From Terriglobus roseus (lineage in GTDB: Bacteria; Acidobacteriota; Terriglobia; Terriglobales; Acidobacteriaceae): a stretch of DNA of 64,000 nt. Below are positions 1 to 64,000 of the stretch, piece after piece (within the stretch, counting starts at the first letter, position 1; each line of letters begins with the position of its first letter). The notes below the pieces were generated by a model. It saw nothing but the letters and a program-made list of their open reading frames with translations, ran no database searches and was not told the origin of the DNA. The stretch spans positions 3,534,001-3,598,000 of the forward strand of contig NZ_LT629690.1 in the NCBI RefSeq assembly GCF_900102185.1. Reading direction: 5' to 3'. A program made the position numbers and the translations under genes.

Positions 1-305
1 CGATCCAAAACTTCCTTCGGTGCTGCGGGCCGATCCGGGTAAGCCACAATGCCAAACGGTGGGGCCTGCTGCGCCGCAGCGGCATGAGTCTGATCCGCCG
101 CCTGCGCCTGCGCACCTACATTCGGCCCGGCTGCTGCACCGCCTGTAGGACGTTCCGACCCGCCGGGACGACCTCCCCGTGGTTGCTGTTGTTGCGCATG
201 CACCGTCATTGACGGTCGCACCGCATACCCCAACACCAGAATCCCCACTCCAACAAAGGCGCTCGATACAGCACCCTTGCAAAGACGTCTCAAAGGAAAC
301 CGCAT
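1..305 (-). CDS. c-type cytochrome, N-terminal part (3' end outside window)
   Basis: Reading the minus strand from an ATG at 303-305 gives about 101 residues that run off the left edge. It begins with a basic, hydrophobic export signal (MRFPLRRLCKGAV..., ending near VHAQQ), then a Gly/Ala/Gln-rich linker and the segment PPFGIVAYPDRPAAPKEVLD. That segment closely matches PFGVVAYPDRPEQPKEVLD in the cytochrome c at 2578-3447, just before its first CxxCH. It is therefore a paralogue of that protein, presumably the electron-accepting partner of another PQQ dehydrogenase beyond the edge. No haem motif lies inside the visible part, so the call rests on the paralogy. Confidence 0.75.
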   Translation of the reverse strand, partial: MRFPLRRLCKGAVSSAFVGVGILVLGYAVRPSMTVHAQQQQPRGGRPGGSERPTGGAAAGPNVGAQAQAADQTHAAAAQQAPPFGIVAYPDRPAAPKEVLD

Positions 306-344
306 AAAACCTGCTTTCAGGTCTTTCTGTTTATGCGCACTGTT

Positions 345-364
345 TGTAGCATCTTCTTCCTACA
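345..364. promoter_or_regulatory. Inverted repeat upstream of partial cytochrome c
   Basis: TGTAGCATCTTCTTCCTACA has 5-nt arms TGTAG/CTACA around a 10-nt spacer and lies about 40 nt upstream of the cytochrome start. Almost the same 20 nt occurs at 11381-11400 between the ABC ATPase and PadR genes. A half-conserved version is at 3464-3483 upstream of the paralogous cytochrome. It is probably an operator; the binding protein is inferred, not shown. Confidence 0.45.
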
Positions 365-412
365 GAAGAAAAGCCCGCCAACCTGGACGCATAAAGCACG
401 GCTCCGTCGATA

Positions 413-907
413 TCACTCCCATCCCAGCACGCCCATAAACAGGTAGTCCATAGGCCATCCGGGCGCAATCCCCGCCTGCCGAACCAGCATCGCGGACTGC
501 GCATAATGCCGTATCCCGTGCAGCAGCGTGTGGTTCAATACCGTCCTGCGCGACGCCAGCAGCACTCCCATGCTCCGCGTCTGAAAGCGGATCACCGCAT
601 GCCAGTCAAAGGCCGCATCCTGTAGAAGGTTGGTAACGCGCTCCATCATGCCGCTGTGTGCAAGACGAAATCCTTCCACCGTCACAGGCACTTCGTCATA
701 ACCCGTTTCCTGCTCGCCCATCAAACGCTGCGCGTAACGCAACTCCACCACGGCAATGTGGTGCAACAGCCCCGCAACGTTGGAAACACCGTAGACGTCA
801 CAGGAAACAGCCAGCACCTCAGGATGTCTTTCCGCCAGTTCCATCCACTTGCTGAACGTCGTATCGCTCCACGCCAGCAACTCCTCGCCACTCAAGCCCG
901 CTGCCAT
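413..907 (-). CDS. DinB-family (four-helix, metal-binding) protein
   Basis: The protein has 164 residues, normal for the DinB/YfiT fold. Members are four-helix bundles with three His ligands for a divalent metal; several act in thiol-dependent transfer reactions, but most have no known substrate. The visible candidate ligands are the His pair in GLLHHIAVVELRY near residue 50 and the H..RH of LLHGIRHYAQ near residue 132. The start at 907 is supported by GAGGAG six bases upstream. It is likely cytoplasmic, with no signal peptide. It is separated from the PQQ gene by about 50 nt and may be transcribed with it; nothing in the sequence links the functions. Confidence 0.8.
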   Translation of the reverse strand: MAAGLSGEELLAWSDTTFSKWMELAERHPEVLAVSCDVYGVSNVAGLLHHIAVVELRYAQRLMGEQETGYDEVPVTVEGFRLAHSGMMERVTNLLQDAAFDWHAVIRFQTRSMGVLLASRRTVLNHTLLHGIRHYAQSAMLVRQAGIAPGWPMDYLFMGVLGWE

Positions 908-961
908 AGCATCTCCTCGATACTTCCCTGTTGAAACAGGCTACAACCAGACAAGAAGTAC

Positions 962-2581
962 TCAGGGCAAACGAAACGCATACAACGTATCGCCACCAGC
1001 TTCCAGAACATACTGCTTGCCGTTCAACACAAACGTCTCCGGCGCATTCGACGCACCAATATGCTGATGCCACAACTGCCGCCCCGTCGCAGAGTTATAG
1101 GCGATAAGGTTGCCATGAATATCCGGCGCAAAGAGTAAGTGCCCCGCTGTCGTCATCACACCCGCAGCAAGCGCACCAGTAACTCCGGGATAACGATGTT
1201 TCCACTTCGGCTTACCCGTCGTGTAATCAATCGCCATCAACCATCCGCCGTTCGATGGCAGATTCATCAACTGCTCGCCACCTAATCCCATCGCTCCGCG
1301 CGGATCGGTCGTCGCCAGGTAATACATCTCCCACGTCTCAGAGGTATTCACATAGAACAATCCCGTCTGCGGACTATAAGCAGGCGGCTGCCAGTTCACA
1401 ATGCCTTGCGTCGAAGGCGACACCAGCGCACCGGCATAATCAAAGTCTTTAGCAGGAATCCGCACCGGAGCACCCTTCGCATCCAGCGTCTCCTCAGCCC
1501 AGTTCGTAGAAGCAAACATCTTCGAAGTTAGTAAGTGCTCACCCGTCACGCGATCCAACACAAAGAAATAACCATTGCGTGCCATCGTCATCACTAACTT
1601 GCGCGGCTTACCCTGCCACGTTCCATCCACCAGCACCTGCGTCTGTGCCGAGTCATAATCATGCGTGTCATGCGGAGAAGTCTGGTAATACCAGGCCAAC
1701 TTACCCGTATCCACATTCACCGCAACCGTCGAGCATGTATACAAGTTCGCGCCCGGCCCACGCAGTTGCGACGTAAACGCCGCACTCGGATTCCCCGTGC
1801 CAAAGATATACAGGTGCGTCTCCGGATCATACGATCCGTTCACCCACACATTGCCGCCACCATGCGAAGCCGCATCCACACTGGCCCATGTCTCCAACCC
1901 CGCATCGCCCTTCTTCATAGGCGTGGCGTACCAGGTCCACTCCACATCACCTGTCTGCGGATCAAAGCTCTGCAACATCCCCGGCTCATCCAGGTCATTG
2001 CCCGTACCCACTAATAAGTGGTCGCCCAAAACATGCGGAGCCATCGTGGAGAAATACTGCAAATCAAACGAAGCAATTTCCTTGTGCCAAATCTCTTCGC
2101 CCGTCTTCGCATTCAGCGCAACAAGATAGTTATCCGGCGTCTCAAAGAACACGCGATCGCGCCAAACACCCACTCCACGATTCCCAATGTGCGTACCACC
2201 GCGCGTCTTCCACTGATAATGCCAATTCACCTTGCCCGTAGCAGCATCCATCGACCACACATTGTCAGGAGTAGTGACAAACAAAACGCCATCCACCTGC
2301 ACAATCGATCCCGACACACGCCCCAACGGCGCAACGGTAGTCCCAACACCACCGCTATGCGTCACCTCGCTCGGCAACTTCTGCGACCAAGCCTGCACCA
2401 ACCCCTTCACGTTCCCGGTGTTGATCTGCGCAATCGGACTAAACCGTTGCCCCGTGTAATCACCCGAGTAAGTAGGCCAGGCCTTCACATCGCGCTGCAG
2501 AATCGAAGAAGGATCAAGCGACTGCGCACCAGCAGCACTTACACACACTGCCATCATCGCTGCATAGAAATAGCGCATCAT
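962..2581 (-). CDS. PQQ-dependent quinoprotein dehydrogenase
   Basis: The product is 539 residues with an N-terminal signal peptide (MMRYFYAAMMAVCVSAAGAQS). It shows the repeating W-motif blades of a quinoprotein beta-propeller, such as TGKVNWHYQW, TGEEIWHKEI, TGKLAWYYQT, TGKPKWKHRY and TGRQLWHQHI. The Asp in HDTHDYDSAQ near residue 310 sits where the catalytic Asp of methanol/alcohol dehydrogenases lies. The adjacent-Cys disulfide of methanol dehydrogenase is absent. It should oxidise an alcohol or sugar in the periplasm using PQQ and pass electrons to the cytochrome c encoded immediately upstream, with which it shares an ATGA overlap (2578-2581). Substrate specificity cannot be read, and no PQQ biosynthesis genes are in view. 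Confidence 0.88.
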   Translation of the reverse strand: MMRYFYAAMMAVCVSAAGAQSLDPSSILQRDVKAWPTYSGDYTGQRFSPIAQINTGNVKGLVQAWSQKLPSEVTHSGGVGTTVAPLGRVSGSIVQVDGVLFVTTPDNVWSMDAATGKVNWHYQWKTRGGTHIGNRGVGVWRDRVFFETPDNYLVALNAKTGEEIWHKEIASFDLQYFSTMAPHVLGDHLLVGTGNDLDEPGMLQSFDPQTGDVEWTWYATPMKKGDAGLETWASVDAASHGGGNVWVNGSYDPETHLYIFGTGNPSAAFTSQLRGPGANLYTCSTVAVNVDTGKLAWYYQTSPHDTHDYDSAQTQVLVDGTWQGKPRKLVMTMARNGYFFVLDRVTGEHLLTSKMFASTNWAEETLDAKGAPVRIPAKDFDYAGALVSPSTQGIVNWQPPAYSPQTGLFYVNTSETWEMYYLATTDPRGAMGLGGEQLMNLPSNGGWLMAIDYTTGKPKWKHRYPGVTGALAAGVMTTAGHLLFAPDIHGNLIAYNSATGRQLWHQHIGASNAPETFVLNGKQYVLEAGGDTLYAFRLP

Positions 2582-3447
2582 CGCAACGACTCCAGATAAG
2601 CCGTGATGTTATGAATCTCCGTATCCGTCAAAGTAGGCAACATCTCCCGATGCGCCTTCAGCGGATCGTGTAACACCACACGCGGCACACCGTTATCCAG
2701 CGGCACGGTATGCGCAACACCATCCGCAGTCGTAATCACCACAGAGAAGTCGTCATAAGCACCCAACTTCCCAGTAATCTTCCTGCCCTTGGAAACAACC
2801 GTAGCCGTCACCGGAGGCACATGCAGCTCCGGCATCCCGGGCCCTTTAATCACTCCCGGCGAAATCCACGTCTGCTGCATCTGCATCGGTTGCGCAAACT
2901 TCGCGGCAAACCCCTTCAGATCGCCATTCACCGAATGACAAGTCCCACACCGACGATCAAACGCCGCCTTCCCCGCCGCAGCATTGCCCGTCACAATGTT
3001 GATCTCTTCCGTCGGCGTCATATTCCCGCCAGTCTTCAAGCTGTGCAGCCACGCCGCAATATCCGCGACAGTCAGATCCGGCAGATCAATCTTCGGCATC
3101 CCCTGCGCCAAACGCGCACCATGCACAATCGGCAGAATCAACTCGCCATGCACATCCCGCAGCACCACCTCGCTGCGCAGCAGATTCGGCCCCACCGACC
3201 CGCCCGCCGCATCCGCCCCATGGCAAAACGAGCAATTGACGCTATACGCTGCCTTACCGCGATCCAGCACTTCCTTCGGCTGCTCCGGCCGATCCGGATA
3301 CGCCACCACACCAAACGGAGCCGCCTGGTGCGTCGCCTCCGTATGCGACACAGCACCCTGCTGCGCCCGCGCGCCAACACACAGCAGCGACGCAACCACA
3401 GCACAACGCAACATAATTCGAATCACAACAGACTTTGACGCTTCCAT
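2578..3447 (-). CDS. Periplasmic dihaem c-type cytochrome, partner of the PQQ dehydrogenase
   Basis: Two haem c motifs are visible, CSFCH and CGTCH, with about 100 residues between them, in a protein of 289 residues. The first domain is followed by GADAAGGSVGPNLLRSE and an LPDLTVADIAAWLHSLK helix; the C-terminus repeats the pattern (LTDTEIHNITAYLESLR), so both are class I cytochrome c domains. The N-terminus (SVVIRIMLRCAVVASLLCVGARAQ) is a signal peptide. I chose the ATG at 3447; the frame stays open to 3537, and an internal ATG at 3414 is also possible. The stop overlaps the quinoprotein start, so the pair is translationally coupled and should transfer electrons from substrate to the respiratory chain. 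It is paralogous to the partial gene at 1-305. Confidence 0.85.
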   Translation of the reverse strand: MEASKSVVIRIMLRCAVVASLLCVGARAQQGAVSHTEATHQAAPFGVVAYPDRPEQPKEVLDRGKAAYSVNCSFCHGADAAGGSVGPNLLRSEVVLRDVHGELILPIVHGARLAQGMPKIDLPDLTVADIAAWLHSLKTGGNMTPTEEINIVTGNAAAGKAAFDRRCGTCHSVNGDLKGFAAKFAQPMQMQQTWISPGVIKGPGMPELHVPPVTATVVSKGRKITGKLGAYDDFSVVITTADGVAHTVPLDNGVPRVVLHDPLKAHREMLPTLTDTEIHNITAYLESLR

Positions 3448-3457
3448 TTTGGGGTGA

Positions 3458-3483
3458 ACTGTTTGTAGCATCTTCGTCATACC
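3458..3483. promoter_or_regulatory. Conserved upstream element of cytochrome c gene
   Basis: The 18-nt string ACTGTTTGTAGCATCTTC at 3458-3475 is identical to 339-356 upstream of the paralogous cytochrome. The TGTAG half-site of the palindrome at 345-364 is kept here, but the second arm is ATACC rather than CTACA. It lies 10-40 nt upstream of the possible starts, consistent with a promoter or operator, or with leftover homology from duplication. Confidence 0.4.
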
Positions 3484-3584
3484 GCAGAAAAGCAGCACCC
3501 ATAAGCGACACCGATAAGCGCGCACCACCGCAGCCAAGCCACGGCCTGCGCTTTACGTTTTCTCGCACCACGGAAGGAATCCGC

Positions 3585-5567
3585 ATGCTTCGCGCCACGT
3601 CTCTCGCCCGCACCGCCGTTCTGCTCATGCCCATCGCCGCTCTCGCGCAGACCATGCAGCTCCGCCCGCACAGCATGTACGAGCCTCCCGCCGCAGCCGC
3701 TGCAAAGTCCCTCGCCGACTCCACCGCCGGTGTACCGCAGGACGAGCTCACCACCGGCGAAAAAACCAACTGGGAGAAGACCGGCCTCTACGACGAAACC
3801 GTCGCCATGATGCGTCTCTACGAGAAGCGCAGCAAGTTCATCAAGGTCATCCCCTTCGGCACCACGCCCGAAGGCCGCACCATGTACGCCGCCATCATCA
3901 GCAAAGACAAGGCCTTCACACCCGAAGCCGCACACAAGACCGACAAGGCCGTGATCCTCATCCAGAGCGGCATCCACTCCGGCGAAATCGAAGGCAAAGA
4001 CACAGCCATGATGCTCATGCGCGACATGGCCGTCACCAACCATCCCAAGCAGGCCGCATGGCTCGACAAAGCCATCTTCGTCGTCATCCCCCTCTACGAG
4101 ATCGACGGCCACGAAGACCGCAGCCCCTACAACCGCGCCAACCAGAACGGCCCTGACATCACCGGCACACGCCCGCAGGAACAGCAGCTCAACCTCAACC
4201 GCGACTACATCAAGGCCGACGCCCCCGAAACACGCAACTTCCTCAAGCTCTACAACACATGGCTGCCTGACTTCATGTTCGACAACCACGTCACCGACGG
4301 CGCCGACTACCAGTACGACGTCACCTGGGACATGACGCACCACGACGACATCGGCCCCGGCTCACGCGACTGGGTCAACTCCCGCTTCATCCCGCAGCTC
4401 AACAAACGCATGGAAGCCGACGGCCATCTCGTCTCGCCCTACGGCGCTCTCCGTGGCGACGGCATGGGCTTCGCCGGTGGCGGCGGCAGCCCACTCGCTC
4501 CTCCCGCAGGTGGCGCACGCGGTAACGGCGGCGGTGGTGGTGGTGACGACCGCGCACGTCGCGCTGCCCCAGCCAGCACCAACGGTCAGCGAGACTTCAA
4601 CGTCGAAGTCTTCTCCCCGCGCTACTCGCACTACTGGTCCGGCGCACGCAATCGCCCATGCCTATTGGTCGAAACGCACTCGCTCAAACTTCCCAAGACA
4701 CGCGCATGGTCCAACTACGACATCATGGTCCACTCCATCGACATCGTCACCGAAGACCCGCAGGCCCTGCGCAAAGCCGTGCGTGACAGCGACGCAGCAG
4801 ACGCAGCACTCGCCGGCAAGCGCGATCAGGAGATGTTCCTCGGCGGCAAAACCGCGGCCACCTCGCACCCCATCATGTACCACTCGCTCAAGCGCGGCAC
4901 AGACGTAAGCCCCATCACCGGCAAACCCGTGCAACACTTCACTGCTGAGAAAGACGACTTCATGGTCAACATGCACGACGGCGTCGACACCACCGCCTCT
5001 GCACCCGTCCCCGCAGGCTTCCTCATCCCCATCGCATGGAAGTCCATCGCAGACGAACTTGCTCTGCAAGGCGTCGTCGTGGAGAAGACCACCAAGGACC
5101 TCAGCGACCAGACCTTTGAAACATGGCGATTCACCGACATCACCAAGCAGAACTTCCCCTTCGAAGGCCGCACGTTTACTGACTACAAACTGACGCCGGT
5201 CAAAGAGAAGATGCACATGCCCGCAGGCAGCTATTACATCCCCATGAACCAGCCGCGAGCCCGCATCATCATGGCTATGCTGCACCCCGCCGCACCCGAC
5301 GCATTAGTGCGCTGGGGCTTCTTCGATAACATCTTCGAACGCATGGGCCGCATCGGCGCAGCCGAATACCTGAGCGTGCCCATCGCCACCAAAGAAGCCG
5401 CTGACCACCCCGAACTCTGGAAAGAATTCCAGTCCAAAGTAGACAGCGACCCAACCTTCGCCAACGACCCCGACGCCCGCCTCAAATGGTGGATCGAACG
5501 CAGCAACTACCAACCCTCAGCAGTAAACAAATACCCAATAGCCGAAGTCTGGACCAAGAACTGGTAA
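3585..5567 (+). CDS. Secreted M14-family zinc metallocarboxypeptidase
   Basis: A protein of 660 residues from the ATG at 3585, which has GGAAGGA eight bases upstream and opens with a signal peptide (MLRATSLARTAVLLMPIAALAQ). M14 features seen: the zinc site HSGEIEGKD near residue 130, substrate-binding NLNRDYIKADAPETR near 205, DNHVTDG near 232 (third ligand region) and a probable catalytic Glu in LLVETHSLK near 360. M14 enzymes remove C-terminal residues from peptides. An unusual Gly-rich stretch (GFAGGGGSPLAPP and onward, about residues 290-330) interrupts the catalytic domain. About 270 further residues follow, longer than a minimal M14 domain. It probably digests exogenous peptides outside the cytoplasm. 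It stands alone between two minus-strand genes. Confidence 0.87.
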   Translation: MLRATSLARTAVLLMPIAALAQTMQLRPHSMYEPPAAAAAKSLADSTAGVPQDELTTGEKTNWEKTGLYDETVAMMRLYEKRSKFIKVIPFGTTPEGRTMYAAIISKDKAFTPEAAHKTDKAVILIQSGIHSGEIEGKDTAMMLMRDMAVTNHPKQAAWLDKAIFVVIPLYEIDGHEDRSPYNRANQNGPDITGTRPQEQQLNLNRDYIKADAPETRNFLKLYNTWLPDFMFDNHVTDGADYQYDVTWDMTHHDDIGPGSRDWVNSRFIPQLNKRMEADGHLVSPYGALRGDGMGFAGGGGSPLAPPAGGARGNGGGGGGDDRARRAAPASTNGQRDFNVEVFSPRYSHYWSGARNRPCLLVETHSLKLPKTRAWSNYDIMVHSIDIVTEDPQALRKAVRDSDAADAALAGKRDQEMFLGGKTAATSHPIMYHSLKRGTDVSPITGKPVQHFTAEKDDFMVNMHDGVDTTASAPVPAGFLIPIAWKSIADELALQGVVVEKTTKDLSDQTFETWRFTDITKQNFPFEGRTFTDYKLTPVKEKMHMPAGSYYIPMNQPRARIIMAMLHPAAPDALVRWGFFDNIFERMGRIGAAEYLSVPIATKEAADHPELWKEFQSKVDSDPTFANDPDARLKWWIERSNYQPSAVNKYPIAEVWTKNW

Positions 5568-5594
5568 GGCGAGCGACTAATGTCCCGAATACCT

Positions 5595-5622
5595 ATACCC
5601 GGCCAGAAACTTGGTCGGGTAT
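5595..5622. terminator. Hairpin between convergent genes
   Basis: ATACCCG (5595-5601) pairs with CGGGTAT (5616-5622), and the inner CCA/TGG extends the stem past one mismatch. It lies between the stop of the M14 peptidase and the stop of the minus-strand GT61 gene. There is no strong T run on either side, so a bidirectional terminator role is only likely. Confidence 0.5.
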
Positions 5623-5629
5623 CGCATTG

Positions 5630-7186
5630 TCAGTCTTCCATCACTTCCAACAAAGCACGTAGTTGATCAATATCAATCGTGATGTTATCGAATCGCGGAG
5701 AAATACCTTCCAACGTTCCGATGATGGTTCTATAGCGAATGTCCAATTCGCGGGCAATCACAGAGAAGTATGGTCGAGCCTCCATAGGATTCGAAAACTC
5801 CAACAGCTGTGTCGCCTCTGAAAAAATGATGTTAGCCAGTCCGGCCCCATGAAACCCCACAATGGAACGGGCAGATCGAAGCAGACGAACCTGTTCGATC
5901 CAAGGGTGGTCTTCTAAGTAGACCGTACTGTAGCCAAAAGTGGATAGCAGCGCCTGCACCTTAGCTTCAGTGGGGTCGGTCAGCCGTCGTTTCGCAGCGT
6001 GGGCACGGCTGATGTAGACCTTGGTTAGCCGCTGCTCTTCACTAGTCGACGCCGGAACTTTCGCGAGCAGACGATCGCGCAGCCGCAACAGCATCGTGCG
6101 ATCAGGCTGACCCGATGGATCTTCAAGCTCCGCAACCCCAAAAGGAAATGGAGCCGTCGGGTAGATACAGTCCTCAACGTGGCACCAGTCGCCCTCACCC
6201 ACCGTGACCACCTGACTATCCGGTGAGATACCTAGCAGTATCAGCAATTCCCTCTGAAAGCTGGCCAGTGGCGGCAGAATTAATGGATAGCGATCAAAGT
6301 CGGTACCGTCGTCAATCAGGTCAAGGATGCGGGGCACGCCCTCTAGCAGCCAATGGTAATAGCCACTGGTATAAGCCAGAAGGCAGACACCCCGGTCAAG
6401 ATGGATCACTTGTTTCCGTGTCGCAATGCAGTAAGGGGCGCGCGAGCTCCAGGGCACGATGAAGTACGGATAACTCAGCAGGCGTCCGTCCTGAATCAGG
6501 CAGCTTACTTCGCCGCTTCCCACCGCCTCTACATGCAGACTTACGTCACGCAGCCTGTGCCGTGTCGTATTCACTGAGAAACGATGACCGCGAGCCGAAT
6601 ACGCAGGTAAAAACAAACCGCGTGTCTTGCCGTAAACCGAACCTCGAGCGGGCAACGAAGTGACCGCGTCAAGAGGTAAGGAAAAAGTCTGCGCCTTTGT
6701 GTATAGACCGAACAGCGAAGACTCTTTGCTCGAGGAACCCCTTGAGCCGGACATGCGGAACTTACGCCACTGGGTACGCAACGGTCCAAGCAGGGGCCGC
6801 GCAATCAAAGCAGCAAGGGAACGCATAAGACGCGGATAGGCAGCACGTAGGTCAGACTCCCCAACCCCATCGAAGACCGTGACCGGCCTACCGACGGCAA
6901 TGGCGTACAAAATACAAACGAGCAGCTCGCCATGCGAAATGGTCGGCGTCATGAGCACAATTGAGCGCTGAGGCAAAAAGGTGCGACTCGCCGCTTTCAA
7001 TTGACTAAGGTTTCTAACGAAGCTCCCTGGCCCAGTCACTGGCGAGAGCACAACGAGCTGATGGTTCCCTGGAGGCGGCTCAATCTCGCGGTGAGAAACG
7101 AAAAGGCCGATAACTTGCTCGTCCATCGGTAGAGCCACTTCAGCGGTGGGGTAAGATGGGGTGAAGATAAAAGTGGCGTTTTTCAC
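5630..7186 (-). CDS. GT61-family (DUF563) glycosyltransferase
   Basis: 518 residues. The C-terminal half carries the DUF563/GT61 pattern: HWLLEGVPRILDLIDDG near residue 285, a central VYISRAHAAKRRLTDP and the diagnostic SARSIVGFHGAGLANIIFSE near 450, followed by LLEFSNP. GT61 enzymes transfer sugars, including xylose and related residues, onto polysaccharides. The first 150 residues match nothing I recognise. The start used is GTG at 7184-7186; an ATG at 7126 is an alternative, and neither has a clear ribosome-binding site. The flippase gene starts 40 nt away on the other strand, so the two probably share a divergent promoter region and act in one surface-polysaccharide pathway. Confidence 0.82.
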   Translation of the reverse strand: MKNATFIFTPSYPTAEVALPMDEQVIGLFVSHREIEPPPGNHQLVVLSPVTGPGSFVRNLSQLKAASRTFLPQRSIVLMTPTISHGELLVCILYAIAVGRPVTVFDGVGESDLRAAYPRLMRSLAALIARPLLGPLRTQWRKFRMSGSRGSSSKESSLFGLYTKAQTFSLPLDAVTSLPARGSVYGKTRGLFLPAYSARGHRFSVNTTRHRLRDVSLHVEAVGSGEVSCLIQDGRLLSYPYFIVPWSSRAPYCIATRKQVIHLDRGVCLLAYTSGYYHWLLEGVPRILDLIDDGTDFDRYPLILPPLASFQRELLILLGISPDSQVVTVGEGDWCHVEDCIYPTAPFPFGVAELEDPSGQPDRTMLLRLRDRLLAKVPASTSEEQRLTKVYISRAHAAKRRLTDPTEAKVQALLSTFGYSTVYLEDHPWIEQVRLLRSARSIVGFHGAGLANIIFSEATQLLEFSNPMEARPYFSVIARELDIRYRTIIGTLEGISPRFDNITIDIDQLRALLEVMED

Positions 7187-7225
7187 CGTAAGTTGCCCGC
7201 GGAAGGGTTCTGAGATCGAGCAAGG

Positions 7226-8584
7226 TTGGACATGTTGAAGTGGTTGCAGCCTCTGGCTCGTAGTCTAAACCAGCTATCTCCAGGCCTACGGAAGGTGCTT
7301 GGCAATACCAGTTGGCTCATGATGGACCGCGTCGTTCGTTTGGGCCTTGGGTTGGTAGTAGGTGTATGGGTCGCTCGCTACCTGGGGCCCGAACAGTTCG
7401 GCACGTTGAACTTTGGAGTCTCCTTCGTAGCGTTGTTTGCCACCCTCACAACGCTGGGCTTGGAGATGATCGTCGTTCGTGAGGTGGTGCTTCGGCCCGA
7501 AGACACTCACGAAATTCTGGGCACCGCTCTTGCACTGCGAGCGACAGGATCGATTCTTGCGCCAGCGGTCGCAATTGGTGTTGTCAGCCTGCTACAGCCC
7601 AACGACGCAACAGCGCGCCTGATCGTCAGCATTCTGTCCATCGGAATGGTTTTCCTGAGCTTGGACACGATCGACTCTTTTTTCCAGTCGCAGGTAAAGT
7701 CAAAGCTGACAGTTATCTCCAAGAACTCCGCATTTCTCGTGGCAACGGCCGCACGGGTCGTGCTAATCCGCGCGCATGCCCCTCTGTGGACATTCGCTGC
7801 AGCCTTGGTAGGCGAGCAGATACTTGGCGCGATAGGTATGGCAATTGCCTACCGTAAAACGTATGGCACGTTCAGACAATGGCGCTACCGCAATAGCCGA
7901 GCAGCCAAGCTGCTTCAACAAAGCTGGCCTGTCATCCTTTCGGGCATGGCCATCATGGTCTACATGCGGATCGATATGGTCATGCTCAAAACCATGCGAG
8001 GCGGCGTGGATGCTGGAATCTACGCCGCTGCGACACGTGTCTCCGAGGTCTGGTATTTCATACCCTCGGCGATCGTCTCGTCGGTGTGGCCAGCAGTACT
8101 TCGAGCAAAAGACAACCCGCCGCTCTACTATCAGCGGCTCGGACGCCTGTTCTCAACGGTCTCGCTGCTGGCACTTTCAATAGGTGGCCTGGTTTTGCTG
8201 GTCGCAAAACCAATCATCCTGTTTCTGTACTCGGACGCCTACCGGGCTGCAGCACCGGTACTCTCGGTTCACATCTGGGCATCCGTCTTCGTCTTCCTGG
8301 GAGTAGCACAGGCACCTTGGGATTTCGCGGAAGACGCTCTTAAGCTGGGCTTCTATCGCACCTTCTCCGGAGGAGTCAGCAACGTACTTCTGAACCTGTA
8401 TCTGCTGCCGCGCTACGGTGCCATGGGAGCAGCAATCGCCACAGTGATCAGTTATGCGCTCTCCTCGGTCTTCGGGAACCTGTTCAGCGCAAAAACACGA
8501 CCGATCTTCTATATGCAGGCGCGATCCATCATCCTCGCTGACTTTTGGATGAAACCCAAAGTCAGCGATACTGCGGCTTCTTAA
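7226..8584 (+). CDS. Polysaccharide flippase (Wzx/PST-type, MOP superfamily)
   Basis: 452 residues with about 12-14 hydrophobic segments. The N-terminus has the typical flippase opening: NTSWLMMDRVVRLGLGLVVG, then VARYLGPEQFGTLNFGVSFVALF. Wzx proteins flip lipid-linked oligosaccharide units across the inner membrane. Charged residues inside helices (RIDMVML near residue 250) and the late YGAMGAAIATVISY segment are also typical. The frame opens with TTG at 7226; the ATG at 7232, with AAGG six bases before it, is the more likely start. Its neighbour across the divergent gap is a GT61 transferase, but no polymerase gene lies nearby. Confidence 0.88.
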   Translation: MDMLKWLQPLARSLNQLSPGLRKVLGNTSWLMMDRVVRLGLGLVVGVWVARYLGPEQFGTLNFGVSFVALFATLTTLGLEMIVVREVVLRPEDTHEILGTALALRATGSILAPAVAIGVVSLLQPNDATARLIVSILSIGMVFLSLDTIDSFFQSQVKSKLTVISKNSAFLVATAARVVLIRAHAPLWTFAAALVGEQILGAIGMAIAYRKTYGTFRQWRYRNSRAAKLLQQSWPVILSGMAIMVYMRIDMVMLKTMRGGVDAGIYAAATRVSEVWYFIPSAIVSSVWPAVLRAKDNPPLYYQRLGRLFSTVSLLALSIGGLVLLVAKPIILFLYSDAYRAAAPVLSVHIWASVFVFLGVAQAPWDFAEDALKLGFYRTFSGGVSNVLLNLYLLPRYGAMGAAIATVISYALSSVFGNLFSAKTRPIFYMQARSIILADFWMKPKVSDTAAS

Positions 8585-8674
8585 AAAGACCAGATATCGG
8601 TATCTCCGAACCTACCGCCAGAAATATCTGGGAGCTATGGGTAGATGGCCTGCGTGACTTACGTTTTCACGAAA

Positions 8675-8930
8675 ATTCCTGTCAAGCCCCCTGAATCACT
8701 TAAACCACTCATTCCAATACAAATACAGTTGGCATGTTTTCCTGGCAGCCTCTCTACAATAGAAACAGGGACGGATTCGCAATCGCTGGCTGGGTGAATC
8801 GTCACACTTAACCTCTTTAGAAAGACGATTTTGCCCCTAACCCCAATCGGCAGACGATTTTACAGACACTCGCGCCGTAACTCCAATAGAAAGACGATTT
8901 TGCAAAAACAGGGGGGAGGGGTACCCACCG
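8675..8930 (+). repeat. Dispersed intergenic repeat, copy A
   Basis: This 256-nt block in the gap between flippase and ABC permease is homologous to 51681-51940. Shared parts in order: TCCTGTCAAGCCCC; a promoter-like block TTGGCA (8729-8734), 20 nt, TACAAT (8755-8760); three 25-nt units each ending AGACGATTTT (8808-8832, 8837-8861, 8877-8901); and a G-rich GGGGGGAGGGGTACCC tail. Units 1 and 2 are 4 nt apart, and units 2 and 3 are 15 nt apart. No open reading frame of note is present and no transposase is nearby. The rest of the gap from 8585 holds nothing else I can identify. Confidence 0.8.
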
Positions 8931-8940
8931 ACCGGGGAAG

Positions 8941-10611
8941 TCAGCTACTCAAACCCAGCGTCTGCACATCCTGATCCAGTTCACCAAGAAAAGGATCTTC
9001 AGAAGCCGAGTGACTAGGCAAACCACGCAGCCAACGCTGAACCGCATGGAACACAAACACCACAACGCAAGTCTCCATCAGGCGAACCGGCGAATAGCGA
9101 ACCCATCGCTCCAGAATCACCGCCAGCGACATGCAAAGCGGCACGCCGAACAGGAACACGGCAATCGTCATCGGTAAGCTGCTGCGACCCGGAAGACGAG
9201 GCCGTGTAAACGGAACGTGCGACTGACCGTAGAAGAAGATATCCGTCAGCAGCAACGCATAGATCAGTCCAAAAACACCCTGCAAAGCCAGGTCGCGAGC
9301 GCTCCATCCAAACAGCGCAAGCACCACAACAACGCCAGCCAACACAACCGCAGCAACACTGAACACAAGTACCTTCGTCGTGGTCACAACGCGTTGCGTA
9401 TTCAGCGGCGCAAGCCGAAAGATCCACCGCGCAGCAAGGTCCGTTGGCAACAGGAAAGCCACACGCAAACCCGCAATCGCCCAGAACAGTAGCAACGGCA
9501 CAGCGCCTTGCACACCAGTTCGCCAAAGCGACACATGAAGATGCCCCGCAACTGAACTGACCGACACGGCAAACGCAATACTCAACGCCAATCCCGCGCC
9601 ACAGTAAGCAGCCAGAAGCACGTGATACTGACTCAACCGCGACAGTGTCTGCCGGATGAAGTGGAACACAGCCCGCTGATCCGCACTCCGCAACACCGTG
9701 CGATGCGCAACCCGCATCCACACACCATCGCGCAACCGCCGACCATTCACACCCTCCAGCGCAGCCCGACGCCGCTTGGCCCACGCCAACGGATACGTCA
9801 ACACAACCGCCGCACACAACCAGGGCAAACAGTACACAGCCCGCAAAGCCAGCACATGGGCAAAGCCAGTCGCTGCACCACTGCCCAACAGCACTTCATA
9901 CACCGACTCAAACCACAGCGGCGGAAACCACCCCGCACCCCAAACCGAGCCACCCAACAACTCCCGCAACCGCCCATCGATTGTTCCCACCCTAAGAAAC
10001 ACAAGCAGAAACGCAGCCACCAACATCACTTGGCACGCAGCCGCGACGTAACGAAACCACCGTTCAGGCGTCACAGCAATCACCACTGCCTCGAACGCAA
10101 GCACAGCCAGACTCGCTGCAATCCCCGCTGACATCACCGCGGTCCCGTGGGCAAGCATGGCCCAGAGAACACGCATACCCGCAAGCGCAGGCAGCAGCAG
10201 CGTCCCGAACACACTTCCCGCAACGACGAACATCAGCAGGAACAATGCGACAGCCTGTAGCTTCGCCAGGAACAGCACACGAGGCTTTAGCGGCAACGGC
10301 AACAGGATCAGGAAGTCGATACGTTCCGGAAACAGCTTGTCCCACTGCAGCGCAGTAATGCAGCCCATGGAGCAGAACGCATACACAACGAACAGGGAGT
10401 GTATACCGGCTGCGTTCCATGCCGTCGTGGGAACCGCAAGCATCGCGTTCCAGAACGCCGCCATCAACATCGGCACTGCCACCCCAGACAGCGCCCGAAC
10501 CACTGGCGTGTCCGAAGTATCCCCCTCCCCCACATTCTCCGTCTGAAAGAACCGCCAGAAGAAATGCCGGGATAACGCTTGAATCGGCGTTGGAGCGCGA
10601 TGTTCACGCAT
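8941..10611 (-). CDS. ABC-2 type transporter permease subunit
   Basis: 556 residues, with around twelve hydrophobic segments spread over the whole length and no ATP-binding motif. It is the membrane half of the exporter whose ATPase gene lies directly upstream; the coding regions overlap by 8 nt (10604-10611), which indicates translational coupling. The N-terminal tail (HRAPTPIQALSRHFFWRFFQTENVGEGD) and the C-terminal tail (SASEDPFLGELDQDVQ) should be cytoplasmic. The family exports varied cargo (drugs, lipids, peptides), so the substrate is not predictable here. Because the operon faces a PadR regulator, induction by a toxic compound or membrane stress is a fair inference. Confidence 0.8.
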   Translation of the reverse strand: MREHRAPTPIQALSRHFFWRFFQTENVGEGDTSDTPVVRALSGVAVPMLMAAFWNAMLAVPTTAWNAAGIHSLFVVYAFCSMGCITALQWDKLFPERIDFLILLPLPLKPRVLFLAKLQAVALFLLMFVVAGSVFGTLLLPALAGMRVLWAMLAHGTAVMSAGIAASLAVLAFEAVVIAVTPERWFRYVAAACQVMLVAAFLLVFLRVGTIDGRLRELLGGSVWGAGWFPPLWFESVYEVLLGSGAATGFAHVLALRAVYCLPWLCAAVVLTYPLAWAKRRRAALEGVNGRRLRDGVWMRVAHRTVLRSADQRAVFHFIRQTLSRLSQYHVLLAAYCGAGLALSIAFAVSVSSVAGHLHVSLWRTGVQGAVPLLLFWAIAGLRVAFLLPTDLAARWIFRLAPLNTQRVVTTTKVLVFSVAAVVLAGVVVVLALFGWSARDLALQGVFGLIYALLLTDIFFYGQSHVPFTRPRLPGRSSLPMTIAVFLFGVPLCMSLAVILERWVRYSPVRLMETCVVVFVFHAVQRWLRGLPSHSASEDPFLGELDQDVQTLGLSS

Positions 10612-11368
10612 GCATCAACCTCACCAAATCCTCTGCTGCAGTGACAGTGTCCGTCTGCTGCACCATCTGCGCGAAGACACGCTCCAGCGTTGGCAGAGCT
10701 GTAAGCTGCGTCAGCTCCTGCGGCGCAGCATTCGCCAGCACCTTGCCACCAGCAAGGATGATGACCTGATCGCAAACCTGCTCAACCACCTCAAGCACAT
10801 GCGAGATGTAAAGCACTGCTTTCCCCTCGCGCTTCAGCACCAGCAACAGGTCCTTGAACAACCTGGCAGTCACAGCGTCGAGGCCGCTTAGCGGCTCATC
10901 GAAGATGATCAGCTCTGGGTTGTGCATCAACGCCGCGCTCAGCAACACTCTCTGCTTCATGCCCTTGCTGTAGTCGGTGATGGGCGACTCTGCGGCGTGC
11001 TCCAACCCAAACAGACTCAACATGCCGCGCGCCCTCCGCGCAATCGCATCCTCTGACATCGCCCGCAATCGCCCCACCAATTGCAGGTATTCCAACCCGC
11101 TCAGGTGCGTATAAACCTGCGCCTCCTCCGGCACATATCCCAACCGCGCGCGGTACTCAGGCAGGTAGTCATAGATGCTCCGCCCCCGAAACAGCACCTG
11201 CCCATGGGTCGGTTCAATCATCCCGGTGATCACCTTGACTGTGGTCGACTTCCCGGCGCCATTCGGTCCCAGATACCCCAGCACCGTCCCCGCCTCCAGC
11301 CTGAAGCTGACGTCATCCACAGCCGGTATCCCTCGGTAGCGTTTTGTTACTTGTCGTAGTTCAAGCAT
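10604..11368 (-). CDS. ABC transporter ATP-binding protein
   Basis: 254 residues from the ATG at 11368. Walker A GPNGAGKST lies near residue 38, the signature YSKGMKQRVLL near 133, Walker B LIIFDEPLSGLD near 155, and the switch His in LYISHVLE. It closely resembles ATPases of ABC-2 exporters (CcmA/YbhF type) and energises the permease encoded next. The frame is open to 11389, but starting there would place the first codons inside a palindromic operator candidate (11381-11400). The later ATG, followed by LELRQVTKRYRG as in family members, is preferred. It is divergently arranged with the PadR gene. Confidence 0.92.
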   Translation of the reverse strand: MLELRQVTKRYRGIPAVDDVSFRLEAGTVLGYLGPNGAGKSTTVKVITGMIEPTHGQVLFRGRSIYDYLPEYRARLGYVPEEAQVYTHLSGLEYLQLVGRLRAMSEDAIARRARGMLSLFGLEHAAESPITDYSKGMKQRVLLSAALMHNPELIIFDEPLSGLDAVTARLFKDLLLVLKREGKAVLYISHVLEVVEQVCDQVIILAGGKVLANAAPQELTQLTALPTLERVFAQMVQQTDTVTAAEDLVRLMHA

Positions 11369-11380
11369 TGGCAGTACCCT

Positions 11381-11400
11381 ATGTAGCATTCTTCTTACAT
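11381..11400. promoter_or_regulatory. Palindromic operator candidate between ABC operon and PadR
   Basis: ATGTAGCATTCTTCTTACAT has arms ATGTA/TACAT around a 10-nt spacer. It sits 13 nt upstream of the ATPase start and 58 nt upstream of PadR. PadR repressors commonly bind ATGT...ACAT dyads in their own promoter regions, so autoregulation with control of the exporter is plausible. Confidence 0.55.
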
Positions 11401-11420
11401 TGACGATTTACCGTAGTCAA

Positions 11421-11432
11421 GTAGATTTCTAC
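11421..11432. promoter_or_regulatory. Second short palindrome upstream of PadR
   Basis: GTAGATTTCTAC (arms GTAGA/TCTAC, 2-nt centre) lies 21 nt downstream of the larger dyad and 25 nt upstream of the PadR start. It could be a second operator half or overlap the PadR promoter. Confidence 0.4.
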
Positions 11433-11457
11433 ATAGATACTTCGGAGGCTCAGTCCC

Positions 11458-11772
11458 GTGCCCGATCCCGCCCGCCTCTCCCACACAGCCGCCCTCATCC
11501 TGAAAGCCCTCAAGGAAGGCCTGGCCTACGGCTTCGACATCATGGAAGTCACAGGTTTGCCCAGCGGTACGGTCTACCCGGCGCTGCGACGCATGGAAGC
11601 CATGGAACTGATTGAGGGTTCGTGGGAAAGCGAGCAAAAGGCCCTGCGTGAAGATCGTCCAGCGCGCCGGTATTACAAAATTTCTCGCGCTGGCAATCAG
11701 GCGCTTGCAGAAGCAGAAAAGAAGTACCCTTTGATTGCGCAGTTCGCACGCCCAAAGGTGGCCAAGGCATGA
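11458..11772 (+). CDS. PadR-family transcriptional regulator
   Basis: 104 residues beginning with GTG at 11458, nine bases after GGAGG. The sequence is a PadR winged helix: ALILKALKEGLAYGFDIMEVTGLPSGTVYPALRRMEAMELIEGSWE, followed by the wing and ARRYYKISRAGNQALAEAEKKY. It is one of the short PadR forms common in Acidobacteriota, without a long dimerisation tail. It overlaps the next gene by an ATGA (11769-11772), and it is divergent from an ABC exporter operon that it probably represses. Two dyads in the intergenic region are candidate binding sites. The inducer is unknown. Confidence 0.9.
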   Translation: MPDPARLSHTAALILKALKEGLAYGFDIMEVTGLPSGTVYPALRRMEAMELIEGSWESEQKALREDRPARRYYKISRAGNQALAEAEKKYPLIAQFARPKVAKA

Positions 11773-12614
11773 GCCCGCACGACCAGATGCATCGCCTTCA
11801 TCGCATGCTTCGCATTGCAGGTGCCATCGTGCCGAAAGGCCGGCGAAGCACGTGGCACGCAGAATGGGTCGCTGAGATCAGCTACGTTTACTTAGACGAC
11901 CCAGCCGCAGCGGATAGCCTTGCGCAAGGGCTTCTGCCCGACGCGATTAGCCTCCGCAAGCTTGATTTGCAACATCGCTGGGAAAGCATCGACTGGCGAT
12001 CCCCCGCGGTCTGCATCAAATTTCTCACCGGCTGCCTCGCCGTGTTGTTCGCCATCAACTTCCTTCAGCCACACGTTCGTCATTTACTTTCTTCGATCTG
12101 GGGAGTGTGGACGTTCGGCACCTTCGTCACGCTTGCCATCTTCGCGGTCCCGTCAACGGTCGTTGTCTCCGGTTATGGAGCATGCGAAGCCTACCGCGGC
12201 GACGCCGCCTCAGCATGGCAGCGCTTCGCTCGGTGGCGCTTCCTCATCACAAAGTTTGTATTGGCTGCTCTCTGCGGTTACTTCCTTGCGGTCCAGGTGA
12301 TATTGCTGCTTCCACCCGTTCTGAAACCGCTGGAGGGAGGCTTGGCCATCGCATGCGGCCTGATATTCAATGCCTTTACCATGACATGGGTCTTCACTGA
12401 TCAGCGGCAGCGCTGTCCAACCTGCATGCGTTCATTACGCCACCCGGCACACATGGGCGTTCCTTCCTGGAGCCTTCTCCATGCCAACGCGACAGAGGAG
12501 ATGTGCGATCAAGGACACGGCTTGTTACACCAACCGGAGTGGAGAACGAGTTGGTTCGAAAACGCGCGGTGGGTGCAGTTGGATCGTACGTGGCGTGAAC
12601 TCTTCCGCGATTGA
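11769..12614 (+). CDS. Membrane protein coupled to PadR (W..EW.AE N-terminus, Cys-rich tail)
   Basis: 281 residues. The soluble N-terminus carries RLHRMLRIAGAIVPKGRRSTWHAEWVAEIS, a W..EW.AE prefix I associate with acidobacterial membrane proteins encoded beside PadR. Four hydrophobic segments follow between about residues 85 and 215. The C-terminal tail has a potential zinc site, CPTCMRSLRHP near residue 217, then MCDQGHG near 248 and a Trp-rich end. Its start overlaps the PadR stop (ATGA), so the two are co-translated. I cannot assign a function. A role as a membrane partner or sensor for the PadR system is inference from coupling only. Confidence 0.75.
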   Translation: MSPHDQMHRLHRMLRIAGAIVPKGRRSTWHAEWVAEISYVYLDDPAAADSLAQGLLPDAISLRKLDLQHRWESIDWRSPAVCIKFLTGCLAVLFAINFLQPHVRHLLSSIWGVWTFGTFVTLAIFAVPSTVVVSGYGACEAYRGDAASAWQRFARWRFLITKFVLAALCGYFLAVQVILLLPPVLKPLEGGLAIACGLIFNAFTMTWVFTDQRQRCPTCMRSLRHPAHMGVPSWSLLHANATEEMCDQGHGLLHQPEWRTSWFENARWVQLDRTWRELFRD

Positions 12615-12663
12615 GAATCCTCTGCGCTGAGTCACGCGGAACAAGCTCAATTTCAAATCGAAC

Positions 12664-13776
12664 TCATCGATGTGGTGGGGCGACTTGCATCGGCGGAGTC
12701 GTATTGCGATCACGAAGCCATTGCACGGAGACGCCCTGCGCAGCCGTCGCTGCACCGGGTGGCAACCGATCCAGATCAGGCATATAAGCCTCTACACCGG
12801 CTTGCGCTGTGGTGCGCATGGTGCCATAAACAAGCTGCGTCTGGTAATTCGCCAGGTCCAGGTCAAACCACTCATCGTTCGCTGCATCGACAAGCGTCAG
12901 GTCAGCCTGCCGCATGGTGAGCTTTCCAAACGAAACTGTTCCACCAGAAAGCCGCAGAAAGTTATGCCACTGCGCCAACTGCTCTTCGCTCTCCGTAACG
13001 CCGCCATAGATCACTCGAGCGCGGTCGTTCAGCAATTGCACTGAAGTGATGTGGCCGTGAATATGCGGGGGCGGCAGCAGCGTCTGGGTGTCCAGATAAA
13101 TGTCGTCACCGGAAACCTGCATGCCCGGAACGTTCGTCTTTGGCATCAGGTCATCCAGCTTCACATGGAACAGGCCGAAGAGTCCTTTCATCGGCACCTT
13201 CAACACGTTCACCTTTTTCACATGGAGCTTCAGTCGCCCATCGGGGAGTGGAGTCAGTTCCGCATCCAGACGAACCGGCACAGAAACGCCCTTGTGGGCC
13301 GTTCCACTGATCTGGACTTCCCCATCGCGGTTCTCCACTTTCATGTTCTTCAATGGCGGATCGCCACGCTGGCCGGAGTTCAGAAACTCCGCAGTGTCAG
13401 AAAGTTTGGCATCCACCATGCCCTTTTCGATCTCCAGCACAAACGACGATGGCACATCGAAATCTGGCGCGCGATTCCGTTCCGTGCGCATCATGCGTCC
13501 GTGAATCCATCGGACATAGACGCGAAAGTGAGGTCCCTGGTTCAGCAGGAGGTTGTGCGCCCACAGGCTTGTCTGCTGGTTATCGGGAGTTGTGGGATCC
13601 GCTTCAATCGGCTCTGGGACAACCTGCGTCTCCGTGACGGTACGCGTCGTCTTGTGTCCCAGCCAAAAGGCGAGTGCCAACAAGACCAGACCACCTGCAA
13701 CTACGAACACCCGCCACCGTCGAAGATCCATTGCAGCGATGGATGCAGAAATCCGCAACTTCGCCGTATGAATCAC
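12664..13776 (-). CDS. Membrane-anchored hypothetical protein
   Basis: 370 residues with one N-terminal transmembrane segment (VFVVAGGLVLLALAFWLG) and a large predicted periplasmic domain rich in beta-strand-like repeats (VPVRLDAELTPLPDGRLKLHVKKVNV, TVSFGKLTMRQADLTLVD). The general look resembles periplasmic lipid-carrier or AsmA/DUF2993-like domains, but no diagnostic motif is seen and I do not assign it. The frame begins with GTG at 13776, ten bases after the HIT gene stop; an ATG at 13731 (MDLRRWRVF) is an equally good start. It is probably co-transcribed with the HIT protein gene. Confidence 0.7.
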   Translation of the reverse strand: MIHTAKLRISASIAAMDLRRWRVFVVAGGLVLLALAFWLGHKTTRTVTETQVVPEPIEADPTTPDNQQTSLWAHNLLLNQGPHFRVYVRWIHGRMMRTERNRAPDFDVPSSFVLEIEKGMVDAKLSDTAEFLNSGQRGDPPLKNMKVENRDGEVQISGTAHKGVSVPVRLDAELTPLPDGRLKLHVKKVNVLKVPMKGLFGLFHVKLDDLMPKTNVPGMQVSGDDIYLDTQTLLPPPHIHGHITSVQLLNDRARVIYGGVTESEEQLAQWHNFLRLSGGTVSFGKLTMRQADLTLVDAANDEWFDLDLANYQTQLVYGTMRTTAQAGVEAYMPDLDRLPPGAATAAQGVSVQWLRDRNTTPPMQVAPPHR

Positions 13777-13785
13777 TCGTATGCA

Positions 13786-14364
13786 CTAAGCGATGGGCAA
13801 TCCAAGCGCACCACGCAAACGCTCCCACGTGACGCTGAGCGATTCTGGCAATACGCGCGTCTCCGCAGTGGCAGTCATGAAGTTGCTGTCGCCAAACCAA
13901 CGAGGCAGTACATGCAGATGAAGATGCTCCGCAACGCCCGCACCAGCCGCTTCGCCGAGATTCATGCCCAGATTGATACCGTCCGGGCGGTATGTCGCAC
14001 GTAGGGCTGTCTCCATCCGTTGCGCCAGTGACATCATCTCAGTGGCTGCGTCTGATGGAAGCTTCGCCAGTGAATCGAGGTGTTGATACGGCACCACCAT
14101 CACGTGACCTGATGTGTACGGGAACGCATTCAGACAAATGAAGTTGTGCTCTGCCTGAAGGAGAACGCCAGCAGCTTTCTCCGCTTGTGTGGCGGGCATA
14201 ACGCCCTCGCGAATGGCCCACTGCACTGAGCCGATCATGTTCAGGAAAACGGAGCGATGATCTTCCGGATAGCCATTCAACTCCGTGGGAACGCCCTGCC
14301 GCTGCTTCCTCTTTTCACCGGTGATGTACGCGTAACGCCATGGGGTCCAAAGCCTGTCCATCAT
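13786..14364 (-). CDS. HIT-family nucleotide hydrolase/phosphorylase
   Basis: 192 residues. The HIT triad motif AEHLHLHVLPRW (HxHxHxxP form) is near residue 140. It is preceded by FICLNAFPYTSGHVMVVPYQHLDSL, the usual nucleotide-binding strand and loop. The N-terminus MDRLWTPWRYAYI is typical of the Ap4A phosphorylase-like HIT branch found in Actinobacteria and Acidobacteria. These enzymes cleave dinucleoside polyphosphates or nucleoside phosphoramidates in the cytoplasm. A 60-residue N-terminal extension beyond the minimal HIT fold is normal for this branch. The gene is first in a two-gene minus-strand unit. Confidence 0.88.
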   Translation of the reverse strand: MMDRLWTPWRYAYITGEKRKQRQGVPTELNGYPEDHRSVFLNMIGSVQWAIREGVMPATQAEKAAGVLLQAEHNFICLNAFPYTSGHVMVVPYQHLDSLAKLPSDAATEMMSLAQRMETALRATYRPDGINLGMNLGEAAGAGVAEHLHLHVLPRWFGDSNFMTATAETRVLPESLSVTWERLRGALGLPIA

Positions 14365-14437
14365 CGCAGTATAGCCAGCGGTGCCGTGTCATCTTTCCAC
14401 GACGTGCAAGATACCCGGAATCGATGATTTGCATCCC

Positions 14438-14659
14438 ATGCTGCACAGGGTTCGTCCGCCAGTGGCCATCTTTCGCATCATCACGTACTTAATCCATGCG
14501 ATGGCTGCAGCCATTGCCTCACTGGCTGTTGCCATCCTGTCTCATCTGTTGCCGGTTCTGCTGATTGCAGCAGCAACGGTGGTCGCCATCGCGGTCCTGT
14601 GTACTTCCTGCGGCATCCGCGGATTTGCATTTCTGCGGCGCCGCAAACAGGACGAATAG
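14438..14659 (+). CDS. Possible small membrane protein
   Basis: From an ATG at 14438 the frame gives 73 residues with two hydrophobic stretches (ITYLIHAMAAAIASLAVAILSHLL and LLIAAATVVAIAVL) and a basic tail FLRRRKQDE. There is no clear ribosome-binding site, and the frame is also open upstream to 14381. It converges on the barrel-protein gene eight bases away. It may be a genuine small inner-membrane protein or a chance frame. Confidence 0.35.
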   Translation: MLHRVRPPVAIFRIITYLIHAMAAAIASLAVAILSHLLPVLLIAAATVVAIAVLCTSCGIRGFAFLRRRKQDE

Positions 14660-14667
14660 CGTTTACG

Positions 14668-15321
14668 CTATCGCGGCCCCTGCCCAGCGCCAAACCGATA
14701 GGCAACACCAGCTGATGCTTGTACACTCCACACCGATCCACTAGGTATGACCGGTGTATTCCAGTGCTGGGCCTGGACCTCTGCCTTCAATGAAATCTGC
14801 CGCATGACATCGAACTCCGCACCACCGCCGAAATCGTAGATATTCGTCGCGGTTTGCGTATAGTTAAGCGGGATCGGGGTATAGACGTTGTAACCACCAT
14901 CCTGATAATTCATCTGGCCGCGACCGAAGAGACCATCCGCATATGGACGAATTAGTTTTCCGGTCACGTAGGAAACCCGCGCACCGCCAAGAATAGACCT
15001 CTCCCCCACGATGTGACCGCTATCGAGCGGATAACTGCCGCGCACTTCTGCGCCCAGCATGAAATTGCCGAAGGAAAGAAAGTCCAGATCTCCGCCAGCT
15101 GTAAGCGTCAGGTTCTTGCCACCGTTGCGATGCGTGGCGCTCCCAAAGCTGCCAACACCCGTATACGTGCCACCAGCCATAACGAATGCGGATGCCGCCA
15201 TCTTGCGAATTGCCGTGGGTTGATTGGCTTGCGCCAGCGCCTGGGAGTTAGAGCCAATCAGGAACAGAGCCGATAGAAAAACGAAAGCAGGCTTCACAGA
15301 ATGTATTATCGCCCTTTTCAT
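14668..15321 (-). CDS. Outer-membrane beta-barrel protein
   Basis: 217 residues with a signal peptide (VFLSALFLIGSNSQALAQ). Alternating strands run through the mature part (LTLTAGGDLDFLSFGNFMLGAEVRGSYPL, GGARVSYVTGKLIRPYADGLFGRGQMNY) and a final strand WSVQASAGVAYRFGAGQ ends near the C-terminus. That is the layout of small eight-stranded OmpA/opacity-type barrels. No peptidoglycan-binding domain follows. The family fits structural or adhesion roles in the outer membrane; ligand and function are not readable. It appears monocistronic. Confidence 0.75.
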   Translation of the reverse strand: MKRAIIHSVKPAFVFLSALFLIGSNSQALAQANQPTAIRKMAASAFVMAGGTYTGVGSFGSATHRNGGKNLTLTAGGDLDFLSFGNFMLGAEVRGSYPLDSGHIVGERSILGGARVSYVTGKLIRPYADGLFGRGQMNYQDGGYNVYTPIPLNYTQTATNIYDFGGGAEFDVMRQISLKAEVQAQHWNTPVIPSGSVWSVQASAGVAYRFGAGQGPR

Positions 15322-15419
15322 AAGAGAAACTTCACCGTTAGAAGCCGTCCTTTAAAGACACGATGCCTATTTCTTAACGGCTTACGGCATTTGACGACAT
15401 AATTGCGATCCCAGGTACG

Positions 15420-15495
15420 GATGCAACTTCTGCATCGCATTTTCCATCCCATTGATGGTGGGCCTTACGGCTCCCCCAGAAAGACAATCGGGAGA
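15420..15495 (+). promoter_or_regulatory. Structured leader of small ORF
   Basis: Upstream of the 82-residue ORF, GATGCA (15420-15425) pairs with TGCATC (15431-15436), and a CCATC...GATGG pair follows between 15444 and 15460. The ribosome-binding site GGGAGA is at 15490-15495. The leader resembles no riboswitch class I recognise; it may only be local structure. Confidence 0.3.
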
Positions 15496-15500
15496 ATTTT

Positions 15501-15749
15501 ATGATCGGGACTCAACGTTCCTGGCGCACCGATGCAGGAATCCGACCCGGCTCCACTCGCCGGCGGATGGATTCCCCCGAGATGGCCGCCTCCCTTCCGG
15601 GACGGCGCACTGCCATCGCGATGTCTGAACCCGAAGATGCTCAATTAACAGGTATGACGCGCTCTCTGGATCGTCGTCTGCTGGCTCTTAACCTTAAGCC
15701 CGTCGCCTCTGCTTCCTCTCAGCCTGCTCAGACTCTGAAGGTCGCATAG
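15501..15749 (+). CDS. Small hypothetical protein with own RBS and terminator
   Basis: 82 residues, basic and Arg/Ser-rich (RSWRTDAGIRPGSTRRRMD, RSLDRRLLALNLKPVA). There is no hydrophobic segment and no recognisable domain, so it is likely cytoplasmic. GGGAGA lies six bases upstream of the ATG, and a strong intrinsic terminator starts 32 nt after the stop. These two flanks make expression credible despite the unfamiliar sequence. No operon partner: the neighbours on both sides point the other way. Confidence 0.6.
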   Translation: MIGTQRSWRTDAGIRPGSTRRRMDSPEMAASLPGRRTAIAMSEPEDAQLTGMTRSLDRRLLALNLKPVASASSQPAQTLKVA

Positions 15750-15780
15750 ACGGAACCGAATCCTCCCCCAGGTACACAAA

Positions 15781-15803
15781 AGCCCCGCATGCCGGGGCTT
15801 TTT
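15781..15803 (+). terminator. Intrinsic terminator
   Basis: AGCCCCG (15781-15787), CATGC loop, CGGGGCT (15793-15799), then TTTTT ending at 15803. AAA precedes the stem, so it can also serve the converging minus-strand gene ending at 15834. Confidence 0.9.
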
Positions 15804-15833
15804 CGTGTCTAAAACTTCAACCGGCTATAGAGA

Positions 15834-16412
15834 TCAATGATCCTGGCTGGGCCGTAGGCTCAATGGCGTGCCACGGTGCATACCCATTTCATCCGGCCCG
15901 GACACACGCGTCGCTTCCAGATTCAAAACGTGCCACTGTCCGTTCGGCGCGCGACCATAAACCTTTGTATAGCGGAAGACAGCATTCACTGGATGGCTGT
16001 CCAACTGGCCAAGTACGCGCACCTGGGAAACCACTACCGCAGCGGCCGGCTGCATCCGCACCTTGATGTCCATAACGTCAATGGTGGTAAACGCATTGAT
16101 ACCGGAACTTACACGTTGCAGATACTGCTGCTTATCGGAAAGTGTGCCATTCGCGGAGATGGCGAGAAAATCGTCTGCCATCAACTTCTCCAACACTGCT
16201 GTATCCGCTTTCGTCAGCGCATGCAGCCAGTTCTGCTCCAGCAATTCAATCTGGTGCGACTCCGCGCGACGATTTTCCTTCTTCTGTCTTGGCGGCTTGT
16301 CCGCGTAGGCAGACAACACGACGCTGCCGCACAGGAGCAGGCACAAAACCGCGGCGACCGTGCGGGTGGAACGAAACGGGATGTGCATGCGGCAGTGCAT
16401 TGAGAATCGCAT
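15834..16412 (-). CDS. Secreted NTF2-like (DUF4440/SnoaL-type) protein
   Basis: 192 residues. After a signal peptide (STRTVAAVLCLLLCGSVVLSAYA) comes a KKENRR-basic linker. Then an NTF2-like cone fold is suggested by IELLEQNWLHALTKADTAVLEKLMADDFLAISANGTLSDKQQYL and the late strands FRYTKVYGRAPNGQWHVLNLEATRV. This is the DUF4440 pattern. Such proteins bind small ligands or have no catalytic residues, so no reaction is assigned. An internal ATG at 16388 (MHIPFRSTRT) gives a tidier signal peptide and may be the true start. Confidence 0.78.
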   Translation of the reverse strand: MRFSMHCRMHIPFRSTRTVAAVLCLLLCGSVVLSAYADKPPRQKKENRRAESHQIELLEQNWLHALTKADTAVLEKLMADDFLAISANGTLSDKQQYLQRVSSGINAFTTIDVMDIKVRMQPAAAVVVSQVRVLGQLDSHPVNAVFRYTKVYGRAPNGQWHVLNLEATRVSGPDEMGMHRGTPLSLRPSQDH

Positions 16413-16480
16413 CCTACTCGGAGGATTCCGCTTTCGTCAAAACAGTTGCACGGAACTGCGTGGAACAGCGGCTGACCAGC

Positions 16481-16507
16481 AAATTTGGCCAGCCGTTTTC
16501 CAAATTT
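16481..16507. other. Inverted repeat in intergenic gap
   Basis: AAATTTGG (16481-16488) pairs with CCAAATTT (16500-16507). It lies between the NTF2-like gene and the end of the ABM gene, downstream of the purA-ABM pair on the minus strand. No T run follows, so a terminator role is uncertain. Confidence 0.35.
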
Positions 16508-16596
16508 CACAGGTGAGTGCGTATCGTCATCCTGCCGCAAATCCAGCGCCAAGTCCAATGCTTTTTGCATGAACCTGGCGCGATCCGCTGTGTGAC

Positions 16597-18203
<1,607 letters not shown>

Positions 18204-18366
18204 TTAAAAAAATCTCCACACACACGCACACACCACTAAAACCGGCCTGCAACAGCGCCGCCGAGGACTTCCGCGCAATGTCAATTGGATGCGTTCGACA
18301 GGCGAACGGGGACGAACTGCCGCCTGCCTCATTTTATACTGGGCGCCTGTACCAGAGGAGCTTAAC

Positions 18367-18693
18367 TTGGAGACCCCCGAAAGCAGTTTTCACGCCTGGA
18401 TTCTCACGGGCAACGCACTGAATCTTTTGCTCCGCGGTATTTCCGCGGATGCGTTCACTGATGCCGCCATGCGCGAGCACCTGGTGCGCCTCGATGAAGA
18501 GCTGAAAGATTTCCCGCCGGACGAGATGCTCGCCCGCCTTCACGCCTTGCCGAAAGAAGACAAAGTGTTGCTGACCGCCGCGTCAAAGCAGGCAATGGCA
18601 ATTGCCGGAGAGAACGCTGAGATCATGCTGGGTATCGCGCGTCCAGAAGCTGAGGCCGTCCTGCGCCTGCTCGCGCATGAAACGTCTCACTAA
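18367..18693 (+). CDS. Small hypothetical protein, TTG start
   Basis: 108 residues from TTG at 18367, chosen because GGAG (18357-18360) lies six bases before it, while nothing precedes the earlier in-frame codons back to 18289. The sequence is helical and acidic (FHAWILTGNALNLLLRGISADAF, EHLVRLDEELKDFPPDEMLARLHALPKEDKVLLTAASKQAM). No domain is recognised; it may be an acidobacterial conserved cytoplasmic protein. It stands alone, divergent from purA. Confidence 0.65.
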   Translation: METPESSFHAWILTGNALNLLLRGISADAFTDAAMREHLVRLDEELKDFPPDEMLARLHALPKEDKVLLTAASKQAMAIAGENAEIMLGIARPEAEAVLRLLAHETSH

Positions 18694-18758
18694 AAACACC
18701 GCCGCAAACTGTTTGAAAACAGACACATTCATCGTCTGTAAATCCTACAGTTACATCC

Positions 18759-18780
18759 CTTGCACCGTGTTTTGTGCAAG
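18759..18780. other. Stem-loop upstream of PHP-like gene
   Basis: CTTGCAC (18759-18765) pairs with GTGCAAG (18774-18780) across an 8-nt loop, about 80 nt before the next gene. It could end the upstream small gene or lie in the leader of the downstream one. Confidence 0.35.
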
Positions 18781-18857
18781 CATTCGTTTTCTGGTGACCT
18801 TCCATTCGCACATTGTGCCCAAGCTGAGGGCAGACAGCGCCTCGGTGGGAGCACATC

Positions 18858-20015
18858 ATGAAAGCGACGCACTCAACCATCTCGTGCCTCTGGAAGAACA
18901 AGGAAGCATCCGCTGCATACACCACGGGTGTCTCCCTTCACAGCCATACCAGCATGTCGGAGGAAAGCCTCTCCTTCATTCACGACATGAGCAAGGGTCT
19001 ACCGCTGGTCAAAAAGCTGTTTGATCACTACACCGCAAAATGCCGCGACACCTATGGCTTGACGCTCGACTTTCAAAGCGCACACTGGCGCCCGCCGCTA
19101 CGCCCTCTGATGGCGTATGACCTGGAAGAACGTCAGATCACCGATCTTGATCTCAAGCCGCTGGTATCCATCAGCGATCACGACAACATCGACGCGCCGC
19201 TGCAAATCCGCATGGTGCCGCACGCCCGCACCGTGCCCGTCTCCGTGGAATGGACAGCGCCGTGGGGACGCACCTGCTTCCACCTCGGCATTCACAACCT
19301 GCCCACCGCCGATGCACGCGCATGGATGGACCGCCTCGCCGCAGCCACCGCCAGCACCGACGAATCCGAAGTAGAGTCCATCCTCCGCGATCTACACGCC
19401 ATCCCGCAGGTGCTTCTTGTCTTCAACCATCCTCTGTGGGACCTCTACACCGTGGGCAACGATGTTCACATGGCAGAGGTGCGCAGATTCCTCGCGACAG
19501 TAGGCGACTGCATGCACGCCATCGAGCTCAACGGCCTGCGCCACGCCAGCGAGAACCGCCAGGTAAGCACACTGGCCCGTTCCACCGGCCATCTGCTCAT
19601 CAGCGGAGGCGACCGTCACGGTCTGGAACCGAACGCAAACATCAACCTGAGCTACGCGCAGAACTTCCATGAGTTCGTGCATGAGATTCGAGTGGAGCGT
19701 CGCAGCCACGTGCTGTTCATGCCGCAGTACGCGCAGCCCTGGAAGCGCCGCATCCTCGCCTCCACGCTCGACGCCGTAACGGACTATCCCGACTTCATGC
19801 CCGGCTGGCAGCGTTGGGATGAACGCGCCTTCCACAAAGACCGTGAAGGCGTCATGCGCCCGATGAGCGAACTCTGGGAGGGTGGTAAAGCACCGCTTCC
19901 GTTGTTGCTCGGCATCCGCGCTGTCCGGATGGCGCGGCACGGCACCGTCGCCCGTTCCATCGGCGTCGCGTTTCCTGGCAACAACGACTTCCGTGCGGAT
20001 TACGAAGTCCTCTAA
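18858..20015 (+). CDS. PHP-superfamily-like metal-dependent protein
   Basis: 385 residues. Metal-ligand motifs in PHP order can be read: SLHSHTSM near residue 28 (HxH), VSISDHDNID near 105, VFNHPLWD near 193 and LISGGDRHGLE near 250 (final D-x-H). PHP proteins are polymerase/histidinol-phosphatase or phosphoesterase folds with a trinuclear metal site. This one is divergent, with a 120-residue C-terminal extension, so the reaction cannot be stated. There is no signal peptide. It is preceded by a GGGAG-like site (GGTGGGAGCACATC) and stands alone before the minus-strand DUF202/efp pair. Confidence 0.65.
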   Translation: MKATHSTISCLWKNKEASAAYTTGVSLHSHTSMSEESLSFIHDMSKGLPLVKKLFDHYTAKCRDTYGLTLDFQSAHWRPPLRPLMAYDLEERQITDLDLKPLVSISDHDNIDAPLQIRMVPHARTVPVSVEWTAPWGRTCFHLGIHNLPTADARAWMDRLAAATASTDESEVESILRDLHAIPQVLLVFNHPLWDLYTVGNDVHMAEVRRFLATVGDCMHAIELNGLRHASENRQVSTLARSTGHLLISGGDRHGLEPNANINLSYAQNFHEFVHEIRVERRSHVLFMPQYAQPWKRRILASTLDAVTDYPDFMPGWQRWDERAFHKDREGVMRPMSELWEGGKAPLPLLLGIRAVRMARHGTVARSIGVAFPGNNDFRADYEVL

Positions 20016-20029
20016 ACCCTAGCCCTGCT

Positions 20030-20389
20030 TCAGTGCGACACAAGCAGATAAACGGCGATCGCACTTCCGATGATCGCCAGCAGTGCCGCGACGACAATCG
20101 CCGTACGTGACACTGCTGGCTTCCATGATCCTTCGCGCAATTGGCGGATGAGCTGCAGGTGCTGTGCAATGGACACCACCAGCACCACAACTCCCAGCAG
20201 AACCACCGCGACGCCCGCATAGACGGAAAGCCCCATCTGCGCATTGCCACGCATTTGCCGCAGAAATAAAGCAAACCGCGCCACCGCAAAGCCCACGCCC
20301 ATCAGCGCGAGCCCGGTACGTATCCACGCTAGGAAGGTGCGTTCCGCTGCAAAGTAAATGCGCGGATCATCCTGCGGCAAATCTGCCAT
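20030..20389 (-). CDS. DUF202 (YidH-type) inner-membrane protein
   Basis: 119 residues from the ATG at 20389, which has GGAG eight bases upstream (two in-frame TTG codons lie between). It has the DUF202 signature DPRIYFAAERTFLAWIRTGLALMGVGFAVARF, followed by two further hydrophobic helices, for three transmembrane segments. Function is unknown in this family; it is related to the N-terminal region of VTC-type proteins. It lies 23 nt downstream of efp on the same strand and is probably co-transcribed. Confidence 0.88.
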   Translation of the reverse strand: MADLPQDDPRIYFAAERTFLAWIRTGLALMGVGFAVARFALFLRQMRGNAQMGLSVYAGVAVVLLGVVVLVVSIAQHLQLIRQLREGSWKPAVSRTAIVVAALLAIIGSAIAVYLLVSH

Positions 20390-20412
20390 CAACAACGCTC
20401 CTGAAAGCGACG

Positions 20413-20988
20413 CTAGACGCGGCCCGCGAACTCCTTCGTCTCGGGCGCCACCTTGATCTTGTCGCCCTCTTTCACAAACGCGGGCACCTGCACCACCGCG
20501 CCGGTTTCCAGCGTCGCAGGCTTGTACGTAACGCCAGTAGCGGTATCGCCCTTGAAGCCCGGCTCCGTCTCTTTCACAACCAGTTCCACATGGATCGGCA
20601 ACTGGAGACCAATGGGATTGCCTTCAAACTTTTCAATCTGAACCGCGGTGCCTTCCAGCAGCCAGTCCAGCGCATCGCCCAGCATTTCGTTGTTCAACTG
20701 CAGCGTCTCGAAGCTGGTCTGATCCAGGAAGTAAGCGCCATCGTTATCGCTATAGAGGAACGTGGCCTCGACATCTTCCAGATCGGGTTCCTTGAACTTT
20801 TCGTCGGCCTTGAAGGTCTTATCGAAAACCGCACGCGTCAGCAGGTTGCGCATCTTCAAGCGCACCAGCGTCTGCCCGCCACGCGCCGTCGGCGTGGAGA
20901 TTTCCTTATCGAGGCAGTGATACGGCACGCCTTCCAACTCAAAATACATCTTGCGCTTAACGTCGATGGCCTCGATCAGTCCTGCCAT
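20413..20988 (-). CDS. efp: Elongation factor P
   Basis: 191 residues from the ATG at 20988 (MAGLIEAIDVKRKM). All three OB-like domains are present: TLVRLKMRNLLTRAVFDKTFKADEKF in domain I and GNPIGLQLPIHVELVVKETEPGFKGDTA with GVTYKPATLETGAVVQVPAFVKEGDKI at the C-terminus. EF-P binds stalled ribosomes and speeds peptide-bond formation at polyproline. The domain I loop reads TPTARGGQTLVR; aligned on RNLLT, the Lys modified by EpmA in E. coli is replaced by Gly, with Arg one position earlier. The gene precedes DUF202. Confidence 0.95.
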   Translation of the reverse strand: MAGLIEAIDVKRKMYFELEGVPYHCLDKEISTPTARGGQTLVRLKMRNLLTRAVFDKTFKADEKFKEPDLEDVEATFLYSDNDGAYFLDQTSFETLQLNNEMLGDALDWLLEGTAVQIEKFEGNPIGLQLPIHVELVVKETEPGFKGDTATGVTYKPATLETGAVVQVPAFVKEGDKIKVAPETKEFAGRV

Positions 20989-21070
20989 GGTTCTCTTCTC
21001 CCAAATGCTTAAAAGCCACATCCAGCATAGCGGAAGCGAAGATGCGCCTGCTGGCGTCTAATGGTCTGGT

Positions 21071-21886
21071 ATGCCAGAACTGCCTGAAGTCGAAACCGTT
21101 GCCAATGGCGTGAACGAGCGCGTACGGGGCGCACGCATCGACGCTGTCACCATTGGTCCGCACAAAGAACCACTAAAATCCACGCCATCACACATCGAAG
21201 AAACGCTCACTGGAGCGAAGATCGAGCACGTCCGCCGTGTAGGCAAAACCATCGTGATGGACGTGAAGCAGCGCAACAAAAAGCCTGCTCAGGCAACCAT
21301 CCACCTCGGCATGACAGGCCGCCTGCTGGTCTCGCAGCGCGACGTCCCCGTGCCTCCGCACACCCATGTAAACATTCATCTGCACGACGGACGTGATCTC
21401 CGCTTCGTTGATCCACGCCGCTTCGGCCGCGTGGGTATCGTCGATGAAGGAACCACCTACGAAGGCCCCGGCAAAGAGCCGCTGACCATCTCTGCCGACG
21501 ACTTCGCCGCCCTCTTCAAAAATCGCAAGATCGCCATCAAAGCCGCGCTGCTGAACCAGTCGCTTCTGCACGGCGTTGGCAACATCTATGCAGATGAAAG
21601 CCTCTTCCGCGCAGGCATCAGACCAACACGCCCGGCAGGCAAGATCAAACGCGCCGAACTCGACAAGCTACACGCATCGCTGCAAGCAGTACTGAAACAC
21701 GCCATCAAACTCGGTGGTTCTTCCGTCAGCGACTACGTGGATGCCGACGGCGTCCGCGGCTTCTTCCAACTGGAACACCGCGTCTACAGCCGCACCGGCG
21801 AACCTTGCTTAGACTGCGGCAAGCCAATCGAGAAAATTGTCGTGGGTGGAAGATCAACGCACTTCTGCAAACACTGCCAGAAGTAG
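21071..21886 (+). CDS. mutM: Formamidopyrimidine-DNA glycosylase
   Basis: 271 residues, typical for Fpg. MPELPEVETV supplies the catalytic Pro2 and Glu3; the Lys loop is IHLGMTGRLL, the helix-two-turn-helix includes LLNQSLLHGVGNIYADESLFRAGI, and the C-terminal zinc finger is CLDCGKP...FCKHCQK. It excises oxidised purines such as 8-oxoguanine and nicks the abasic site. The gene converges on the thiamine-phosphate synthase-like gene; one base separates the two stop codons. Confidence 0.97.
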   Translation: MPELPEVETVANGVNERVRGARIDAVTIGPHKEPLKSTPSHIEETLTGAKIEHVRRVGKTIVMDVKQRNKKPAQATIHLGMTGRLLVSQRDVPVPPHTHVNIHLHDGRDLRFVDPRRFGRVGIVDEGTTYEGPGKEPLTISADDFAALFKNRKIAIKAALLNQSLLHGVGNIYADESLFRAGIRPTRPAGKIKRAELDKLHASLQAVLKHAIKLGGSSVSDYVDADGVRGFFQLEHRVYSRTGEPCLDCGKPIEKIVVGGRSTHFCKHCQK

Positions 21887-21887
21887 A

Positions 21888-22463
21888 TCAAACAAACAGA
21901 CGAATCCCAGCGACACCCGCAGCGCCCGCATCCAAGCACGCCTGCGTATTCGCCGCTGTCACGCCACCCAGCGCCAGCACCGGCACATTACCCGCGGCAG
22001 CGCATGCCTCACGCAACGCGTCCAACCCGACGCCCTCTGTAACCACTTCCCCGTCCACTCGTTTTTCAAACACCGGTGCAAACAGGATCAGGTCCGCAAA
22101 CTCCGCAGCGCGACGCACATCACTGATCGTGTGACAGGAAGCACTCACCAGCAAGCCATGATGTGACTGCAGGTTCTGCGAAAACATTGTCGTAGACAGA
22201 TGCACGCCATCTGCACCGGCCCACTGCGCCAACGCAGCCGTCCCATTCAGAAGCAACTTGGTTTCACCACCGCCATCGCGAATCGCCTGCATCAACGCCC
22301 GCGCCAGATCGGCCTGCGCTGCTTCTCCCAAGTCTTTTTCACGCATCTGGACATAGTCCACGCCTTCGCTCGACAGCCGGGCCACCTGCGTAATCAGCGC
22401 GTCCTCACGCGAACGTTCATCACCCGGAAACATTTGTCTGTCTGTAATCGCATATCGCAACAT
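21888..22463 (-). CDS. Thiamine phosphate synthase / TenI-like TIM-barrel protein
   Basis: 191 residues from ATG at 22463 (MLRYAITDRQMFPGDE); the open frame reaches 22532. ThiE-like motifs: EGVDYVQMREKDLGEA for phosphate/pyrophosphate binding, LLLNGTAALAQWAGADGVHLS, LVSASCHTISDVRRAAEFADLILFAPVFE and LALGGVTAANTQACLDAGAAGVAGIRLF. ThiE joins the pyrimidine and thiazole halves of thiamine. The HxS in VSASCHT differs from typical ThiE (GxSxH), and the gene is not in a thiamine cluster. TenI-like thiazole tautomerase is an equal possibility. Confidence 0.82.
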   Translation of the reverse strand: MLRYAITDRQMFPGDERSREDALITQVARLSSEGVDYVQMREKDLGEAAQADLARALMQAIRDGGGETKLLLNGTAALAQWAGADGVHLSTTMFSQNLQSHHGLLVSASCHTISDVRRAAEFADLILFAPVFEKRVDGEVVTEGVGLDALREACAAAGNVPVLALGGVTAANTQACLDAGAAGVAGIRLFV

Positions 22464-22569
22464 GACTTTCACGATACGTCTTATATGAGTCACCGCGCAC
22501 GCTTTCCGAAGACATTCTTGCTTTCCGTGCATCCCACATAAGACAGACGTTTCGCAGGAGACTCAGGAC

Positions 22570-25080
22570 ATGCCCTTTCAGGATCAGGAAGCGCCGCGCC
22601 CGCAGCAGCACGAGCCCGAACAACAGGCGCAGGACACGCAGCCCAGCGAAAACCGCGCGGGCACCTCTGCGAAAGATCTGGAAATATCCTTCCGCAATCA
22701 CATGACCCACACAGTGGGTCGGCCGCTTGAAAACAGCAGCATTCTCGACCAGTACCACGCGCTCGCTGCTGTCGTGCGCGACCGCATGATGGATCAATGG
22801 CTGGAAACCATTGAGAACTACAAGCAGCACAACGTCCGCGTGCTCGGCTATCTCAGCGCGGAATATCTCCTCGGTCCACATCTTGAAAATGCACTTCTGA
22901 ATCTCGATCTGCGACCGCAGATGGAAGAAGCACTTAAAAACGTTGGGCTCGATCTGGCGACTATCGCCGCAGAGGAGCCGGAGCCTGGTCTGGGCAATGG
23001 TGGACTTGGACGCCTGGCCGCCTGTTTCATGGATTCACTCTCCACACTTGACGTCCCTGTTCTCGGCTACGGCTTGCGTTATGAATTCGGCATCTTCCGT
23101 CAGGAAATCGTCGATGGCTGGCAGGTAGAAAAATCAGACAAATGGTTGCAATACGGCAATCCATGGGAGATCGGCGCATCCACAAGTTACGAGGTCTGTT
23201 TCTTCGGCCACACGGAAACATACAACGATGACCAAGGATTACTGCGTCATCGCTGGGTGCCGGAGCACACGGTAAAAGGCATCCCGTATGACACACCCAT
23301 CCCCGGCTATCAGACGCGTACCGTAAATCGCCTGCGTTTGTGGAAGGCAGCGGCCGTCGACAGCTTTGACCTGAGCATCTTCAACAGCGGCGACTACATG
23401 GGCGCAGTGCGTCAGAAGATGGAATCCGAAACCATCAGCAAAGTGTTGTACCCGCCCGACGAACAGATTCAGGGCAAACGCCTGCGACTGATGCAGCAAT
23501 ACTTCTTCACCTCCTGCTCACTGCAGGACATGTTGCGTCTCCATTGCATGCGTGGAGAAAAGCTCAGCACGTTCCATGAGAAGTGGACCATCCAGCTCAA
23601 CGACACGCATCCTTCCATCGGCATTCCGGAACTGATGCGTCTCCTCATGGACAACCACAACTTCTCCTGGGACGACGCATGGAACGTCACACAGAAGACC
23701 TTCGGCTACACGAATCACACTCTTCTGCCAGAAGCGTTGGAACGCTGGCCTCTCGACCTTTTCGGTGGTCTACTGCCGCGTCATCTCGAAATCATTTATG
23801 AGATCAACGAACGCTTCCTCGATGACATGCGTTCGCGTTATCCCAATGACGACGCGCGCATGCGCCGCATGAGCATCATTGGAGAAGAAGGTGAACGCAG
23901 CGTGCAGATGGCAAAGCTTGCCGTCATCGGCAGCAAGGCCATCAACGGCGTTGCTGAGTTGCACACGCAACTTCTGGAACAGGACACGCTACACGACTAC
24001 TACGAAACCTTCCCGGAAAGGTTCAGTAACAAGACCAATGGTGTAACGCCGCGCCGTTGGCTGATGCTTAGCAATCCGTGTCTGGTCGATCTCATTAACG
24101 AAACCATCGGAACGCGCTGGCACAAAGACCTCTACGGCCTGCGTGGACTCGAGCATTTCGCAGATGACAAGAACTTCCTGGCTCGCTGGCGACAGGCGCA
24201 GGAAGGCTGCAAATCAAGCCTCGCAAAATACATCTCACAGAACCTCAGCATCACAGTCGATCCCGCCTCCATGTTTGATGTGCACGTGAAACGCATTCAC
24301 GAGTACAAGCGCCAACACCTGAAGGCATTGCACATCCTCTCGCTCTACTGCCAGATCAAGAACGGAACACTGAAGAACCCCACGCCCACCACGTACCTCT
24401 TCGGTGGCAAAGCCGCTCCCAGCTACGTCATGGCAAAACTCATGATCAAGCTGGTGTGCAGTGTTGCGGATCTTGTAAACAACGATCCCGCCACGCGCGA
24501 CGTGATGAAGGTAGTTTTCTTACCCAACTATTCCGTATCGCTCGGCCAGCACATCTATCCCGCTGCTGACCTCTCGGAACAGATCTCCACCGCAGGCAAA
24601 GAAGCCAGTGGCACGGGCTGCATGAAGATGATGATGAACGGCGCCGTGACCATCGGCACGCTCGACGGAGCCAACATTGAAATTCGCAAGGAGTGCGGCG
24701 AAGAAAACTTCTTCCTCTTCGGACTCACGGCTCCACAGATCGCAGACACACTACATGCTGGCTACCAACCGCGTGCCTATTACGAACGCAGTCCCCTGCT
24801 GAAGGAAGTGATGGATGGCATCACATCGGGCCGCTTCTTCGGCGGCAACAGCGCTACCTTTGCTCCGCTGGTAGATAACCTTCTCAGTTGGGATCCATTC
24901 TTCGTACTCGCCGACTTCGATAGCTACGACACCGTTCACACGCAGGTAAGCGACGCCTATCGCGATACAAACGCCTGGGGCCGCATGTCACTGCTGAACA
25001 CAGCACGCTCCGGCAAGTTCTCCTCGGACCGCACCATCCGCGAGTACTGCCGCGACATCTGGAAGCTGCCGGTAGGCTAG
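22570..25080 (+). CDS. glgP: Glycogen/alpha-glucan phosphorylase
   Basis: 836 residues, full length for GT35. Landmarks: GNGGLGRLAACFMDSLSTL near residue 140, WTIQLNDTHPSIGIPELMRLL near 338, FDVHVKRIHEYKRQHL near 575, and the pyridoxal-phosphate site EASGTGCMKMMMNGAVTIGTLDGANIEI near 680. The usual TGNMK is TGCMK here, but the PLP-binding Lys is kept. It releases glucose-1-phosphate from glycogen in the cytoplasm. The N-terminal 35 residues are a Gln/Pro/Glu-rich low-complexity tail. The last bases overlap the stop of the converging serine hydrolase. Confidence 0.97.
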   Translation: MPFQDQEAPRPQQHEPEQQAQDTQPSENRAGTSAKDLEISFRNHMTHTVGRPLENSSILDQYHALAAVVRDRMMDQWLETIENYKQHNVRVLGYLSAEYLLGPHLENALLNLDLRPQMEEALKNVGLDLATIAAEEPEPGLGNGGLGRLAACFMDSLSTLDVPVLGYGLRYEFGIFRQEIVDGWQVEKSDKWLQYGNPWEIGASTSYEVCFFGHTETYNDDQGLLRHRWVPEHTVKGIPYDTPIPGYQTRTVNRLRLWKAAAVDSFDLSIFNSGDYMGAVRQKMESETISKVLYPPDEQIQGKRLRLMQQYFFTSCSLQDMLRLHCMRGEKLSTFHEKWTIQLNDTHPSIGIPELMRLLMDNHNFSWDDAWNVTQKTFGYTNHTLLPEALERWPLDLFGGLLPRHLEIIYEINERFLDDMRSRYPNDDARMRRMSIIGEEGERSVQMAKLAVIGSKAINGVAELHTQLLEQDTLHDYYETFPERFSNKTNGVTPRRWLMLSNPCLVDLINETIGTRWHKDLYGLRGLEHFADDKNFLARWRQAQEGCKSSLAKYISQNLSITVDPASMFDVHVKRIHEYKRQHLKALHILSLYCQIKNGTLKNPTPTTYLFGGKAAPSYVMAKLMIKLVCSVADLVNNDPATRDVMKVVFLPNYSVSLGQHIYPAADLSEQISTAGKEASGTGCMKMMMNGAVTIGTLDGANIEIRKECGEENFFLFGLTAPQIADTLHAGYQPRAYYERSPLLKEVMDGITSGRFFGGNSATFAPLVDNLLSWDPFFVLADFDSYDTVHTQVSDAYRDTNAWGRMSLLNTARSGKFSSDRTIREYCRDIWKLPVG

Positions 25081-26282
25081 CGCTCAGCATCCACTGCTTG
25101 CTGCACCGTACGCCAGGAGGCAGCGCGCATTTTGCTGTGCTCGCTGCCGGTGGCTTGATCCCAATCTCCAAGCATCACCACCACCAGCTTTCGCTGCGGA
25201 TCAATCAGTGTGGACTGACCAAAGATTCCCAGCGCCGCAAAGCTGCCGTCAGGCTGCGGCCACCAACCGTAGCCATATGCAGCGCCTCCAGCCTTCACCT
25301 GCGGCTTTGTAGCCTCTGCAAACCAGCCATCGGGAACTTGCGATCCGCCACCGTCCATCACCCACAATCCCAACCGCCCAAAGTCCCGCAGTGAAGCTGA
25401 CAGCCCCGACCCGCCAAACTCTTCACCAGCCGGACCGGCATCATTCGCAATCCACGTAGCATCGTGCTCCATCCCGGCGTGGCTCCAGATGGCCGCCGAC
25501 AACTGCTCAGCAAGCGTCTTCCCCGTCGCGCGACGCAACAACACCCCCAGCAGGTCTGTCTCGCCCGTGTTGTAGTGCCAGACGCTCCCCGGCGCGGCGG
25601 CACGCGTCAGTGTCCGCATGTATTCCACCGTCGCGTCTTTCCCCGGTGCCACAGCCGTCGTGTACAGGCGAACATTGTCGGCATCCGCCGAGGTGTAATT
25701 CTCATTCCACCGAACGCCGCTGGTCATGGTCATCAACTGCCGGACCGTCACGCCGTCATAGGCGCTGCCCTTCATCTCCGGCAGATAGACCGTCACGCCG
25801 TCGTCCAGCGAGCGCAACTTGCCCTGCCGGAGCGCCACCCCAACCAGCGTGTCCGTAACAGCCTTGGTCATGGAAAAACTGGTCCAATGCCCTGCAGCGG
25901 TCAATCCTAGACCGTAACGCTCATTCCGAACCCGGCCATCCTGCAAAATCAAAACCCCGGCCAGATGTTCCGCCTGCATCAGGTCGCCAATCTGAGCCTC
26001 CGGCAACAGCGGCTTGCCAATGGGAAGCAAACGCACGTTCCCACCCCGTGCCACCCGGTGGACAGGAAAAACACGGTCCATGTGCGCAAAGCGGTCGTCG
26101 CGCTGCTCCTGCGTCCAGGTCAGATCCGCCGCCAAACGCTGCCCAACAGACGCCTCTGGCTTCTTCTGTGCCAGCCCGCTACGGACCGTCAATAACTCAA
26201 TCAAAATCAGAATGACAAGCGAAAATTGCACGAAAACCCCTGAGGAAGCCTGTGGGTGATCTGTGGAAAGCGTCCGGCGCAC
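25077..26282 (-). CDS. Secreted serine hydrolase (class C beta-lactamase/esterase family)
   Basis: 401 residues beginning with GTG at 26282. A long signal or anchor segment (VFVQFSLVILILIELLTVRSGLAQ) comes first. The SxxK motif is SMTK in HWTSFSMTKAVTDTLVG near residue 135; the Tyr motif is WHYNTGETDLLG near 245; the tail has GYGWWPQPDGSFAALGIFGQSTLIDPQ. The family includes beta-lactamases, D-Ala-D-Ala peptidases and esterases. This subgroup (EstB-like) is usually an esterase or of unknown substrate. The stop codon overlaps that of glgP by sharing CTAG. No transporter or resistance partner is adjacent. Confidence 0.85.
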   Translation of the reverse strand: MRRTLSTDHPQASSGVFVQFSLVILILIELLTVRSGLAQKKPEASVGQRLAADLTWTQEQRDDRFAHMDRVFPVHRVARGGNVRLLPIGKPLLPEAQIGDLMQAEHLAGVLILQDGRVRNERYGLGLTAAGHWTSFSMTKAVTDTLVGVALRQGKLRSLDDGVTVYLPEMKGSAYDGVTVRQLMTMTSGVRWNENYTSADADNVRLYTTAVAPGKDATVEYMRTLTRAAAPGSVWHYNTGETDLLGVLLRRATGKTLAEQLSAAIWSHAGMEHDATWIANDAGPAGEEFGGSGLSASLRDFGRLGLWVMDGGGSQVPDGWFAEATKPQVKAGGAAYGYGWWPQPDGSFAALGIFGQSTLIDPQRKLVVVMLGDWDQATGSEHSKMRAASWRTVQQAVDAER

Positions 26283-26500
26283 TCACAGAACTGTAACTTT
26301 TGCCACGGATTGGATGCAATCTAGGCAGTCCGCATAACCCGCTTATTAACTGTAGCTTCCACGCAAATTCTGGCGGACCGAAATGGTCGGAAAGGTTCAA
26401 TAGCGAACAAGTGGCTTATCCTGCCGCGCGTCTTCCACAGTTTTTTCCACAGAAGGGGCGGCTCCAGAGGAGTAATCTACGGCACTTTTTCGACAACAGA

Positions 26501-26535
26501 AACGGGGAGCAGAACATGAAGTTCTGCTCCCCGTT
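26501..26535 (-). terminator. Perfect 15-bp hairpin after ompH
   Basis: AACGGGGAGCAGAAC (26501-26515), ATGAA, GTTCTGCTCCCCGTT (26521-26535). On the minus strand it lies just downstream of the ompH stop and is followed by TTCTGTTG, a weak U tract. Probably the ompH terminator. Confidence 0.75.
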
Positions 26536-26553
26536 TGGTAGATCGCTTTTGAT

Positions 26554-27216
26554 TTACTTCGCGGGCGTCTTAGCAGCCGGACGCGGAGCAGCCGAGCGCG
26601 GTGTAGCCGCCGGTGCGGGACCTGCCGGAGCAGCAACGCCAGCCTGCGCGTTGTAGGCTTCGATCACAGCGCGGGTAACATCAGTCTTCTCGTTGGCCCA
26701 CAGAACGTTGCTCTGCTGACCGCTGACATCCAGCAGCAGGGTGAAGCCATTGTCAGAAGCGTACTTCTGCATCACGGCGTTTACCTTGCCAGCCAGACGG
26801 CCATAGGCTTCCTGCAGATCGTTCTGGTAGGCAGCCTGTGCATCCTCACCGTCGCGCTGAAGCTGCTTCTGCTTCGCGTCGATGGTGCGCACACGGCTCT
26901 GACGATCATCGTCAGAAATGGTGGTCGCAGCCTGGAGCTGCTTCTGCAGGCTGTCTACTTCCGTCTGCTCACCCTGAATCTTGGTCTTCTGGGGTTCATA
27001 CTTCTTGCCCAGAGCGGCAACTGCCTGCTGACCTTCGTTGGTGGCAAAGACAGCCTGTTCAAAGGCAATCAGGCCGACCTTCGCCGGAATGGCTTCGGGC
27101 TTCACTGCGGGTGCAGCTGCTGCCGGTGCGGGCGAGGCCTGTGCGAAAACAGCGGGAGACGACGCAAGAGTAATGAGGCCGACGGCGAGCGTCGCAAACT
27201 TCGAGACACGGTTCAT
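26554..27216 (-). CDS. OmpH/Skp-family periplasmic chaperone
   Basis: 220 residues from ATG at 27216, preceded by AAGGAG. Signal peptide FATLAVGLITLASSPAVFAQ, then an Ala/Pro linker and a Skp-type strand VGLIAFEQAVFATNEGQQA. A long coiled-coil follows (about residues 75-150: QKTKIQGEQTEVDSLQKQLQAATTI..., KQKQLQRDGEDAQAAYQNDLQEAYGRLAGKVNAVMQKY). Strand FTLLLDVSGQQSNVLWANEKTDVTRAVIEAYN closes the fold. Skp trimers carry unfolded outer-membrane proteins across the periplasm. The C-terminal 40 residues are an Ala/Pro-rich tail not needed for the fold. It stands alone between a terminator and the ROK gene. Confidence 0.9.
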   Translation of the reverse strand: MNRVSKFATLAVGLITLASSPAVFAQASPAPAAAAPAVKPEAIPAKVGLIAFEQAVFATNEGQQAVAALGKKYEPQKTKIQGEQTEVDSLQKQLQAATTISDDDRQSRVRTIDAKQKQLQRDGEDAQAAYQNDLQEAYGRLAGKVNAVMQKYASDNGFTLLLDVSGQQSNVLWANEKTDVTRAVIEAYNAQAGVAAPAGPAPAATPRSAAPRPAAKTPAK

Positions 27217-27404
27217 GAGATCTGGTAAAGCTCCTTGGGACACCTGAAGGTCCGTCGAAGGCCCGACGCCGTGGAAGCGGTCGCCGTTAGCCCTTGCCGC
27301 GGTGGCCGTGGTTCCCGAAGACGCACCAAAACGGAGCGTCCGGGAGGTCGCGCGCAATGCACCGATTATATCCCGCACTGTTCCGTTGCGGTCAATCCGC
27401 CGGA

Positions 27405-28331
27405 TTACGCCGCGGCCGTCGGCACCAGCGAAGCCGTTCGCCCAATCACCGCCGCGCCCGTCACCACCGTCTCTGGGTTATGCGGATGGATCTCCACGGA
27501 GAACGCCTGCAGGGGGCTCAACCGCACCATCTGCTGAATGTAGTGGTTCAGCAACTGCAGCTCCACAAAGCGCACGTTATACCCCGTCAGGTAGAACTTG
27601 CCCGCGCCACTCACATGGATCGAGCTCGCCGTCCCCGCCGCTAACGCCTTGTGCCACAGTTTCTTAAACTCAATGCAGCGCTGGTCGCCCTTGTCCGCCG
27701 CCTCGAAGACATCCTCCGGTTCCATATCCAGGAACCGCAGACGCATGGCCCTGTGGCCCATAATGCCTTCGATGTGGCCGCGCCCGCCGCATCCGCAATA
27801 GGTTTCGCGATCATCCAGCGTCACCACGGTATGGCCACCTTCTCCGACACCTTCTACCAGTGGATAGCGCCCAAAGCCGATACCGGTGCCGATCGTCCAC
27901 ACGCGAATCATGCTGTCCAGTTTGCCTTGCTGATGCGCCAGACCGGCAGCCACACCATCGGCATCGTTCACCGCCGTCACAGGAAGCTCGACTCCGTGCT
28001 CCTTCAGCAGATGGCAGATCTCCGCTTCAATGCGAGCGCCTTTCATCTGCGGAAGATTCGGCGAATCCTCCACCACTCCATGCCGCACCAGTCCGGGCAG
28101 CGCCACACCGATCCCTGCCAACGTCACATCCGGGTTGGCCTTGATGACGGCAAGAATCTGGTCACAAAGTGCCGCAATCAGATGTTCGCGCGGCATCTCC
28201 ACCAGTGCGTCTTCATACAACTCATCTTCCGGGTAGGAATGAATGCGATCAATCGTCCCATCCCGCCTCAGCAAACCGGCGATGATGCGCTTAGAAAGAA
28301 CAACTCCGATAGTGCATGTCTGACCGTTCAT
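27405..28331 (-). CDS. ROK-family sugar kinase (glucokinase-like)
   Basis: 308 residues from ATG at 28331 (MNGQTCTIGVVLSKR). The ASKHA fold is recognisable: LAGIGVALPGLVRHGVVEDSPNLP, VTAVNDADGVAAGLAH with the catalytic Asp of the VNDADG strand near residue 130, IGTGIGFGRY, and the ROK zinc motif EGGHTVVTLDDRETYCGCGGRGHIEGIMG. ROK kinases phosphorylate glucose, N-acetylglucosamine or mannose, and some relatives are repressors. No DNA-binding domain is present here, so a kinase is favoured. It may feed the same hexose pool as glgP, but the two are not in one operon. Confidence 0.88.
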   Translation of the reverse strand: MNGQTCTIGVVLSKRIIAGLLRRDGTIDRIHSYPEDELYEDALVEMPREHLIAALCDQILAVIKANPDVTLAGIGVALPGLVRHGVVEDSPNLPQMKGARIEAEICHLLKEHGVELPVTAVNDADGVAAGLAHQQGKLDSMIRVWTIGTGIGFGRYPLVEGVGEGGHTVVTLDDRETYCGCGGRGHIEGIMGHRAMRLRFLDMEPEDVFEAADKGDQRCIEFKKLWHKALAAGTASSIHVSGAGKFYLTGYNVRFVELQLLNHYIQQMVRLSPLQAFSVEIHPHNPETVVTGAAVIGRTASLVPTAAA

Positions 28332-28463
28332 AACCGCAACCTTTGCTTTCCCGACAGCCGCTGGCCCCGAAGTGAACACGCGAGGGAGTCAGGGGTTAAA
28401 ACAGCAGGTGCCGTGCCGGGGATTATCCGCTGATAAATAGATCAGACGCAAGCAAAAAGCAGT

Positions 28464-28490
28464 CGGATGCTCGTCATGTCACAGCATCCG
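28464..28490 (-). terminator. Terminator of the M2 peptidase gene
   Basis: CGGATGCT (28464-28471) pairs with AGCATCCG (28483-28490). On the minus strand the stem is followed by ACTGCTTTTTGC, giving a U tract. It lies about 40 nt after the peptidase stop. Confidence 0.8.
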
Positions 28491-28527
28491 GCTGCCTGAA
28501 GGTCTGCATCCCGTAAGACGTAACCGC

Positions 28528-30405
28528 TTACTTCGCTGCGGCGTTCTGCTGCTTGAGCCAGTTATAGAGCGGCGCAAAGTACTCCATCATCGGCCCGGCA
28601 TCCAGGTGATCGCTGCCTGTCATCGTCTTCAATGTCTGCTGCCACGGCTGCGACTGCCCTGCCATCAACATCGTATTCAGCTTGTCGCCCGCAGCCTTCG
28701 ATCCATAGAACGAGCACCGATTCAACGGCCCCTTATAACCACTGGCATCGCACATCGCCTTATAGAACTGGAACTGGTAAATCCGTGCCAGGAAATAACG
28801 CACATACGGAACGTTTGATGGAACGTGCATCTTCGCACCCGGATCAAAGTCTGCCTCGCTGCGTTCCACCGGCGGCGCCACGCCCTGATATTTCTCGCGC
28901 AACTGCCACCACGCTTTGTTGTAATCCGCAGGCTTGATCTCGCCGCTGAACACCTGCCAACGCCACGTATCCAACGCCAACGCAAACGGCAGGAACGCAA
29001 TCTTATCCAGCGCCGTACGAAGCTGCAGTGGAATATCCGCTTCCGCAGGCGGCTCACTGTCCGTCAATCCAATCTTCTTCAGATACGACGGCGTAATGCT
29101 CAAAGCAATGGCATCACCAATGGCTTCATGAAAGCCATCGTTCGCACCGCTCCGAAAGATCATCGGCTGCTGGTTATACGCACGCTGATAGAAGTTATGT
29201 CCCAGCTCATGATGCACCGTGGTGAAGTAATCATCATTCACCTCAATGCACATCTTCACTCGCAGGTCCTCGACCTGATCCACATCCCACGCACTGGCAT
29301 GACACACCACATCGCGGTCACGCGGATGCACAAACTGCGACCGCTCCCAGAACGTCTTCGGCAACGGCTGAAACCCAAGTGAGGTAAAGAAGCTCTCGCC
29401 ATACTTCACCATGTCTTCTGCAGCCGCCAGCTTTTGCTTCTGCAGTTCGTCCGATCCTGCACCAGGCGAATCCGTGATCTTGAAAATGCGGTGATCCTTC
29501 TCAGCAATCTGCCGACTCAGCGCCGCCTCAAGATTCACCGGCTTAAACTGCGCCAGCTTCGGATCAGTCGGCGCAACAACGTCATAGATATTGCCCCACT
29601 CCTGCGCCCACGTATTGCCCAGCAACTGCGCGGGAATCATGCCATCTTTGCGATCCGCAGCAGCACCATACTTCGCAATCAACCGATGCCGCACATACGT
29701 GTGCAACTCACGATACAGCGGCTCAAGCTGCGCCCACGCACGATTCACCTCCGCAGAAAACTGCGCAGGAGTCATGTCGTAACCGGCACGCCACAAGTCA
29801 CCAGTGTCCTTGTATCCCTGTTCCTTCGCACCAATGTTCTGCAGCTCAATGAAGCGTTCGTAATCCTTGCGCATGGGCGCGCCCACGCTATGCCACCCCA
29901 CCCACACCTTCGTGAGTTCGTTCGCATCGCGCGTCTTCGCCATGAAGGTGTCCACATCATCCACGCCCATGCACTTGCCGGATGCATCGCAATACTTGCC
30001 CTTGCCATACGCACCCGTCAGCGACGCAGCCAGCCGAGTCTCCTCCGCCAGCAACTTCGGATCATGTGGCGCAGCAGGCGCACCCACCTGCAACAACATC
30101 ATCTGCCGACGCATCTCCGTAGGCAGCGTCACCTTGTCAAAGCGATGACTCTCTTCAATCAAATCCAGCGACAGCTTCGAGCCCTGCTCATTCAGCAGCG
30201 CCGTCGTAGCTTCACTGTCCTCATTGATGTACGTCTCCGCCAACCACTCCGCATGGCTTCCGTCGGTAGCAGCTTTCAACAACGCAGCATTCGCACGATC
30301 CAGAAAAGCCTTCGCCTCTGCAACAGTCGGTGGCGCAGTAGAAGGCTTTTGAGCAACAGCGGAAACGACAAGCGAACAGGCTAAAAGTACGGAGGGAATA
30401 CGCAT
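28528..30405 (-). CDS. M2-family peptidyl-dipeptidase (ACE-like)
   Basis: 625 residues with a signal peptide (MRIPSVLLACSLVVSAVAQ). The gluzincin site TTVHHELGHNFYQRAYNQQP near residue 393 (HExxH) and the third zinc ligand in GANDGFHEAIGDAIAL near 420 match the M2 family. Known members (angiotensin-converting enzyme and bacterial relatives) remove dipeptides from peptide C-termini. The length agrees with single-domain bacterial ACE. It is probably periplasmic or secreted and, with the M14 peptidase, suggests a peptide-scavenging lifestyle. It is monocistronic with its own terminator. Confidence 0.93.
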   Translation of the reverse strand: MRIPSVLLACSLVVSAVAQKPSTAPPTVAEAKAFLDRANAALLKAATDGSHAEWLAETYINEDSEATTALLNEQGSKLSLDLIEESHRFDKVTLPTEMRRQMMLLQVGAPAAPHDPKLLAEETRLAASLTGAYGKGKYCDASGKCMGVDDVDTFMAKTRDANELTKVWVGWHSVGAPMRKDYERFIELQNIGAKEQGYKDTGDLWRAGYDMTPAQFSAEVNRAWAQLEPLYRELHTYVRHRLIAKYGAAADRKDGMIPAQLLGNTWAQEWGNIYDVVAPTDPKLAQFKPVNLEAALSRQIAEKDHRIFKITDSPGAGSDELQKQKLAAAEDMVKYGESFFTSLGFQPLPKTFWERSQFVHPRDRDVVCHASAWDVDQVEDLRVKMCIEVNDDYFTTVHHELGHNFYQRAYNQQPMIFRSGANDGFHEAIGDAIALSITPSYLKKIGLTDSEPPAEADIPLQLRTALDKIAFLPFALALDTWRWQVFSGEIKPADYNKAWWQLREKYQGVAPPVERSEADFDPGAKMHVPSNVPYVRYFLARIYQFQFYKAMCDASGYKGPLNRCSFYGSKAAGDKLNTMLMAGQSQPWQQTLKTMTGSDHLDAGPMMEYFAPLYNWLKQQNAAAK

Positions 30406-30497
30406 GCCGGAAGTCTACTGCTTCGCAAAGCAGGAGTGGTAGTTTTGATGTGCCCATCGGCACTGCGAAATCGTATCTACAGAAAGAGGAGTGACCT

Positions 30498-31259
30498 ATG
30501 TCCGTTCGTGTCTGGCATCAACTCACGCTTGCACTTGCGACGCTCCTTCCGCTTTCAACCTCGTTCGCACAACAACCTGCGCGACATTTCGAAATCACTG
30601 CCGTACGCGAAAACCGCAGCGGTTCGGAGCACGATAACGGCGTCAATATCAACGGCACCAAAATCTCCGCGACCAACCTTTCGTTGCGCATCATGATTCA
30701 GCAAGCCTATGGCGTCTTAGACTTCCAGATCATCAGCGGCCCCAACTGGCTCTCCACCGCGCGCTTTGACCTCCAGGCTGATACAGGCGACGGCCAGCCC
30801 ATTTCCAACGCGGAATTCGGCCCGCTCCTGCAGCAACTCCTCGTAGATCGCTTCCACCTCACCGTGCATCACGAGACGCGCCCCATGAAGGAATACGCGC
30901 TTACCATCGCCAACGGTGGTCCCAGGCTGCAGGCGACAACAGGCCAGCCACAGAACTCCATGCAGGGCATCAATCAAAACGCCACGCAGGGCACTGCGAA
31001 GATGATCGGCACCGGCATCCCCATGTCGGCGCTTGCATACCGTATCGCACAGCAGCGTCCGTTCCGCGGCAATCTCGTCATCGACAAGACCGGCCTGACC
31101 GGCTTTTACGACATCACCCTGGAATGGGAAGCGGGTGACAACGCCGCTTCATCGCTCATCACATCGCTGCAACAGCAACTAGGTTTAAAACTCATCTACG
31201 AAAAGATGCCCGTCGACGTACTAGTGATCGACCATGCCGAAAAACCATCAGAGAACTGA
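30498..31259 (+). CDS. TIGR03435-family secreted protein (copy 1)
   Basis: 253 residues, GAGGAG seven bases before the ATG, signal peptide ending in TSFAQQ. The mature part follows the family pattern: RHFEITAVRENR near residue 30, ATNLSLRIMIQQAYGV, IISGPNWLSTARFDLQA, LLQQLLVDRFHLTVHHETRPMKEYALTIANGGPRL, and the end VIDKTGLTGFYDITLEW with LGLKLIYEKMPVDVLVIDHAEKPSEN. The family is strongly expanded in soil Acidobacteriota and has no known function. A second member is at 49771-50616. The hairpin at 31290-31312 follows it. Confidence 0.88.
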   Translation: MSVRVWHQLTLALATLLPLSTSFAQQPARHFEITAVRENRSGSEHDNGVNINGTKISATNLSLRIMIQQAYGVLDFQIISGPNWLSTARFDLQADTGDGQPISNAEFGPLLQQLLVDRFHLTVHHETRPMKEYALTIANGGPRLQATTGQPQNSMQGINQNATQGTAKMIGTGIPMSALAYRIAQQRPFRGNLVIDKTGLTGFYDITLEWEAGDNAASSLITSLQQQLGLKLIYEKMPVDVLVIDHAEKPSEN

Positions 31260-31289
31260 GAGCTGCCTCTTATCTCTACACATGACAGA

Positions 31290-31312
31290 GGCCCGGCAAA
31301 CGTCGCCGGGCC
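31290..31312 (+). terminator. Hairpin downstream of TIGR03435 gene
   Basis: GGCCCGGC (31290-31297) pairs with GCCGGGCC (31305-31312), followed by CTATTTCC. It is GC-rich and close to the stop, so a terminator is likely although the T run is broken. Confidence 0.65.
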
Positions 31313-31408
31313 CTATTTCCTGGGAGAAGGAACTGCGTTCTATCTCTACGGAACCGCGTGTTTGAGGCGGTCAGAAATAGAACGACGACAGCAAAATCTT
31401 TTCCGCGA

Positions 31409-31498
31409 TTACGCCTCTGCCTTACCGGCGAAACCGGCGACAGCACACGGAACCATCATCATGGCGATAAACGCGAAGGCAACAATCAGATCATGCAT
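31409..31498 (-). CDS. Very small predicted membrane peptide (29 residues)
   Basis: On the minus strand an ATG at 31496-31498 is followed by MHDLIVAFAFIAMMMVPCAV and nine more residues ending KAEA before a TAA at 31409-31411. AGGAAG lies about nine bases upstream of the ATG. The sequence is one hydrophobic helix with a short basic/acidic tail, as in small inner-membrane proteins. Nothing else occupies this 460-nt gap. Function unknown. Confidence 0.5.
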   Translation of the reverse strand: MHDLIVAFAFIAMMMVPCAVAGFAGKAEA

Positions 31499-31723
31499 AA
31501 CGTTTCTCACTTCCTGCGAGGGGCTGTCCTCTCGACAACATGAGAATCTCGCCTGACGCATACCCCGGGCCATTCACCAAAAGCAGCCTCCACCAATCCT
31601 CGGTGGCATGCGTCATAACACGCCATCGCGCAAGATGTACCACCTATGGGTGAGGGCTATCATCAAGGAGTCCATCGGCACTTCAAGTGCCCGCCACGAT
31701 TCCCCCGAACGAGGCCTCACATT

Positions 31724-32740
31724 TTGCGATCTCTTCTTCTGGCCTGCGCTCTGCTGGCAACGTGTCTGTCGTCGCACGCACAAACCATCGATAGTGATCA
31801 CGATGGCTTGTCCGACGCGTTGGAAACCGCGCTTCTCCAGCAATTTGCACCAACGCTCATGGTCAGCACCAACGACTGTTCGACACTACCCGCGCAGTTC
31901 AAACCGGACATTGCAACGCCGACTCCGGAAGCCGATAACGGCACGCTCTACGGCCAGGCCACCCCACGACGCGTACGCGGTCAGAACGCCATCGAGCTGC
32001 ACTTCTACCATCTGTGGCGCAGAGATTGCGGCCGACTAGGCCACACACTGGACACGGAACACGTAGCAGCCCTTCTCATACCCGAAGGCAAGCAGCATGA
32101 CGATCCGAAGTCATGGAAAGCGAAGTTCTGGTATGCCGCAGCACACGAAGACACAGTCTGCGACGCCAGCCAGATAACTCGCGCTTCCACCCTGCACGCA
32201 GAGCACGACGGCGCCATGATCTGGGTCTCCGACGGCAAGCACGCATCGTTCCTGAACGCAGAGCTCTGCAATCACGGCTGCGGCGGCGATGTATGCCGCA
32301 ACAGCTATGAAGCCCCGCGCCTTCCCGTAGTGAATCTCGGCGAACCGGGCGCAGCGATGAACGGTGCCGTCTGGATGACCTCGACGCAATGGCCGCTGAT
32401 GGACAAGGTAAGCCGAAGCGACTTCACCGACGCAAGACTCGAACGCCTATTGCGCTTGCCCACAACCGACGTCGCATGGGCCACCCCAGAGAAGCGCCCA
32501 GCACAGGGAGCCATCCTGGGTGGCAACGCGGCCATCGACGGCGCGCTCACAGGCGCTCGCTCCACAGACACAGCCATCGCCATCGCGGGCAGTCACACCG
32601 GCAGCGCTCTCGGCACGGCCACACACGCAACGGGGCACGCCCTCTCACGATCGCTGCACGCAGTCGGCAAAGCACTCGGCGCGTCCACAACCTCTCCAAC
32701 AACCGAGAGCGCAACAGACGATCCAAAGAAGAAACAATAG
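31724..32740 (+). CDS. Secreted hypothetical protein with Ca-binding-like motif
   Basis: From TTG at 31724 (GAGG nine bases before) the product has 338 residues and a clean signal peptide LRSLLLACALLATCLSSHAQ. The frame is open back to an ATG at 31646, but that adds an unlikely basic extension. The mature N-terminus TIDSDHDGLSDALETALLQQFAPTL has a DxDxDG motif like thrombospondin type 3/dockerin calcium loops. Several Cys follow (CSTLP, RRDCGRLGH, CNHGCGGDVCRNSYE), suggesting disulfides. The last 90 residues are Ala/Thr/Gly/His-rich. I recognise no family with certainty; the central part vaguely recalls VPS62-type domains. Confidence 0.65.
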   Translation: MRSLLLACALLATCLSSHAQTIDSDHDGLSDALETALLQQFAPTLMVSTNDCSTLPAQFKPDIATPTPEADNGTLYGQATPRRVRGQNAIELHFYHLWRRDCGRLGHTLDTEHVAALLIPEGKQHDDPKSWKAKFWYAAAHEDTVCDASQITRASTLHAEHDGAMIWVSDGKHASFLNAELCNHGCGGDVCRNSYEAPRLPVVNLGEPGAAMNGAVWMTSTQWPLMDKVSRSDFTDARLERLLRLPTTDVAWATPEKRPAQGAILGGNAAIDGALTGARSTDTAIAIAGSHTGSALGTATHATGHALSRSLHAVGKALGASTTSPTTESATDDPKKKQ

Positions 32741-32763
32741 AGCAGGAACGGTATCCTTACTCA

Positions 32764-33291
32764 ATGAGTGAGACGCAATTCCGCCTGCGCCAGTGCGGCC
32801 CCGGCGATGAACAGATGCTGTCGCTGGTAGGCGGTGCCAGCTTTCTCGAGGCCTTCGCCGATGTCCTGGACGCCCCGGACATCCTCGCGCACTTTCACAA
32901 GAACCACTCGCCAGAGATGTACGAAAAGTACATGGCCATGCCCACCGGCCGTGTCACCGTCGCAGAAGTCCCACCGGGCAATGTGCCCGTGGGTTACATC
33001 ATCTGCTGCGAGCCAGACTTCCCCATCGAAACACTTCCCAGCGACTACGAACTGCGTCGCATCTATCTGCTGCATCGCTTTCAGGGTCTCGGCATTGGCA
33101 AAGCGTTGATGGATCGCGCCATCGAGTACACCCGCGAACTCGGGCGCAAGCGCCTCATCCTCGGCGTCTACGGCAAGAACCACGCAGCCATCCGCTTCTA
33201 CGAAAAAGCAGGCTTCACGCAGATTGGCGAACGCTTCTTCACAGTAGGCAGCACCACCCACCACGACGCCGTCATGGCTCGCGAAGTGTGA
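32764..33291 (+). CDS. GNAT-family N-acetyltransferase
   Basis: 175 residues from ATG at 32764. The acetyl-CoA loop is RRIYLLHRFQGLGIGKALMDRAIEYTRELGRKRLILGVYGKNHAAIRFYEKAGFTQIGERFF, with the Q/RxxGxG/A motif as QGLGIG and the family YEKxGF signature. The N-terminal FLEAFADVLDAPDILAHFHKNHSPE resembles the PaiA/spermidine acetyltransferase branch. Substrate is unknown. It starts 23 nt after the preceding secreted protein and could be co-transcribed. Confidence 0.9.
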   Translation: MSETQFRLRQCGPGDEQMLSLVGGASFLEAFADVLDAPDILAHFHKNHSPEMYEKYMAMPTGRVTVAEVPPGNVPVGYIICCEPDFPIETLPSDYELRRIYLLHRFQGLGIGKALMDRAIEYTRELGRKRLILGVYGKNHAAIRFYEKAGFTQIGERFFTVGSTTHHDAVMAREV

Positions 33292-33301
33292 TGAATGACT
33301 A

Positions 33302-33325
33302 AGCCGTTCCCACAACGGAACGGCT
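33302..33325 (+). terminator. Hairpin downstream of GNAT gene
   Basis: AGCCGTTCC (33302-33310), CACAAC, GGAACGGCT (33317-33325). No T run follows, so it is a terminator candidate or mRNA 3' stem. Confidence 0.5.
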
Positions 33326-33340
33326 GCTCTCACACTTGCC

Positions 33341-33436
33341 TCAGCAGCCCACAAGAACGCTATCGATTCCCTCAGCGGTGTAGTACAAGGTTGCAGTCAG
33401 CCCAATACATGGGCCACTGCCTTTTTCTGATGTCAT
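33341..33436 (-). CDS. Possible 31-residue peptide with two cysteines
   Basis: An ATG at 33434-33436 on the minus strand, eight bases after AAGGA, opens MTSEKGSGPCIGLTATLYY and continues to LVGC just before TGA at 33341. The peptide is neutral, Gly-rich and ends in Cys. It could be a small regulatory or precursor peptide, but no modifying enzyme gene is adjacent, so it may equally be chance. Confidence 0.3.
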   Translation of the reverse strand: MTSEKGSGPCIGLTATLYYTAEGIDSVLVGC

Positions 33437-33526
33437 CTTGAAATTCCTTCACTCCCATGACGGGAGCTTACTGCTGCTCTTCTCCCGGATTTCATTTCAT
33501 TTGCCTTGTGATCTGCGGAGAAAACC

Positions 33527-34771
33527 ATGCTCAAGAAACACATCCTTATGGCCGCCACCGCGTGCGGCTTCCTCATCCTGACCGGTTGCAAGACCGACAC
33601 ACCAAACTCTGCGCAGCCCGTCGTCAAAGCAGCGCTGCCTGCGGTTGCAGTGCCAGCACAGGCTGGCTCTGTTCAAGGCAAGTCAGAAAATTCCGACGCC
33701 TTCATCTGGGAGTTGTTCACGCAATTCACAGCACCAGCGTCCCCCGGCAGCGCCTCGCCCGTTGAGTTTGAAACCTGGGCCTCGGATGCCGACACGTTCA
33801 CATCGCATCCGCACTGGCCCACCACCCACGAGCCTTTGCACTTCCACAAGAGCGTTCTGCAACTGGCCAAGATGGGCGAGGCAACGCTGGTACCGCACGC
33901 CATCTCTGCGGCCTTCATCGACGTCCCTTGCGGAGGCAATCCACCTACTCCGCCTCCCGGCGCAGGCGGAGGCGGCTTCCCCAACACGGGCACACCAACC
34001 CCCTGCATCGCAGAACAGGTGTCGCGCAATCGCACCAACTACAACGACATCGTGAACAACAACCTCAACACGCAAGCCGGACGAGCAGCAGCATACAAAG
34101 CAGGCAAGGACGTTGAGATGGAACCGAACGCCATGGCAATCAAAGGCGACTGGGTTCCTCTCCCCACACTGCTCCAGTGGCTTCCATCGTTGGGGAGCCT
34201 CGACAACATCCGCAAGCAGTACTACACAACGACCTCGGGCAGCACAGAATACGCGTTGCTCTCAATCCACGTAGCCAGCAGACAAAATCCCAACTGGGTA
34301 TGGGGATCCTTTGAGCACCAGATGAATCCCGGAAGATGCGATTACATGGGTTGCTTTGACACCTTTGGCGCAGTGAAGCCCGCTATCATGCCCAATCGCA
34401 CCGACTTCAATGCTGGCTACGGAACATGCGAAAAAACGCCCGCATTGAAAGCCATGATGCAGAAGGCCAACCTGTCGCCGGTCTGGGATAACTACTGCCT
34501 CAAGTCAACGGAAGTCGATTTCACCGCAGCCGATGGCACACCATACGCCTTGGGAAATTCGGTGATCGAAGGCATTGTGGGCAACGGGACGGTCGCTGCG
34601 TCATCCTGCATCTCCTGCCATTCCTACGCTTCGTTCGGCGCAACGGGAGCACCGACAACCGCGGCGACCAACATCCTGCCTTACAACCCTGTCGGTAAAC
34701 CGATTCCAACAGTGCTCACTGGATCAAAGACCTTCGCATTCAACTGGGGTCTGCTCACGCAACAACCGTAA
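33527..34771 (+). CDS. Lipoprotein with a single CxxCH haem motif
   Basis: 414 residues. The N-terminus MLKKHILMAATACGFLILTGCKTD has a lipobox LTGC, so it is probably a lipoprotein. A Gly/Pro insert (PPTPPPGAGGGG) lies near residue 145. One CxxCH, in VAASSCISCHSYASFG near residue 365, could bind covalent haem c. The rest (about 350 residues: WVWGSFEHQMNPGRCDYMGCFDTFGAV, PVWDNYCLKSTEVDFTAADG) resembles uncharacterised cytochrome-like proteins of soil bacteria. It lies just past the end of the oxidase cluster but on the opposite strand, so it is not part of that operon. Confidence 0.72.
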   Translation: MLKKHILMAATACGFLILTGCKTDTPNSAQPVVKAALPAVAVPAQAGSVQGKSENSDAFIWELFTQFTAPASPGSASPVEFETWASDADTFTSHPHWPTTHEPLHFHKSVLQLAKMGEATLVPHAISAAFIDVPCGGNPPTPPPGAGGGGFPNTGTPTPCIAEQVSRNRTNYNDIVNNNLNTQAGRAAAYKAGKDVEMEPNAMAIKGDWVPLPTLLQWLPSLGSLDNIRKQYYTTTSGSTEYALLSIHVASRQNPNWVWGSFEHQMNPGRCDYMGCFDTFGAVKPAIMPNRTDFNAGYGTCEKTPALKAMMQKANLSPVWDNYCLKSTEVDFTAADGTPYALGNSVIEGIVGNGTVAASSCISCHSYASFGATGAPTTAATNILPYNPVGKPIPTVLTGSKTFAFNWGLLTQQP

Positions 34772-34793
34772 GCAACCGAATGAAAAACACAAC

Positions 34794-34827
34794 GAACAGC
34801 TTTCCCTCAGAACGGAGAAAGCTGTTC
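34794..34827 (+). terminator. 11-bp hairpin after lipoprotein gene
   Basis: GAACAGCTTTC (34794-34804) pairs with GAAAGCTGTTC (34817-34827) across a 12-nt loop, 23 nt after the stop. There is no T run, so it is a possible terminator. Confidence 0.6.
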
Positions 34828-34840
34828 CTTCACCAAAACA

Positions 34841-34869
34841 AAAGACGCGCGGTAAATCCGCGCGTCTTT
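34841..34869 (-). terminator. Terminator of the ACIII-cox operon
   Basis: AAAGACGCGCGG (34841-34852), TAAAT, CCGCGCGTCTTT (34858-34869). Read on the minus strand, the stem is followed by TGTTTTGG, completing a TTTTGTTTT tract. It lies 30 nt downstream of the last cox gene. Confidence 0.9.
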
Positions 34870-34898
34870 CAATCTGCAAACGATGATTCAGTCTTGAA

Positions 34899-35291
34899 CT
34901 ACCAAAGACCCCATGCGCGCGAGACGTAGTCCAGCAGGCTCATGAACACAAGAATCAGGAACGTGAAGAAGCCAGCAGCAACCGTCAGCTTCACCAGTCG
35001 CGAGCTGTACTTCACGTGCATGAAGAACAGCACCACGAACACAGCCTTCGTCACAGCGATGCCGATGGCAATGGGTGCGTTGAATGGTCCAAGGTTCACC
35101 ATGGATGCGCCCACGGTCAGCAGCGTACCCAGCATCAGCACGCCAAAGATCATGCCGTAGACGGCCGGGCTCACAATGTGGTGAGCAATGTGCTCCGGGT
35201 TCGTAACGTTGTCCGGGTCGTGCACATCCAGGTTATGGTGCTGTGCATCGACGGGCGTCAGGTTCTGCGATGTTGCCTGGTGGTCGCTCAT
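34899..35291 (-). CDS. Cytochrome c oxidase subunit IV (caa3-type)
   Basis: 130 residues. A His/Asp-rich soluble N-terminus (DAQHHNLDVHDPDNVTNPEH) leads to three transmembrane helices, the middle one ending VTKAVFVVLFFMHVKYSSRLVKLTVAAGFFTFLILVFMS. This is the COX4_pro/subunit IV pattern that accompanies caa3 oxidases, where the small subunit aids assembly or stability. It is the last gene of the operon, after subunit III. Confidence 0.88.
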   Translation of the reverse strand: MSDHQATSQNLTPVDAQHHNLDVHDPDNVTNPEHIAHHIVSPAVYGMIFGVLMLGTLLTVGASMVNLGPFNAPIAIGIAVTKAVFVVLFFMHVKYSSRLVKLTVAAGFFTFLILVFMSLLDYVSRAWGLW

Positions 35292-35368
35292 GCGCTTCCT
35301 TTTACTGCAATCTCTTCGGTGTTACCGGGCAGGATATTTCGCCTGCCCTTGTTGCATACGTCCGGAAC

Positions 35369-36118
35369 TCAGTGCCGGTTAATCAAATAGAGGAACGGGA
35401 AGAGGAAGATCCAGACAATATCGACAAAGTGCCAATACAATCCGAAGTTCTCAATCGGTTGAACATATCCCGTTGTGTATAGCCCCGTGCGCGCCTTCCA
35501 AACCAGAACGAACAGGATGGCGATACCGATGATCATGTGCAGTGCGTGGACGCCTGTCATCGCGAAGTACAGCGAGAAGTAAATCTGCGTCTTGTTCGCC
35601 ATGTCCACGGTCAGCGGCTTTTCCAGGCTGCCCTTGGGCGGGTTCACGAAGTCCTTGATGTCGAACGAAGCGCCCGGAACGTGGTGCTCCACGAACTTGT
35701 CGTGGTACTCAACGGTCTTGATGCCAAGGAAGACGAATCCCAGCAGGATGGTGACCCATAGGAAGAACTTCAACTTCTTCAGGTCACGAATCTCTGAGGA
35801 ATGCACCGCCATCGCCATGGTGAACGAAGACGAGATCAGCACGATCGTGTTGACCAGCCCCAGCGGCATGTTCAGAGAGTTCGAAGCGGAAACGAATGCC
35901 TCGTAGTACCAGTTGCGGTACAGCAGGTACGCGAAGAACAGTCCGCCGAAGAACATGATTTCCGTCAGCAGGAACAGCCACATTCCAAAGCTGGCGGCTT
36001 CACGCTGCTGTTCCGCCGTCTCGAAGTGGTGCTTCTGATAGAACGGGTGCTCATGCACGTCATGCGACGGATGGATCTCCGGCTCCGGCGGATGCGTAAT
36101 GGTCGAAGCGATCGACAT
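35369..36118 (-). CDS. ctaE: Cytochrome c oxidase subunit III
   Basis: 249 residues with five to six helices. Typical motifs: AASFGMWLFLLTEIMFFGGLFFAYLLYRNWYYEAF, GLVNTIVLISSSFTMAMAVHSSEIRDLKK, IYFSLYFAMTGVHALHMIIGIAILFVL and the terminal FGLYWHFVDIVWIFLFPFLYLINRH. Subunit III stabilises the oxidase core and its proton uptake path. It is located 78 nt after subunit I and just before subunit IV. Confidence 0.95.
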   Translation of the reverse strand: MSIASTITHPPEPEIHPSHDVHEHPFYQKHHFETAEQQREAASFGMWLFLLTEIMFFGGLFFAYLLYRNWYYEAFVSASNSLNMPLGLVNTIVLISSSFTMAMAVHSSEIRDLKKLKFFLWVTILLGFVFLGIKTVEYHDKFVEHHVPGASFDIKDFVNPPKGSLEKPLTVDMANKTQIYFSLYFAMTGVHALHMIIGIAILFVLVWKARTGLYTTGYVQPIENFGLYWHFVDIVWIFLFPFLYLINRH

Positions 36119-36196
36119 CGAATACCCTCTCGTACTGCGTAAATCTTGTGTTGCCCGGACTGAGCTTTACGCTGCAGCCCGGTAATTCAAATCTGT

Positions 36197-37858
36197 TTAG
36201 CCAACGTGCTGCAGTTCGCGTTCCTGCTTCTTCGCCAGCCACTCGTAGTCGTAAGCTTCCTGCGTCACGATCGGAGTCTCGATGAAGTTCTCCGTCAGCG
36301 GCGGCGACTGAATCTGCCACTCAAGGCCGGTAGCCTGCCAGGGGTTCGAACCAGCAATCGCGCCATACTTCAGCGACCAGGCCAGGTAGAACAGCGGCAG
36401 CATGTAGCCAACACCCAGAACCGTAGCGCCTGCGGTCGACAGCACATTCAGCACCTGGTACTCAGCCGGGTAGGCCGCGTAGCGGCGCGGCATACCGAGG
36501 TAGCCAACCACGAACTGCGGGAAGAACGTCAGGATGAATCCGATGAAGGTCACCACAGCGGCAAACTTCGAAACGCCTTCCGGATACATGCGGCCGGTCA
36601 TCTTGGGCCACCAGAAGTGGATACCCGCGAGGAACGCCATCAACATGCCGCCCACCATCACGAAGTGGAAGTGAGCCACGACGAAGTAGGTTTCCGTCAG
36701 CATCACGTCCATACCCAGCGAGCCAAGGAACACGCCGGTCAGACCACCGATGGTGAACAGACCGATGAAGCCGAACACGTACAGCATGGGGGTCTCAAAC
36801 GTGATGGAGCCCTTCTGCATGGTGAACGCCCAGTTGAAGATCTTGATGGCTGAAGGAACTGCCACAAGCATGGTCAACAGCGAGAAGACCAGCGCGGAGT
36901 AGTTCGACACACCCATGATGAACATGTGGTGGGCCCATACGAAGAAGCCGAACACCGCAATCGCCACCGAAGAGAACGCCACAGCCGTGTAGCCGAAGAC
37001 GCGCTTACGGGTGAAGGTCGAGACCACTTCCGAGATCACACCAAAGCCGGGCAGAATCATGATGTACACGGCAGGGTGAGAGTAGAACCAGAATAAGTGC
37101 TGGAACAGCAGCGGATCGCCGCCCTTGGTCGGATCGAATACGCCGATACCAATCGTGCGCTCCAGAGCCACCAGGACAATCGCGATAGCCAGAACCGGCG
37201 TACCCAGAACCATCAGCACGGAAGCTGCATAGTTCGACCACACGAACAGCGGCATACGGAACCAGGTCATACCCGGTGCACGCATACGGTGCACGGTCAC
37301 AATGAAGTTCAAACCGGTGAAGATCGACGAGAAGCCGGCGATGAAGATACCGGTCGCGGTCGTCGCAACGTGTGTGTTCAGGTAATGCGTGGAGAGCGGC
37401 GTCGTAAACGTCCAGCCCGTGTCCACACCACCCAGAACCAGCGTCGTGATCACGAAGATACCGGCGGCCATGTACAGGTACCAGCTCAGCAGGTTGATCT
37501 TCGGGAACGCGAGATCCTTCGCACCGATCATGATCGGCAGGAAGAAGTTACCCAGCGTTGCCGGAACCGACGGCACCAGGAACAGGAAGATCATCACGAT
37601 GCCGTGCATCGTGAACATCTTGTTGTAGGTGTCGGCAGCCATCAGATCGCCAGCCGGGGTCAGCAGTTCCAGGCGGACCATGCCCGCGAAGAAACCACCG
37701 ATGAAGAAGAAGAACGTGATGCTGAAGAGATACAGCATCGCGATCCGCTTGTGATCCGCAGTCAGCAGCCAGCTCAGCAGGCCGTGCTCAGCGTTGATGT
37801 AGTTCTTCTTCGGCAGCGTAGCCGTGCTCTGATCAGGGAGCGAAACGATGGTACTCAT
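36197..37858 (-). CDS. ctaD: Cytochrome c oxidase subunit I, A2-type haem-copper oxidase
   Basis: 553 residues and about 12 helices. Haem and CuB ligands are in place: [14 protein letters not shown] near residue 83 (low-spin haem His), [23 protein letters not shown] near 260 (CuB His and the cross-linked Tyr), WAHHMFIMG near 310 (two CuB His) and [11 protein letters not shown] near 395 (haem His pair). The motif YSHPAVY, in place of the GHPEVY of A1 enzymes, places it in the A2 branch with the YS D-channel. It reduces O2 to water and pumps protons. It overlaps subunit II by 4 nt (37855-37858). Confidence 0.97.
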
Positions 37859-38907
37859 TGCGTCACCTTCTGCGAAGCCGTGGGTGTGATGGGCGCCGCG
37901 TCATCGGACTTTGACGTGTCCAGCGTCTGCTGCACACGATAGTTGGTCTTCAAGCCCTTGATGTATTCCACCAGGTCGATCAGGCCTTCTTCGCTAATCT
38001 GCCCCTGGTATGTCGGCATGATCGGCTTGTAACCATAGGGGACATGCTGCGAAGGATTCAGGATCACGTCGCGGAGGAAGCCATCCGTGGCCACCTGCTC
38101 CGTGCCGTCATCCATCTTGATTTTAGACCCGTAAACACCAGCCAGACTCGGGCCAGAGGCCGTCGCATTGCCGGAGTGGCAGGAGATGCAACCAAGCGAT
38201 GCAAAGAGACGCTCGCCGTTCTGTGCAAGGCTCATGCCGCTGGTCGACTCTTCCGTCCACTTCTGGTAGTCAGCCGGATCCATGACCGTAATCTCACCGA
38301 TCATGCCGGAGTGGAGCGTACCGCAGTACTGCGTGCAGAACAGGTGGTACGTTCCCGGCTTCGTCGCGTTGAACCAGACCGTGGTGTAACGGCCAGGGAT
38401 CACTTCACGCTTCACACGGAAGGCCGGAATCGAGTACGAGTGGAACACGTCCTGCGAAATCATGGTCAGCTGCACCGGACGTCCTGAAGGGACGTGCAGC
38501 GCGTTGATCTCGTGCTGGCCGCCCGGATGCTCAGCCTTCCACATCCACTGCTTGCCCACCACGTAGACCTGCATTGCATCAGCAGGCGGGTTGTAGATGC
38601 GGAAGTAAAGCCATGCGCCCCATACGAACACAAACAGGAAGATACCCAGCGGGATGATCGTCCACGTGGCTTCCAGCAGCGTCGATCCTTCGATCTGCAC
38701 TGCTTCCGGGTGCCGTTCCTGGCGGTAGCGGATGGCGAAAAATAGCACTAGCGCGCCCACCAGGAGCATGCCCACCACCGTCATCAACCAGAGGAAGATG
38801 TACAGCGCGTCCGCCCAGGGCGCAATTGTGGAGGCCTGGTCGGGCCAAAGCGCCGAGCTGGTGAGCCATTTGGTTAGGAACTGCCAAAGCACTGGACTGA
38901 TCTGCAT
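37855..38907 (-). CDS. ctaC: Cytochrome c oxidase subunit II fused to cytochrome c
   Basis: 350 residues. Two N-terminal helices are followed by the CuA domain: [44 protein letters not shown], and the copper motif [16 protein letters not shown] (C-x3-C-x3-H-x2-M) near residue 215. A C-terminal cytochrome c domain has CISCHSG near residue 262, followed by the Met region [20 protein letters not shown]. The fusion defines a caa3-type oxidase that takes electrons directly from ACIII without a soluble carrier. The stop overlaps the start of subunit I. Confidence 0.97.
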
Positions 38908-38996
38908 CGTTGGCCTTTATCTCTTCCTGTCCGTTCTCTCGTTCGGGTCCTGCGGTCTCTTGTCCGCGAAAGTTCAATACGCTGGTGCGCCGGTCG

Positions 38997-39929
38997 TTAG
39001 GTCCGGTCGTCCTTGCGGGTCAAAGCGTTCTCGCGGCCAAGCTTCAGGTCGCGGCGAAACATCAAAAACATAAATCCGCCCAGCCCCGCCACTGTGATCA
39101 TGCCGCCGAGCTGTACAACGCGGGCGACGATCAGACTGTGCTTGTTACGGTGCGGATCGTAGTGGTAGCAATACGTCAAAATGTTGGCGACCGGCGATCC
39201 GATCTTGTGATCCGATGCCTCCACCAGTCCCAGAAGGAGATCCTTTGGGGCATACTCAACGCCGAGGTAGTACTGCGCAATCTTCGCCTCGGGCGTCAGA
39301 ATCTGGATCGCGCTGGCGTGCGCAAACTGGGTGGTCTTGCCGTCCGGGCTCGGAATCTTCACATAGCCAAAGCCCACAGCCTTGGTCACAGCGTCGATCG
39401 AAGCCTGCTGGCCAGTCAGGAAGTGCCATCCACCCTCAGTACCAGGACGTGCATACCGCTTGGCGTACAGCTTCTTTTCCTTCAGAGCATCGGTCGGTGT
39501 ATCGGTCGGGTCAATGCTAACCACCAGGACATTGAAGTCCTTGGAGGGGTCAAGGTGAACCATCGCCAAACCCTGCACCAGACCATCCAGCTCTTCCGAG
39601 CACAGCATCGGGCACTTGAAGTACACCAGAGCCAGAACCGCAGGCTTGCCGTTGTTGAAGTAGTCAGCCGTGTTCACCGCCTTGCCGGTCTCGTCCACAA
39701 AAGGAACAGACGGCAGAGTGGTGTTCAAATGCTGATCGATGGCAGCGCCCTTCAGCACGGTCGGAAGTTCGCTACCGGAATTCTCTCCGGACTGCTTATC
39801 CGCAATGCTGGATACCTGGGCAGAAACAGCCGCAGGCAACAGGCCGAACATCAGCGCGAGCACAGCCAACAGGCCGCCCATGCGCTTTCTCCGGATTGTC
39901 TTCTGCAGCTTCATTTCCATCTCCATCAA
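38997..39929 (-). CDS. SCO1/SenC-family copper chaperone
   Basis: 310 residues. An N-terminal signal segment (MGGLLAVLALMFGLLPAAVSAQ) precedes the thioredoxin-like SCO domain. The copper-binding CxxxC is in VYFKCPMLCSEELDGL near residue 107, followed by KDFNVLVVSIDPTDTP; the partner His lies in GGWHFLTGQQASI or slightly later. The C-terminus adds a transmembrane helix (GMITVAGLGGFMFLMF) with a basic tail, an uncommon extension. SCO proteins deliver copper to the CuA site of subunit II, encoded next. Confidence 0.9.
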   Translation of the reverse strand: MMEMEMKLQKTIRRKRMGGLLAVLALMFGLLPAAVSAQVSSIADKQSGENSGSELPTVLKGAAIDQHLNTTLPSVPFVDETGKAVNTADYFNNGKPAVLALVYFKCPMLCSEELDGLVQGLAMVHLDPSKDFNVLVVSIDPTDTPTDALKEKKLYAKRYARPGTEGGWHFLTGQQASIDAVTKAVGFGYVKIPSPDGKTTQFAHASAIQILTPEAKIAQYYLGVEYAPKDLLLGLVEASDHKIGSPVANILTYCYHYDPHRNKHSLIVARVVQLGGMITVAGLGGFMFLMFRRDLKLGRENALTRKDDRT

Positions 39930-39937
39930 CTACTGAC

Positions 39938-40672
39938 TTACTTCTTGGCTTCCTGAGCTTCTTTTTCCACGGCCATCTTCTGCTCGCGGCTTTCGATCTG
40001 CTCCAGCTCATAGCCAGTGCGCGCAAAACCGGTGGTCAGCGGCGCAACTGCCTTGAACTGCTTGTCGCCGGCCATCTTCGTCTGAACACTGGTAGCCGGA
40101 GTTGCTGCCGTCGGCAGACCACGCTTCACAACCAGAGCCATTGCCTGCTCCACCGGAATGTGGATGGTCCCTTCCGGGCCCTCCGAGGGATCAGCGTAGG
40201 TGTAGTGCTCCAGCAGGAGATCCTCGCGGGCATGCATGTCCGCAGTCTCCTGGTCATCGTCGTCCACCGGAATACGGGGCGAAGGGAAGCTCTGCGCGAT
40301 GCGTGCTGCATCCGCCTGCTCCTGCTCCGGATTCGTCGCCAGGCTGGCGCCGCGGTGCTGCACACCTTCCGGGCTACCGCCTGCATAGGGCGACTTCGAC
40401 GCTTCCTGCAGATCCTGCTTCAGCAAGCCATAGTTAATGGCCTTACCCATCACATAGCAGAGACCGAAGAAGACGATCAGGAATCCAACCAGGCCAGCGA
40501 TGAAGACTGCTACGCCCTTGGTGTTGACGTCCGTAACTTCGTATCCCGGATGTTCCGGGTCAAACTTCGGCGAAGGGTGCGGCTCCGGCTTCGGAAGACC
40601 GTGTTCGTCGTGGAACGTCGAGGGTCCCTTGACGCTCTCGATGTGATCGCGCTCGTTGAACTCAGTGGGCAT
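39938..40672 (-). CDS. One-TM protein of ACIII-cox operon, function unknown
   Basis: 244 residues from ATG at 40672 (MPTEFNERDH); the frame is open to 40708. A Pro/His-rich N-terminus (HDEHGLPKPEPHPSPKFDPEHPGYE) precedes one transmembrane helix (VAVFIAGLVGFLIVFFGLCYVMG, about residues 53-75). About 165 residues follow, with a coiled-coil-like end IESREQKMAVEKEAQEAKK. It sits between actF and the SCO gene. I know of no assigned family. It may be an accessory or structural subunit of the ACIII-caa3 supercomplex, inferred from position only. Confidence 0.75.
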   Translation of the reverse strand: MPTEFNERDHIESVKGPSTFHDEHGLPKPEPHPSPKFDPEHPGYEVTDVNTKGVAVFIAGLVGFLIVFFGLCYVMGKAINYGLLKQDLQEASKSPYAGGSPEGVQHRGASLATNPEQEQADAARIAQSFPSPRIPVDDDDQETADMHAREDLLLEHYTYADPSEGPEGTIHIPVEQAMALVVKRGLPTAATPATSVQTKMAGDKQFKAVAPLTTGFARTGYELEQIESREQKMAVEKEAQEAKK

Positions 40673-42014
40673 GTTCGGGCTCCAGGACCTCCGCGGTGTG
40701 CGGGTCATTCAGGGCCAGCAGCGGCCGCGAGGCGAGGTTCGTGAAGTAGAAGTAGAGCCAGATGCCGCCGATGGCGACCGGCACAGTAATGTACGCGAAG
40801 ATTCCGGCGCTCAGGTGGAAGTTGCGCGCAGCATCCGGGAAGTTCGGCTCGATGAGCCAGAACAGATCGAAGCAGCGGGCAAACATCATCCACATGGTCA
40901 GGCCAAGCATCTTGCGGTTGTCGTACTTGAAGCTGCGGCTCAGCAGGCAGCAGAACGGCACAACCCAGTGGAAGATGAAGTCCAGCGAAGTGAACACCCA
41001 CCATCCGCCACCAATGCGGTTCAGGTACCACGGAATCTCTTCCGGCGAGTTCGCAGACCAGATGATCAGGAACTGCGCAAAGCTCAGGTAGATGTTCAGC
41101 ATGACGAACGCCAGCATGAACTTACCCAGATCGTACTGCTCGGTCTTGCGCAGAATGGTCTTCAGCGGCTCATACAGGCTCAGGCGGATGGTCGTATTCA
41201 CACCCAGCGCCAGTACCGCGTAGCCCTGACCAACCAGGAAGATCAGACCGTACATCGTGGAGTACCACGTGATGTCCAGAGCCATCACAAAGTCGATGGC
41301 AACCAGCGTCAGCAATCCCGAGTAAAGCAGGATACCGATACCAGACAGGTTCTCCGTCTTGGTGCGCCAGTACTCGTACGACGCCTGCGTGCCACGCTCA
41401 GGATCTGCGTCACGCTGCAGCGACCAGCGGTTCAGGAAAGTCGTCCAGACCGCGATGAATCCCAGAACAATAGCAATCTGAATAGTCACGCTTGCGGGCG
41501 AAAGCATGATGCGCTTCCAGTCCAGCGAATGTGCCTGACCTTCAGTCAGCAGACCGCTGTGCAGAGCGTTCTCCACGGCTTCATGCGTCGGATACGCAGC
41601 CCACAGCCACAGGCGCTTGCCGAATACGAAGAAGGGGAGGCAGAGTGCAGCAACAACCCACCAGGTAGCTGCCATGGCTTCCAGCGGACGACGCAGGACC
41701 AGGCCCCACTTACCGCCAGAAATGTACTGCAGCATCAGCACGCACAGGCCACCGCCGCACAGGCCGAAGACCAGCATCCATGCCTGCAGATATGCGCGGG
41801 CGACGTGATTAAAGTCGAGGACGCCAAGAATACCGGAGAGCACCAGGCCCACCACTGCAACGATGAGGCTGCGTGTCTTCCACGCGGCGACCGCTGGAGG
41901 TGCGCTCAGGTCGGCTGGAAGCACTCGCGGCCCATGATCGGCGTGCAGCGCGCTATGAGCTGCGCCGGGATCGCCGGCTCCTTCCAGTGCGTAATGTTCG
42001 TGTCCGTGTGCCAT
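40662..42014 (-). CDS. actF: Alternative complex III subunit ActF (NrfD-like)
   Basis: 450 residues with about ten transmembrane helices of the NrfD/PsrC type. Recognisable segments: HWVVPFCCLLSRSFKYDNRKML, LIFLVGQGYAVLALGVNTT, WYSTMYGLIF, GIFAYITVPVAIGGIWLYFYF. In ACIII, ActC and ActF form the membrane core. ActF is thought to contribute to proton translocation, while ActC forms the quinol site. The C-terminal end overlaps the start of the next gene by about 11 nt. It follows actE after 31 nt. Confidence 0.9.
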   Translation of the reverse strand: MAHGHEHYALEGAGDPGAAHSALHADHGPRVLPADLSAPPAVAAWKTRSLIVAVVGLVLSGILGVLDFNHVARAYLQAWMLVFGLCGGGLCVLMLQYISGGKWGLVLRRPLEAMAATWWVVAALCLPFFVFGKRLWLWAAYPTHEAVENALHSGLLTEGQAHSLDWKRIMLSPASVTIQIAIVLGFIAVWTTFLNRWSLQRDADPERGTQASYEYWRTKTENLSGIGILLYSGLLTLVAIDFVMALDITWYSTMYGLIFLVGQGYAVLALGVNTTIRLSLYEPLKTILRKTEQYDLGKFMLAFVMLNIYLSFAQFLIIWSANSPEEIPWYLNRIGGGWWVFTSLDFIFHWVVPFCCLLSRSFKYDNRKMLGLTMWMMFARCFDLFWLIEPNFPDAARNFHLSAGIFAYITVPVAIGGIWLYFYFTNLASRPLLALNDPHTAEVLEPEHAH

Positions 42015-42045
42015 TCGTTGCGGCCTTATCCTTCAGGGAACTCGA

Positions 42046-43185
42046 TTACTTGCTTGCTGCCAGGAACGCGACGATGTCGTTCACGTTCTCGTTGGAAAGT
42101 TGCGGAAACGCCGGCATCGGCGGTTTCGATGTCGGTGACCCGTTGGCCACCTGCGCGTGAATATGTGCCGCTCCTACGCGGGCCACAATGCCCACAAGCG
42201 ACGGAATCATTGGCGGCATACCCTGGCGTGTCGGCTGGTGGCACACGCTGCAGTTCGCCGTATATAGCTTCTGCCCATTCGCTACATCGCCCGCGGCGGC
42301 ATGCGGAGCAGCGGCCGACGGAACCGAAGCACTGGCTTCCGTCTTGGCTGCCGCAGCGGTTGCCGCGGTCGGCTTGGCTCCAGCTGGCAGGGCAGATGCC
42401 AGGGGAGCCGACTTAGGGTTTGCTTCAGACACCTGCGCGGGCTTCGCTGCATCGGCAGCGGGCTGCGGCATGGGCTGCGGAAGAGGAGCTGCCATCACCT
42501 GCGACTTCTGGATCTGGCCAGCCGTTGCCGGCAGGTCCCATTCCTTTACGAAGTTCGCGGACAGGCCTTCTGCCTTCTCCACATCTTCCATCTTCTCAAT
42601 CTTTGCGCCGCCCGCATCCGCCGTGGTGGCGTGCTGCGAGAGCTGCAGAGCACGGATGTAAGCAACAACAGCCCAGCGGTCTTCCACGGTGACCTGTCCC
42701 TGGTAGTCAGGCATCGCGCCATAACCATTCGAGATCACGTTGAAGAAGTGGCCCAGAGGAGCCGAACGCAGGCGCTCCGTGTGCAGATTGCCTGCGGGGA
42801 AGAACCCACGCATCACAACCATGCCGCGACCATTACCGGTACGCGAGTGGCAGGACGTGCAGTAGATGTTGTACCGCTCCTGGCCACGCTCAATCAGATC
42901 TGCCGTCAACGGCACCGGAAGGCCATCGCCCTCTGCGCCATTGATCAGGCCCGTGCGGTAGTAAGAGCCTTCGTCTTCCTGGCCGCGTGCCACGGTTCCA
43001 AGCGCCTGCGGACGGACCGAACGGCCATCTGCATAGAAATTGGTACCGCGCTGCGGGAAGAACTTCGGCTGGTCGTGCATATCCTGACGGCAGCCGGCAA
43101 GACCCAGCATGCTCAGACAGGCCACCGACGCAGCCAGAAGGCGGCGGGACATGTTTCCCTGTTCCCTGTTGCCGATTGCCTGCAT
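42046..43185 (-). CDS. actE: Alternative complex III cytochrome c subunit ActE, dihaem form
   Basis: 379 residues. The signal is of lipoprotein type: MSRRLLAASVACLSMLGLAGCRQD (lipobox LAGC). Its ATG at 43152 is an alternative to the 43185 start, which overlaps actD by TAATG. Haem motif 1, CTSCHSRTGNGRGMVVMRGFFPAGNLHTERL, near residue 110, is the normal ActE domain. After an Ala/Pro-rich linker (about residues 235-300), a second domain carries CSVCHQPTRQGMPPMIPSLVGI near residue 318. Canonical ActE has one haem, so the added domain may extend the electron wire to CoxII. Confidence 0.9.
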   Translation of the reverse strand: MQAIGNREQGNMSRRLLAASVACLSMLGLAGCRQDMHDQPKFFPQRGTNFYADGRSVRPQALGTVARGQEDEGSYYRTGLINGAEGDGLPVPLTADLIERGQERYNIYCTSCHSRTGNGRGMVVMRGFFPAGNLHTERLRSAPLGHFFNVISNGYGAMPDYQGQVTVEDRWAVVAYIRALQLSQHATTADAGGAKIEKMEDVEKAEGLSANFVKEWDLPATAGQIQKSQVMAAPLPQPMPQPAADAAKPAQVSEANPKSAPLASALPAGAKPTAATAAAAKTEASASVPSAAAPHAAAGDVANGQKLYTANCSVCHQPTRQGMPPMIPSLVGIVARVGAAHIHAQVANGSPTSKPPMPAFPQLSNENVNDIVAFLAASK

Positions 43186-43726
43186 TACAGATCTACCTCC
43201 ACCACGCTCACCGCGCGGAACTGCTCCAGGAACTCGCGCGTTTCGCCAAGCTCAAACTTGGGATCCGTCGCCTCCAGGCACAGGAAGAACTTGTCATCCG
43301 TCGCGCCTACACGGAAGTTGGGCGCGTTGAACAGCGGATGGTACGGCTGCGGCAGACCATTCAGTCCTAGCATGCCGAACGCCGCGGAAAGACCCGCGAA
43401 CAAAATCGTCCATTCGTAAGCCGGGATGATGAATGCCGGCCACGAGAACAGCGGACGACCCGCAATGTTAATCGGATACGAGATCGCGGACATCCACGTC
43501 TGCATCAGGAATGCTGTCGTCAGACCCATCAGGCCGCCCATCAACGTCAGCAGCGGCACACGGTTGCGGTGCACATCCAGTGCGGTGGCAGCTTCTTCCA
43601 CCGGATAGGGCGTGTAGCATTCCATGCGACGGTAGCCCGCGTCGCGTGCGGCGACAGTGGCTTTCACCATCGCCTGAGGCGTATTGAACTCGGCCAGGAG
43701 GCCGTAGACTCCCTCTTCGACCGGCA

Positions 43727-43727
<1 letters not shown>
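43185..43727 (-). CDS. actD: Alternative complex III subunit ActD (DUF3341)
   Basis: 180 residues with the DUF3341 pattern: YGLLAEFNTPQAMVKATVAARDAGYRRMECYTPYPVEEAATAL, two helices (LLTLMGGLMGLTTAFLMQTW and AFIIPAYEWTILFAGLSAAFGML), and a late FFLCLEATDPKFELGETREFLEQF. In ACIII it is a membrane subunit, probably structural. Its start overlaps the actC stop and its stop overlaps the actE start (single-base TAATG overlaps). Confidence 0.92.
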
Positions 43728-45171
<1,444 letters not shown>

Positions 45172-45172
<1 letters not shown>

Positions 45173-48100
45173 TACGCCATCTCCAGCTCAGGATTCGGGT
45201 TAGACACGCCAGCGGTGTAGCTGGTCCGCGGCCGGTAGTTGAGGTCGGCCAGAACCTGGTAGTCCCGCTCCTCAGCCTTGCGCTTCGCAACCCGGCTGCT
45301 CTTGTCGTTAATGTTGCCGAAGACGATGGCGTCGGTCGGGCAGGCCTGCTGGCATGCCGTAACGATTTCGCCGTCCTGGATTGCGCGACCTTCCTTGTCG
45401 GCTTCGATCTTCACGGCCTGGATACGCTGCACGCAATAGGTGCACTTCTCCATCACGCCGCGCGAACGAACGCTGACATCGGGGTTACGCATGAACTTGA
45501 GGCTCTCCGTATCGAAGTCCGAGTACAGGAGGAAGTTGAAGCGACGAACCTTGTATGGGCAGTTGTTCGAGCAGTAGCGCGTACCCACGCAACGGTTGTA
45601 GACCATGGTGTTCAGGCCTTCCGGCGAGTGCACCGTAGCGCCTACCGGGCAAACCTGTTCGCAACCGGCGTTTTCGCAGTGCTGGCACAGCATCGGCTGG
45701 AAGTGCGCCTTCGGAGCATGCAGATCGCCCTCGAAGTAGGTGTCGATGCGGATCCAGTCCATCTTTCGACCGATCTTCACCTGCTCGCGACCAACAACAG
45801 GGTTGTTGTTCTCGGCATAGCAGCTCACCACGCAGGCGTTGCAGCCAATGCAGGAGTTCAGATCGATCGACATGCCCCAGGCATTCTGCATCTTGCCGCT
45901 GGACTTGTCGGTCTTGTCGTACTTCCAGTCATCCGGGAAGAACGACTCATCCTTCGGCGGCGTCTCGTAGAGCAGGTTGCCCTCGTGTGCGTAGCCAGGA
46001 TTCTTCTGAGCTTCCGCCAGCGTGGCCGTGCGGATCACACCGCGCTCCATCGCTTCGTGGCCCGGCTCGGAGATCGCTGCGTTCGCATCCGTCGGATGCT
46101 GCAGGTCGCTCTGGGCAAGCTTGCCACGATGATCCAGATCATGAACCTGGGTCACGCAGAGGTCATACACGCCGTCGGTCTTCTTCGCCTTCAGGCCCGG
46201 CTGCGACCACTGCGAGTTGATCGAGCGCAGCTTGTTCGCATCGGAACCCACATACTGACCCACGCGGCCAAACCAGCGGCCACCACCAAGGTGAACCGTG
46301 ATCACGCCATCTGGATGTCCCGGCATCATCAGCACGGGGAAGTTCACCTTCTGGCCGTTGATTTCCAACTCAACCAGATCGCGCTCTTCCACCTTCAGGG
46401 CTTCCATGGTGTTCATGGACATCAGCGCGGCGTTATCCCACGCCATGCGCGTTACCTGCTTCGGAACTTCCTGCAGCCAGCCGTTGTTGGCAAAGCGACC
46501 GTCGTAAACCGAAGGATCAGCCTTGAAGGCGATTTCGTAAGCGCCAGCCGAAGCGGCCAGTCCAGAGATGTCCAGCGAGACAGCCTTGCCGGAAACACCC
46601 GACTTCGGCTCGAACGCCGTTCCCTCAACCCAACCGTCGTGCAGGGCCTTCTGCCATGCGGTAGCGTCGCCGCTCTTCGCGTAGGTCTTGAAGTTCTCCT
46701 GAATCACCTGGTACGAAGTCTTCTGCGGATTATCCAGAACAGCCTGCAGAACATCGTGCGATGTCTTGCCGCCATACAGCGGATCGATCATCGGCTGCAC
46801 GATCGAAATCGTACCGTCGTATGCGCGAGCATCCGACCAGCTCTCCAGGTAATGAGCCGCATTCACGTGCCAGTGAGCACGCTGACCGGTCTCATCCAGG
46901 TGCTGACCAAGGTGCGCAACAAACGGCACCTTCGAAACTGCATCGCCGAACTTAAGATCAGCCGGAGCACTGTAGATCGGGTTAACGCCGAGGATGACCA
47001 CCACGCGAGCCTGACCGGAGTTCATCGCGGCAACCATCGCCTTCAGATCATCCGCACCAACCGACGGCAGAGCCTGCACCGTTTCGGTGTAGACCACGGT
47101 GGAACCCACCGCGCCAAGCTGAGCATTCAGAGCGTGCGCCGCAGCCTGGATGGCCGGGTGGCTCTGCTCACCCGCGATAACCACCGCGCGGCTGCCAGCC
47201 TTCTTCAGGTCGGCCAGAACTGCAGCAAAGAACTTCTGCGCGTACTCGTCGCCCGCGAACGATCCACCATTCCCCAGCGCGCTCGCAAACTTGACGATGT
47301 CGCTCGGCTTCAGGCCCAGGCGATGCTCTGCCTTCGCGCCGGTCACGGTCGGCATGCTCTCTACCGTGTACAGGCGGTTCATTACCTTGCCCGACTCGTA
47401 GCGATGACGCTCTGCATACGCAGCCGACAGCGGCAGGAAGCCCGGGTACGCCGACGACGACAGGAAGTCCGCATCCAGCGAAAGAATGACGTCTGCATTC
47501 TCCAGCTTGTACTGCGCGTCGTAGTAGTCGCCCAGCACAGCCTTTGAAGCGATGCGTGCCGAATCATTGTTAACCGGCGACCACTGAACCAGCTTCGCGC
47601 TCGGATACTTTGCAGCAAGCTGCTTCCACTGCGCTGCCAGCGACGGCGAAACGATCGGCTCGGACAGGACATAGATGCCCTGACCACCGCTCATCTGCAC
47701 GGCCGAACGGAACGCATCAGAGAACGCACCGAAATCCGAGTTCAGCGTCATGCCGCCAACATGCTTCACAACATGCGCGGAACGGTCCGGATCATACAGA
47801 TCCAGCAACGAAGCCTGCGCGAACAGATCGCTGCGGCCCTTCGATACCGGATGCTCCGGGTTACCGTCGACCTTGATCGGACGGTATGCCTCGCTCTTCA
47901 CCAGGACCGGCAGTGCGCCTGTCGAGAAGGGGTAGGCAGTTGCAAAATAGTTAGGCTTGCCAAGGACCAGGTCCTCAGGAGCCTTCACATACGGGAAGAT
48001 CGGTTCGTCCGGCTGCTTGGTGCAACCCGTGGTTGCAGCCAGTGCCAGCGACGCGCCCATCACCTTCATGAAGCCGCGGCGGCTGATGCCGTCCGTCAGC

Positions 48101-48315
48101 TCCGAAGCCTGCTGCGGAAACTCTTCGTGCAGCATCTCGGTGAAGCCCGGCGCCTCGGCCAGTTCATCCATGCTCTGCCAGAAGCGCTTGCCACGCTTGC
48201 CGTCAAGCTTGGCGCGAACCTCCGCCAGCGTCATCTTGGCCGGAGCGATCGAAGTGATCACGGTTGCGCCGGTTGCGTTGTTCTCAGCCATACCATTTCC
48301 GTTCGGGTTGCTCAT
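45172..48315 (-). CDS. actB: Alternative complex III subunit ActB (molybdopterin-like plus Fe-S)
   Basis: 1047 residues from ATG at 48315, chosen because it forms ATGA with the actA stop. The Tat-type signal is SRRGFMKVMGASLALAATTGC near residue 83. A molybdopterin-oxidoreductase-like domain spans about residues 120-790. The C-terminal ferredoxin-like part holds cluster motifs CIGCNACVVSC, CQHCENAGCEQVCPVGAT, CVGTRYCSNNCPYKVRRFN and CTYCVQRI...CQQACPTDAI. In known ACIII the molybdenum site is empty and the Fe-S chain moves electrons from ActC to the haems. Confidence 0.96.
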
Positions 48316-49217
48316 CGGTGGCACACCTCGCAGCTCTGCAGCTCATTCGGTGTGCGGATGCGGTACTTGTCCGCCAGGTACGTTCCCAGCTCTCGCTGCG
48401 ACGTGAACTTGTGATAGCTGGACGGCAGGATCGCCATCGGAGGTACATCCGACATCGTCTCGCCAGCGCCATTCAGAGCGTGCGGCTGGAGCTTCACGCC
48501 ACCACCCGAATCCTGGCCATCCGAAGCGCCCTTCTGCAGGAACGCGAGCTGCGGATTGCCTTGGCCCGGATCCTTCGTCGTGCAGGTAACAGCCTGCGAC
48601 GTGGGAGCCAGCTTGCCCGTCTCAGCGCACCAAACCGGCTTGTCGCCAGAAGCGCCTGCCCAGGCCATGTTGTAGATCTCGCTCGTCGGGCGAAGGTTCT
48701 TCACCGGATCGCGATGGCAGTTCAAGCACCACTCCATCTGCAGCGAGTTCTCGGCATACATGATGGGCATTTCATCCACGCGGCCGTGGCAGCTTGCGCA
48801 GCCGATGCCCTTGTTCACGTGGATTTCGTGATTGAAGTACACGTAGTCCGGCAGATCATGCACGCGGATCCACGGAATCGATTCGCCTGTTGCCCAGCTC
48901 TTGCGAACCGGCTCCAGCATCTCGGCGTTCGTCCAGATCTCCGCATGGCAGTTCATGCAGGTCTTGGTCGGGGGGATGCCGGCATACATCGATTTCTCCA
49001 CCGACGTATGACAGTACTGGCACTGGAGACCAACGCCCTGTACGTGGTGGCGATGCGAAAACGGCACCGGCTGGTCAGCCCGCTGGCCTTGCCGGGTAAC
49101 CCACGGGGAGCGCTGCAACTGGTTCAGTGCCACGCCCAGTGCGACCACGATCAGACCGGTCAGCACAAGGGCTGCACGGGCCAGAGCGTTCGAACTGCGG
49201 TCAAAAACTTGCGCCAT
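48312..49217 (-). CDS. actA: Alternative complex III pentahaem cytochrome ActA
   Basis: 301 residues from ATG at 49217 (MAQVFDRSSNALARAAL); the frame continues to 49301 without good start evidence. One N-terminal helix (ALVLTGLIVVALGVALNQL) anchors the protein. Five CxxCH motifs are counted: CQYCH, CMNCH, CASCH, CLNCH and CEVCH. That is the pentahaem ActA of ACIII. It is the first gene of the operon and its final bases overlap actB by ATGA. Upstream the 550-nt gap should hold the operon promoter. Confidence 0.95.
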   Translation of the reverse strand: MAQVFDRSSNALARAALVLTGLIVVALGVALNQLQRSPWVTRQGQRADQPVPFSHRHHVQGVGLQCQYCHTSVEKSMYAGIPPTKTCMNCHAEIWTNAEMLEPVRKSWATGESIPWIRVHDLPDYVYFNHEIHVNKGIGCASCHGRVDEMPIMYAENSLQMEWCLNCHRDPVKNLRPTSEIYNMAWAGASGDKPVWCAETGKLAPTSQAVTCTTKDPGQGNPQLAFLQKGASDGQDSGGGVKLQPHALNGAGETMSDVPPMAILPSSYHKFTSQRELGTYLADKYRIRTPNELQSCEVCHR

Positions 49218-49770
49218 GTGAGTGCTTCCTGCTCTCTCTTGTCCATCCCGAAGGTCAGGCGGGGGGACTACCCTTCGAAAAGATTGAAACCTGCAAAACA
49301 CCCAGGGAAACCCTTAAAGGGCATTCCCCGTTCTAATCCGACTGCGACCTTTCGGCCGAGGTGGAGTCTAAGTGTGATTCCACCTAAAACTATAGCAGCG
49401 TAGAAACCGCTTGAACTGTACGTCGCATTACGCCGAAACGACTTTCTTTCATCGACTTCGATAATCGAACCAATGGTCCAACCACTGCGGCACTACATGT
49501 CGTGTCCCGATGCGTCGCTTCCGCACCAGACCACAATATCTACCCTCTCGCACAGGCATCCGGCTTGTAAATTCCGTCCAAATCGGTCCGCGTTCTTTTG
49601 TTCGATCTTCGCGCAACCACGCAAATCACTATCGCAGACCAAACATGAAAGCACTGTGACGACGGTCACGCAAGAGGGAAATCGTACAGGTACACGCGTC
49701 TTTTCATGCGTCCATAGGAACCACTCCACGCTCCTGTCCGTATCATCCTCACCAAGGAGTTTTCAAACAC
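49218..49770. promoter_or_regulatory. Divergent regulatory gap between actA and TIGR03435 gene
   Basis: No convincing gene lies here. On the minus strand a weak sigma70-like pair is TTCAAG (49410-49415) and TATAGT (49389-49394) with a 15-nt gap, about 170 nt before actA. On the plus side the Crp/Fnr-type dyad at 49655-49670 precedes the TIGR03435 gene. Short frames in this gap have no supporting ribosome sites. Confidence 0.35.
49655..49670. promoter_or_regulatory. Crp/Fnr-like operator candidate
   Basis: TGTGACGACGGTCACG fits TGTGA-N6-TCACA with one mismatch; inner arms GTGAC/GTCAC are perfect. It is about 100 nt upstream of the TIGR03435 gene and 440 nt from actA. Crp/Fnr-family binding is inference. 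Confidence 0.45.
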
Positions 49771-50616
49771 ATGCTCCGCTTCGCTCAGCGACTCTTCGTA
49801 CTCCTCGCCTGTGTCTCCACTCTCTCGGCCCTCGCGCAAACACCCATCACGGAAGAGCCGGATTACAAACCAACGCTCACCTTCGATGTCGCCACCATCC
49901 GCGTAGCTCCGCCGCCGGGAGCAAATTTCCGCGTCTCCGTCACCAGCCCACGCGACTCCAGCCGCTTCGACGCAACCAACCTCCCCGTCCGCACCCTGCT
50001 GCAGATCGCCTACGGCTACGACGCTCCCTTCGTCAACGCACCGGACTGGATTGCCAACACCTTCTACGACATCCACGCACGCTCCGACGAAGCTGCCGAC
50101 GCACGCCTCGCCAAACTCCCCGTGAATGAAGTGCGCCTGGAAAAGCGAAATGCCATCCGCCTGCTCCTGGCAGACCGCATGGCCCTGAAGACACACATGG
50201 AAACGCGCAGCAGCGCCATCTTCCATCTCGTCGTCGCCAAAGGCGGCCTCAAGATGTCTCCCATACCGACACCAGCGCCCTCAGCCGACGGTGAAAAGCC
50301 CCGCATCCCGCCCGTTGATACGCAGGCGCATCCCTCACGTCACGGATTGGAATTCGTAGGCACCAACGCCAACATGCAAGCCATCACCAGCGTGCTCAGC
50401 ACCATGATGGAAGCGCCTGTCATGGATAAAACCGGCCTCGCAGGCTATTACAACTACACCCTGCAGATCAGCCGCCCCTGGTCCGCAACCGACCCCGACA
50501 CCTTCCCGGACATCCTCACCGCCGTACAGGAACAACTCGGCCTCAAACTCGAATCCGTACGCGAACCCGTACCCAACCTAGTCTTCGACAACATCACCAA
50601 ACCCACCGAAAACTAA
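49771..50616 (+). CDS. TIGR03435-family secreted protein (copy 2)
   Basis: 281 residues; AAGGAG is about 12 bases upstream, and the signal peptide is LFVLLACVSTLSALAQ. The pattern matches copy 1: TFDVATIRVAPPPGANFRVSV, FDATNLPVRTLLQIAYGYDAPFVNAPDWIANTFYDIHA, NAIRLLLADRMALKTHMETRSSAIFHLVVAKGGLKM, VMDKTGLAGYYNYTLQI and the end LGLKLESVREPVPNLVFDNITKPTEN. Function is unknown in this expanded acidobacterial family. It is divergent from the ACIII operon and may be under a Crp/Fnr-type site. Confidence 0.88.
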   Translation: MLRFAQRLFVLLACVSTLSALAQTPITEEPDYKPTLTFDVATIRVAPPPGANFRVSVTSPRDSSRFDATNLPVRTLLQIAYGYDAPFVNAPDWIANTFYDIHARSDEAADARLAKLPVNEVRLEKRNAIRLLLADRMALKTHMETRSSAIFHLVVAKGGLKMSPIPTPAPSADGEKPRIPPVDTQAHPSRHGLEFVGTNANMQAITSVLSTMMEAPVMDKTGLAGYYNYTLQISRPWSATDPDTFPDILTAVQEQLGLKLESVREPVPNLVFDNITKPTEN

Positions 50617-50670
50617 GCACAAAATCAGCAGGTCCAGAAAGCAAAGCTGAAGGACCTGCTGATTTTGTGC
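50617..50670 (+). terminator. 19-bp perfect hairpin after TIGR03435 gene
   Basis: GCACAAAATCAGCAGGTCC (50617-50635) pairs completely with GGACCTGCTGATTTTGTGC (50652-50670). It starts directly after the stop codon. The inner AAAA/TTTT and the CTCAAG tail are not a standard T run. Confidence 0.7.
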
Positions 50671-50716
50671 TCAAGTGCCAAATGTTTAGTGAATGCACGA
50701 GGTACCGGCGAACCAA

Positions 50717-50873
50717 GCGCCAAAGGCGCGACCAGATATTAGCCTAGGCCGAAGGCCTAGGTAGGTCCGCCTCGTAAAACCCAAGGGCCAAAGGCCCGCT
50801 CTATCCTGCCTGCCACAAATCTGCCATCGCACGAAGTGCGACCACGCGTAGCGTCGAGAACGGTACGAAGTAC
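50717..50873. repeat. Cluster of six short hairpins with 3-nt loops
   Basis: Consecutive inverted repeats, each with a triplet loop: GCGCC-AAA-GGCGC (50717-50729), CCTAGGCC-GAA-GGCCTAGG (50743-50761), GGGCC-AAA-GGCCC (50785-50797), TCGCAC-GAA-GTGCGA (50827-50841), ACGC-GTA-GCGT (50844-50854) and GTAC-GAA-GTAC (50863-50873). The cluster ends against the stop codon of the minus-strand gene. Stems differ in sequence, but the loops are nearly always AAA or GAA. Confidence 0.75.
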
Positions 50874-51578
50874 TCAGAACTTCACGTCCGTAACCTTGCC
50901 ATCCTCAAACACCACCTGCATCCCGCGATAACTCCACTGGGCCTTCGAACCAAAGCTCACCTTTTTATCCGGAGCGCCCACTGCCTTCAACACATCCGCC
51001 TCGGTCATACCCGGTGCAATGGATGCATCCTGCGTCGCAACAGGCCCCGGCGCAGCTACGGCAGCCGGTGCCTGTGAAGCAGAAGCCGCACCACGACGTC
51101 CCATTAGCTTGGCAGAGTTTTCCTTCGTCCAGTGCTCGATACTCGAAGCCATATTGCTCGCAGCCAACCTCCACGAGAGAGACGACTCCGACTGCATCGG
51201 AATCTCCGAATTCCCCACCAGCAGCGTCACATGCAGTTCATTGATCGTCTGAACAGTCGGAACGGTCGTTTTCGTTGTGGACTTTCCATCGTCGCTCTTA
51301 TTCGAATAGGTGTTCACTGCAGACGTCTCTTTACGGACGTTGCGAGAATCCACGCGAGCCACGACATCGGCATCGGCTGCAGAATCGACGACTGTCAAAC
51401 TCTGCGACTTACCGAGTAACGCCTTCCGCAAATCCAACGCGGAATCACTCGCTCCATTCGCAGCAAAATCACCGCTACCCGCCTGCACATAAACGCGAAT
51501 CAAAGTCTGCGACCACGCAACCGGAGCAATCAAACCAATAGCGAACAACAAGGCGAAAGAAAGCCGACGAAAGCTCAT
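50874..51578 (-). CDS. Secreted protein with BamE/SmpA-like C-terminal domain
   Basis: 234 residues from ATG at 51578 (MSFRRLSFALLFAIGLIAPVAWSQ, signal peptide). The N-terminal half LIRVYVQAGSGDFAANGASDSALDLRKALLGKSQSLTVVDSAADADVVARVDSRNV resembles periplasmic domains that bind partner proteins but is not assigned. The last 50 residues, IAPGMTEADVLKAVGAPDKKVSFGSKAQWSYRGMQVVFEDGKVTDVKF, have the GMxxxDVxxxxGxP pattern of BamE/SmpA-type folds. In between is an Ala-rich linker. Outer-membrane assembly is possible but not shown. Confidence 0.7.
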   Translation of the reverse strand: MSFRRLSFALLFAIGLIAPVAWSQTLIRVYVQAGSGDFAANGASDSALDLRKALLGKSQSLTVVDSAADADVVARVDSRNVRKETSAVNTYSNKSDDGKSTTKTTVPTVQTINELHVTLLVGNSEIPMQSESSLSWRLAASNMASSIEHWTKENSAKLMGRRGAASASQAPAAVAAPGPVATQDASIAPGMTEADVLKAVGAPDKKVSFGSKAQWSYRGMQVVFEDGKVTDVKF

Positions 51579-51680
51579 AGATCTCGTTTCCTTCAAAGCG
51601 ATTTCAGAAAAGGGGATGCAAAACAAAATGCAGACCCATCCTACTCGACTTCAAAGAACTGAAATCCCCAACAAACCAAA

Positions 51681-51940
51681 ATCCTGTCAAGCCCCTCATC
51701 CGCACAACCCCAACAAACCAAAAGAAATAGAGTTGGCATGGTATTTCCTCGAACTCTCTAAAATAGAAATAGGCAATCAAGCCCGTCGTGTGACCAACTC
51801 GGGAGCGCTGCCAGTAACTCCTTTAGAAAGACGATTTTGCCCCTAACCCCAATGGGCAGACGATTTTACGGCCACCAGCGCCGTAAACCCAATCAATAGA
51901 CGATTTTAGGAAAACAGGGGGAGGGGGGTACCTCCCGATG
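51681..51940 (+). repeat. Dispersed intergenic repeat, copy B
   Basis: Homologous to copy A at 8675-8930. It opens with ATCCTGTCAAGCCCC, then TTGGCA (51733-51738), a 20-nt gap and TAAAAT (51759-51764). Three 25-nt units follow at 51814-51838, 51843-51867 and 51883-51907. It ends in GGGGGAGGGGGGTACCTCCC. Spacings between units (4 and 15 nt) equal those in copy A, although the flanking sequence is diverged. The copy lies in the gap before tRNA-Arg, oriented toward it. Confidence 0.8.
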
Positions 51941-51993
51941 CAAACCGAAAAAGTTCGCATCTCGTTCAGCGCACGATATGCTGAAAACCGGAA

Positions 51994-52070
51994 GAACCAG
52001 TAGCTCAGCTGGATAGAGCATCTGCCTTCTAAGCAGAGGGTCGCAGGTTCGAGTCCTGCCTGGTTCACCA
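51994..52070 (+). tRNA. tRNA-Arg (anticodon TCT)
   Basis: 77 nt. Acceptor GAACCAG pairs with CTGGTTC, the D arm contains AGCTCAGCTGGATAGAGC, the anticodon stem TCTGC/GCAGA carries loop CTTCTAA (anticodon TCT), and the T arm is GCAGG-TTCGAGT-CCTGC. The CCA end is encoded (52068-52070). It reads AGA, and possibly AGG by wobble. Confidence 0.97.
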
Positions 52071-52086
52071 CAGATTGCGTACAAGG

Positions 52087-52114
52087 AAGGGATCGCCAGA
52101 AGCGATCCCTTTTC
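52087..52114 (+). terminator. Terminator between tRNA-Arg and secreted-protein gene
   Basis: AAGGGATCGC (52087-52096), CAGAA, GCGATCCCTT (52102-52111), then TTTCC. It ends the tRNA transcript and, read from the other side, may end the minus-strand gene that stops at 52117. Confidence 0.85.
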
Positions 52115-52116
52115 CT

Positions 52117-52527
52117 TTACCTCTGCGGCTGTGGCTGAGGCTGATTTGTCGGTGGAGTTGTGGGTGCGGGCGGCGGTCCAGAGGTGGTCGGAACCGGAGG
52201 CTCCGGACTGGAATTCGGGTCGACGGGATCGGTTCCCGGCTTTGCTGTGGACGGCACATCCGGCGTCTGCATACTGCTGTCGCTGCGCGGAGTGCTATTC
52301 GGTGTTGTTGTTCCGGAACTATTGGTGCTGTTGGGTGTGGCCGTTCCAGAACTCTTTCCGGTCTGCTTCGGTTGCGGAGCCGTCGTCGAACTGCCCGTAC
52401 CAGACGCGGTCGATCCAGCGTTGGTGGAGCCCGAAGTACTCGAGCCGGAACTCTGCGCATGCATGGCAACGGGCGCCATCAGCGCCACCGCCATAAGGGG
52501 AAGTGCAAGTCTGCCAGAGAAGCTCAT
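52117..52527 (-). CDS. Secreted Ser/Thr/Pro-rich low-complexity protein
   Basis: 136 residues from ATG at 52527, with GGAGG nine bases upstream. Signal peptide LALPLMAVALMAPVAMHAQ. The mature part is almost entirely Ser, Thr, Gly, Pro, Asn and Gln (for example STSGSTNAGSTASGTGSSTT and PEPPVPTTSGPPPAPTTPP). No folded domain is seen; it may be a cell-surface or matrix protein. It lies downstream of the MFS gene, possibly as a separate transcription unit. Confidence 0.7.
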   Translation of the reverse strand: MSFSGRLALPLMAVALMAPVAMHAQSSGSSTSGSTNAGSTASGTGSSTTAPQPKQTGKSSGTATPNSTNSSGTTTPNSTPRSDSSMQTPDVPSTAKPGTDPVDPNSSPEPPVPTTSGPPPAPTTPPTNQPQPQPQR

Positions 52528-52590
52528 CGTGATGCCCTCCTGTCCAGACGGGTAAGAGGCCATCCGGCGCGCAGGAGATGCCGCGTGGCG

Positions 52591-53865
52591 TTATTCGGCG
52601 ACTGTGTAAGGCGCAGTCTCTGAGCTGGCCACAATCGGTTTCCCCGTAACGTGTCGCAGAACCGCCAGTGCAATCACCACAAACTCCAGCGTGGTGATGC
52701 CAGCAGCGCCAAAGTGCTGCCACAGCACCGGCGAGAAGGCCGACGCGATGGAACCACCGATGAAGTACGCGGTCATGTAGATGGTGTTCAGCCGCGCTCT
52801 TGCCTCGGGTCGCAGGGCGAAGTTGCGGGCCTGATTGCCAATCTGCATGCCCTGCATGCCAACATCCATCCAGATGACGGCAAAGCCCAGCGACAGCAGG
52901 TAGAGGATCACATGCAGATGTCCCGCAGCCTGCGCACGGACGGCGTAACGCTCCACCAGGTACATGCTCAGGTAGGCCGCAGCCATCAGCGCCACGCCAA
53001 TGGACAGCACATGCCGCGGCCCCTTGCGGTCCGCCATCCGGCCCCACACGGTAGCCCCCAACGCCCCTGCTGTAGCCACCAACCCAAAGCTCCCGGTCAC
53101 AGCCGCGCCCAATCCATGCGATTCCATGACGAACGCAAACGTGTTCCAGAAGGCCGAAAATGCGCCAAAGCAAAGCGCGCCCATCCAGCAACTCTCACGG
53201 AGCAACGGCTCCTCACGCAGCAGCTCCCATAGCGACCGCATCGCCTGCGGATAGGTCAAGGTGCTCTTCGGTGGCAGCTCCGGCATCATGCGGCCAACCA
53301 GCGGTACCAGCGCCGCCGACACCAGCGCAGCCACGGCAAACACCACGCGCCAGCTTGCCACACGGTGTGTCAGGTGCGCCGCGCCCTCAGACAGCCAACC
53401 AGCAAAGGTACGACCCAGCAGAACACCACTCAGCAAGCCGGTCATCACCGCGCCAATCGCCTTGCCACGCTCCTCAGGAGCGGCGAGATCCGGCGCAATC
53501 GGTAGAACCAGATGCGTCACGCAGGCCATGAAGCCTGATGTGGCGCTCAACAGCAGTAGCAACGGCAATGACGGCGCGCAGGCCTGCAACAGCAGAGCCA
53601 CCGCAACCAGGCCGAACATGCGCTGGATCATCCCGCGACGCTCGCGGATGTCGCCCAGCGGCGTCACCGTGAGCATGCCAATGGCATACCCCACCTGCGT
53701 AGCCACGCCCACCTGCCCCGCCGCCGCAGCATCGGCACCAAACGTAGCGCCCATTTCAGGCAACAGAGGTTGGCAGAGGTAGATAGTTGACACACCCACG
53801 CCGCAGCAGAGGCCGAGGAAGCCAAGGTGCGCTTTGGGGTGGGTGGAGGGAGCGTCGTGCTGCAT
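52591..53865 (-). CDS. Major facilitator superfamily transporter
   Basis: 424 residues with about 12 hydrophobic helices. MFS signs: an early GVGVSTIYLCQPLLPEMGATFGADAAAAG, the loop motif GDIRERRGMIQRM between helices 2 and 3, and a repeat of it in GRMADRKGPRHVL in the second half. The sequence is most like the YnfM/arabinose-efflux type, but the substrate is unknown. It lies 42 nt after murQ and could export or import wall-derived sugars, an inference from position only. Confidence 0.87.
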   Translation of the reverse strand: MQHDAPSTHPKAHLGFLGLCCGVGVSTIYLCQPLLPEMGATFGADAAAAGQVGVATQVGYAIGMLTVTPLGDIRERRGMIQRMFGLVAVALLLQACAPSLPLLLLLSATSGFMACVTHLVLPIAPDLAAPEERGKAIGAVMTGLLSGVLLGRTFAGWLSEGAAHLTHRVASWRVVFAVAALVSAALVPLVGRMMPELPPKSTLTYPQAMRSLWELLREEPLLRESCWMGALCFGAFSAFWNTFAFVMESHGLGAAVTGSFGLVATAGALGATVWGRMADRKGPRHVLSIGVALMAAAYLSMYLVERYAVRAQAAGHLHVILYLLSLGFAVIWMDVGMQGMQIGNQARNFALRPEARARLNTIYMTAYFIGGSIASAFSPVLWQHFGAAGITTLEFVVIALAVLRHVTGKPIVASSETAPYTVAE

Positions 53866-53907
53866 CCCTCCAGTTTACTGGAGTTTTAGAGGTTTCTGGC
53901 GATTTGA

Positions 53908-54804
53908 CTACTGCAGGGCCCGGCGAATGCTCTGTCCGGAAGCCTCAAGAGCTGCTTCAGCGGCTGCGCGAGCGATGCCGCGCTTCTGCATCACGATGGC
54001 CACGCGCACACTTCCCGCCTGCTGCAGCAACGTCGCCGCCTGCTCCTGAGGAATGCCGGTCGCTGCGGAGATGATGCGTTCTGCGCGATCCACCAGCTTG
54101 ATGTTGGTGGTCTGCACATTCGTCATCAGGTTGCCGTAGACGTAGCCCAGCTTGATCATCAGGCCGGTAGAGAGCATGTTCAGCACCAGCTTGGTCGCTG
54201 TGCCCGCCTTCATACGTGTGGAACCAGTCACCACTTCTGCCCCGGTCGCGGGCGAGATGGCGATGTCCGCCGCCTGCTCAACAGGCGATCCCGGCACGCA
54301 TGACAGACCAATCGTCAGGCAGCCATGATTACGCGCCGTCTCCATGGCACCCAACACATACGGAGTACGACCACTCGCAGCAATGCCCACCAACACATCC
54401 AGCCCTGGAGACTGGTTGAACCCGTTCAGCAGCAGGTCGGCACTACCCTGCTCGCGGCTGTCTTCAGCACCCTCCTGGCTAACGCGCAGTGCAGGCTCAC
54501 CACCTGCAATGATCCCCACCACCATGTCACGCGGCACACCATACGTCGGAGGACACTCGCTGGCATCCAGCACTCCCAACCGCCCACTGGTGCCGGCCCC
54601 CATATAAAAAAGACGGCCGCCTTCGGAAACACGCTTGTAGATCGCGTCGACTGCTTTTGCAATCTGCGGCAACACTTCGTTGACGCGTTGAATCACAGTC
54701 GCGTCTTCGTGATTCATGATGGCAAGCATCTCTTCGGTTGAGACGATGTCGATGTTTTCCGACGCGGGATTGCGCGATTCGGTAAGTAGGTTACCTAACT
54801 TCAT
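53908..54804 (-). CDS. murQ: N-acetylmuramic acid 6-phosphate etherase
   Basis: 298 residues, normal length. Conserved segments: LLTESRNPASENIDIVSTEEMLAIMNHEDATV, GRLFYMGAGTSGRLGVLDASECPPTYG, VVGIIAGGEPAL...EGAEDS, DVLVGIAASGRTPYVLGAMETAR and TGSTRMKAGTATKLVLNMLSTG. MurQ cleaves the D-lactyl ether of MurNAc-6-phosphate to give GlcNAc-6-phosphate during cell-wall recycling. It lies 15 nt after the TPR protein gene and 42 nt before the MFS gene, so an operon is likely. Confidence 0.97.
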   Translation of the reverse strand: MKLGNLLTESRNPASENIDIVSTEEMLAIMNHEDATVIQRVNEVLPQIAKAVDAIYKRVSEGGRLFYMGAGTSGRLGVLDASECPPTYGVPRDMVVGIIAGGEPALRVSQEGAEDSREQGSADLLLNGFNQSPGLDVLVGIAASGRTPYVLGAMETARNHGCLTIGLSCVPGSPVEQAADIAISPATGAEVVTGSTRMKAGTATKLVLNMLSTGLMIKLGYVYGNLMTNVQTTNIKLVDRAERIISAATGIPQEQAATLLQQAGSVRVAIVMQKRGIARAAAEAALEASGQSIRRALQ

Positions 54805-54819
54805 CTCTCTGCCTCTGGA

Positions 54820-56682
54820 TTAACGCGGTTGAGGTGTTCGCTCTTCGCTGGGGCGGTAGCTTTCCTTCTGTTTCTTACCTGTGGGATCAAGCTCTTCATC
54901 ATCCGCATCAGGCCGCTGGTCGCTGTTCTGGACGGTGCGTTTGGGAGCAGCGAACGGCTGCTTGATTCCCTGTTCGGCCGCTGCACGCACATCCGCCTGC
55001 GCTCCAGGCGTATTCATCGCTGCCTTGTATTCGGCAACAGCCTTCGAGCGATCAGGGTTCTGCTGGGTGTCATATAAGCGCCCCAGATAGACGTGTGACC
55101 ACGCGACCATGCGGGGGTCTTTGCCAGTCGTCGTAATCTTCTGGAAGCGGTCGAACGCTTCCTGCGGTTCGCCACCAAGCAGCTTCAGGCGCGCCATCAT
55201 GTACTGCGCTTCTGTATCGGAAGGATTGACCGCAAGCTGTTTCTCCGCAATCTCCTCCGCGCCCAACTTGTCACCCTTCTGTAGCTTCAGCTCGGCCTGA
55301 TCCATCACGGAGAGTGTGCGCTTCGGAGCACGTGCGCGTGTCACACCTGCGCCTGCAACAAGGTTGTTACTGTCCGGCGCGAAGAACGGAATCTTCTTCG
55401 CTGCATCCACTTCATGCGGCACATCCATGCCGTAGACCATCTCAGCGATACTGTCCTTCAGCGTGATGCCGTCTTTGTCTTCCTTCATCAACGAGTCATA
55501 GAACGAGCCTGTAAGAACCCACCCCGACTCCATATCAAGTACGACTTGCTTACGACGCACGGCTTCGGCTCGACGGTCGTAGTCGATCAATGCCTGGTTG
55601 TAATCACCAATATCAACGCGTGCTTTTACCGTTCCCGGCTTGCGAGGCTTATCGAAGCCCACGTCCATCGTGCGTGCTTCGATCGCCTTCACAAGACACT
55701 CGGTAGTGAATGCAACGATGTCGTTCTTGTAATTGAAGTCGATGGGCGCATCCTGAATGACCTTCAAGATAGGCAGCAGACGATTGGTGGCCTGCGCACG
55801 CGCATAGATAAGCGGATCAACCTGGTAGAGCAGATAGATATGCTTCACCTGTTCCATCTGCAATCCACCCGCATGCGATCCGATAGTTAGACGTGAACCA
55901 TACGACGACTTGGTAGCCGTGTTCTGGTCGATAGGCGTCGGCGACGTCACGATGAAATAGTCAGAGCCATACACACGGGCATTGACCGCCTGTGGACTGA
56001 GCATGGGCTCTAGCAAAACGAGAAACCGACGCCCGTCATAGATGCTGACCGGCTGGTGAAGATAGGAATTCGTCTCCAGCAGAAGACGCGTCATGCTGTC
56101 ATGCACCTGCGCTGTTGCTGCCTCGTACTCCGCATGATGACGCACGAAGATGAGGTGCAAGTCCGCCTTTTGCGCAAAGTCCTTAAGCAGAGGCAACACG
56201 CCGACGACCTGTCCCGCGTCCGGCGAGAGATCGCCTTCGCTTACTGACAATGTGAGATCCGGTGGAGGCGACAGGAACAACGTCAGCGACACGTATTGCG
56301 CCAGGTTCTGCGCGCCGCCCTGCGAATGGCTTCCGATGTATTTGCAGAGCGCAATCTGACTCTCGCGAACATCAACCGAACGATCCAGCGCAGCACTCAC
56401 TTCAGCACGAACCGCCGCCCGTACCGGCAAGGAGCTTTCAAGTCCGTTGTCATAGCCACAGGAGTTCAGCGCAGCCGCCATGGTGAACATGGTTTCGCTG
56501 GTTTCCAATGAAACAGCGGAGCCAGCCTGCTCCACACCGCGGCGCGGGATCACTGTGGAAGACGGCTGCTCTTCCACCTGTTCACCGGTGGAAGAGGAAG
56601 ACGAGGAAGATCGCTGCGCATGCGCGGGCAACAGCACCAGGAGTGCTGCGAGAGAAAGGACGGAACGGGAAAAAAGTCGCAC
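54820..56682 (-). CDS. Secreted TPR-containing protein, function unknown
   Basis: 620 residues with a signal peptide (SLAALLVLLPAHAQ) and then a Ser/Glu-rich stretch. The middle (about residues 60-420) matches no family known to me. It includes VVGVLPLLKDFAQKADLHLIFVRHHAEYEAATAQVHDSMTRLL and YGSDYFIVTSPTPIDQNTATKSSYGSRLTIGSHAGGLQ. Near residues 470-560 is a TPR-like region (EEIAEKQLAVNPSDTEAQYMMARLKLLGGEPQEAFDRFQKI, MVAWSHVYLGRLYDTQQNPDRSKAVAEYKAAM). Located between the ECF sigma/anti-sigma pair and murQ, it may sense or respond to envelope stress, inferred from context. Confidence 0.75.
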   Translation of the reverse strand: MRLFSRSVLSLAALLVLLPAHAQRSSSSSSSTGEQVEEQPSSTVIPRRGVEQAGSAVSLETSETMFTMAAALNSCGYDNGLESSLPVRAAVRAEVSAALDRSVDVRESQIALCKYIGSHSQGGAQNLAQYVSLTLFLSPPPDLTLSVSEGDLSPDAGQVVGVLPLLKDFAQKADLHLIFVRHHAEYEAATAQVHDSMTRLLLETNSYLHQPVSIYDGRRFLVLLEPMLSPQAVNARVYGSDYFIVTSPTPIDQNTATKSSYGSRLTIGSHAGGLQMEQVKHIYLLYQVDPLIYARAQATNRLLPILKVIQDAPIDFNYKNDIVAFTTECLVKAIEARTMDVGFDKPRKPGTVKARVDIGDYNQALIDYDRRAEAVRRKQVVLDMESGWVLTGSFYDSLMKEDKDGITLKDSIAEMVYGMDVPHEVDAAKKIPFFAPDSNNLVAGAGVTRARAPKRTLSVMDQAELKLQKGDKLGAEEIAEKQLAVNPSDTEAQYMMARLKLLGGEPQEAFDRFQKITTTGKDPRMVAWSHVYLGRLYDTQQNPDRSKAVAEYKAAMNTPGAQADVRAAAEQGIKQPFAAPKRTVQNSDQRPDADDEELDPTGKKQKESYRPSEERTPQPR

Positions 56683-56765
56683 GGATGTTCGACGGACCTC
56701 AGCGAAAGGTGTACCAGAGGCTGAGTCTAGGCTGCTGGCGAGGGGTGGTCAAACCTGCGCAGTGG

Positions 56766-57401
56766 TTAGCCACGCACCACAACGTCGCCAAAGGTGAGCA
56801 GAACGCTGCCCCGAACCGGATGGTCAAAGACACGCGCAGGCTGGAAAATGCCGGTGAGCATACGCTGGCGCAACGACTCTAAAGCATGTGAATCCAACGC
56901 GCCGGAAAGCACCTGGTAGTCATACACACGACCCGTGGAATCGACCATTGCCTTCACGATAAGCGGCGCTTCATTCACGCTGGCCAAAGGATTCTCTCCC
57001 GCAGGAGAATAGAGATAGCGTGGCGCGGAGAAACCGGCCAGAGGTTCGTCGTTCGCTTCCACTGCCTGCTGCGGGGCGCTCAGCATCAGGGCGCCACCCG
57101 TAATAGCCACTAGCGCCACAGTTGCAACACCAGCCTGAACGGCCATGGGACGCAGCGTGTTCTCCACGAACAACTCCACCCGCTCCTTCATGCGATGAAG
57201 CCAGTTGTGCTGCGCGCGTACTCGCTCCTTAGAAAGTGCAACGCGGATACGCAACGAAAGATCGCGCGGCGGCTGAGCCGGAGCAAGCGTGCGCAACGCG
57301 TTATCCGTTAGCGAACGCTCAAAACCAAGTTCCTCCTGCTGTGTTTCGTCTTCATGCAGACGATCCAACAGGTGCTCCAGATCTTTGGACGAAAAACTCA
57401 T
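56766..57401 (-). CDS. Anti-sigma-like membrane protein with TonB-C-like domain
   Basis: 211 residues. The soluble N-terminus (MSFSSKDLEHLLDRLHEDETQQEELGFERSL) precedes one transmembrane segment (MAVQAGVATVALVAITGGALML, about residues 93-114). The periplasmic part carries APLIVKAMVDSTGRVYDYQVLSG and GIFQPARVFDHPVRGSVLLTFGDVVV, resembling the TonB C-terminal fold. Its gene overlaps the ECF sigma stop by 4 nt, the arrangement of a sigma factor with its cognate membrane anti-sigma. A classical zinc-binding HxxxCxxC motif is absent. Role inferred from position and topology. Confidence 0.7.
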   Translation of the reverse strand: MSFSSKDLEHLLDRLHEDETQQEELGFERSLTDNALRTLAPAQPPRDLSLRIRVALSKERVRAQHNWLHRMKERVELFVENTLRPMAVQAGVATVALVAITGGALMLSAPQQAVEANDEPLAGFSAPRYLYSPAGENPLASVNEAPLIVKAMVDSTGRVYDYQVLSGALDSHALESLRQRMLTGIFQPARVFDHPVRGSVLLTFGDVVVRG

Positions 57402-58153
57402 CGTGCCTCCTTGGATGTCGCAGAGGAGGCTTTCGCTGCGGCCTGCGGCATCTTTTTGGGCGCGACTTGTGCAAATTCGGGAAGACGTGCGCCCAGGCTG
57501 GTTCGCAGAGCTGCGCGACCACGCATCAGTCTGCTCTTCACCGTCCCGATATGGATATTCAAAATCTCTGCAATCTCGTCGTAGGCCATGCCTTCGATCT
57601 CACGCAGAATAACGACCGTACGAAAACTCTCCGGCACTTCGCGCAACGCACCTTCCACCACCGTCCGAAGCTGCGATTGACGCGCGCTTTCAAACGGCGA
57701 TTCACGATGGTCCGCAAGTGTGTCGCGAAGCGAGAAATTCAGTTCGCCATCTTCTTCGCTGCTATCGCTGTCAATGGTGACTTCCGGCTTCTTGTGCCGC
57801 ACCCACCAACGACGGCTGTTCGACGCCTCATGCATGGCGATGCGATAGATCCACGTGCGCAGACTGCTGTCGCCATGGAAGCTTCCAATAGAACGGAAGA
57901 TTTTGATGAACACGTCTTGCGTGACATCCGCAGCATCTGCCGGGTCTGCCAGCGAACGCAACAACAGCGAATATAAGGGGCCGCTGAACTGTGAAATGAG
58001 CTGACGGAAGGCGTCCTCAGAACCCGCCTGCAAAGCGGCCACCAGAGCCACTTCTTCCACAGGCAGTTCCGGACGCGCGGCAGTTATGCCACCCGCCTTG
58101 GAAAATCCACCGATCGTGCCGGTAACCGGATCCATCACCGCTGCCCCGTTCAT
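57398..58153 (-). CDS. ECF (RpoE-type) sigma factor
   Basis: 251 residues; AAGGAG lies eight bases before the ATG. Sigma region 2: ALQAGSEDAFRQLISQFSGPLYSLLLRSLADPADAADVTQDVFIKIFRSIGSFHGDSSLRTWIYRIAMHEASNSRRWW. Region 4: ALREVPESFRTVVILREIEGMAYDEIAEILNIHIGTVKSRLMRGR. An Ala/Lys tail of about 30 residues is added. It should direct RNA polymerase to an envelope-stress-like regulon. Possible autoregulatory promoter at 58275-58303. Its likely operon continues with the anti-sigma-like protein, TPR protein, murQ and MFS. Confidence 0.93.
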   Translation of the reverse strand: MNGAAVMDPVTGTIGGFSKAGGITAARPELPVEEVALVAALQAGSEDAFRQLISQFSGPLYSLLLRSLADPADAADVTQDVFIKIFRSIGSFHGDSSLRTWIYRIAMHEASNSRRWWVRHKKPEVTIDSDSSEEDGELNFSLRDTLADHRESPFESARQSQLRTVVEGALREVPESFRTVVILREIEGMAYDEIAEILNIHIGTVKSRLMRGRAALRTSLGARLPEFAQVAPKKMPQAAAKASSATSKEAR

Positions 58154-58228
58154 CTGTACTGCTCCTTTTAAGGTACGGCTCTAATGCATTTCCTTGCAAT
58201 GGCCTAATCCCGGGTGGAGAAAAACGGC

Positions 58229-58246
58229 TCATCCGCCGGCGGATGA
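58229..58246. promoter_or_regulatory. 18-bp perfect palindrome in sigma-factor leader
   Basis: TCATCCGCCGGCGGATGA is symmetrical over all 18 bases with no spacer. It lies 76 nt upstream of the sigma start, between the candidate promoter and the gene. A DNA-binding site is more likely than an RNA hairpin, since there is no loop. Confidence 0.5.
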
Positions 58247-58274
58247 AAGAGTGCTCTCGCTCACTCTGCAGGTA

Positions 58275-58303
58275 TAGACACCGGGGGCGGTTGGCTTTGT
58301 TCC
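58275..58303 (-). promoter_or_regulatory. ECF-type promoter candidate for the sigma operon
   Basis: On the minus strand GGAACAA (58297-58303), 17 nt, then GTCTA (58275-58279). This resembles the RpoE-type consensus GGAACTT-N15 to 17-GTCTA. It would give a leader of about 115 nt to the sigma gene. Confidence 0.5.
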
Positions 58304-58448
58304 CACTCGCTACGGTTTTTGCGGAAGATTTTCTCCAGCCGAGGGAATAATTTTCATCAGAAATCACAGCAACCTACCGGACATAGGTCGTGTCTATCCG
58401 AACAACCAAGCGACACGGCAGCAAGAACGCCGTGCAGGAGGAAGTTCG

Positions 58449-58751
58449 ATGAACACCAGCTTGAAAGTCGGTCTTGCAGCAGCACTGATTGGTACTGCAT
58501 TTGCACCATCATTGGCCGGAGCCCAGGTCTATGTCCGCGTAGGACCGCCACGTCCGATCTATGAACGTCGTCCCCCACCGCCGCGCCCCGGCTGGGCCTG
58601 GCAGGCTGGCTACCACCGCTGGGACGGTCGTCGCTACGTGTGGGTACCTGGCGCCTATGTTGCTCCGCCACGTCCGGGCGGAGTGTGGATCGCAGGCTCT
58701 TGGGTACACGGCCCCCGCGGCTACTACTATCGCAACGGCTACTGGCGCTAA
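58449..58751 (+). CDS. Secreted YXWGXW-type repeat protein
   Basis: 100 residues; GGAGG about 10 bases before the ATG; signal peptide VGLAAALIGTAFAPSLAGAQ. The mature part is Arg/Pro/Trp/Tyr/Gly-rich with repeats WQAGYHRWDGRRYVWVPGAYV and GVWIAGSWVHGPRGYYYRNGYWR, the pattern of YXWGXW-repeat proteins in proteobacterial and acidobacterial genomes. Function is unknown; an envelope or extracellular role is likely. It is divergent from the ECF sigma gene and could belong to its regulon, which the sequence does not show. Confidence 0.85.
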   Translation: MNTSLKVGLAAALIGTAFAPSLAGAQVYVRVGPPRPIYERRPPPPRPGWAWQAGYHRWDGRRYVWVPGAYVAPPRPGGVWIAGSWVHGPRGYYYRNGYWR

Positions 58752-58757
58752 AAGCGA

Positions 58758-58790
58758 AATGGGCCGGTTGACGATCGCAACCGGCCCATT
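58758..58790 (+). terminator. 13-bp hairpin after YXWGXW gene
   Basis: AATGGGCCGGTTG (58758-58770), ACGATCG loop, CAACCGGCCCATT (58778-58790). It starts 7 nt after the stop; GGCTTC follows instead of a T run. Probably a terminator. Confidence 0.7.
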
Positions 58791-58862
58791 GGCTTCAACA
58801 CGAAACTCGAACCCTATGCGGGTTTACGTAATCCACTAAACCGGGTATTCTGAGAGAACAGT

Positions 58863-58938
58863 GGGCCTGTGGCGCAGCTGGGAGCGCGCTTCCATGGCAT
58901 GGAAGAGGTCATCGGTTCGATCCCGATCAGGTCCACCA
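58863..58938 (+). tRNA. tRNA-Ala (anticodon GGC)
   Basis: 76 nt. Acceptor GGGCCTG pairs with CAGGTCC (one G-U), the D arm contains GGCGCAGCTGGGAGCGC, the anticodon stem CTTCC/GGAAG carries loop ATGGCAT (anticodon GGC), and the T arm is ATCGG-TTCGATC-CCGAT. CCA is encoded at 58936-58938. It reads GCC and GCU. Confidence 0.97.
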
Positions 58939-59275
58939 AAATCCCCTGCCCAACGATAGCTTGGCGATACTCCCCTCCATCTAGTGGGATCGTGGTTATG
59001 CGGCAAGTTTCACTGACTATCGACCAAGCCCGAGAGTCAGTCGCATCTGCCTCTGATAAGCTAGCTCCCCTGAAATTCAATAAGGTCCTGTTCGTTGCTA
59101 TTAGCGAATCCGTTTGCGAATGCTGGCAAGCGACCCAGAGTTTAAGGGCCACAAGACTTCACGACGACTAGATCGTGCATGGCGTTAGATGAGATATACC
59201 GACGCCCTACTGTGAGGGAGTTATACTCTGAGGCAAGATGCTTTTAAGGAGCATCAGTAACATTAAGCGATATGT
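58939..59275. other. Gap between tRNA-Ala and exporter gene
   Basis: Frames here are short or overlap the tRNA and have no supporting ribosome site. AAGGAG at 59247-59252 is too far from the exporter start to be its site. It marks the step from typical GC to the AT-richer polysaccharide locus. No att-like repeat of the tRNA end was seen within the window. Confidence 0.4.
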
Positions 59276-62065
59276 GTGGAAATGGGGCAGCAGCACTTGG
59301 AACCTTCTGGCCGTCGTGATCGAATTTCTTTCTTCATTCGTCAGCGAAGGTCGTTATTACGACCCCTCCTGTTCACGGCATTAGCTGTATCGGTTTGGCC
59401 TCAACTACAGGCTCAGGATTGCAGCAGCTCGTTTTTGGGTTCCGCGACACCGTGTCAAACACAGACAACTCAAGACTCTCAGCAGCCCCTATCCAACCCT
59501 CAGCAATCTACTCAAACCTCCCCCCGCACTGTGTCCCGTCCAAGTGACAACACACAGGTGTATATAGATTCGGCCGGAATGAGTACACAGCGGGACACAG
59601 CGTCCGATGAGCGCAACCGAGTGCGCTTCCCGCCGGATCCGACCACAGACCTCCAGAAGCTGGCCCGATCCTCAACTGGACAAGCTCTACCGGTGTTTGG
59701 TCGAGATTTATTTCAGGAACCGCCGTCAACATTTGCGCCTGCTGACCAGATTCCCGTAGCGGCAGACTACGTCATCGGACCGGGCGATGATGTCTTGGTT
59801 CGAATCTCCGGGGCTGAACAAATCAGCAGTAATAGCCAACTTACCGTAGATGCATCCGGAAAAATCTACGTCCCCCGGGTGGGAGCGATCCAAGTAGCGG
59901 GGCTCCGGGCTAACGAATTACAGACTCAAATCGCGCGAGAGATTGATCACTATTTCCGTAATTATCAACTCTCTGTAAGTCTCGGACGACTTCGTTCGAT
60001 ACAGATCTATGTGGTGGGCGAGGCACGCCGACCCGGTGCATATACCATTAGCGGCTTGTCAACTGTGTTGAATGCTCTGTTTGCTTCGGGCGGCCCCAAC
60101 GTGCAGGGGTCCATGCGGCGCATTCAGGTCCGCCGCGGCGATAAGACGATCACGACACTGGATCTATACGATCTCATCCTTTCGGGAGACAAGAGCCACG
60201 ACATACGCCTTGAAACCGGTGACACGCTTTTCATTCCCGCAGTGGGTCCGCAGGTAGCGTTAGCTGGTAGCGTGAGGCACCCAGCCGTCTACGAACTCAA
60301 GGAAGATATTGCCGGACAAGGAGCTAATACGCTTGGCGATCTGCTAACGGTTGCGGGTGGGTTAGGTCCTACTGCCAACCCGGGACAAATCCGTTTGGAA
60401 CGCATCGATGCGAACTTGCAACGGCATGCCGTGACCGTGGCATTGGACACCACTGGCAAAATGATGCCACTCCATGACGGGGACATTCTCTACGCCAATC
60501 ACATTGCATCGGGATTTGAGAAAACTGTGACAATCCGTGGCAATCTGGCAAATCCTGGGCGCTTCGCATGGAAGCCGGGGATGAGGCTGAGTGACGTGCT
60601 CCCGGATCGCGAAGCGTTGCTTACAGGCGACTACTGGCGCGAACGCAACCGAATGGGGGTGCCCACTCCCCTATTTGAGCCGAATGAATTCAATTCACCT
60701 CCATCTCAGGGAGCATCCACCGATTCTGCAATGATGCGGGCTGGCATAGAGCGCTCGCCTAACGGTCAAGCAAATTCCGCCCGGAACGCTCTAACTTCAG
60801 TTCTTCCCCCCAGCGCTTTCGGGGAAGATCAGGAACAGGCTACGGTGGCAGCCAGCGGCGTGGTGTCACAATCTGCGACCCAGATGGATCGCAATGCCAC
60901 AGCTGAGGCAGCCTCCAGCAAGACGAATTTGGGGACTTCTTTATTTGGACAACTTGGTCAGCCAAACCAGCAGCAGCAGCAACTAGATGGCAGTGTCCAA
61001 CAGCCTCAACAGTTGCAGCAGCAGCAGCTTCTGTTAGGGCAGCAGCAACAACAACAGCAGAAGACACAGCAGCCCGTCACTGCTACGCTCACCACAAACA
61101 TTATTCGAATACCTGCCCCTGAGATTGATTGGTCGTATGCGGTCGTGGAGAGACTAGATCCTGCGACGCTAAAAACAGTTTTGGTACCTTTCAATCTCGG
61201 ACGGTTGGTACAAGACCATGATCCAACTCAAAATTTGGAACTGCAACCTGGTGATGTAATTACAATTTTGAACCAGCGGGATATCCTTGTGCCCCAGGCA
61301 GAGCAGACCAAATTTGTACGTTTGGAGGGAGAGTTCTCGGGAGCGGGTGTGTACAGCGTACAACCTGGAGAAACGCTAGATCAGTTAGTGAAGCGTGCCG
61401 GCGGTTTCACCTCAAGCGCTTATTTGTATGGATCGAGCTTTCAACGGGAAAGCACTCGTGTATTTCAGCAACAACGCCTAGATGAGTACATCACGCGGCT
61501 TTCCGCTGACATGGATCGGCAGACTGCAGTTCGGGGGGCTTCCACGTCAACTGGGGTCTCTGACCCTAATGCTTTAGTGCTGGAGCGCAACCTAGTTGCC
61601 CAACTTCGCGAACTACGCGCGACGGGGCGAATTGTTTTTGAATTCTCTCCAGACAGCGTAGGGGTTGATGCGTTACCGCATATTCCTTTGGAAAACGGCG
61701 ATGTGTTCCGCGTGCCGACGCGCCCAAGCACAGTGAGTGTGATCGGCGCAGTGTACGGGCAGAACGTGTTTCTATATAACTCGCAACGACATCTATCTGA
61801 CTATCTTTCTCTGGCTGGACGGCCGACTCGTATCGCCGATAAAGATCACGCGTTCATCGTTCGCGCAGATGGTTCTATCTATAGCCGGGAGAAAGCTAAA
61901 GGTGTGTGGTCGAATCACTTTGACTCAAGCTTTATTTACCCGGGTGACACCGTCGTGATTCCAGAAAAACCGATCTCTCCCAGTGTGACCAAACGTTTGC
62001 TTGACTACGCTCAGATACTGAGTTCGTTCGGACTTGCAGTCGCCGCGATCAATGTCATTAAATAG
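59276..62065 (+). CDS. Polysaccharide export protein with SLBB domains
   Basis: 929 residues; GTG at 59276 or ATG at 59282. After a signal segment (LLFTALAVSVWPQLQAQDC) and a Gln/Ser-rich stretch comes the polysaccharide export motif VAADYVIGPGDDVLVRISGAEQI near residue 165. SLBB domains follow (YVVGEARRPGAYTISGLSTVLNALFASGGPN near 250; VALAGSVRHPAVYELKEDIAG near 330), then a poly-Gln linker near 564-600. Further SLBB copies follow the linker: VRLEGEFSGAGVYSVQPGETLDQLVKRAGGF and VSVIGAVYGQNVFLYNSQRHLSDYLSLAG. It is a Wza-like outer-membrane exporter much longer than Wza (about 380 residues). First gene of a locus with two glycosyltransferases. Confidence 0.9.
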   Translation: MEMGQQHLEPSGRRDRISFFIRQRRSLLRPLLFTALAVSVWPQLQAQDCSSSFLGSATPCQTQTTQDSQQPLSNPQQSTQTSPRTVSRPSDNTQVYIDSAGMSTQRDTASDERNRVRFPPDPTTDLQKLARSSTGQALPVFGRDLFQEPPSTFAPADQIPVAADYVIGPGDDVLVRISGAEQISSNSQLTVDASGKIYVPRVGAIQVAGLRANELQTQIAREIDHYFRNYQLSVSLGRLRSIQIYVVGEARRPGAYTISGLSTVLNALFASGGPNVQGSMRRIQVRRGDKTITTLDLYDLILSGDKSHDIRLETGDTLFIPAVGPQVALAGSVRHPAVYELKEDIAGQGANTLGDLLTVAGGLGPTANPGQIRLERIDANLQRHAVTVALDTTGKMMPLHDGDILYANHIASGFEKTVTIRGNLANPGRFAWKPGMRLSDVLPDREALLTGDYWRERNRMGVPTPLFEPNEFNSPPSQGASTDSAMMRAGIERSPNGQANSARNALTSVLPPSAFGEDQEQATVAASGVVSQSATQMDRNATAEAASSKTNLGTSLFGQLGQPNQQQQQLDGSVQQPQQLQQQQLLLGQQQQQQQKTQQPVTATLTTNIIRIPAPEIDWSYAVVERLDPATLKTVLVPFNLGRLVQDHDPTQNLELQPGDVITILNQRDILVPQAEQTKFVRLEGEFSGAGVYSVQPGETLDQLVKRAGGFTSSAYLYGSSFQRESTRVFQQQRLDEYITRLSADMDRQTAVRGASTSTGVSDPNALVLERNLVAQLRELRATGRIVFEFSPDSVGVDALPHIPLENGDVFRVPTRPSTVSVIGAVYGQNVFLYNSQRHLSDYLSLAGRPTRIADKDHAFIVRADGSIYSREKAKGVWSNHFDSSFIYPGDTVVIPEKPISPSVTKRLLDYAQILSSFGLAVAAINVIK

Positions 62066-62212
62066 TTCTGATGTATCGCATGGAGGAGATAGAGCTAACT
62101 ATTTCTCAAGCTAGGCTTATCAATAGTTAGCTCTATGCTCAGCTCTTTCTGATTTCAAAGCTTTGTCGCATGCACGAGCAGGATCAATCTCTCAACATAT
62201 GCAGCCCGCACA

Positions 62213-63169
62213 ATGACAACACCACCGCTTTCTTGCAACGGTATCCTTGCGGTTGTTGTGGTCTACAAGACACAGCCCGCGGATTGTCTGAGCATGATCA
62301 CTCTAATGGCCTCGATAGCGAACCTGCCCGCAGGCTCTCCGCCGGTCTCAGTGATAGTCGCTGACAACACTCCAAATGGCCAGCAAATCAAACAGCTGCC
62401 AAACTTGGTCCGATACACAGCATACGAAGGTAATCCCGGTTTGGCGCGCCCTTACAACGATGCGTTGCTACAGGCAGAGTTGGGCGGCTTCGGATGGTTG
62501 CTCACATTGGATCAGGACACATCGCTTCCAGGCACGTTTCTGAGAGACATGTTAGGAGCCGCCAGAACGTATCAGGGCGACTCAACCGTCGCCGCGATTG
62601 TCCCCCGCATCGTCGACGGTCAGCGCGTTATCTCTCCGTTTCGTTATGTCGGTGGATTCCTCCCAATTGTGTATTCCACGAACAAGTCGGGCCTTGTCGG
62701 GCCTCATGCATCGGCGCTGAATTCCGCGTCGCTCCTTCGCGTGAGCGCTCTCCGTGAACTGGGCGGATATGATGAAAGTTTTCCGCTACATAACAGCGAT
62801 ACCCGGCTCTATCAACAACTGAACGAAGCGGGGAAACGGATTGCAGTAGCGGCTCATGTCGTGGTGCCGCATGAGCTTTCCATCCTGGACCGTGAAAACA
62901 GAATGTCGCCGGAACGCTATCGACGGATGCTCGAAGATGAATGCGAGTTCTGGGATAGCCACATGGGAATGCTCGGCCGAATGGAGCGACTAGTACGCCT
63001 AGTCGGACGCTATTGCAAAGGAATCCTCTCTGGCGAACAGGTCATGTTTCAGCGTGTGACTTTGGAGGAATTACGTCGACGCCTACTGACCCGCAGGACC
63101 AATCGCATTCGCCGTCACCTTTCGAACCTAGCGCAGATAGGTCAGTCACTGTTACCCCCTAAGCAATGA
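62213..63169 (+). CDS. GT2-family glycosyltransferase (rhamnosyltransferase-like)
   Basis: 318 residues. Nucleotide-sugar fold: ILAVVVVYKTQPADCLSMI, VSVIVADNTPNGQ, GNPGLARPYNDALLQA and the catalytic LLTLDQDTSLPGTF near residue 97 (DQD in place of DXD), followed by FLPIVYSTNKSGLVGPHASALNSASLLRVSALRELGGYDESFPLHNSD. The shape is that of rhamnosyltransferases that extend cell-surface polysaccharide on the cytoplasmic face. It starts 148 nt after the exporter gene, on the same strand. Confidence 0.88.
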   Translation: MTTPPLSCNGILAVVVVYKTQPADCLSMITLMASIANLPAGSPPVSVIVADNTPNGQQIKQLPNLVRYTAYEGNPGLARPYNDALLQAELGGFGWLLTLDQDTSLPGTFLRDMLGAARTYQGDSTVAAIVPRIVDGQRVISPFRYVGGFLPIVYSTNKSGLVGPHASALNSASLLRVSALRELGGYDESFPLHNSDTRLYQQLNEAGKRIAVAAHVVVPHELSILDRENRMSPERYRRMLEDECEFWDSHMGMLGRMERLVRLVGRYCKGILSGEQVMFQRVTLEELRRRLLTRRTNRIRRHLSNLAQIGQSLLPPKQ

Positions 63170-63199
63170 CCAGCGAACAATGCCAATAGATCGCTTACC

Positions 63200-64000
63200 T
63201 CACCTTGAGTACAGCGCACTGTAAACAGCAGCTGTCTGAGTTGCAGCACGCTCCCACGTGAACTTCGCTGCCTGTTCCGGCCCTTTCTCCCTGAGCCCCG
63301 CCGCTAGCACAGGATCTCCCATCACGGCCTCGATGGCTTTCGTGATCGCTCGCGTGTCCTTCGGATCAATTAACAACGCAGCATCTCCTGCAACTTCTGG
63401 CAAGGAAGATACATCACTCGTAATCGTTGGCACCCCACACGCTAAAGCCTCGAGCACAGGCAAGCCAAAACCTTCATAAAGTGATGGATACACAAATAGG
63501 TCGGATCCGGCGATTAGAACTGGCTTCTCCTCTTCTGCGACATACCCCGTAAATATCACCCGATCTTCCAGGCCAAAAGCATGAACGAGGTCAGTGAGGT
63601 GTTCCTGCTTCCAACCCATCATGCCGGCAATTACCAGTGATGTTGTTGGCAATGCGGAAGCTAGACTCGCGAAGGCTTCAACGAGCCTTTCGAGGTTCTT
63701 ACGAGGCTCAACTGTTCCAACGTATAAAATGTAGCGCTCTGGCAGCCCATACTTGACGCATAAAGGTTCAATTTGTGTTCTATCAATCAGGGGATGAAAA
63801 GCCGGACTTTTACCGTGATAAACAACTGTCGAAAGCCCCCGAGGAGGCCCTAAATGGGAGACAAAATCTTCTTGCGCAGAACGCGACACAAAAATGAGGC
63901 CATCGCTCCATTTTTGTGCTCGGCGAATGAAAAATCTGTAGTACCTCAATTTGATGCCAATATGTACCTCTGGCATAGATAACGAAGTCATGTCGTGGAT
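63200..64000 (-). CDS. GT4-family glycosyltransferase (5' end outside window)
   Basis: The frame continues past 63991 to the window edge as IHDM..., so the N-terminus is missing. GT-B signs: RRAQKWSDGLIFVSRSAQEDF, the UDP-sugar strand YILYVGTVEPRKNLERLVEAFASL near the middle, DRVIFTGYVAEEEKPVLIAGSDLFVYPSLYEGFGLPVLEALACGVPTITSDVSSLPEVAGDAALLIDP (E-x7-E motif) and the end FTWERAATQTAAVYSALY. It resembles mannosyltransferases of exopolysaccharide clusters. It converges on the GT2 gene 30 nt away. Confidence 0.92.
   Translation of the reverse strand: MHDMTSLSMPEVHIGIKLRYYRFFIRRAQKWSDGLIFVSRSAQEDFVSHLGPPRGLSTVVYHGKSPAFHPLIDRTQIEPLCVKYGLPERYILYVGTVEPRKNLERLVEAFASLASALPTTSLVIAGMMGWKQEHLTDLVHAFGLEDRVIFTGYVAEEEKPVLIAGSDLFVYPSLYEGFGLPVLEALACGVPTITSDVSSLPEVAGDAALLIDPKDTRAITKAIEAVMGDPVLAAGLREKGPEQAAKFTWERAATQTAAVYSALYSR

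Follow-up and report, generated by a model that had tools for sequence, protein, structure and literature searches.

A dispersed promoter-like element of Terriglobus carries a three-unit array with genome-specific core spellings

Two stretches of a 64,000-nt segment of Terriglobus roseus DNA (the window) share three 25-nt units at fixed spacing, and these units form the 3′ module of a longer, promoter-like element that is dispersed over the whole chromosome, its unit cores spelled alike within a genome and differently between genomes. Our first choice among the explanations, tentative and with somewhat less than an even chance of being right, is a promoter-like non-coding unit whose array offers three sites to one trans-acting factor per genome and whose transcript would serve as a multi-site decoy. 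Repeats scattered over bacterial genomes tend to be dismissed as passive debris; in this case, rigid geometry together with a genome-wide difference in spelling provides a handle, suggesting that the copies are read by something. Among the papers listed by our literature searches, we found none that describes this repeat.

Results

Two copies in the window

Copy A occupies positions 8666-8930 and copy B positions 51670-51936 of the window, both on the + strand, as judged from the sequence and from nhmmer matches to an element model of the genus. Units 1, 2 and 3, located by sequence and motif matches, lie at 8809-8833, 8838-8862 and 8878-8902 in copy A, with 4 and 15 nt between neighbors, and at 51815-51839, 51844-51868 and 51884-51908 in copy B. 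The motif AGACGATTTT starts at 8823, 8852 and 8892 in copy A and at 51829, 51858 and 51898 in copy B, and the offsets of 29 and 40 nt reported in the initial annotation are thus confirmed as identical in the two copies. With one mismatch allowed, AGACGATTTT had 12 matches in the window versus 2.87 expected, a number reached in none of 100 shuffles.

The initial annotation had described two copies, each consisting of three units. The count holds inside the window and gives way to 48 elements genome-wide; the three units are present, while the element extends beyond them and has a promoter-like module at its start. The order of parts is a distal box CTGTCAAGCCCC, an A-rich stretch, a promoter-like region, a variable middle, the three units and a G-rich end. 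In copy A, the distal box (8679-8690), read in the sequence, is kept in an alignment of 37 copies and is seen at many loci of other genera. The promoter-like region (8729-8760), conserved in the same alignment, runs from TTGGCA (8729-8734) to TACAAT (8755-8760) with a 20-nt spacer, and is followed by a middle that by eye can form a hairpin (8770-8803, arms 8770-8778 and 8796-8803) and, beyond the units, by the G-rich end GGGGGGAGGGGTACCC (8911-8926; sequence and 37-copy alignment). In copy B, the distal box (51684-51695; sequence and 37-copy alignment) precedes a promoter-like region (51733-51764; sequence and promoter-core pattern) running from TTGGCA (51733-51738) to TAAAAT (51759-51764), again with a 20-nt spacer, a middle judged hairpin-capable by eye (51772-51812) and the G-rich end GGGGGAGGGGGGTACCTCCC (51917-51936, from the sequence). 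Promoter-like module, by-eye hairpin and G-rich end are thus common to both copies. MFE folds of the whole stretch of copy A and of copy B contained pairs other than the middle hairpin and were not better than those of shuffles (z -0.58 and -0.78, respectively).

Copies across the chromosome

Across the whole genome (G000), a single contig of 4.85 Mb, strict motif pairs gave 38 matches, 19 per strand, versus none for a reversed control pattern; they represent 37 elements, L024 among them carrying a fourth unit. A looser terminal-unit pattern returned further copies, and a profile search gave 48 elements in 49 rows, two of these being parts of the four-unit element; the outermost elements sit at 54 kb and 4848 kb on the 4852-kb chromosome. 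When the 37 copies found first were aligned together with long flanks, a conserved stretch of about 250 bp stood out between flanks that have diverged. The promoter-like part of the consensus reads TTGGCATG..TATTTCC, then a -10-like TAAAATAG, and the 3′ end reads AAAAACAGGGGGGAGGGGG(TACC). A second common piece, GGCGTCGAGAACCGCACGAAGTG-like, lies directly 5′ of the distal box at L012, L014, L024 and L037, with a variant at L035; at L227 (148-248), the third unit is inverted and the G-rich end is missing.

The pattern TTGGCAN{17,23}TARAATAG matched 25 times in G000, each time just 5′ of a three-unit module; copy A, with its TACAAT, is outside these 25. Across the DNA stretches examined, whose loci overlap and whose elements repeat, 156 of 157 matches to the promoter module had an array on the same strand 35-310 nt 3′, and the remaining one (L093) is followed by a single-unit variant. 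The designation as a putative promoter rests on resemblance: the 20-nt spacer between TTGGCA and TAAAAT is above the usual 17, and the promoter-like sequences vary between lineages. At some loci (L064, L076, L085, L071), boxes occur that resemble the boxA motif.

The element middle, variable in sequence, is in many cases a hairpin. Folding of the 55 nt that precede unit 1 is better than that of shuffles, both in the genus (mean z -1.72; 44 of 94 elements below -2) and outside it (mean z -1.27; 21 of 75 below -2), and the hairpin can be swapped for an unrelated one between matching copies (L039/L151). At L171, an ORF encoding an ABM domain (27.9 bits versus a cut-off of 23.1) makes up the middle (3744-4049); it starts just 3′ of the -10-like TAAAAT, and the TAA of unit 1 is its stop codon, giving the look of a cassette in a slot. 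The G013 copy at L171's right flank has a hairpin in its place. The initial statement that no ORF accompanies the repeat is therefore right in general, with this one known exception. Terminator-like hairpins on the + strand are found in the promoter-to-array gap of 13 of 94 genus and 12 of 75 other elements, compared with 12 of 840 control windows, and speak against transcription of the array in those copies; on the - strand, the corresponding numbers are 40 of 94 and 14 of 75.

The array itself folds little above shuffles, as open sites would (mean z -0.66 and 13 of 94 below -2 in the genus; mean z -0.27 and 8 of 75 below -2 outside). RNAalifold on 51 array sequences returned no pairs and no conserved structure, and an RNA structure of the array was dropped on this ground and because the coupled columns hold like letters at corresponding positions of the units rather than base pairs. 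Unit 2 paired with the G-rich end in single MFE folds only; this pairing lacked covariation support, as did the idea of a unit as an inner hairpin (TAA...TTR), likewise dropped. In the window and 16 loci, no Rfam family covered an element at the gathering cut-off; at E up to 5, nine loci yielded three unrelated families, all of which lie on the - strand of the L024 element and score far short of their cut-offs (Leu_leader, 24.9 of 50 bits; SorY, 23.4 of 111; isrJ, 22.1 of 37; E 0.32-4.5).

Constraint on spacing and sequence

Among 70 elements picked for diversity out of 170 distinct ones, the distance between units 1 and 2 was 29 nt in 62, 30 in seven and 31 in one. Units 2 and 3, measured TAA to TAA, were 40 nt apart in 15, 41 in 31, 42 in 22 and 43 in two; measured core to core, seven of the 70 have a shortened third unit. 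The 94 distinct genus elements divide into 29/40 (75), 29/41 (15), 28/40 (two), 29/42 (one) and one unparsed. The second spacing is thus looser than the first (in the genus, 40 in 77, 41 in 15, 42 in one and one unparsed of 94), and the stretch separating units 2 and 3 is nearly devoid of information in the 70-element alignment. Selection on spacing, as initially proposed, is supported by a first spacing that stays at 29 nt in 62 of 70 elements and a second confined to 40-43 nt across nearly informationless sequence; the freely drifting spacing named beforehand as counter-evidence was not seen. Helical phasing was considered and dropped, as 29 and 40-42 are no clean multiples of a turn.

Elements of G000 were compared with those of the sister genome G013 in 31 rows; identity was computed over 24 rows, leaving out seven rows of six copies that are split, duplicated or rearranged. 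Units 1, 2 and 3 were identical at 0.968, 0.910 and 0.938 of positions, respectively, above the spacer before unit 3 (0.792) and the upstream flank (0.638). The G-rich end scored 0.898, the stretch from -35 to -10 0.887, the middle 0.755 and the distal-box stretch 0.717, the last at fixed offsets and so blurred by length changes. The downstream flank, probably mostly coding, scored 0.925.

Genomic positions and neighbors

A G013 element lies beside a flank of 28 of the 37 G000 elements, 16 matched by both flanks and 12 by one. The copy B site is common to G000, G013 and G007, with orthologous copies in the latter two, and at L175 G000 and G013 share both flanks and G007 the right flank. No empty site was found: at copy B and L175, the sites in G013 and G007 are filled, and the surroundings of copy B are not kept in the other genomes. 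Copy A, L159, L163, L171 and L177 lie at rearrangement breakpoints between the sister genomes, as judged against G013 loci. Copy A and L177 match one common G013 counterpart on different flanks and therefore seem to stem from a rearrangement that duplicated the element.

Gene neighbors were taken from a simple gene caller that is blind to tRNAs. The downstream gene is convergent in 29 and on the same strand in 19 of the 48 G000 elements, and lies within 100 bp in 38. No gene family among 742 called proteins recurs widely beside elements (at most four genome groups), although this clustering missed a family of small Cys/His proteins (CRH...C...CYFH). Its gene lies on the same strand about 60-180 bp 3′ of the element at L038/L146, which are orthologous (L038 5250-5714), L323, L326, L243 and L251, and on the element's other side at L314; L038, L323 and L326 may go back to a single ancestral site. 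The protein matched no Pfam or NCBIfam model at the model's cut-off (zf-primase, 15.9 bits, below 28.8). As a candidate reader of the array, this gene is a lead only, and the link may be chance.

Distribution

A sequence-only array profile (R1; E ≤ 0.001, strict filters, at most nine matches scored per genome) detected the array in 197 of 398 genomes and 38 of 79 genera of its family, bearing out the suggestion of a family of such repeats. In a sample of the phylum, 18 of 297 genomes had an R1 match, all 18 inside the same family. Within the genus the array is patchy: with filters relaxed and E values up to 0.1 admitted, nine of 19 genomes had rows, numbering 49 in G000, 48 in G013, 38 in G007, 33 in G011, 24 in G005, 23 in G001, 20 in G004, 11 in G014 and three, weak ones (best E 0.005), in G018. 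Further copies in related genomes, the lack of which the initial annotation had named as counter-evidence, are accordingly present across the family, but the other 10 genomes of the genus, some of them incomplete assemblies, had no array match with this profile at E up to 0.1. The array's function is therefore dispensable. A search for a reader could draw on a natural panel of congeners that either spell the cores differently or yielded no copies.

Scanning named genomes with a pattern yielded 41 stretches, of which many are chance matches in unrelated phyla; family-like matches came from Edaphobacter, Granulicella and Bryocella, in a single-unit form, and from an Acidobacteriaceae MAG (L099), in the three-unit form.

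A genome-specific spelling of the unit cores

In the 70-element alignment, five of the six column pairs with the strongest coupling (21-91, 18-47, 19-48, 50-91 and 21-50) link a position to its equivalent in another unit and do not reflect base pairing; the sixth (80-86) lies inside unit 3. In a first test on core positions 17-19 and 21, agreement between units was 0.814 within an element, 0.797 between elements of one genome and 0.566 between genomes, and within-genome shuffles reached the same-element value (30 elements) in 549 of 2000 trials.

A larger test covered 117 elements from 22 genome groups, drawn mostly from the top profile matches, with duplicates and rows of more than 35 gaps dropped, G000 and G007 merged (30 elements) and G013 left out. 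Over core positions 16-21, units 1 and 2 were identical at 0.814 within an element, 0.792 within a genome, 0.589 within a genus and 0.573 between genera; the within-genome and within-genus values were 0.699 versus 0.595 for units 1 and 3 and 0.678 versus 0.573 for units 2 and 3. The left arm (positions 1-6) had no genome effect (0.759, 0.756 and 0.755), nor had the TTTR end; positions 7-10 were mixed, and at positions 11-15 a weaker effect appeared for two of the three unit pairs. None of 1000 free permutations per unit pair reached the observed core value, and among permutations within the genus 0, 0 and 1 of 1000 did so, both statistics ignoring phylogeny. Since units of different rank in different elements agree, amplification of one element is insufficient alone as an explanation.

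Two spellings of the core are GACGATTTT and CTAATTTTT. Over its 48 elements, G000 has 133 occurrences of GACGATTTT and none of CTRATTTTT, while seven distinct elements read in G011, an assembly marked as 10% contaminated, have none of GACGATTTT and 19 of CTRATTTTT. To compare matching sites, 17 elements from G011, G005 and G004 were taken with their surroundings, 19 kb in each case, and set against G000 stretches. On gene order and orientation, four G011 elements could be matched to G000 positions; the rest were non-matching or unplaceable. Two sites are firm (L365/L163 and L358/L377), with matching genes on both sides and the same gene directly downstream; L363/L159 is matched on one side only and could equally be L171, the cores of which are the same as those of L159, and L364/L172 is matched via genes some way off, with extra DNA between. 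At the four sites, GACGATTTT is found in 12 of 12 G000 units versus CTRATTTTT in 11 of 12 G011 units (6 of 6 versus 5 of 6 at the two firm sites), and arms and first spacing are alike across all four pairs. L365 and L366 of G011 are near-identical element stretches with the same neighbors at the same distances, and were counted once.

Discussion

Agreement of the cores inside a genome, together with their difference from one genome to another, points, on the sequences compared, to one reader per genome as the simplest account. We therefore favor the reading introduced above: the 3′ module would provide three recognition sites for one trans-acting factor per genome, a single factor presumably reading all sites; the array would be transcribed from the promoter-like module, and the transcript could hold the factor as a multi-site decoy, with a logic like that of CsrB. 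The decoy transcript is our first choice because the array is tied to the promoter-like module and is open. With slightly less confidence, we consider it possible that the dispersed promoter-like three-site arrays form a system without known counterpart, serving one fast-changing factor, and that their sites were rewritten in place; a shift in specificity would then have rewritten dozens to more than 100 sites per genome, with geometry and arms fixed. If true, this would be an instance in which one can trace a recognition code shifting in step at dozens of dispersed sites.

A different reading, unlikely in our estimate, is that the array acts as DNA, its three units being sites for a nucleoid-organizing, partition-like or roadblock protein, while the nearby promoter and hairpin set the array's local state or are controlled by it. 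It comes close behind because some copies have terminator-like hairpins before the array. The dialect and the cores at matching sites fit it equally well, the copies are spread over nearly the entire chromosome, and unit 3 of L227 is recognizable despite its inversion, although L227 is a single case that lacks the G-rich end. A DNA site would, however, have no need of the close, same-strand position 3′ of a promoter-like module found in 156 of 157 cases.

Some spreading of elements must have happened. Many similar copies per genome, their presence in nine genus genomes (3 to 49 rows) and absence from the matches in 10, and the exchange of the middle between matching copies, once for an ORF, could all be seen as marks of a non-autonomous mobile element, its units being recognized by a transposase or recombinase whose gene lies elsewhere, and the dialect tracking enzyme specificity. 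We regard this as improbable. Direct repeats of at least 5 nt at the ends, the target-site duplications of a MITE, occur in 4 of 34 copies, not above chance (shuffled mean 2.07, maximum 8), in a test with element ends set by rule that could miss short duplications. By eye, there are no terminal inverted repeats, the left CTGTCAAGCCCC and the right GGGGGAGGGGGTACC not being inverted copies. The 156 promoter-array pairs examined, which come from a smaller part of the DNA of these genomes and have middles of at most 310 nt, include no transposase-bearing relative between the same ends; such a relative may lie elsewhere. Further against mobility, 28 of 37 G000 elements are flank-matched in G013, the sites of copy B and L175 are also common, and cores differ at matching sites. 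The single Y1 transposase gene detected in G000, Y1 being the one transposase family looked for, has no unit or element end in its 3.3-kb locus; copy B had no match in the phage or plasmid records searched, and the tail pattern none in the viral contigs scanned. Among the three readings initially offered, a binding array within a promoter-like unit therefore fits best and a small RNA is possible, whereas a miniature mobile unit is weakened by chance-level duplications, positions common to species and differing cores at matching sites.

The reader of the cores could also be another RNA that pairs with them and changes along with them, and the change of six adjacent core letters as a block would suit this; with the flanking T run and the left arm constant while the core changes, we consider it very unlikely. 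Least credible of all are neutral repeats homogenized by ectopic gene conversion without any reader: repeats do lie at some rearrangement breakpoints between sister genomes, but conversion should carry the arms along and homogenize the left arm and TTTR end too, which does not fit an effect found in the core and more weakly in positions 11-15, and the units are more conserved than the spacer between them.

Several known systems share traits with the element that we interpret as a decoy-encoding array. CsrB and RsmY are decoy RNAs in which one transcript carries several equal sites for one protein, as proposed for the three-unit array. In CsrB, which exists in few copies, these sites are GGA motifs in hairpin loops; the consensus units lack GGA, RNAalifold found no pairs that would place one in a loop, and there are up to 48 elements per genome. 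A CRISPR array, with unique spacers of similar length between its repeats and with cas genes, was set aside as the units are only 4 and 15 nt apart, and a REP/RAYT system because the units are direct repeats within a 250-bp element and the Y1 locus contains neither unit nor element end.

QMITE1 and QMITE2 of Coxiella, MITEs with 45 and 78 copies in one genome, contain promoter parts, and some act as small RNAs; Correia repeats are named beside them (PMC5896051). The elements described here resemble both in being dispersed copies with promoter parts, but differ from these MITEs in having no above-chance target duplications, and the passages seen of PMC5896051 do not mention genome dialects. REP elements with a GTAG or CGTC tag are 20-40-bp palindromes, many plausibly transcribed, according to the part of PMC3733652 consulted; like ours they are short dispersed repeats, but ours measures about 250 bp and holds three direct units whose spacing is nearly fixed. 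Acido-1 and Acido-Lenti-1 are described, in the part of PMC2864571 consulted, as candidate non-coding RNAs of Acidobacteria, and in our Rfam searches neither matches an element. Acido-Lenti-1 does match elsewhere, at 50716-50761 of the window (- strand), L157 14067-14112 and L158 6092-6137, each with 38.2 bits; these matches are perhaps a dispersed repeat themselves, and one of them lies about 0.9 kb from copy B.
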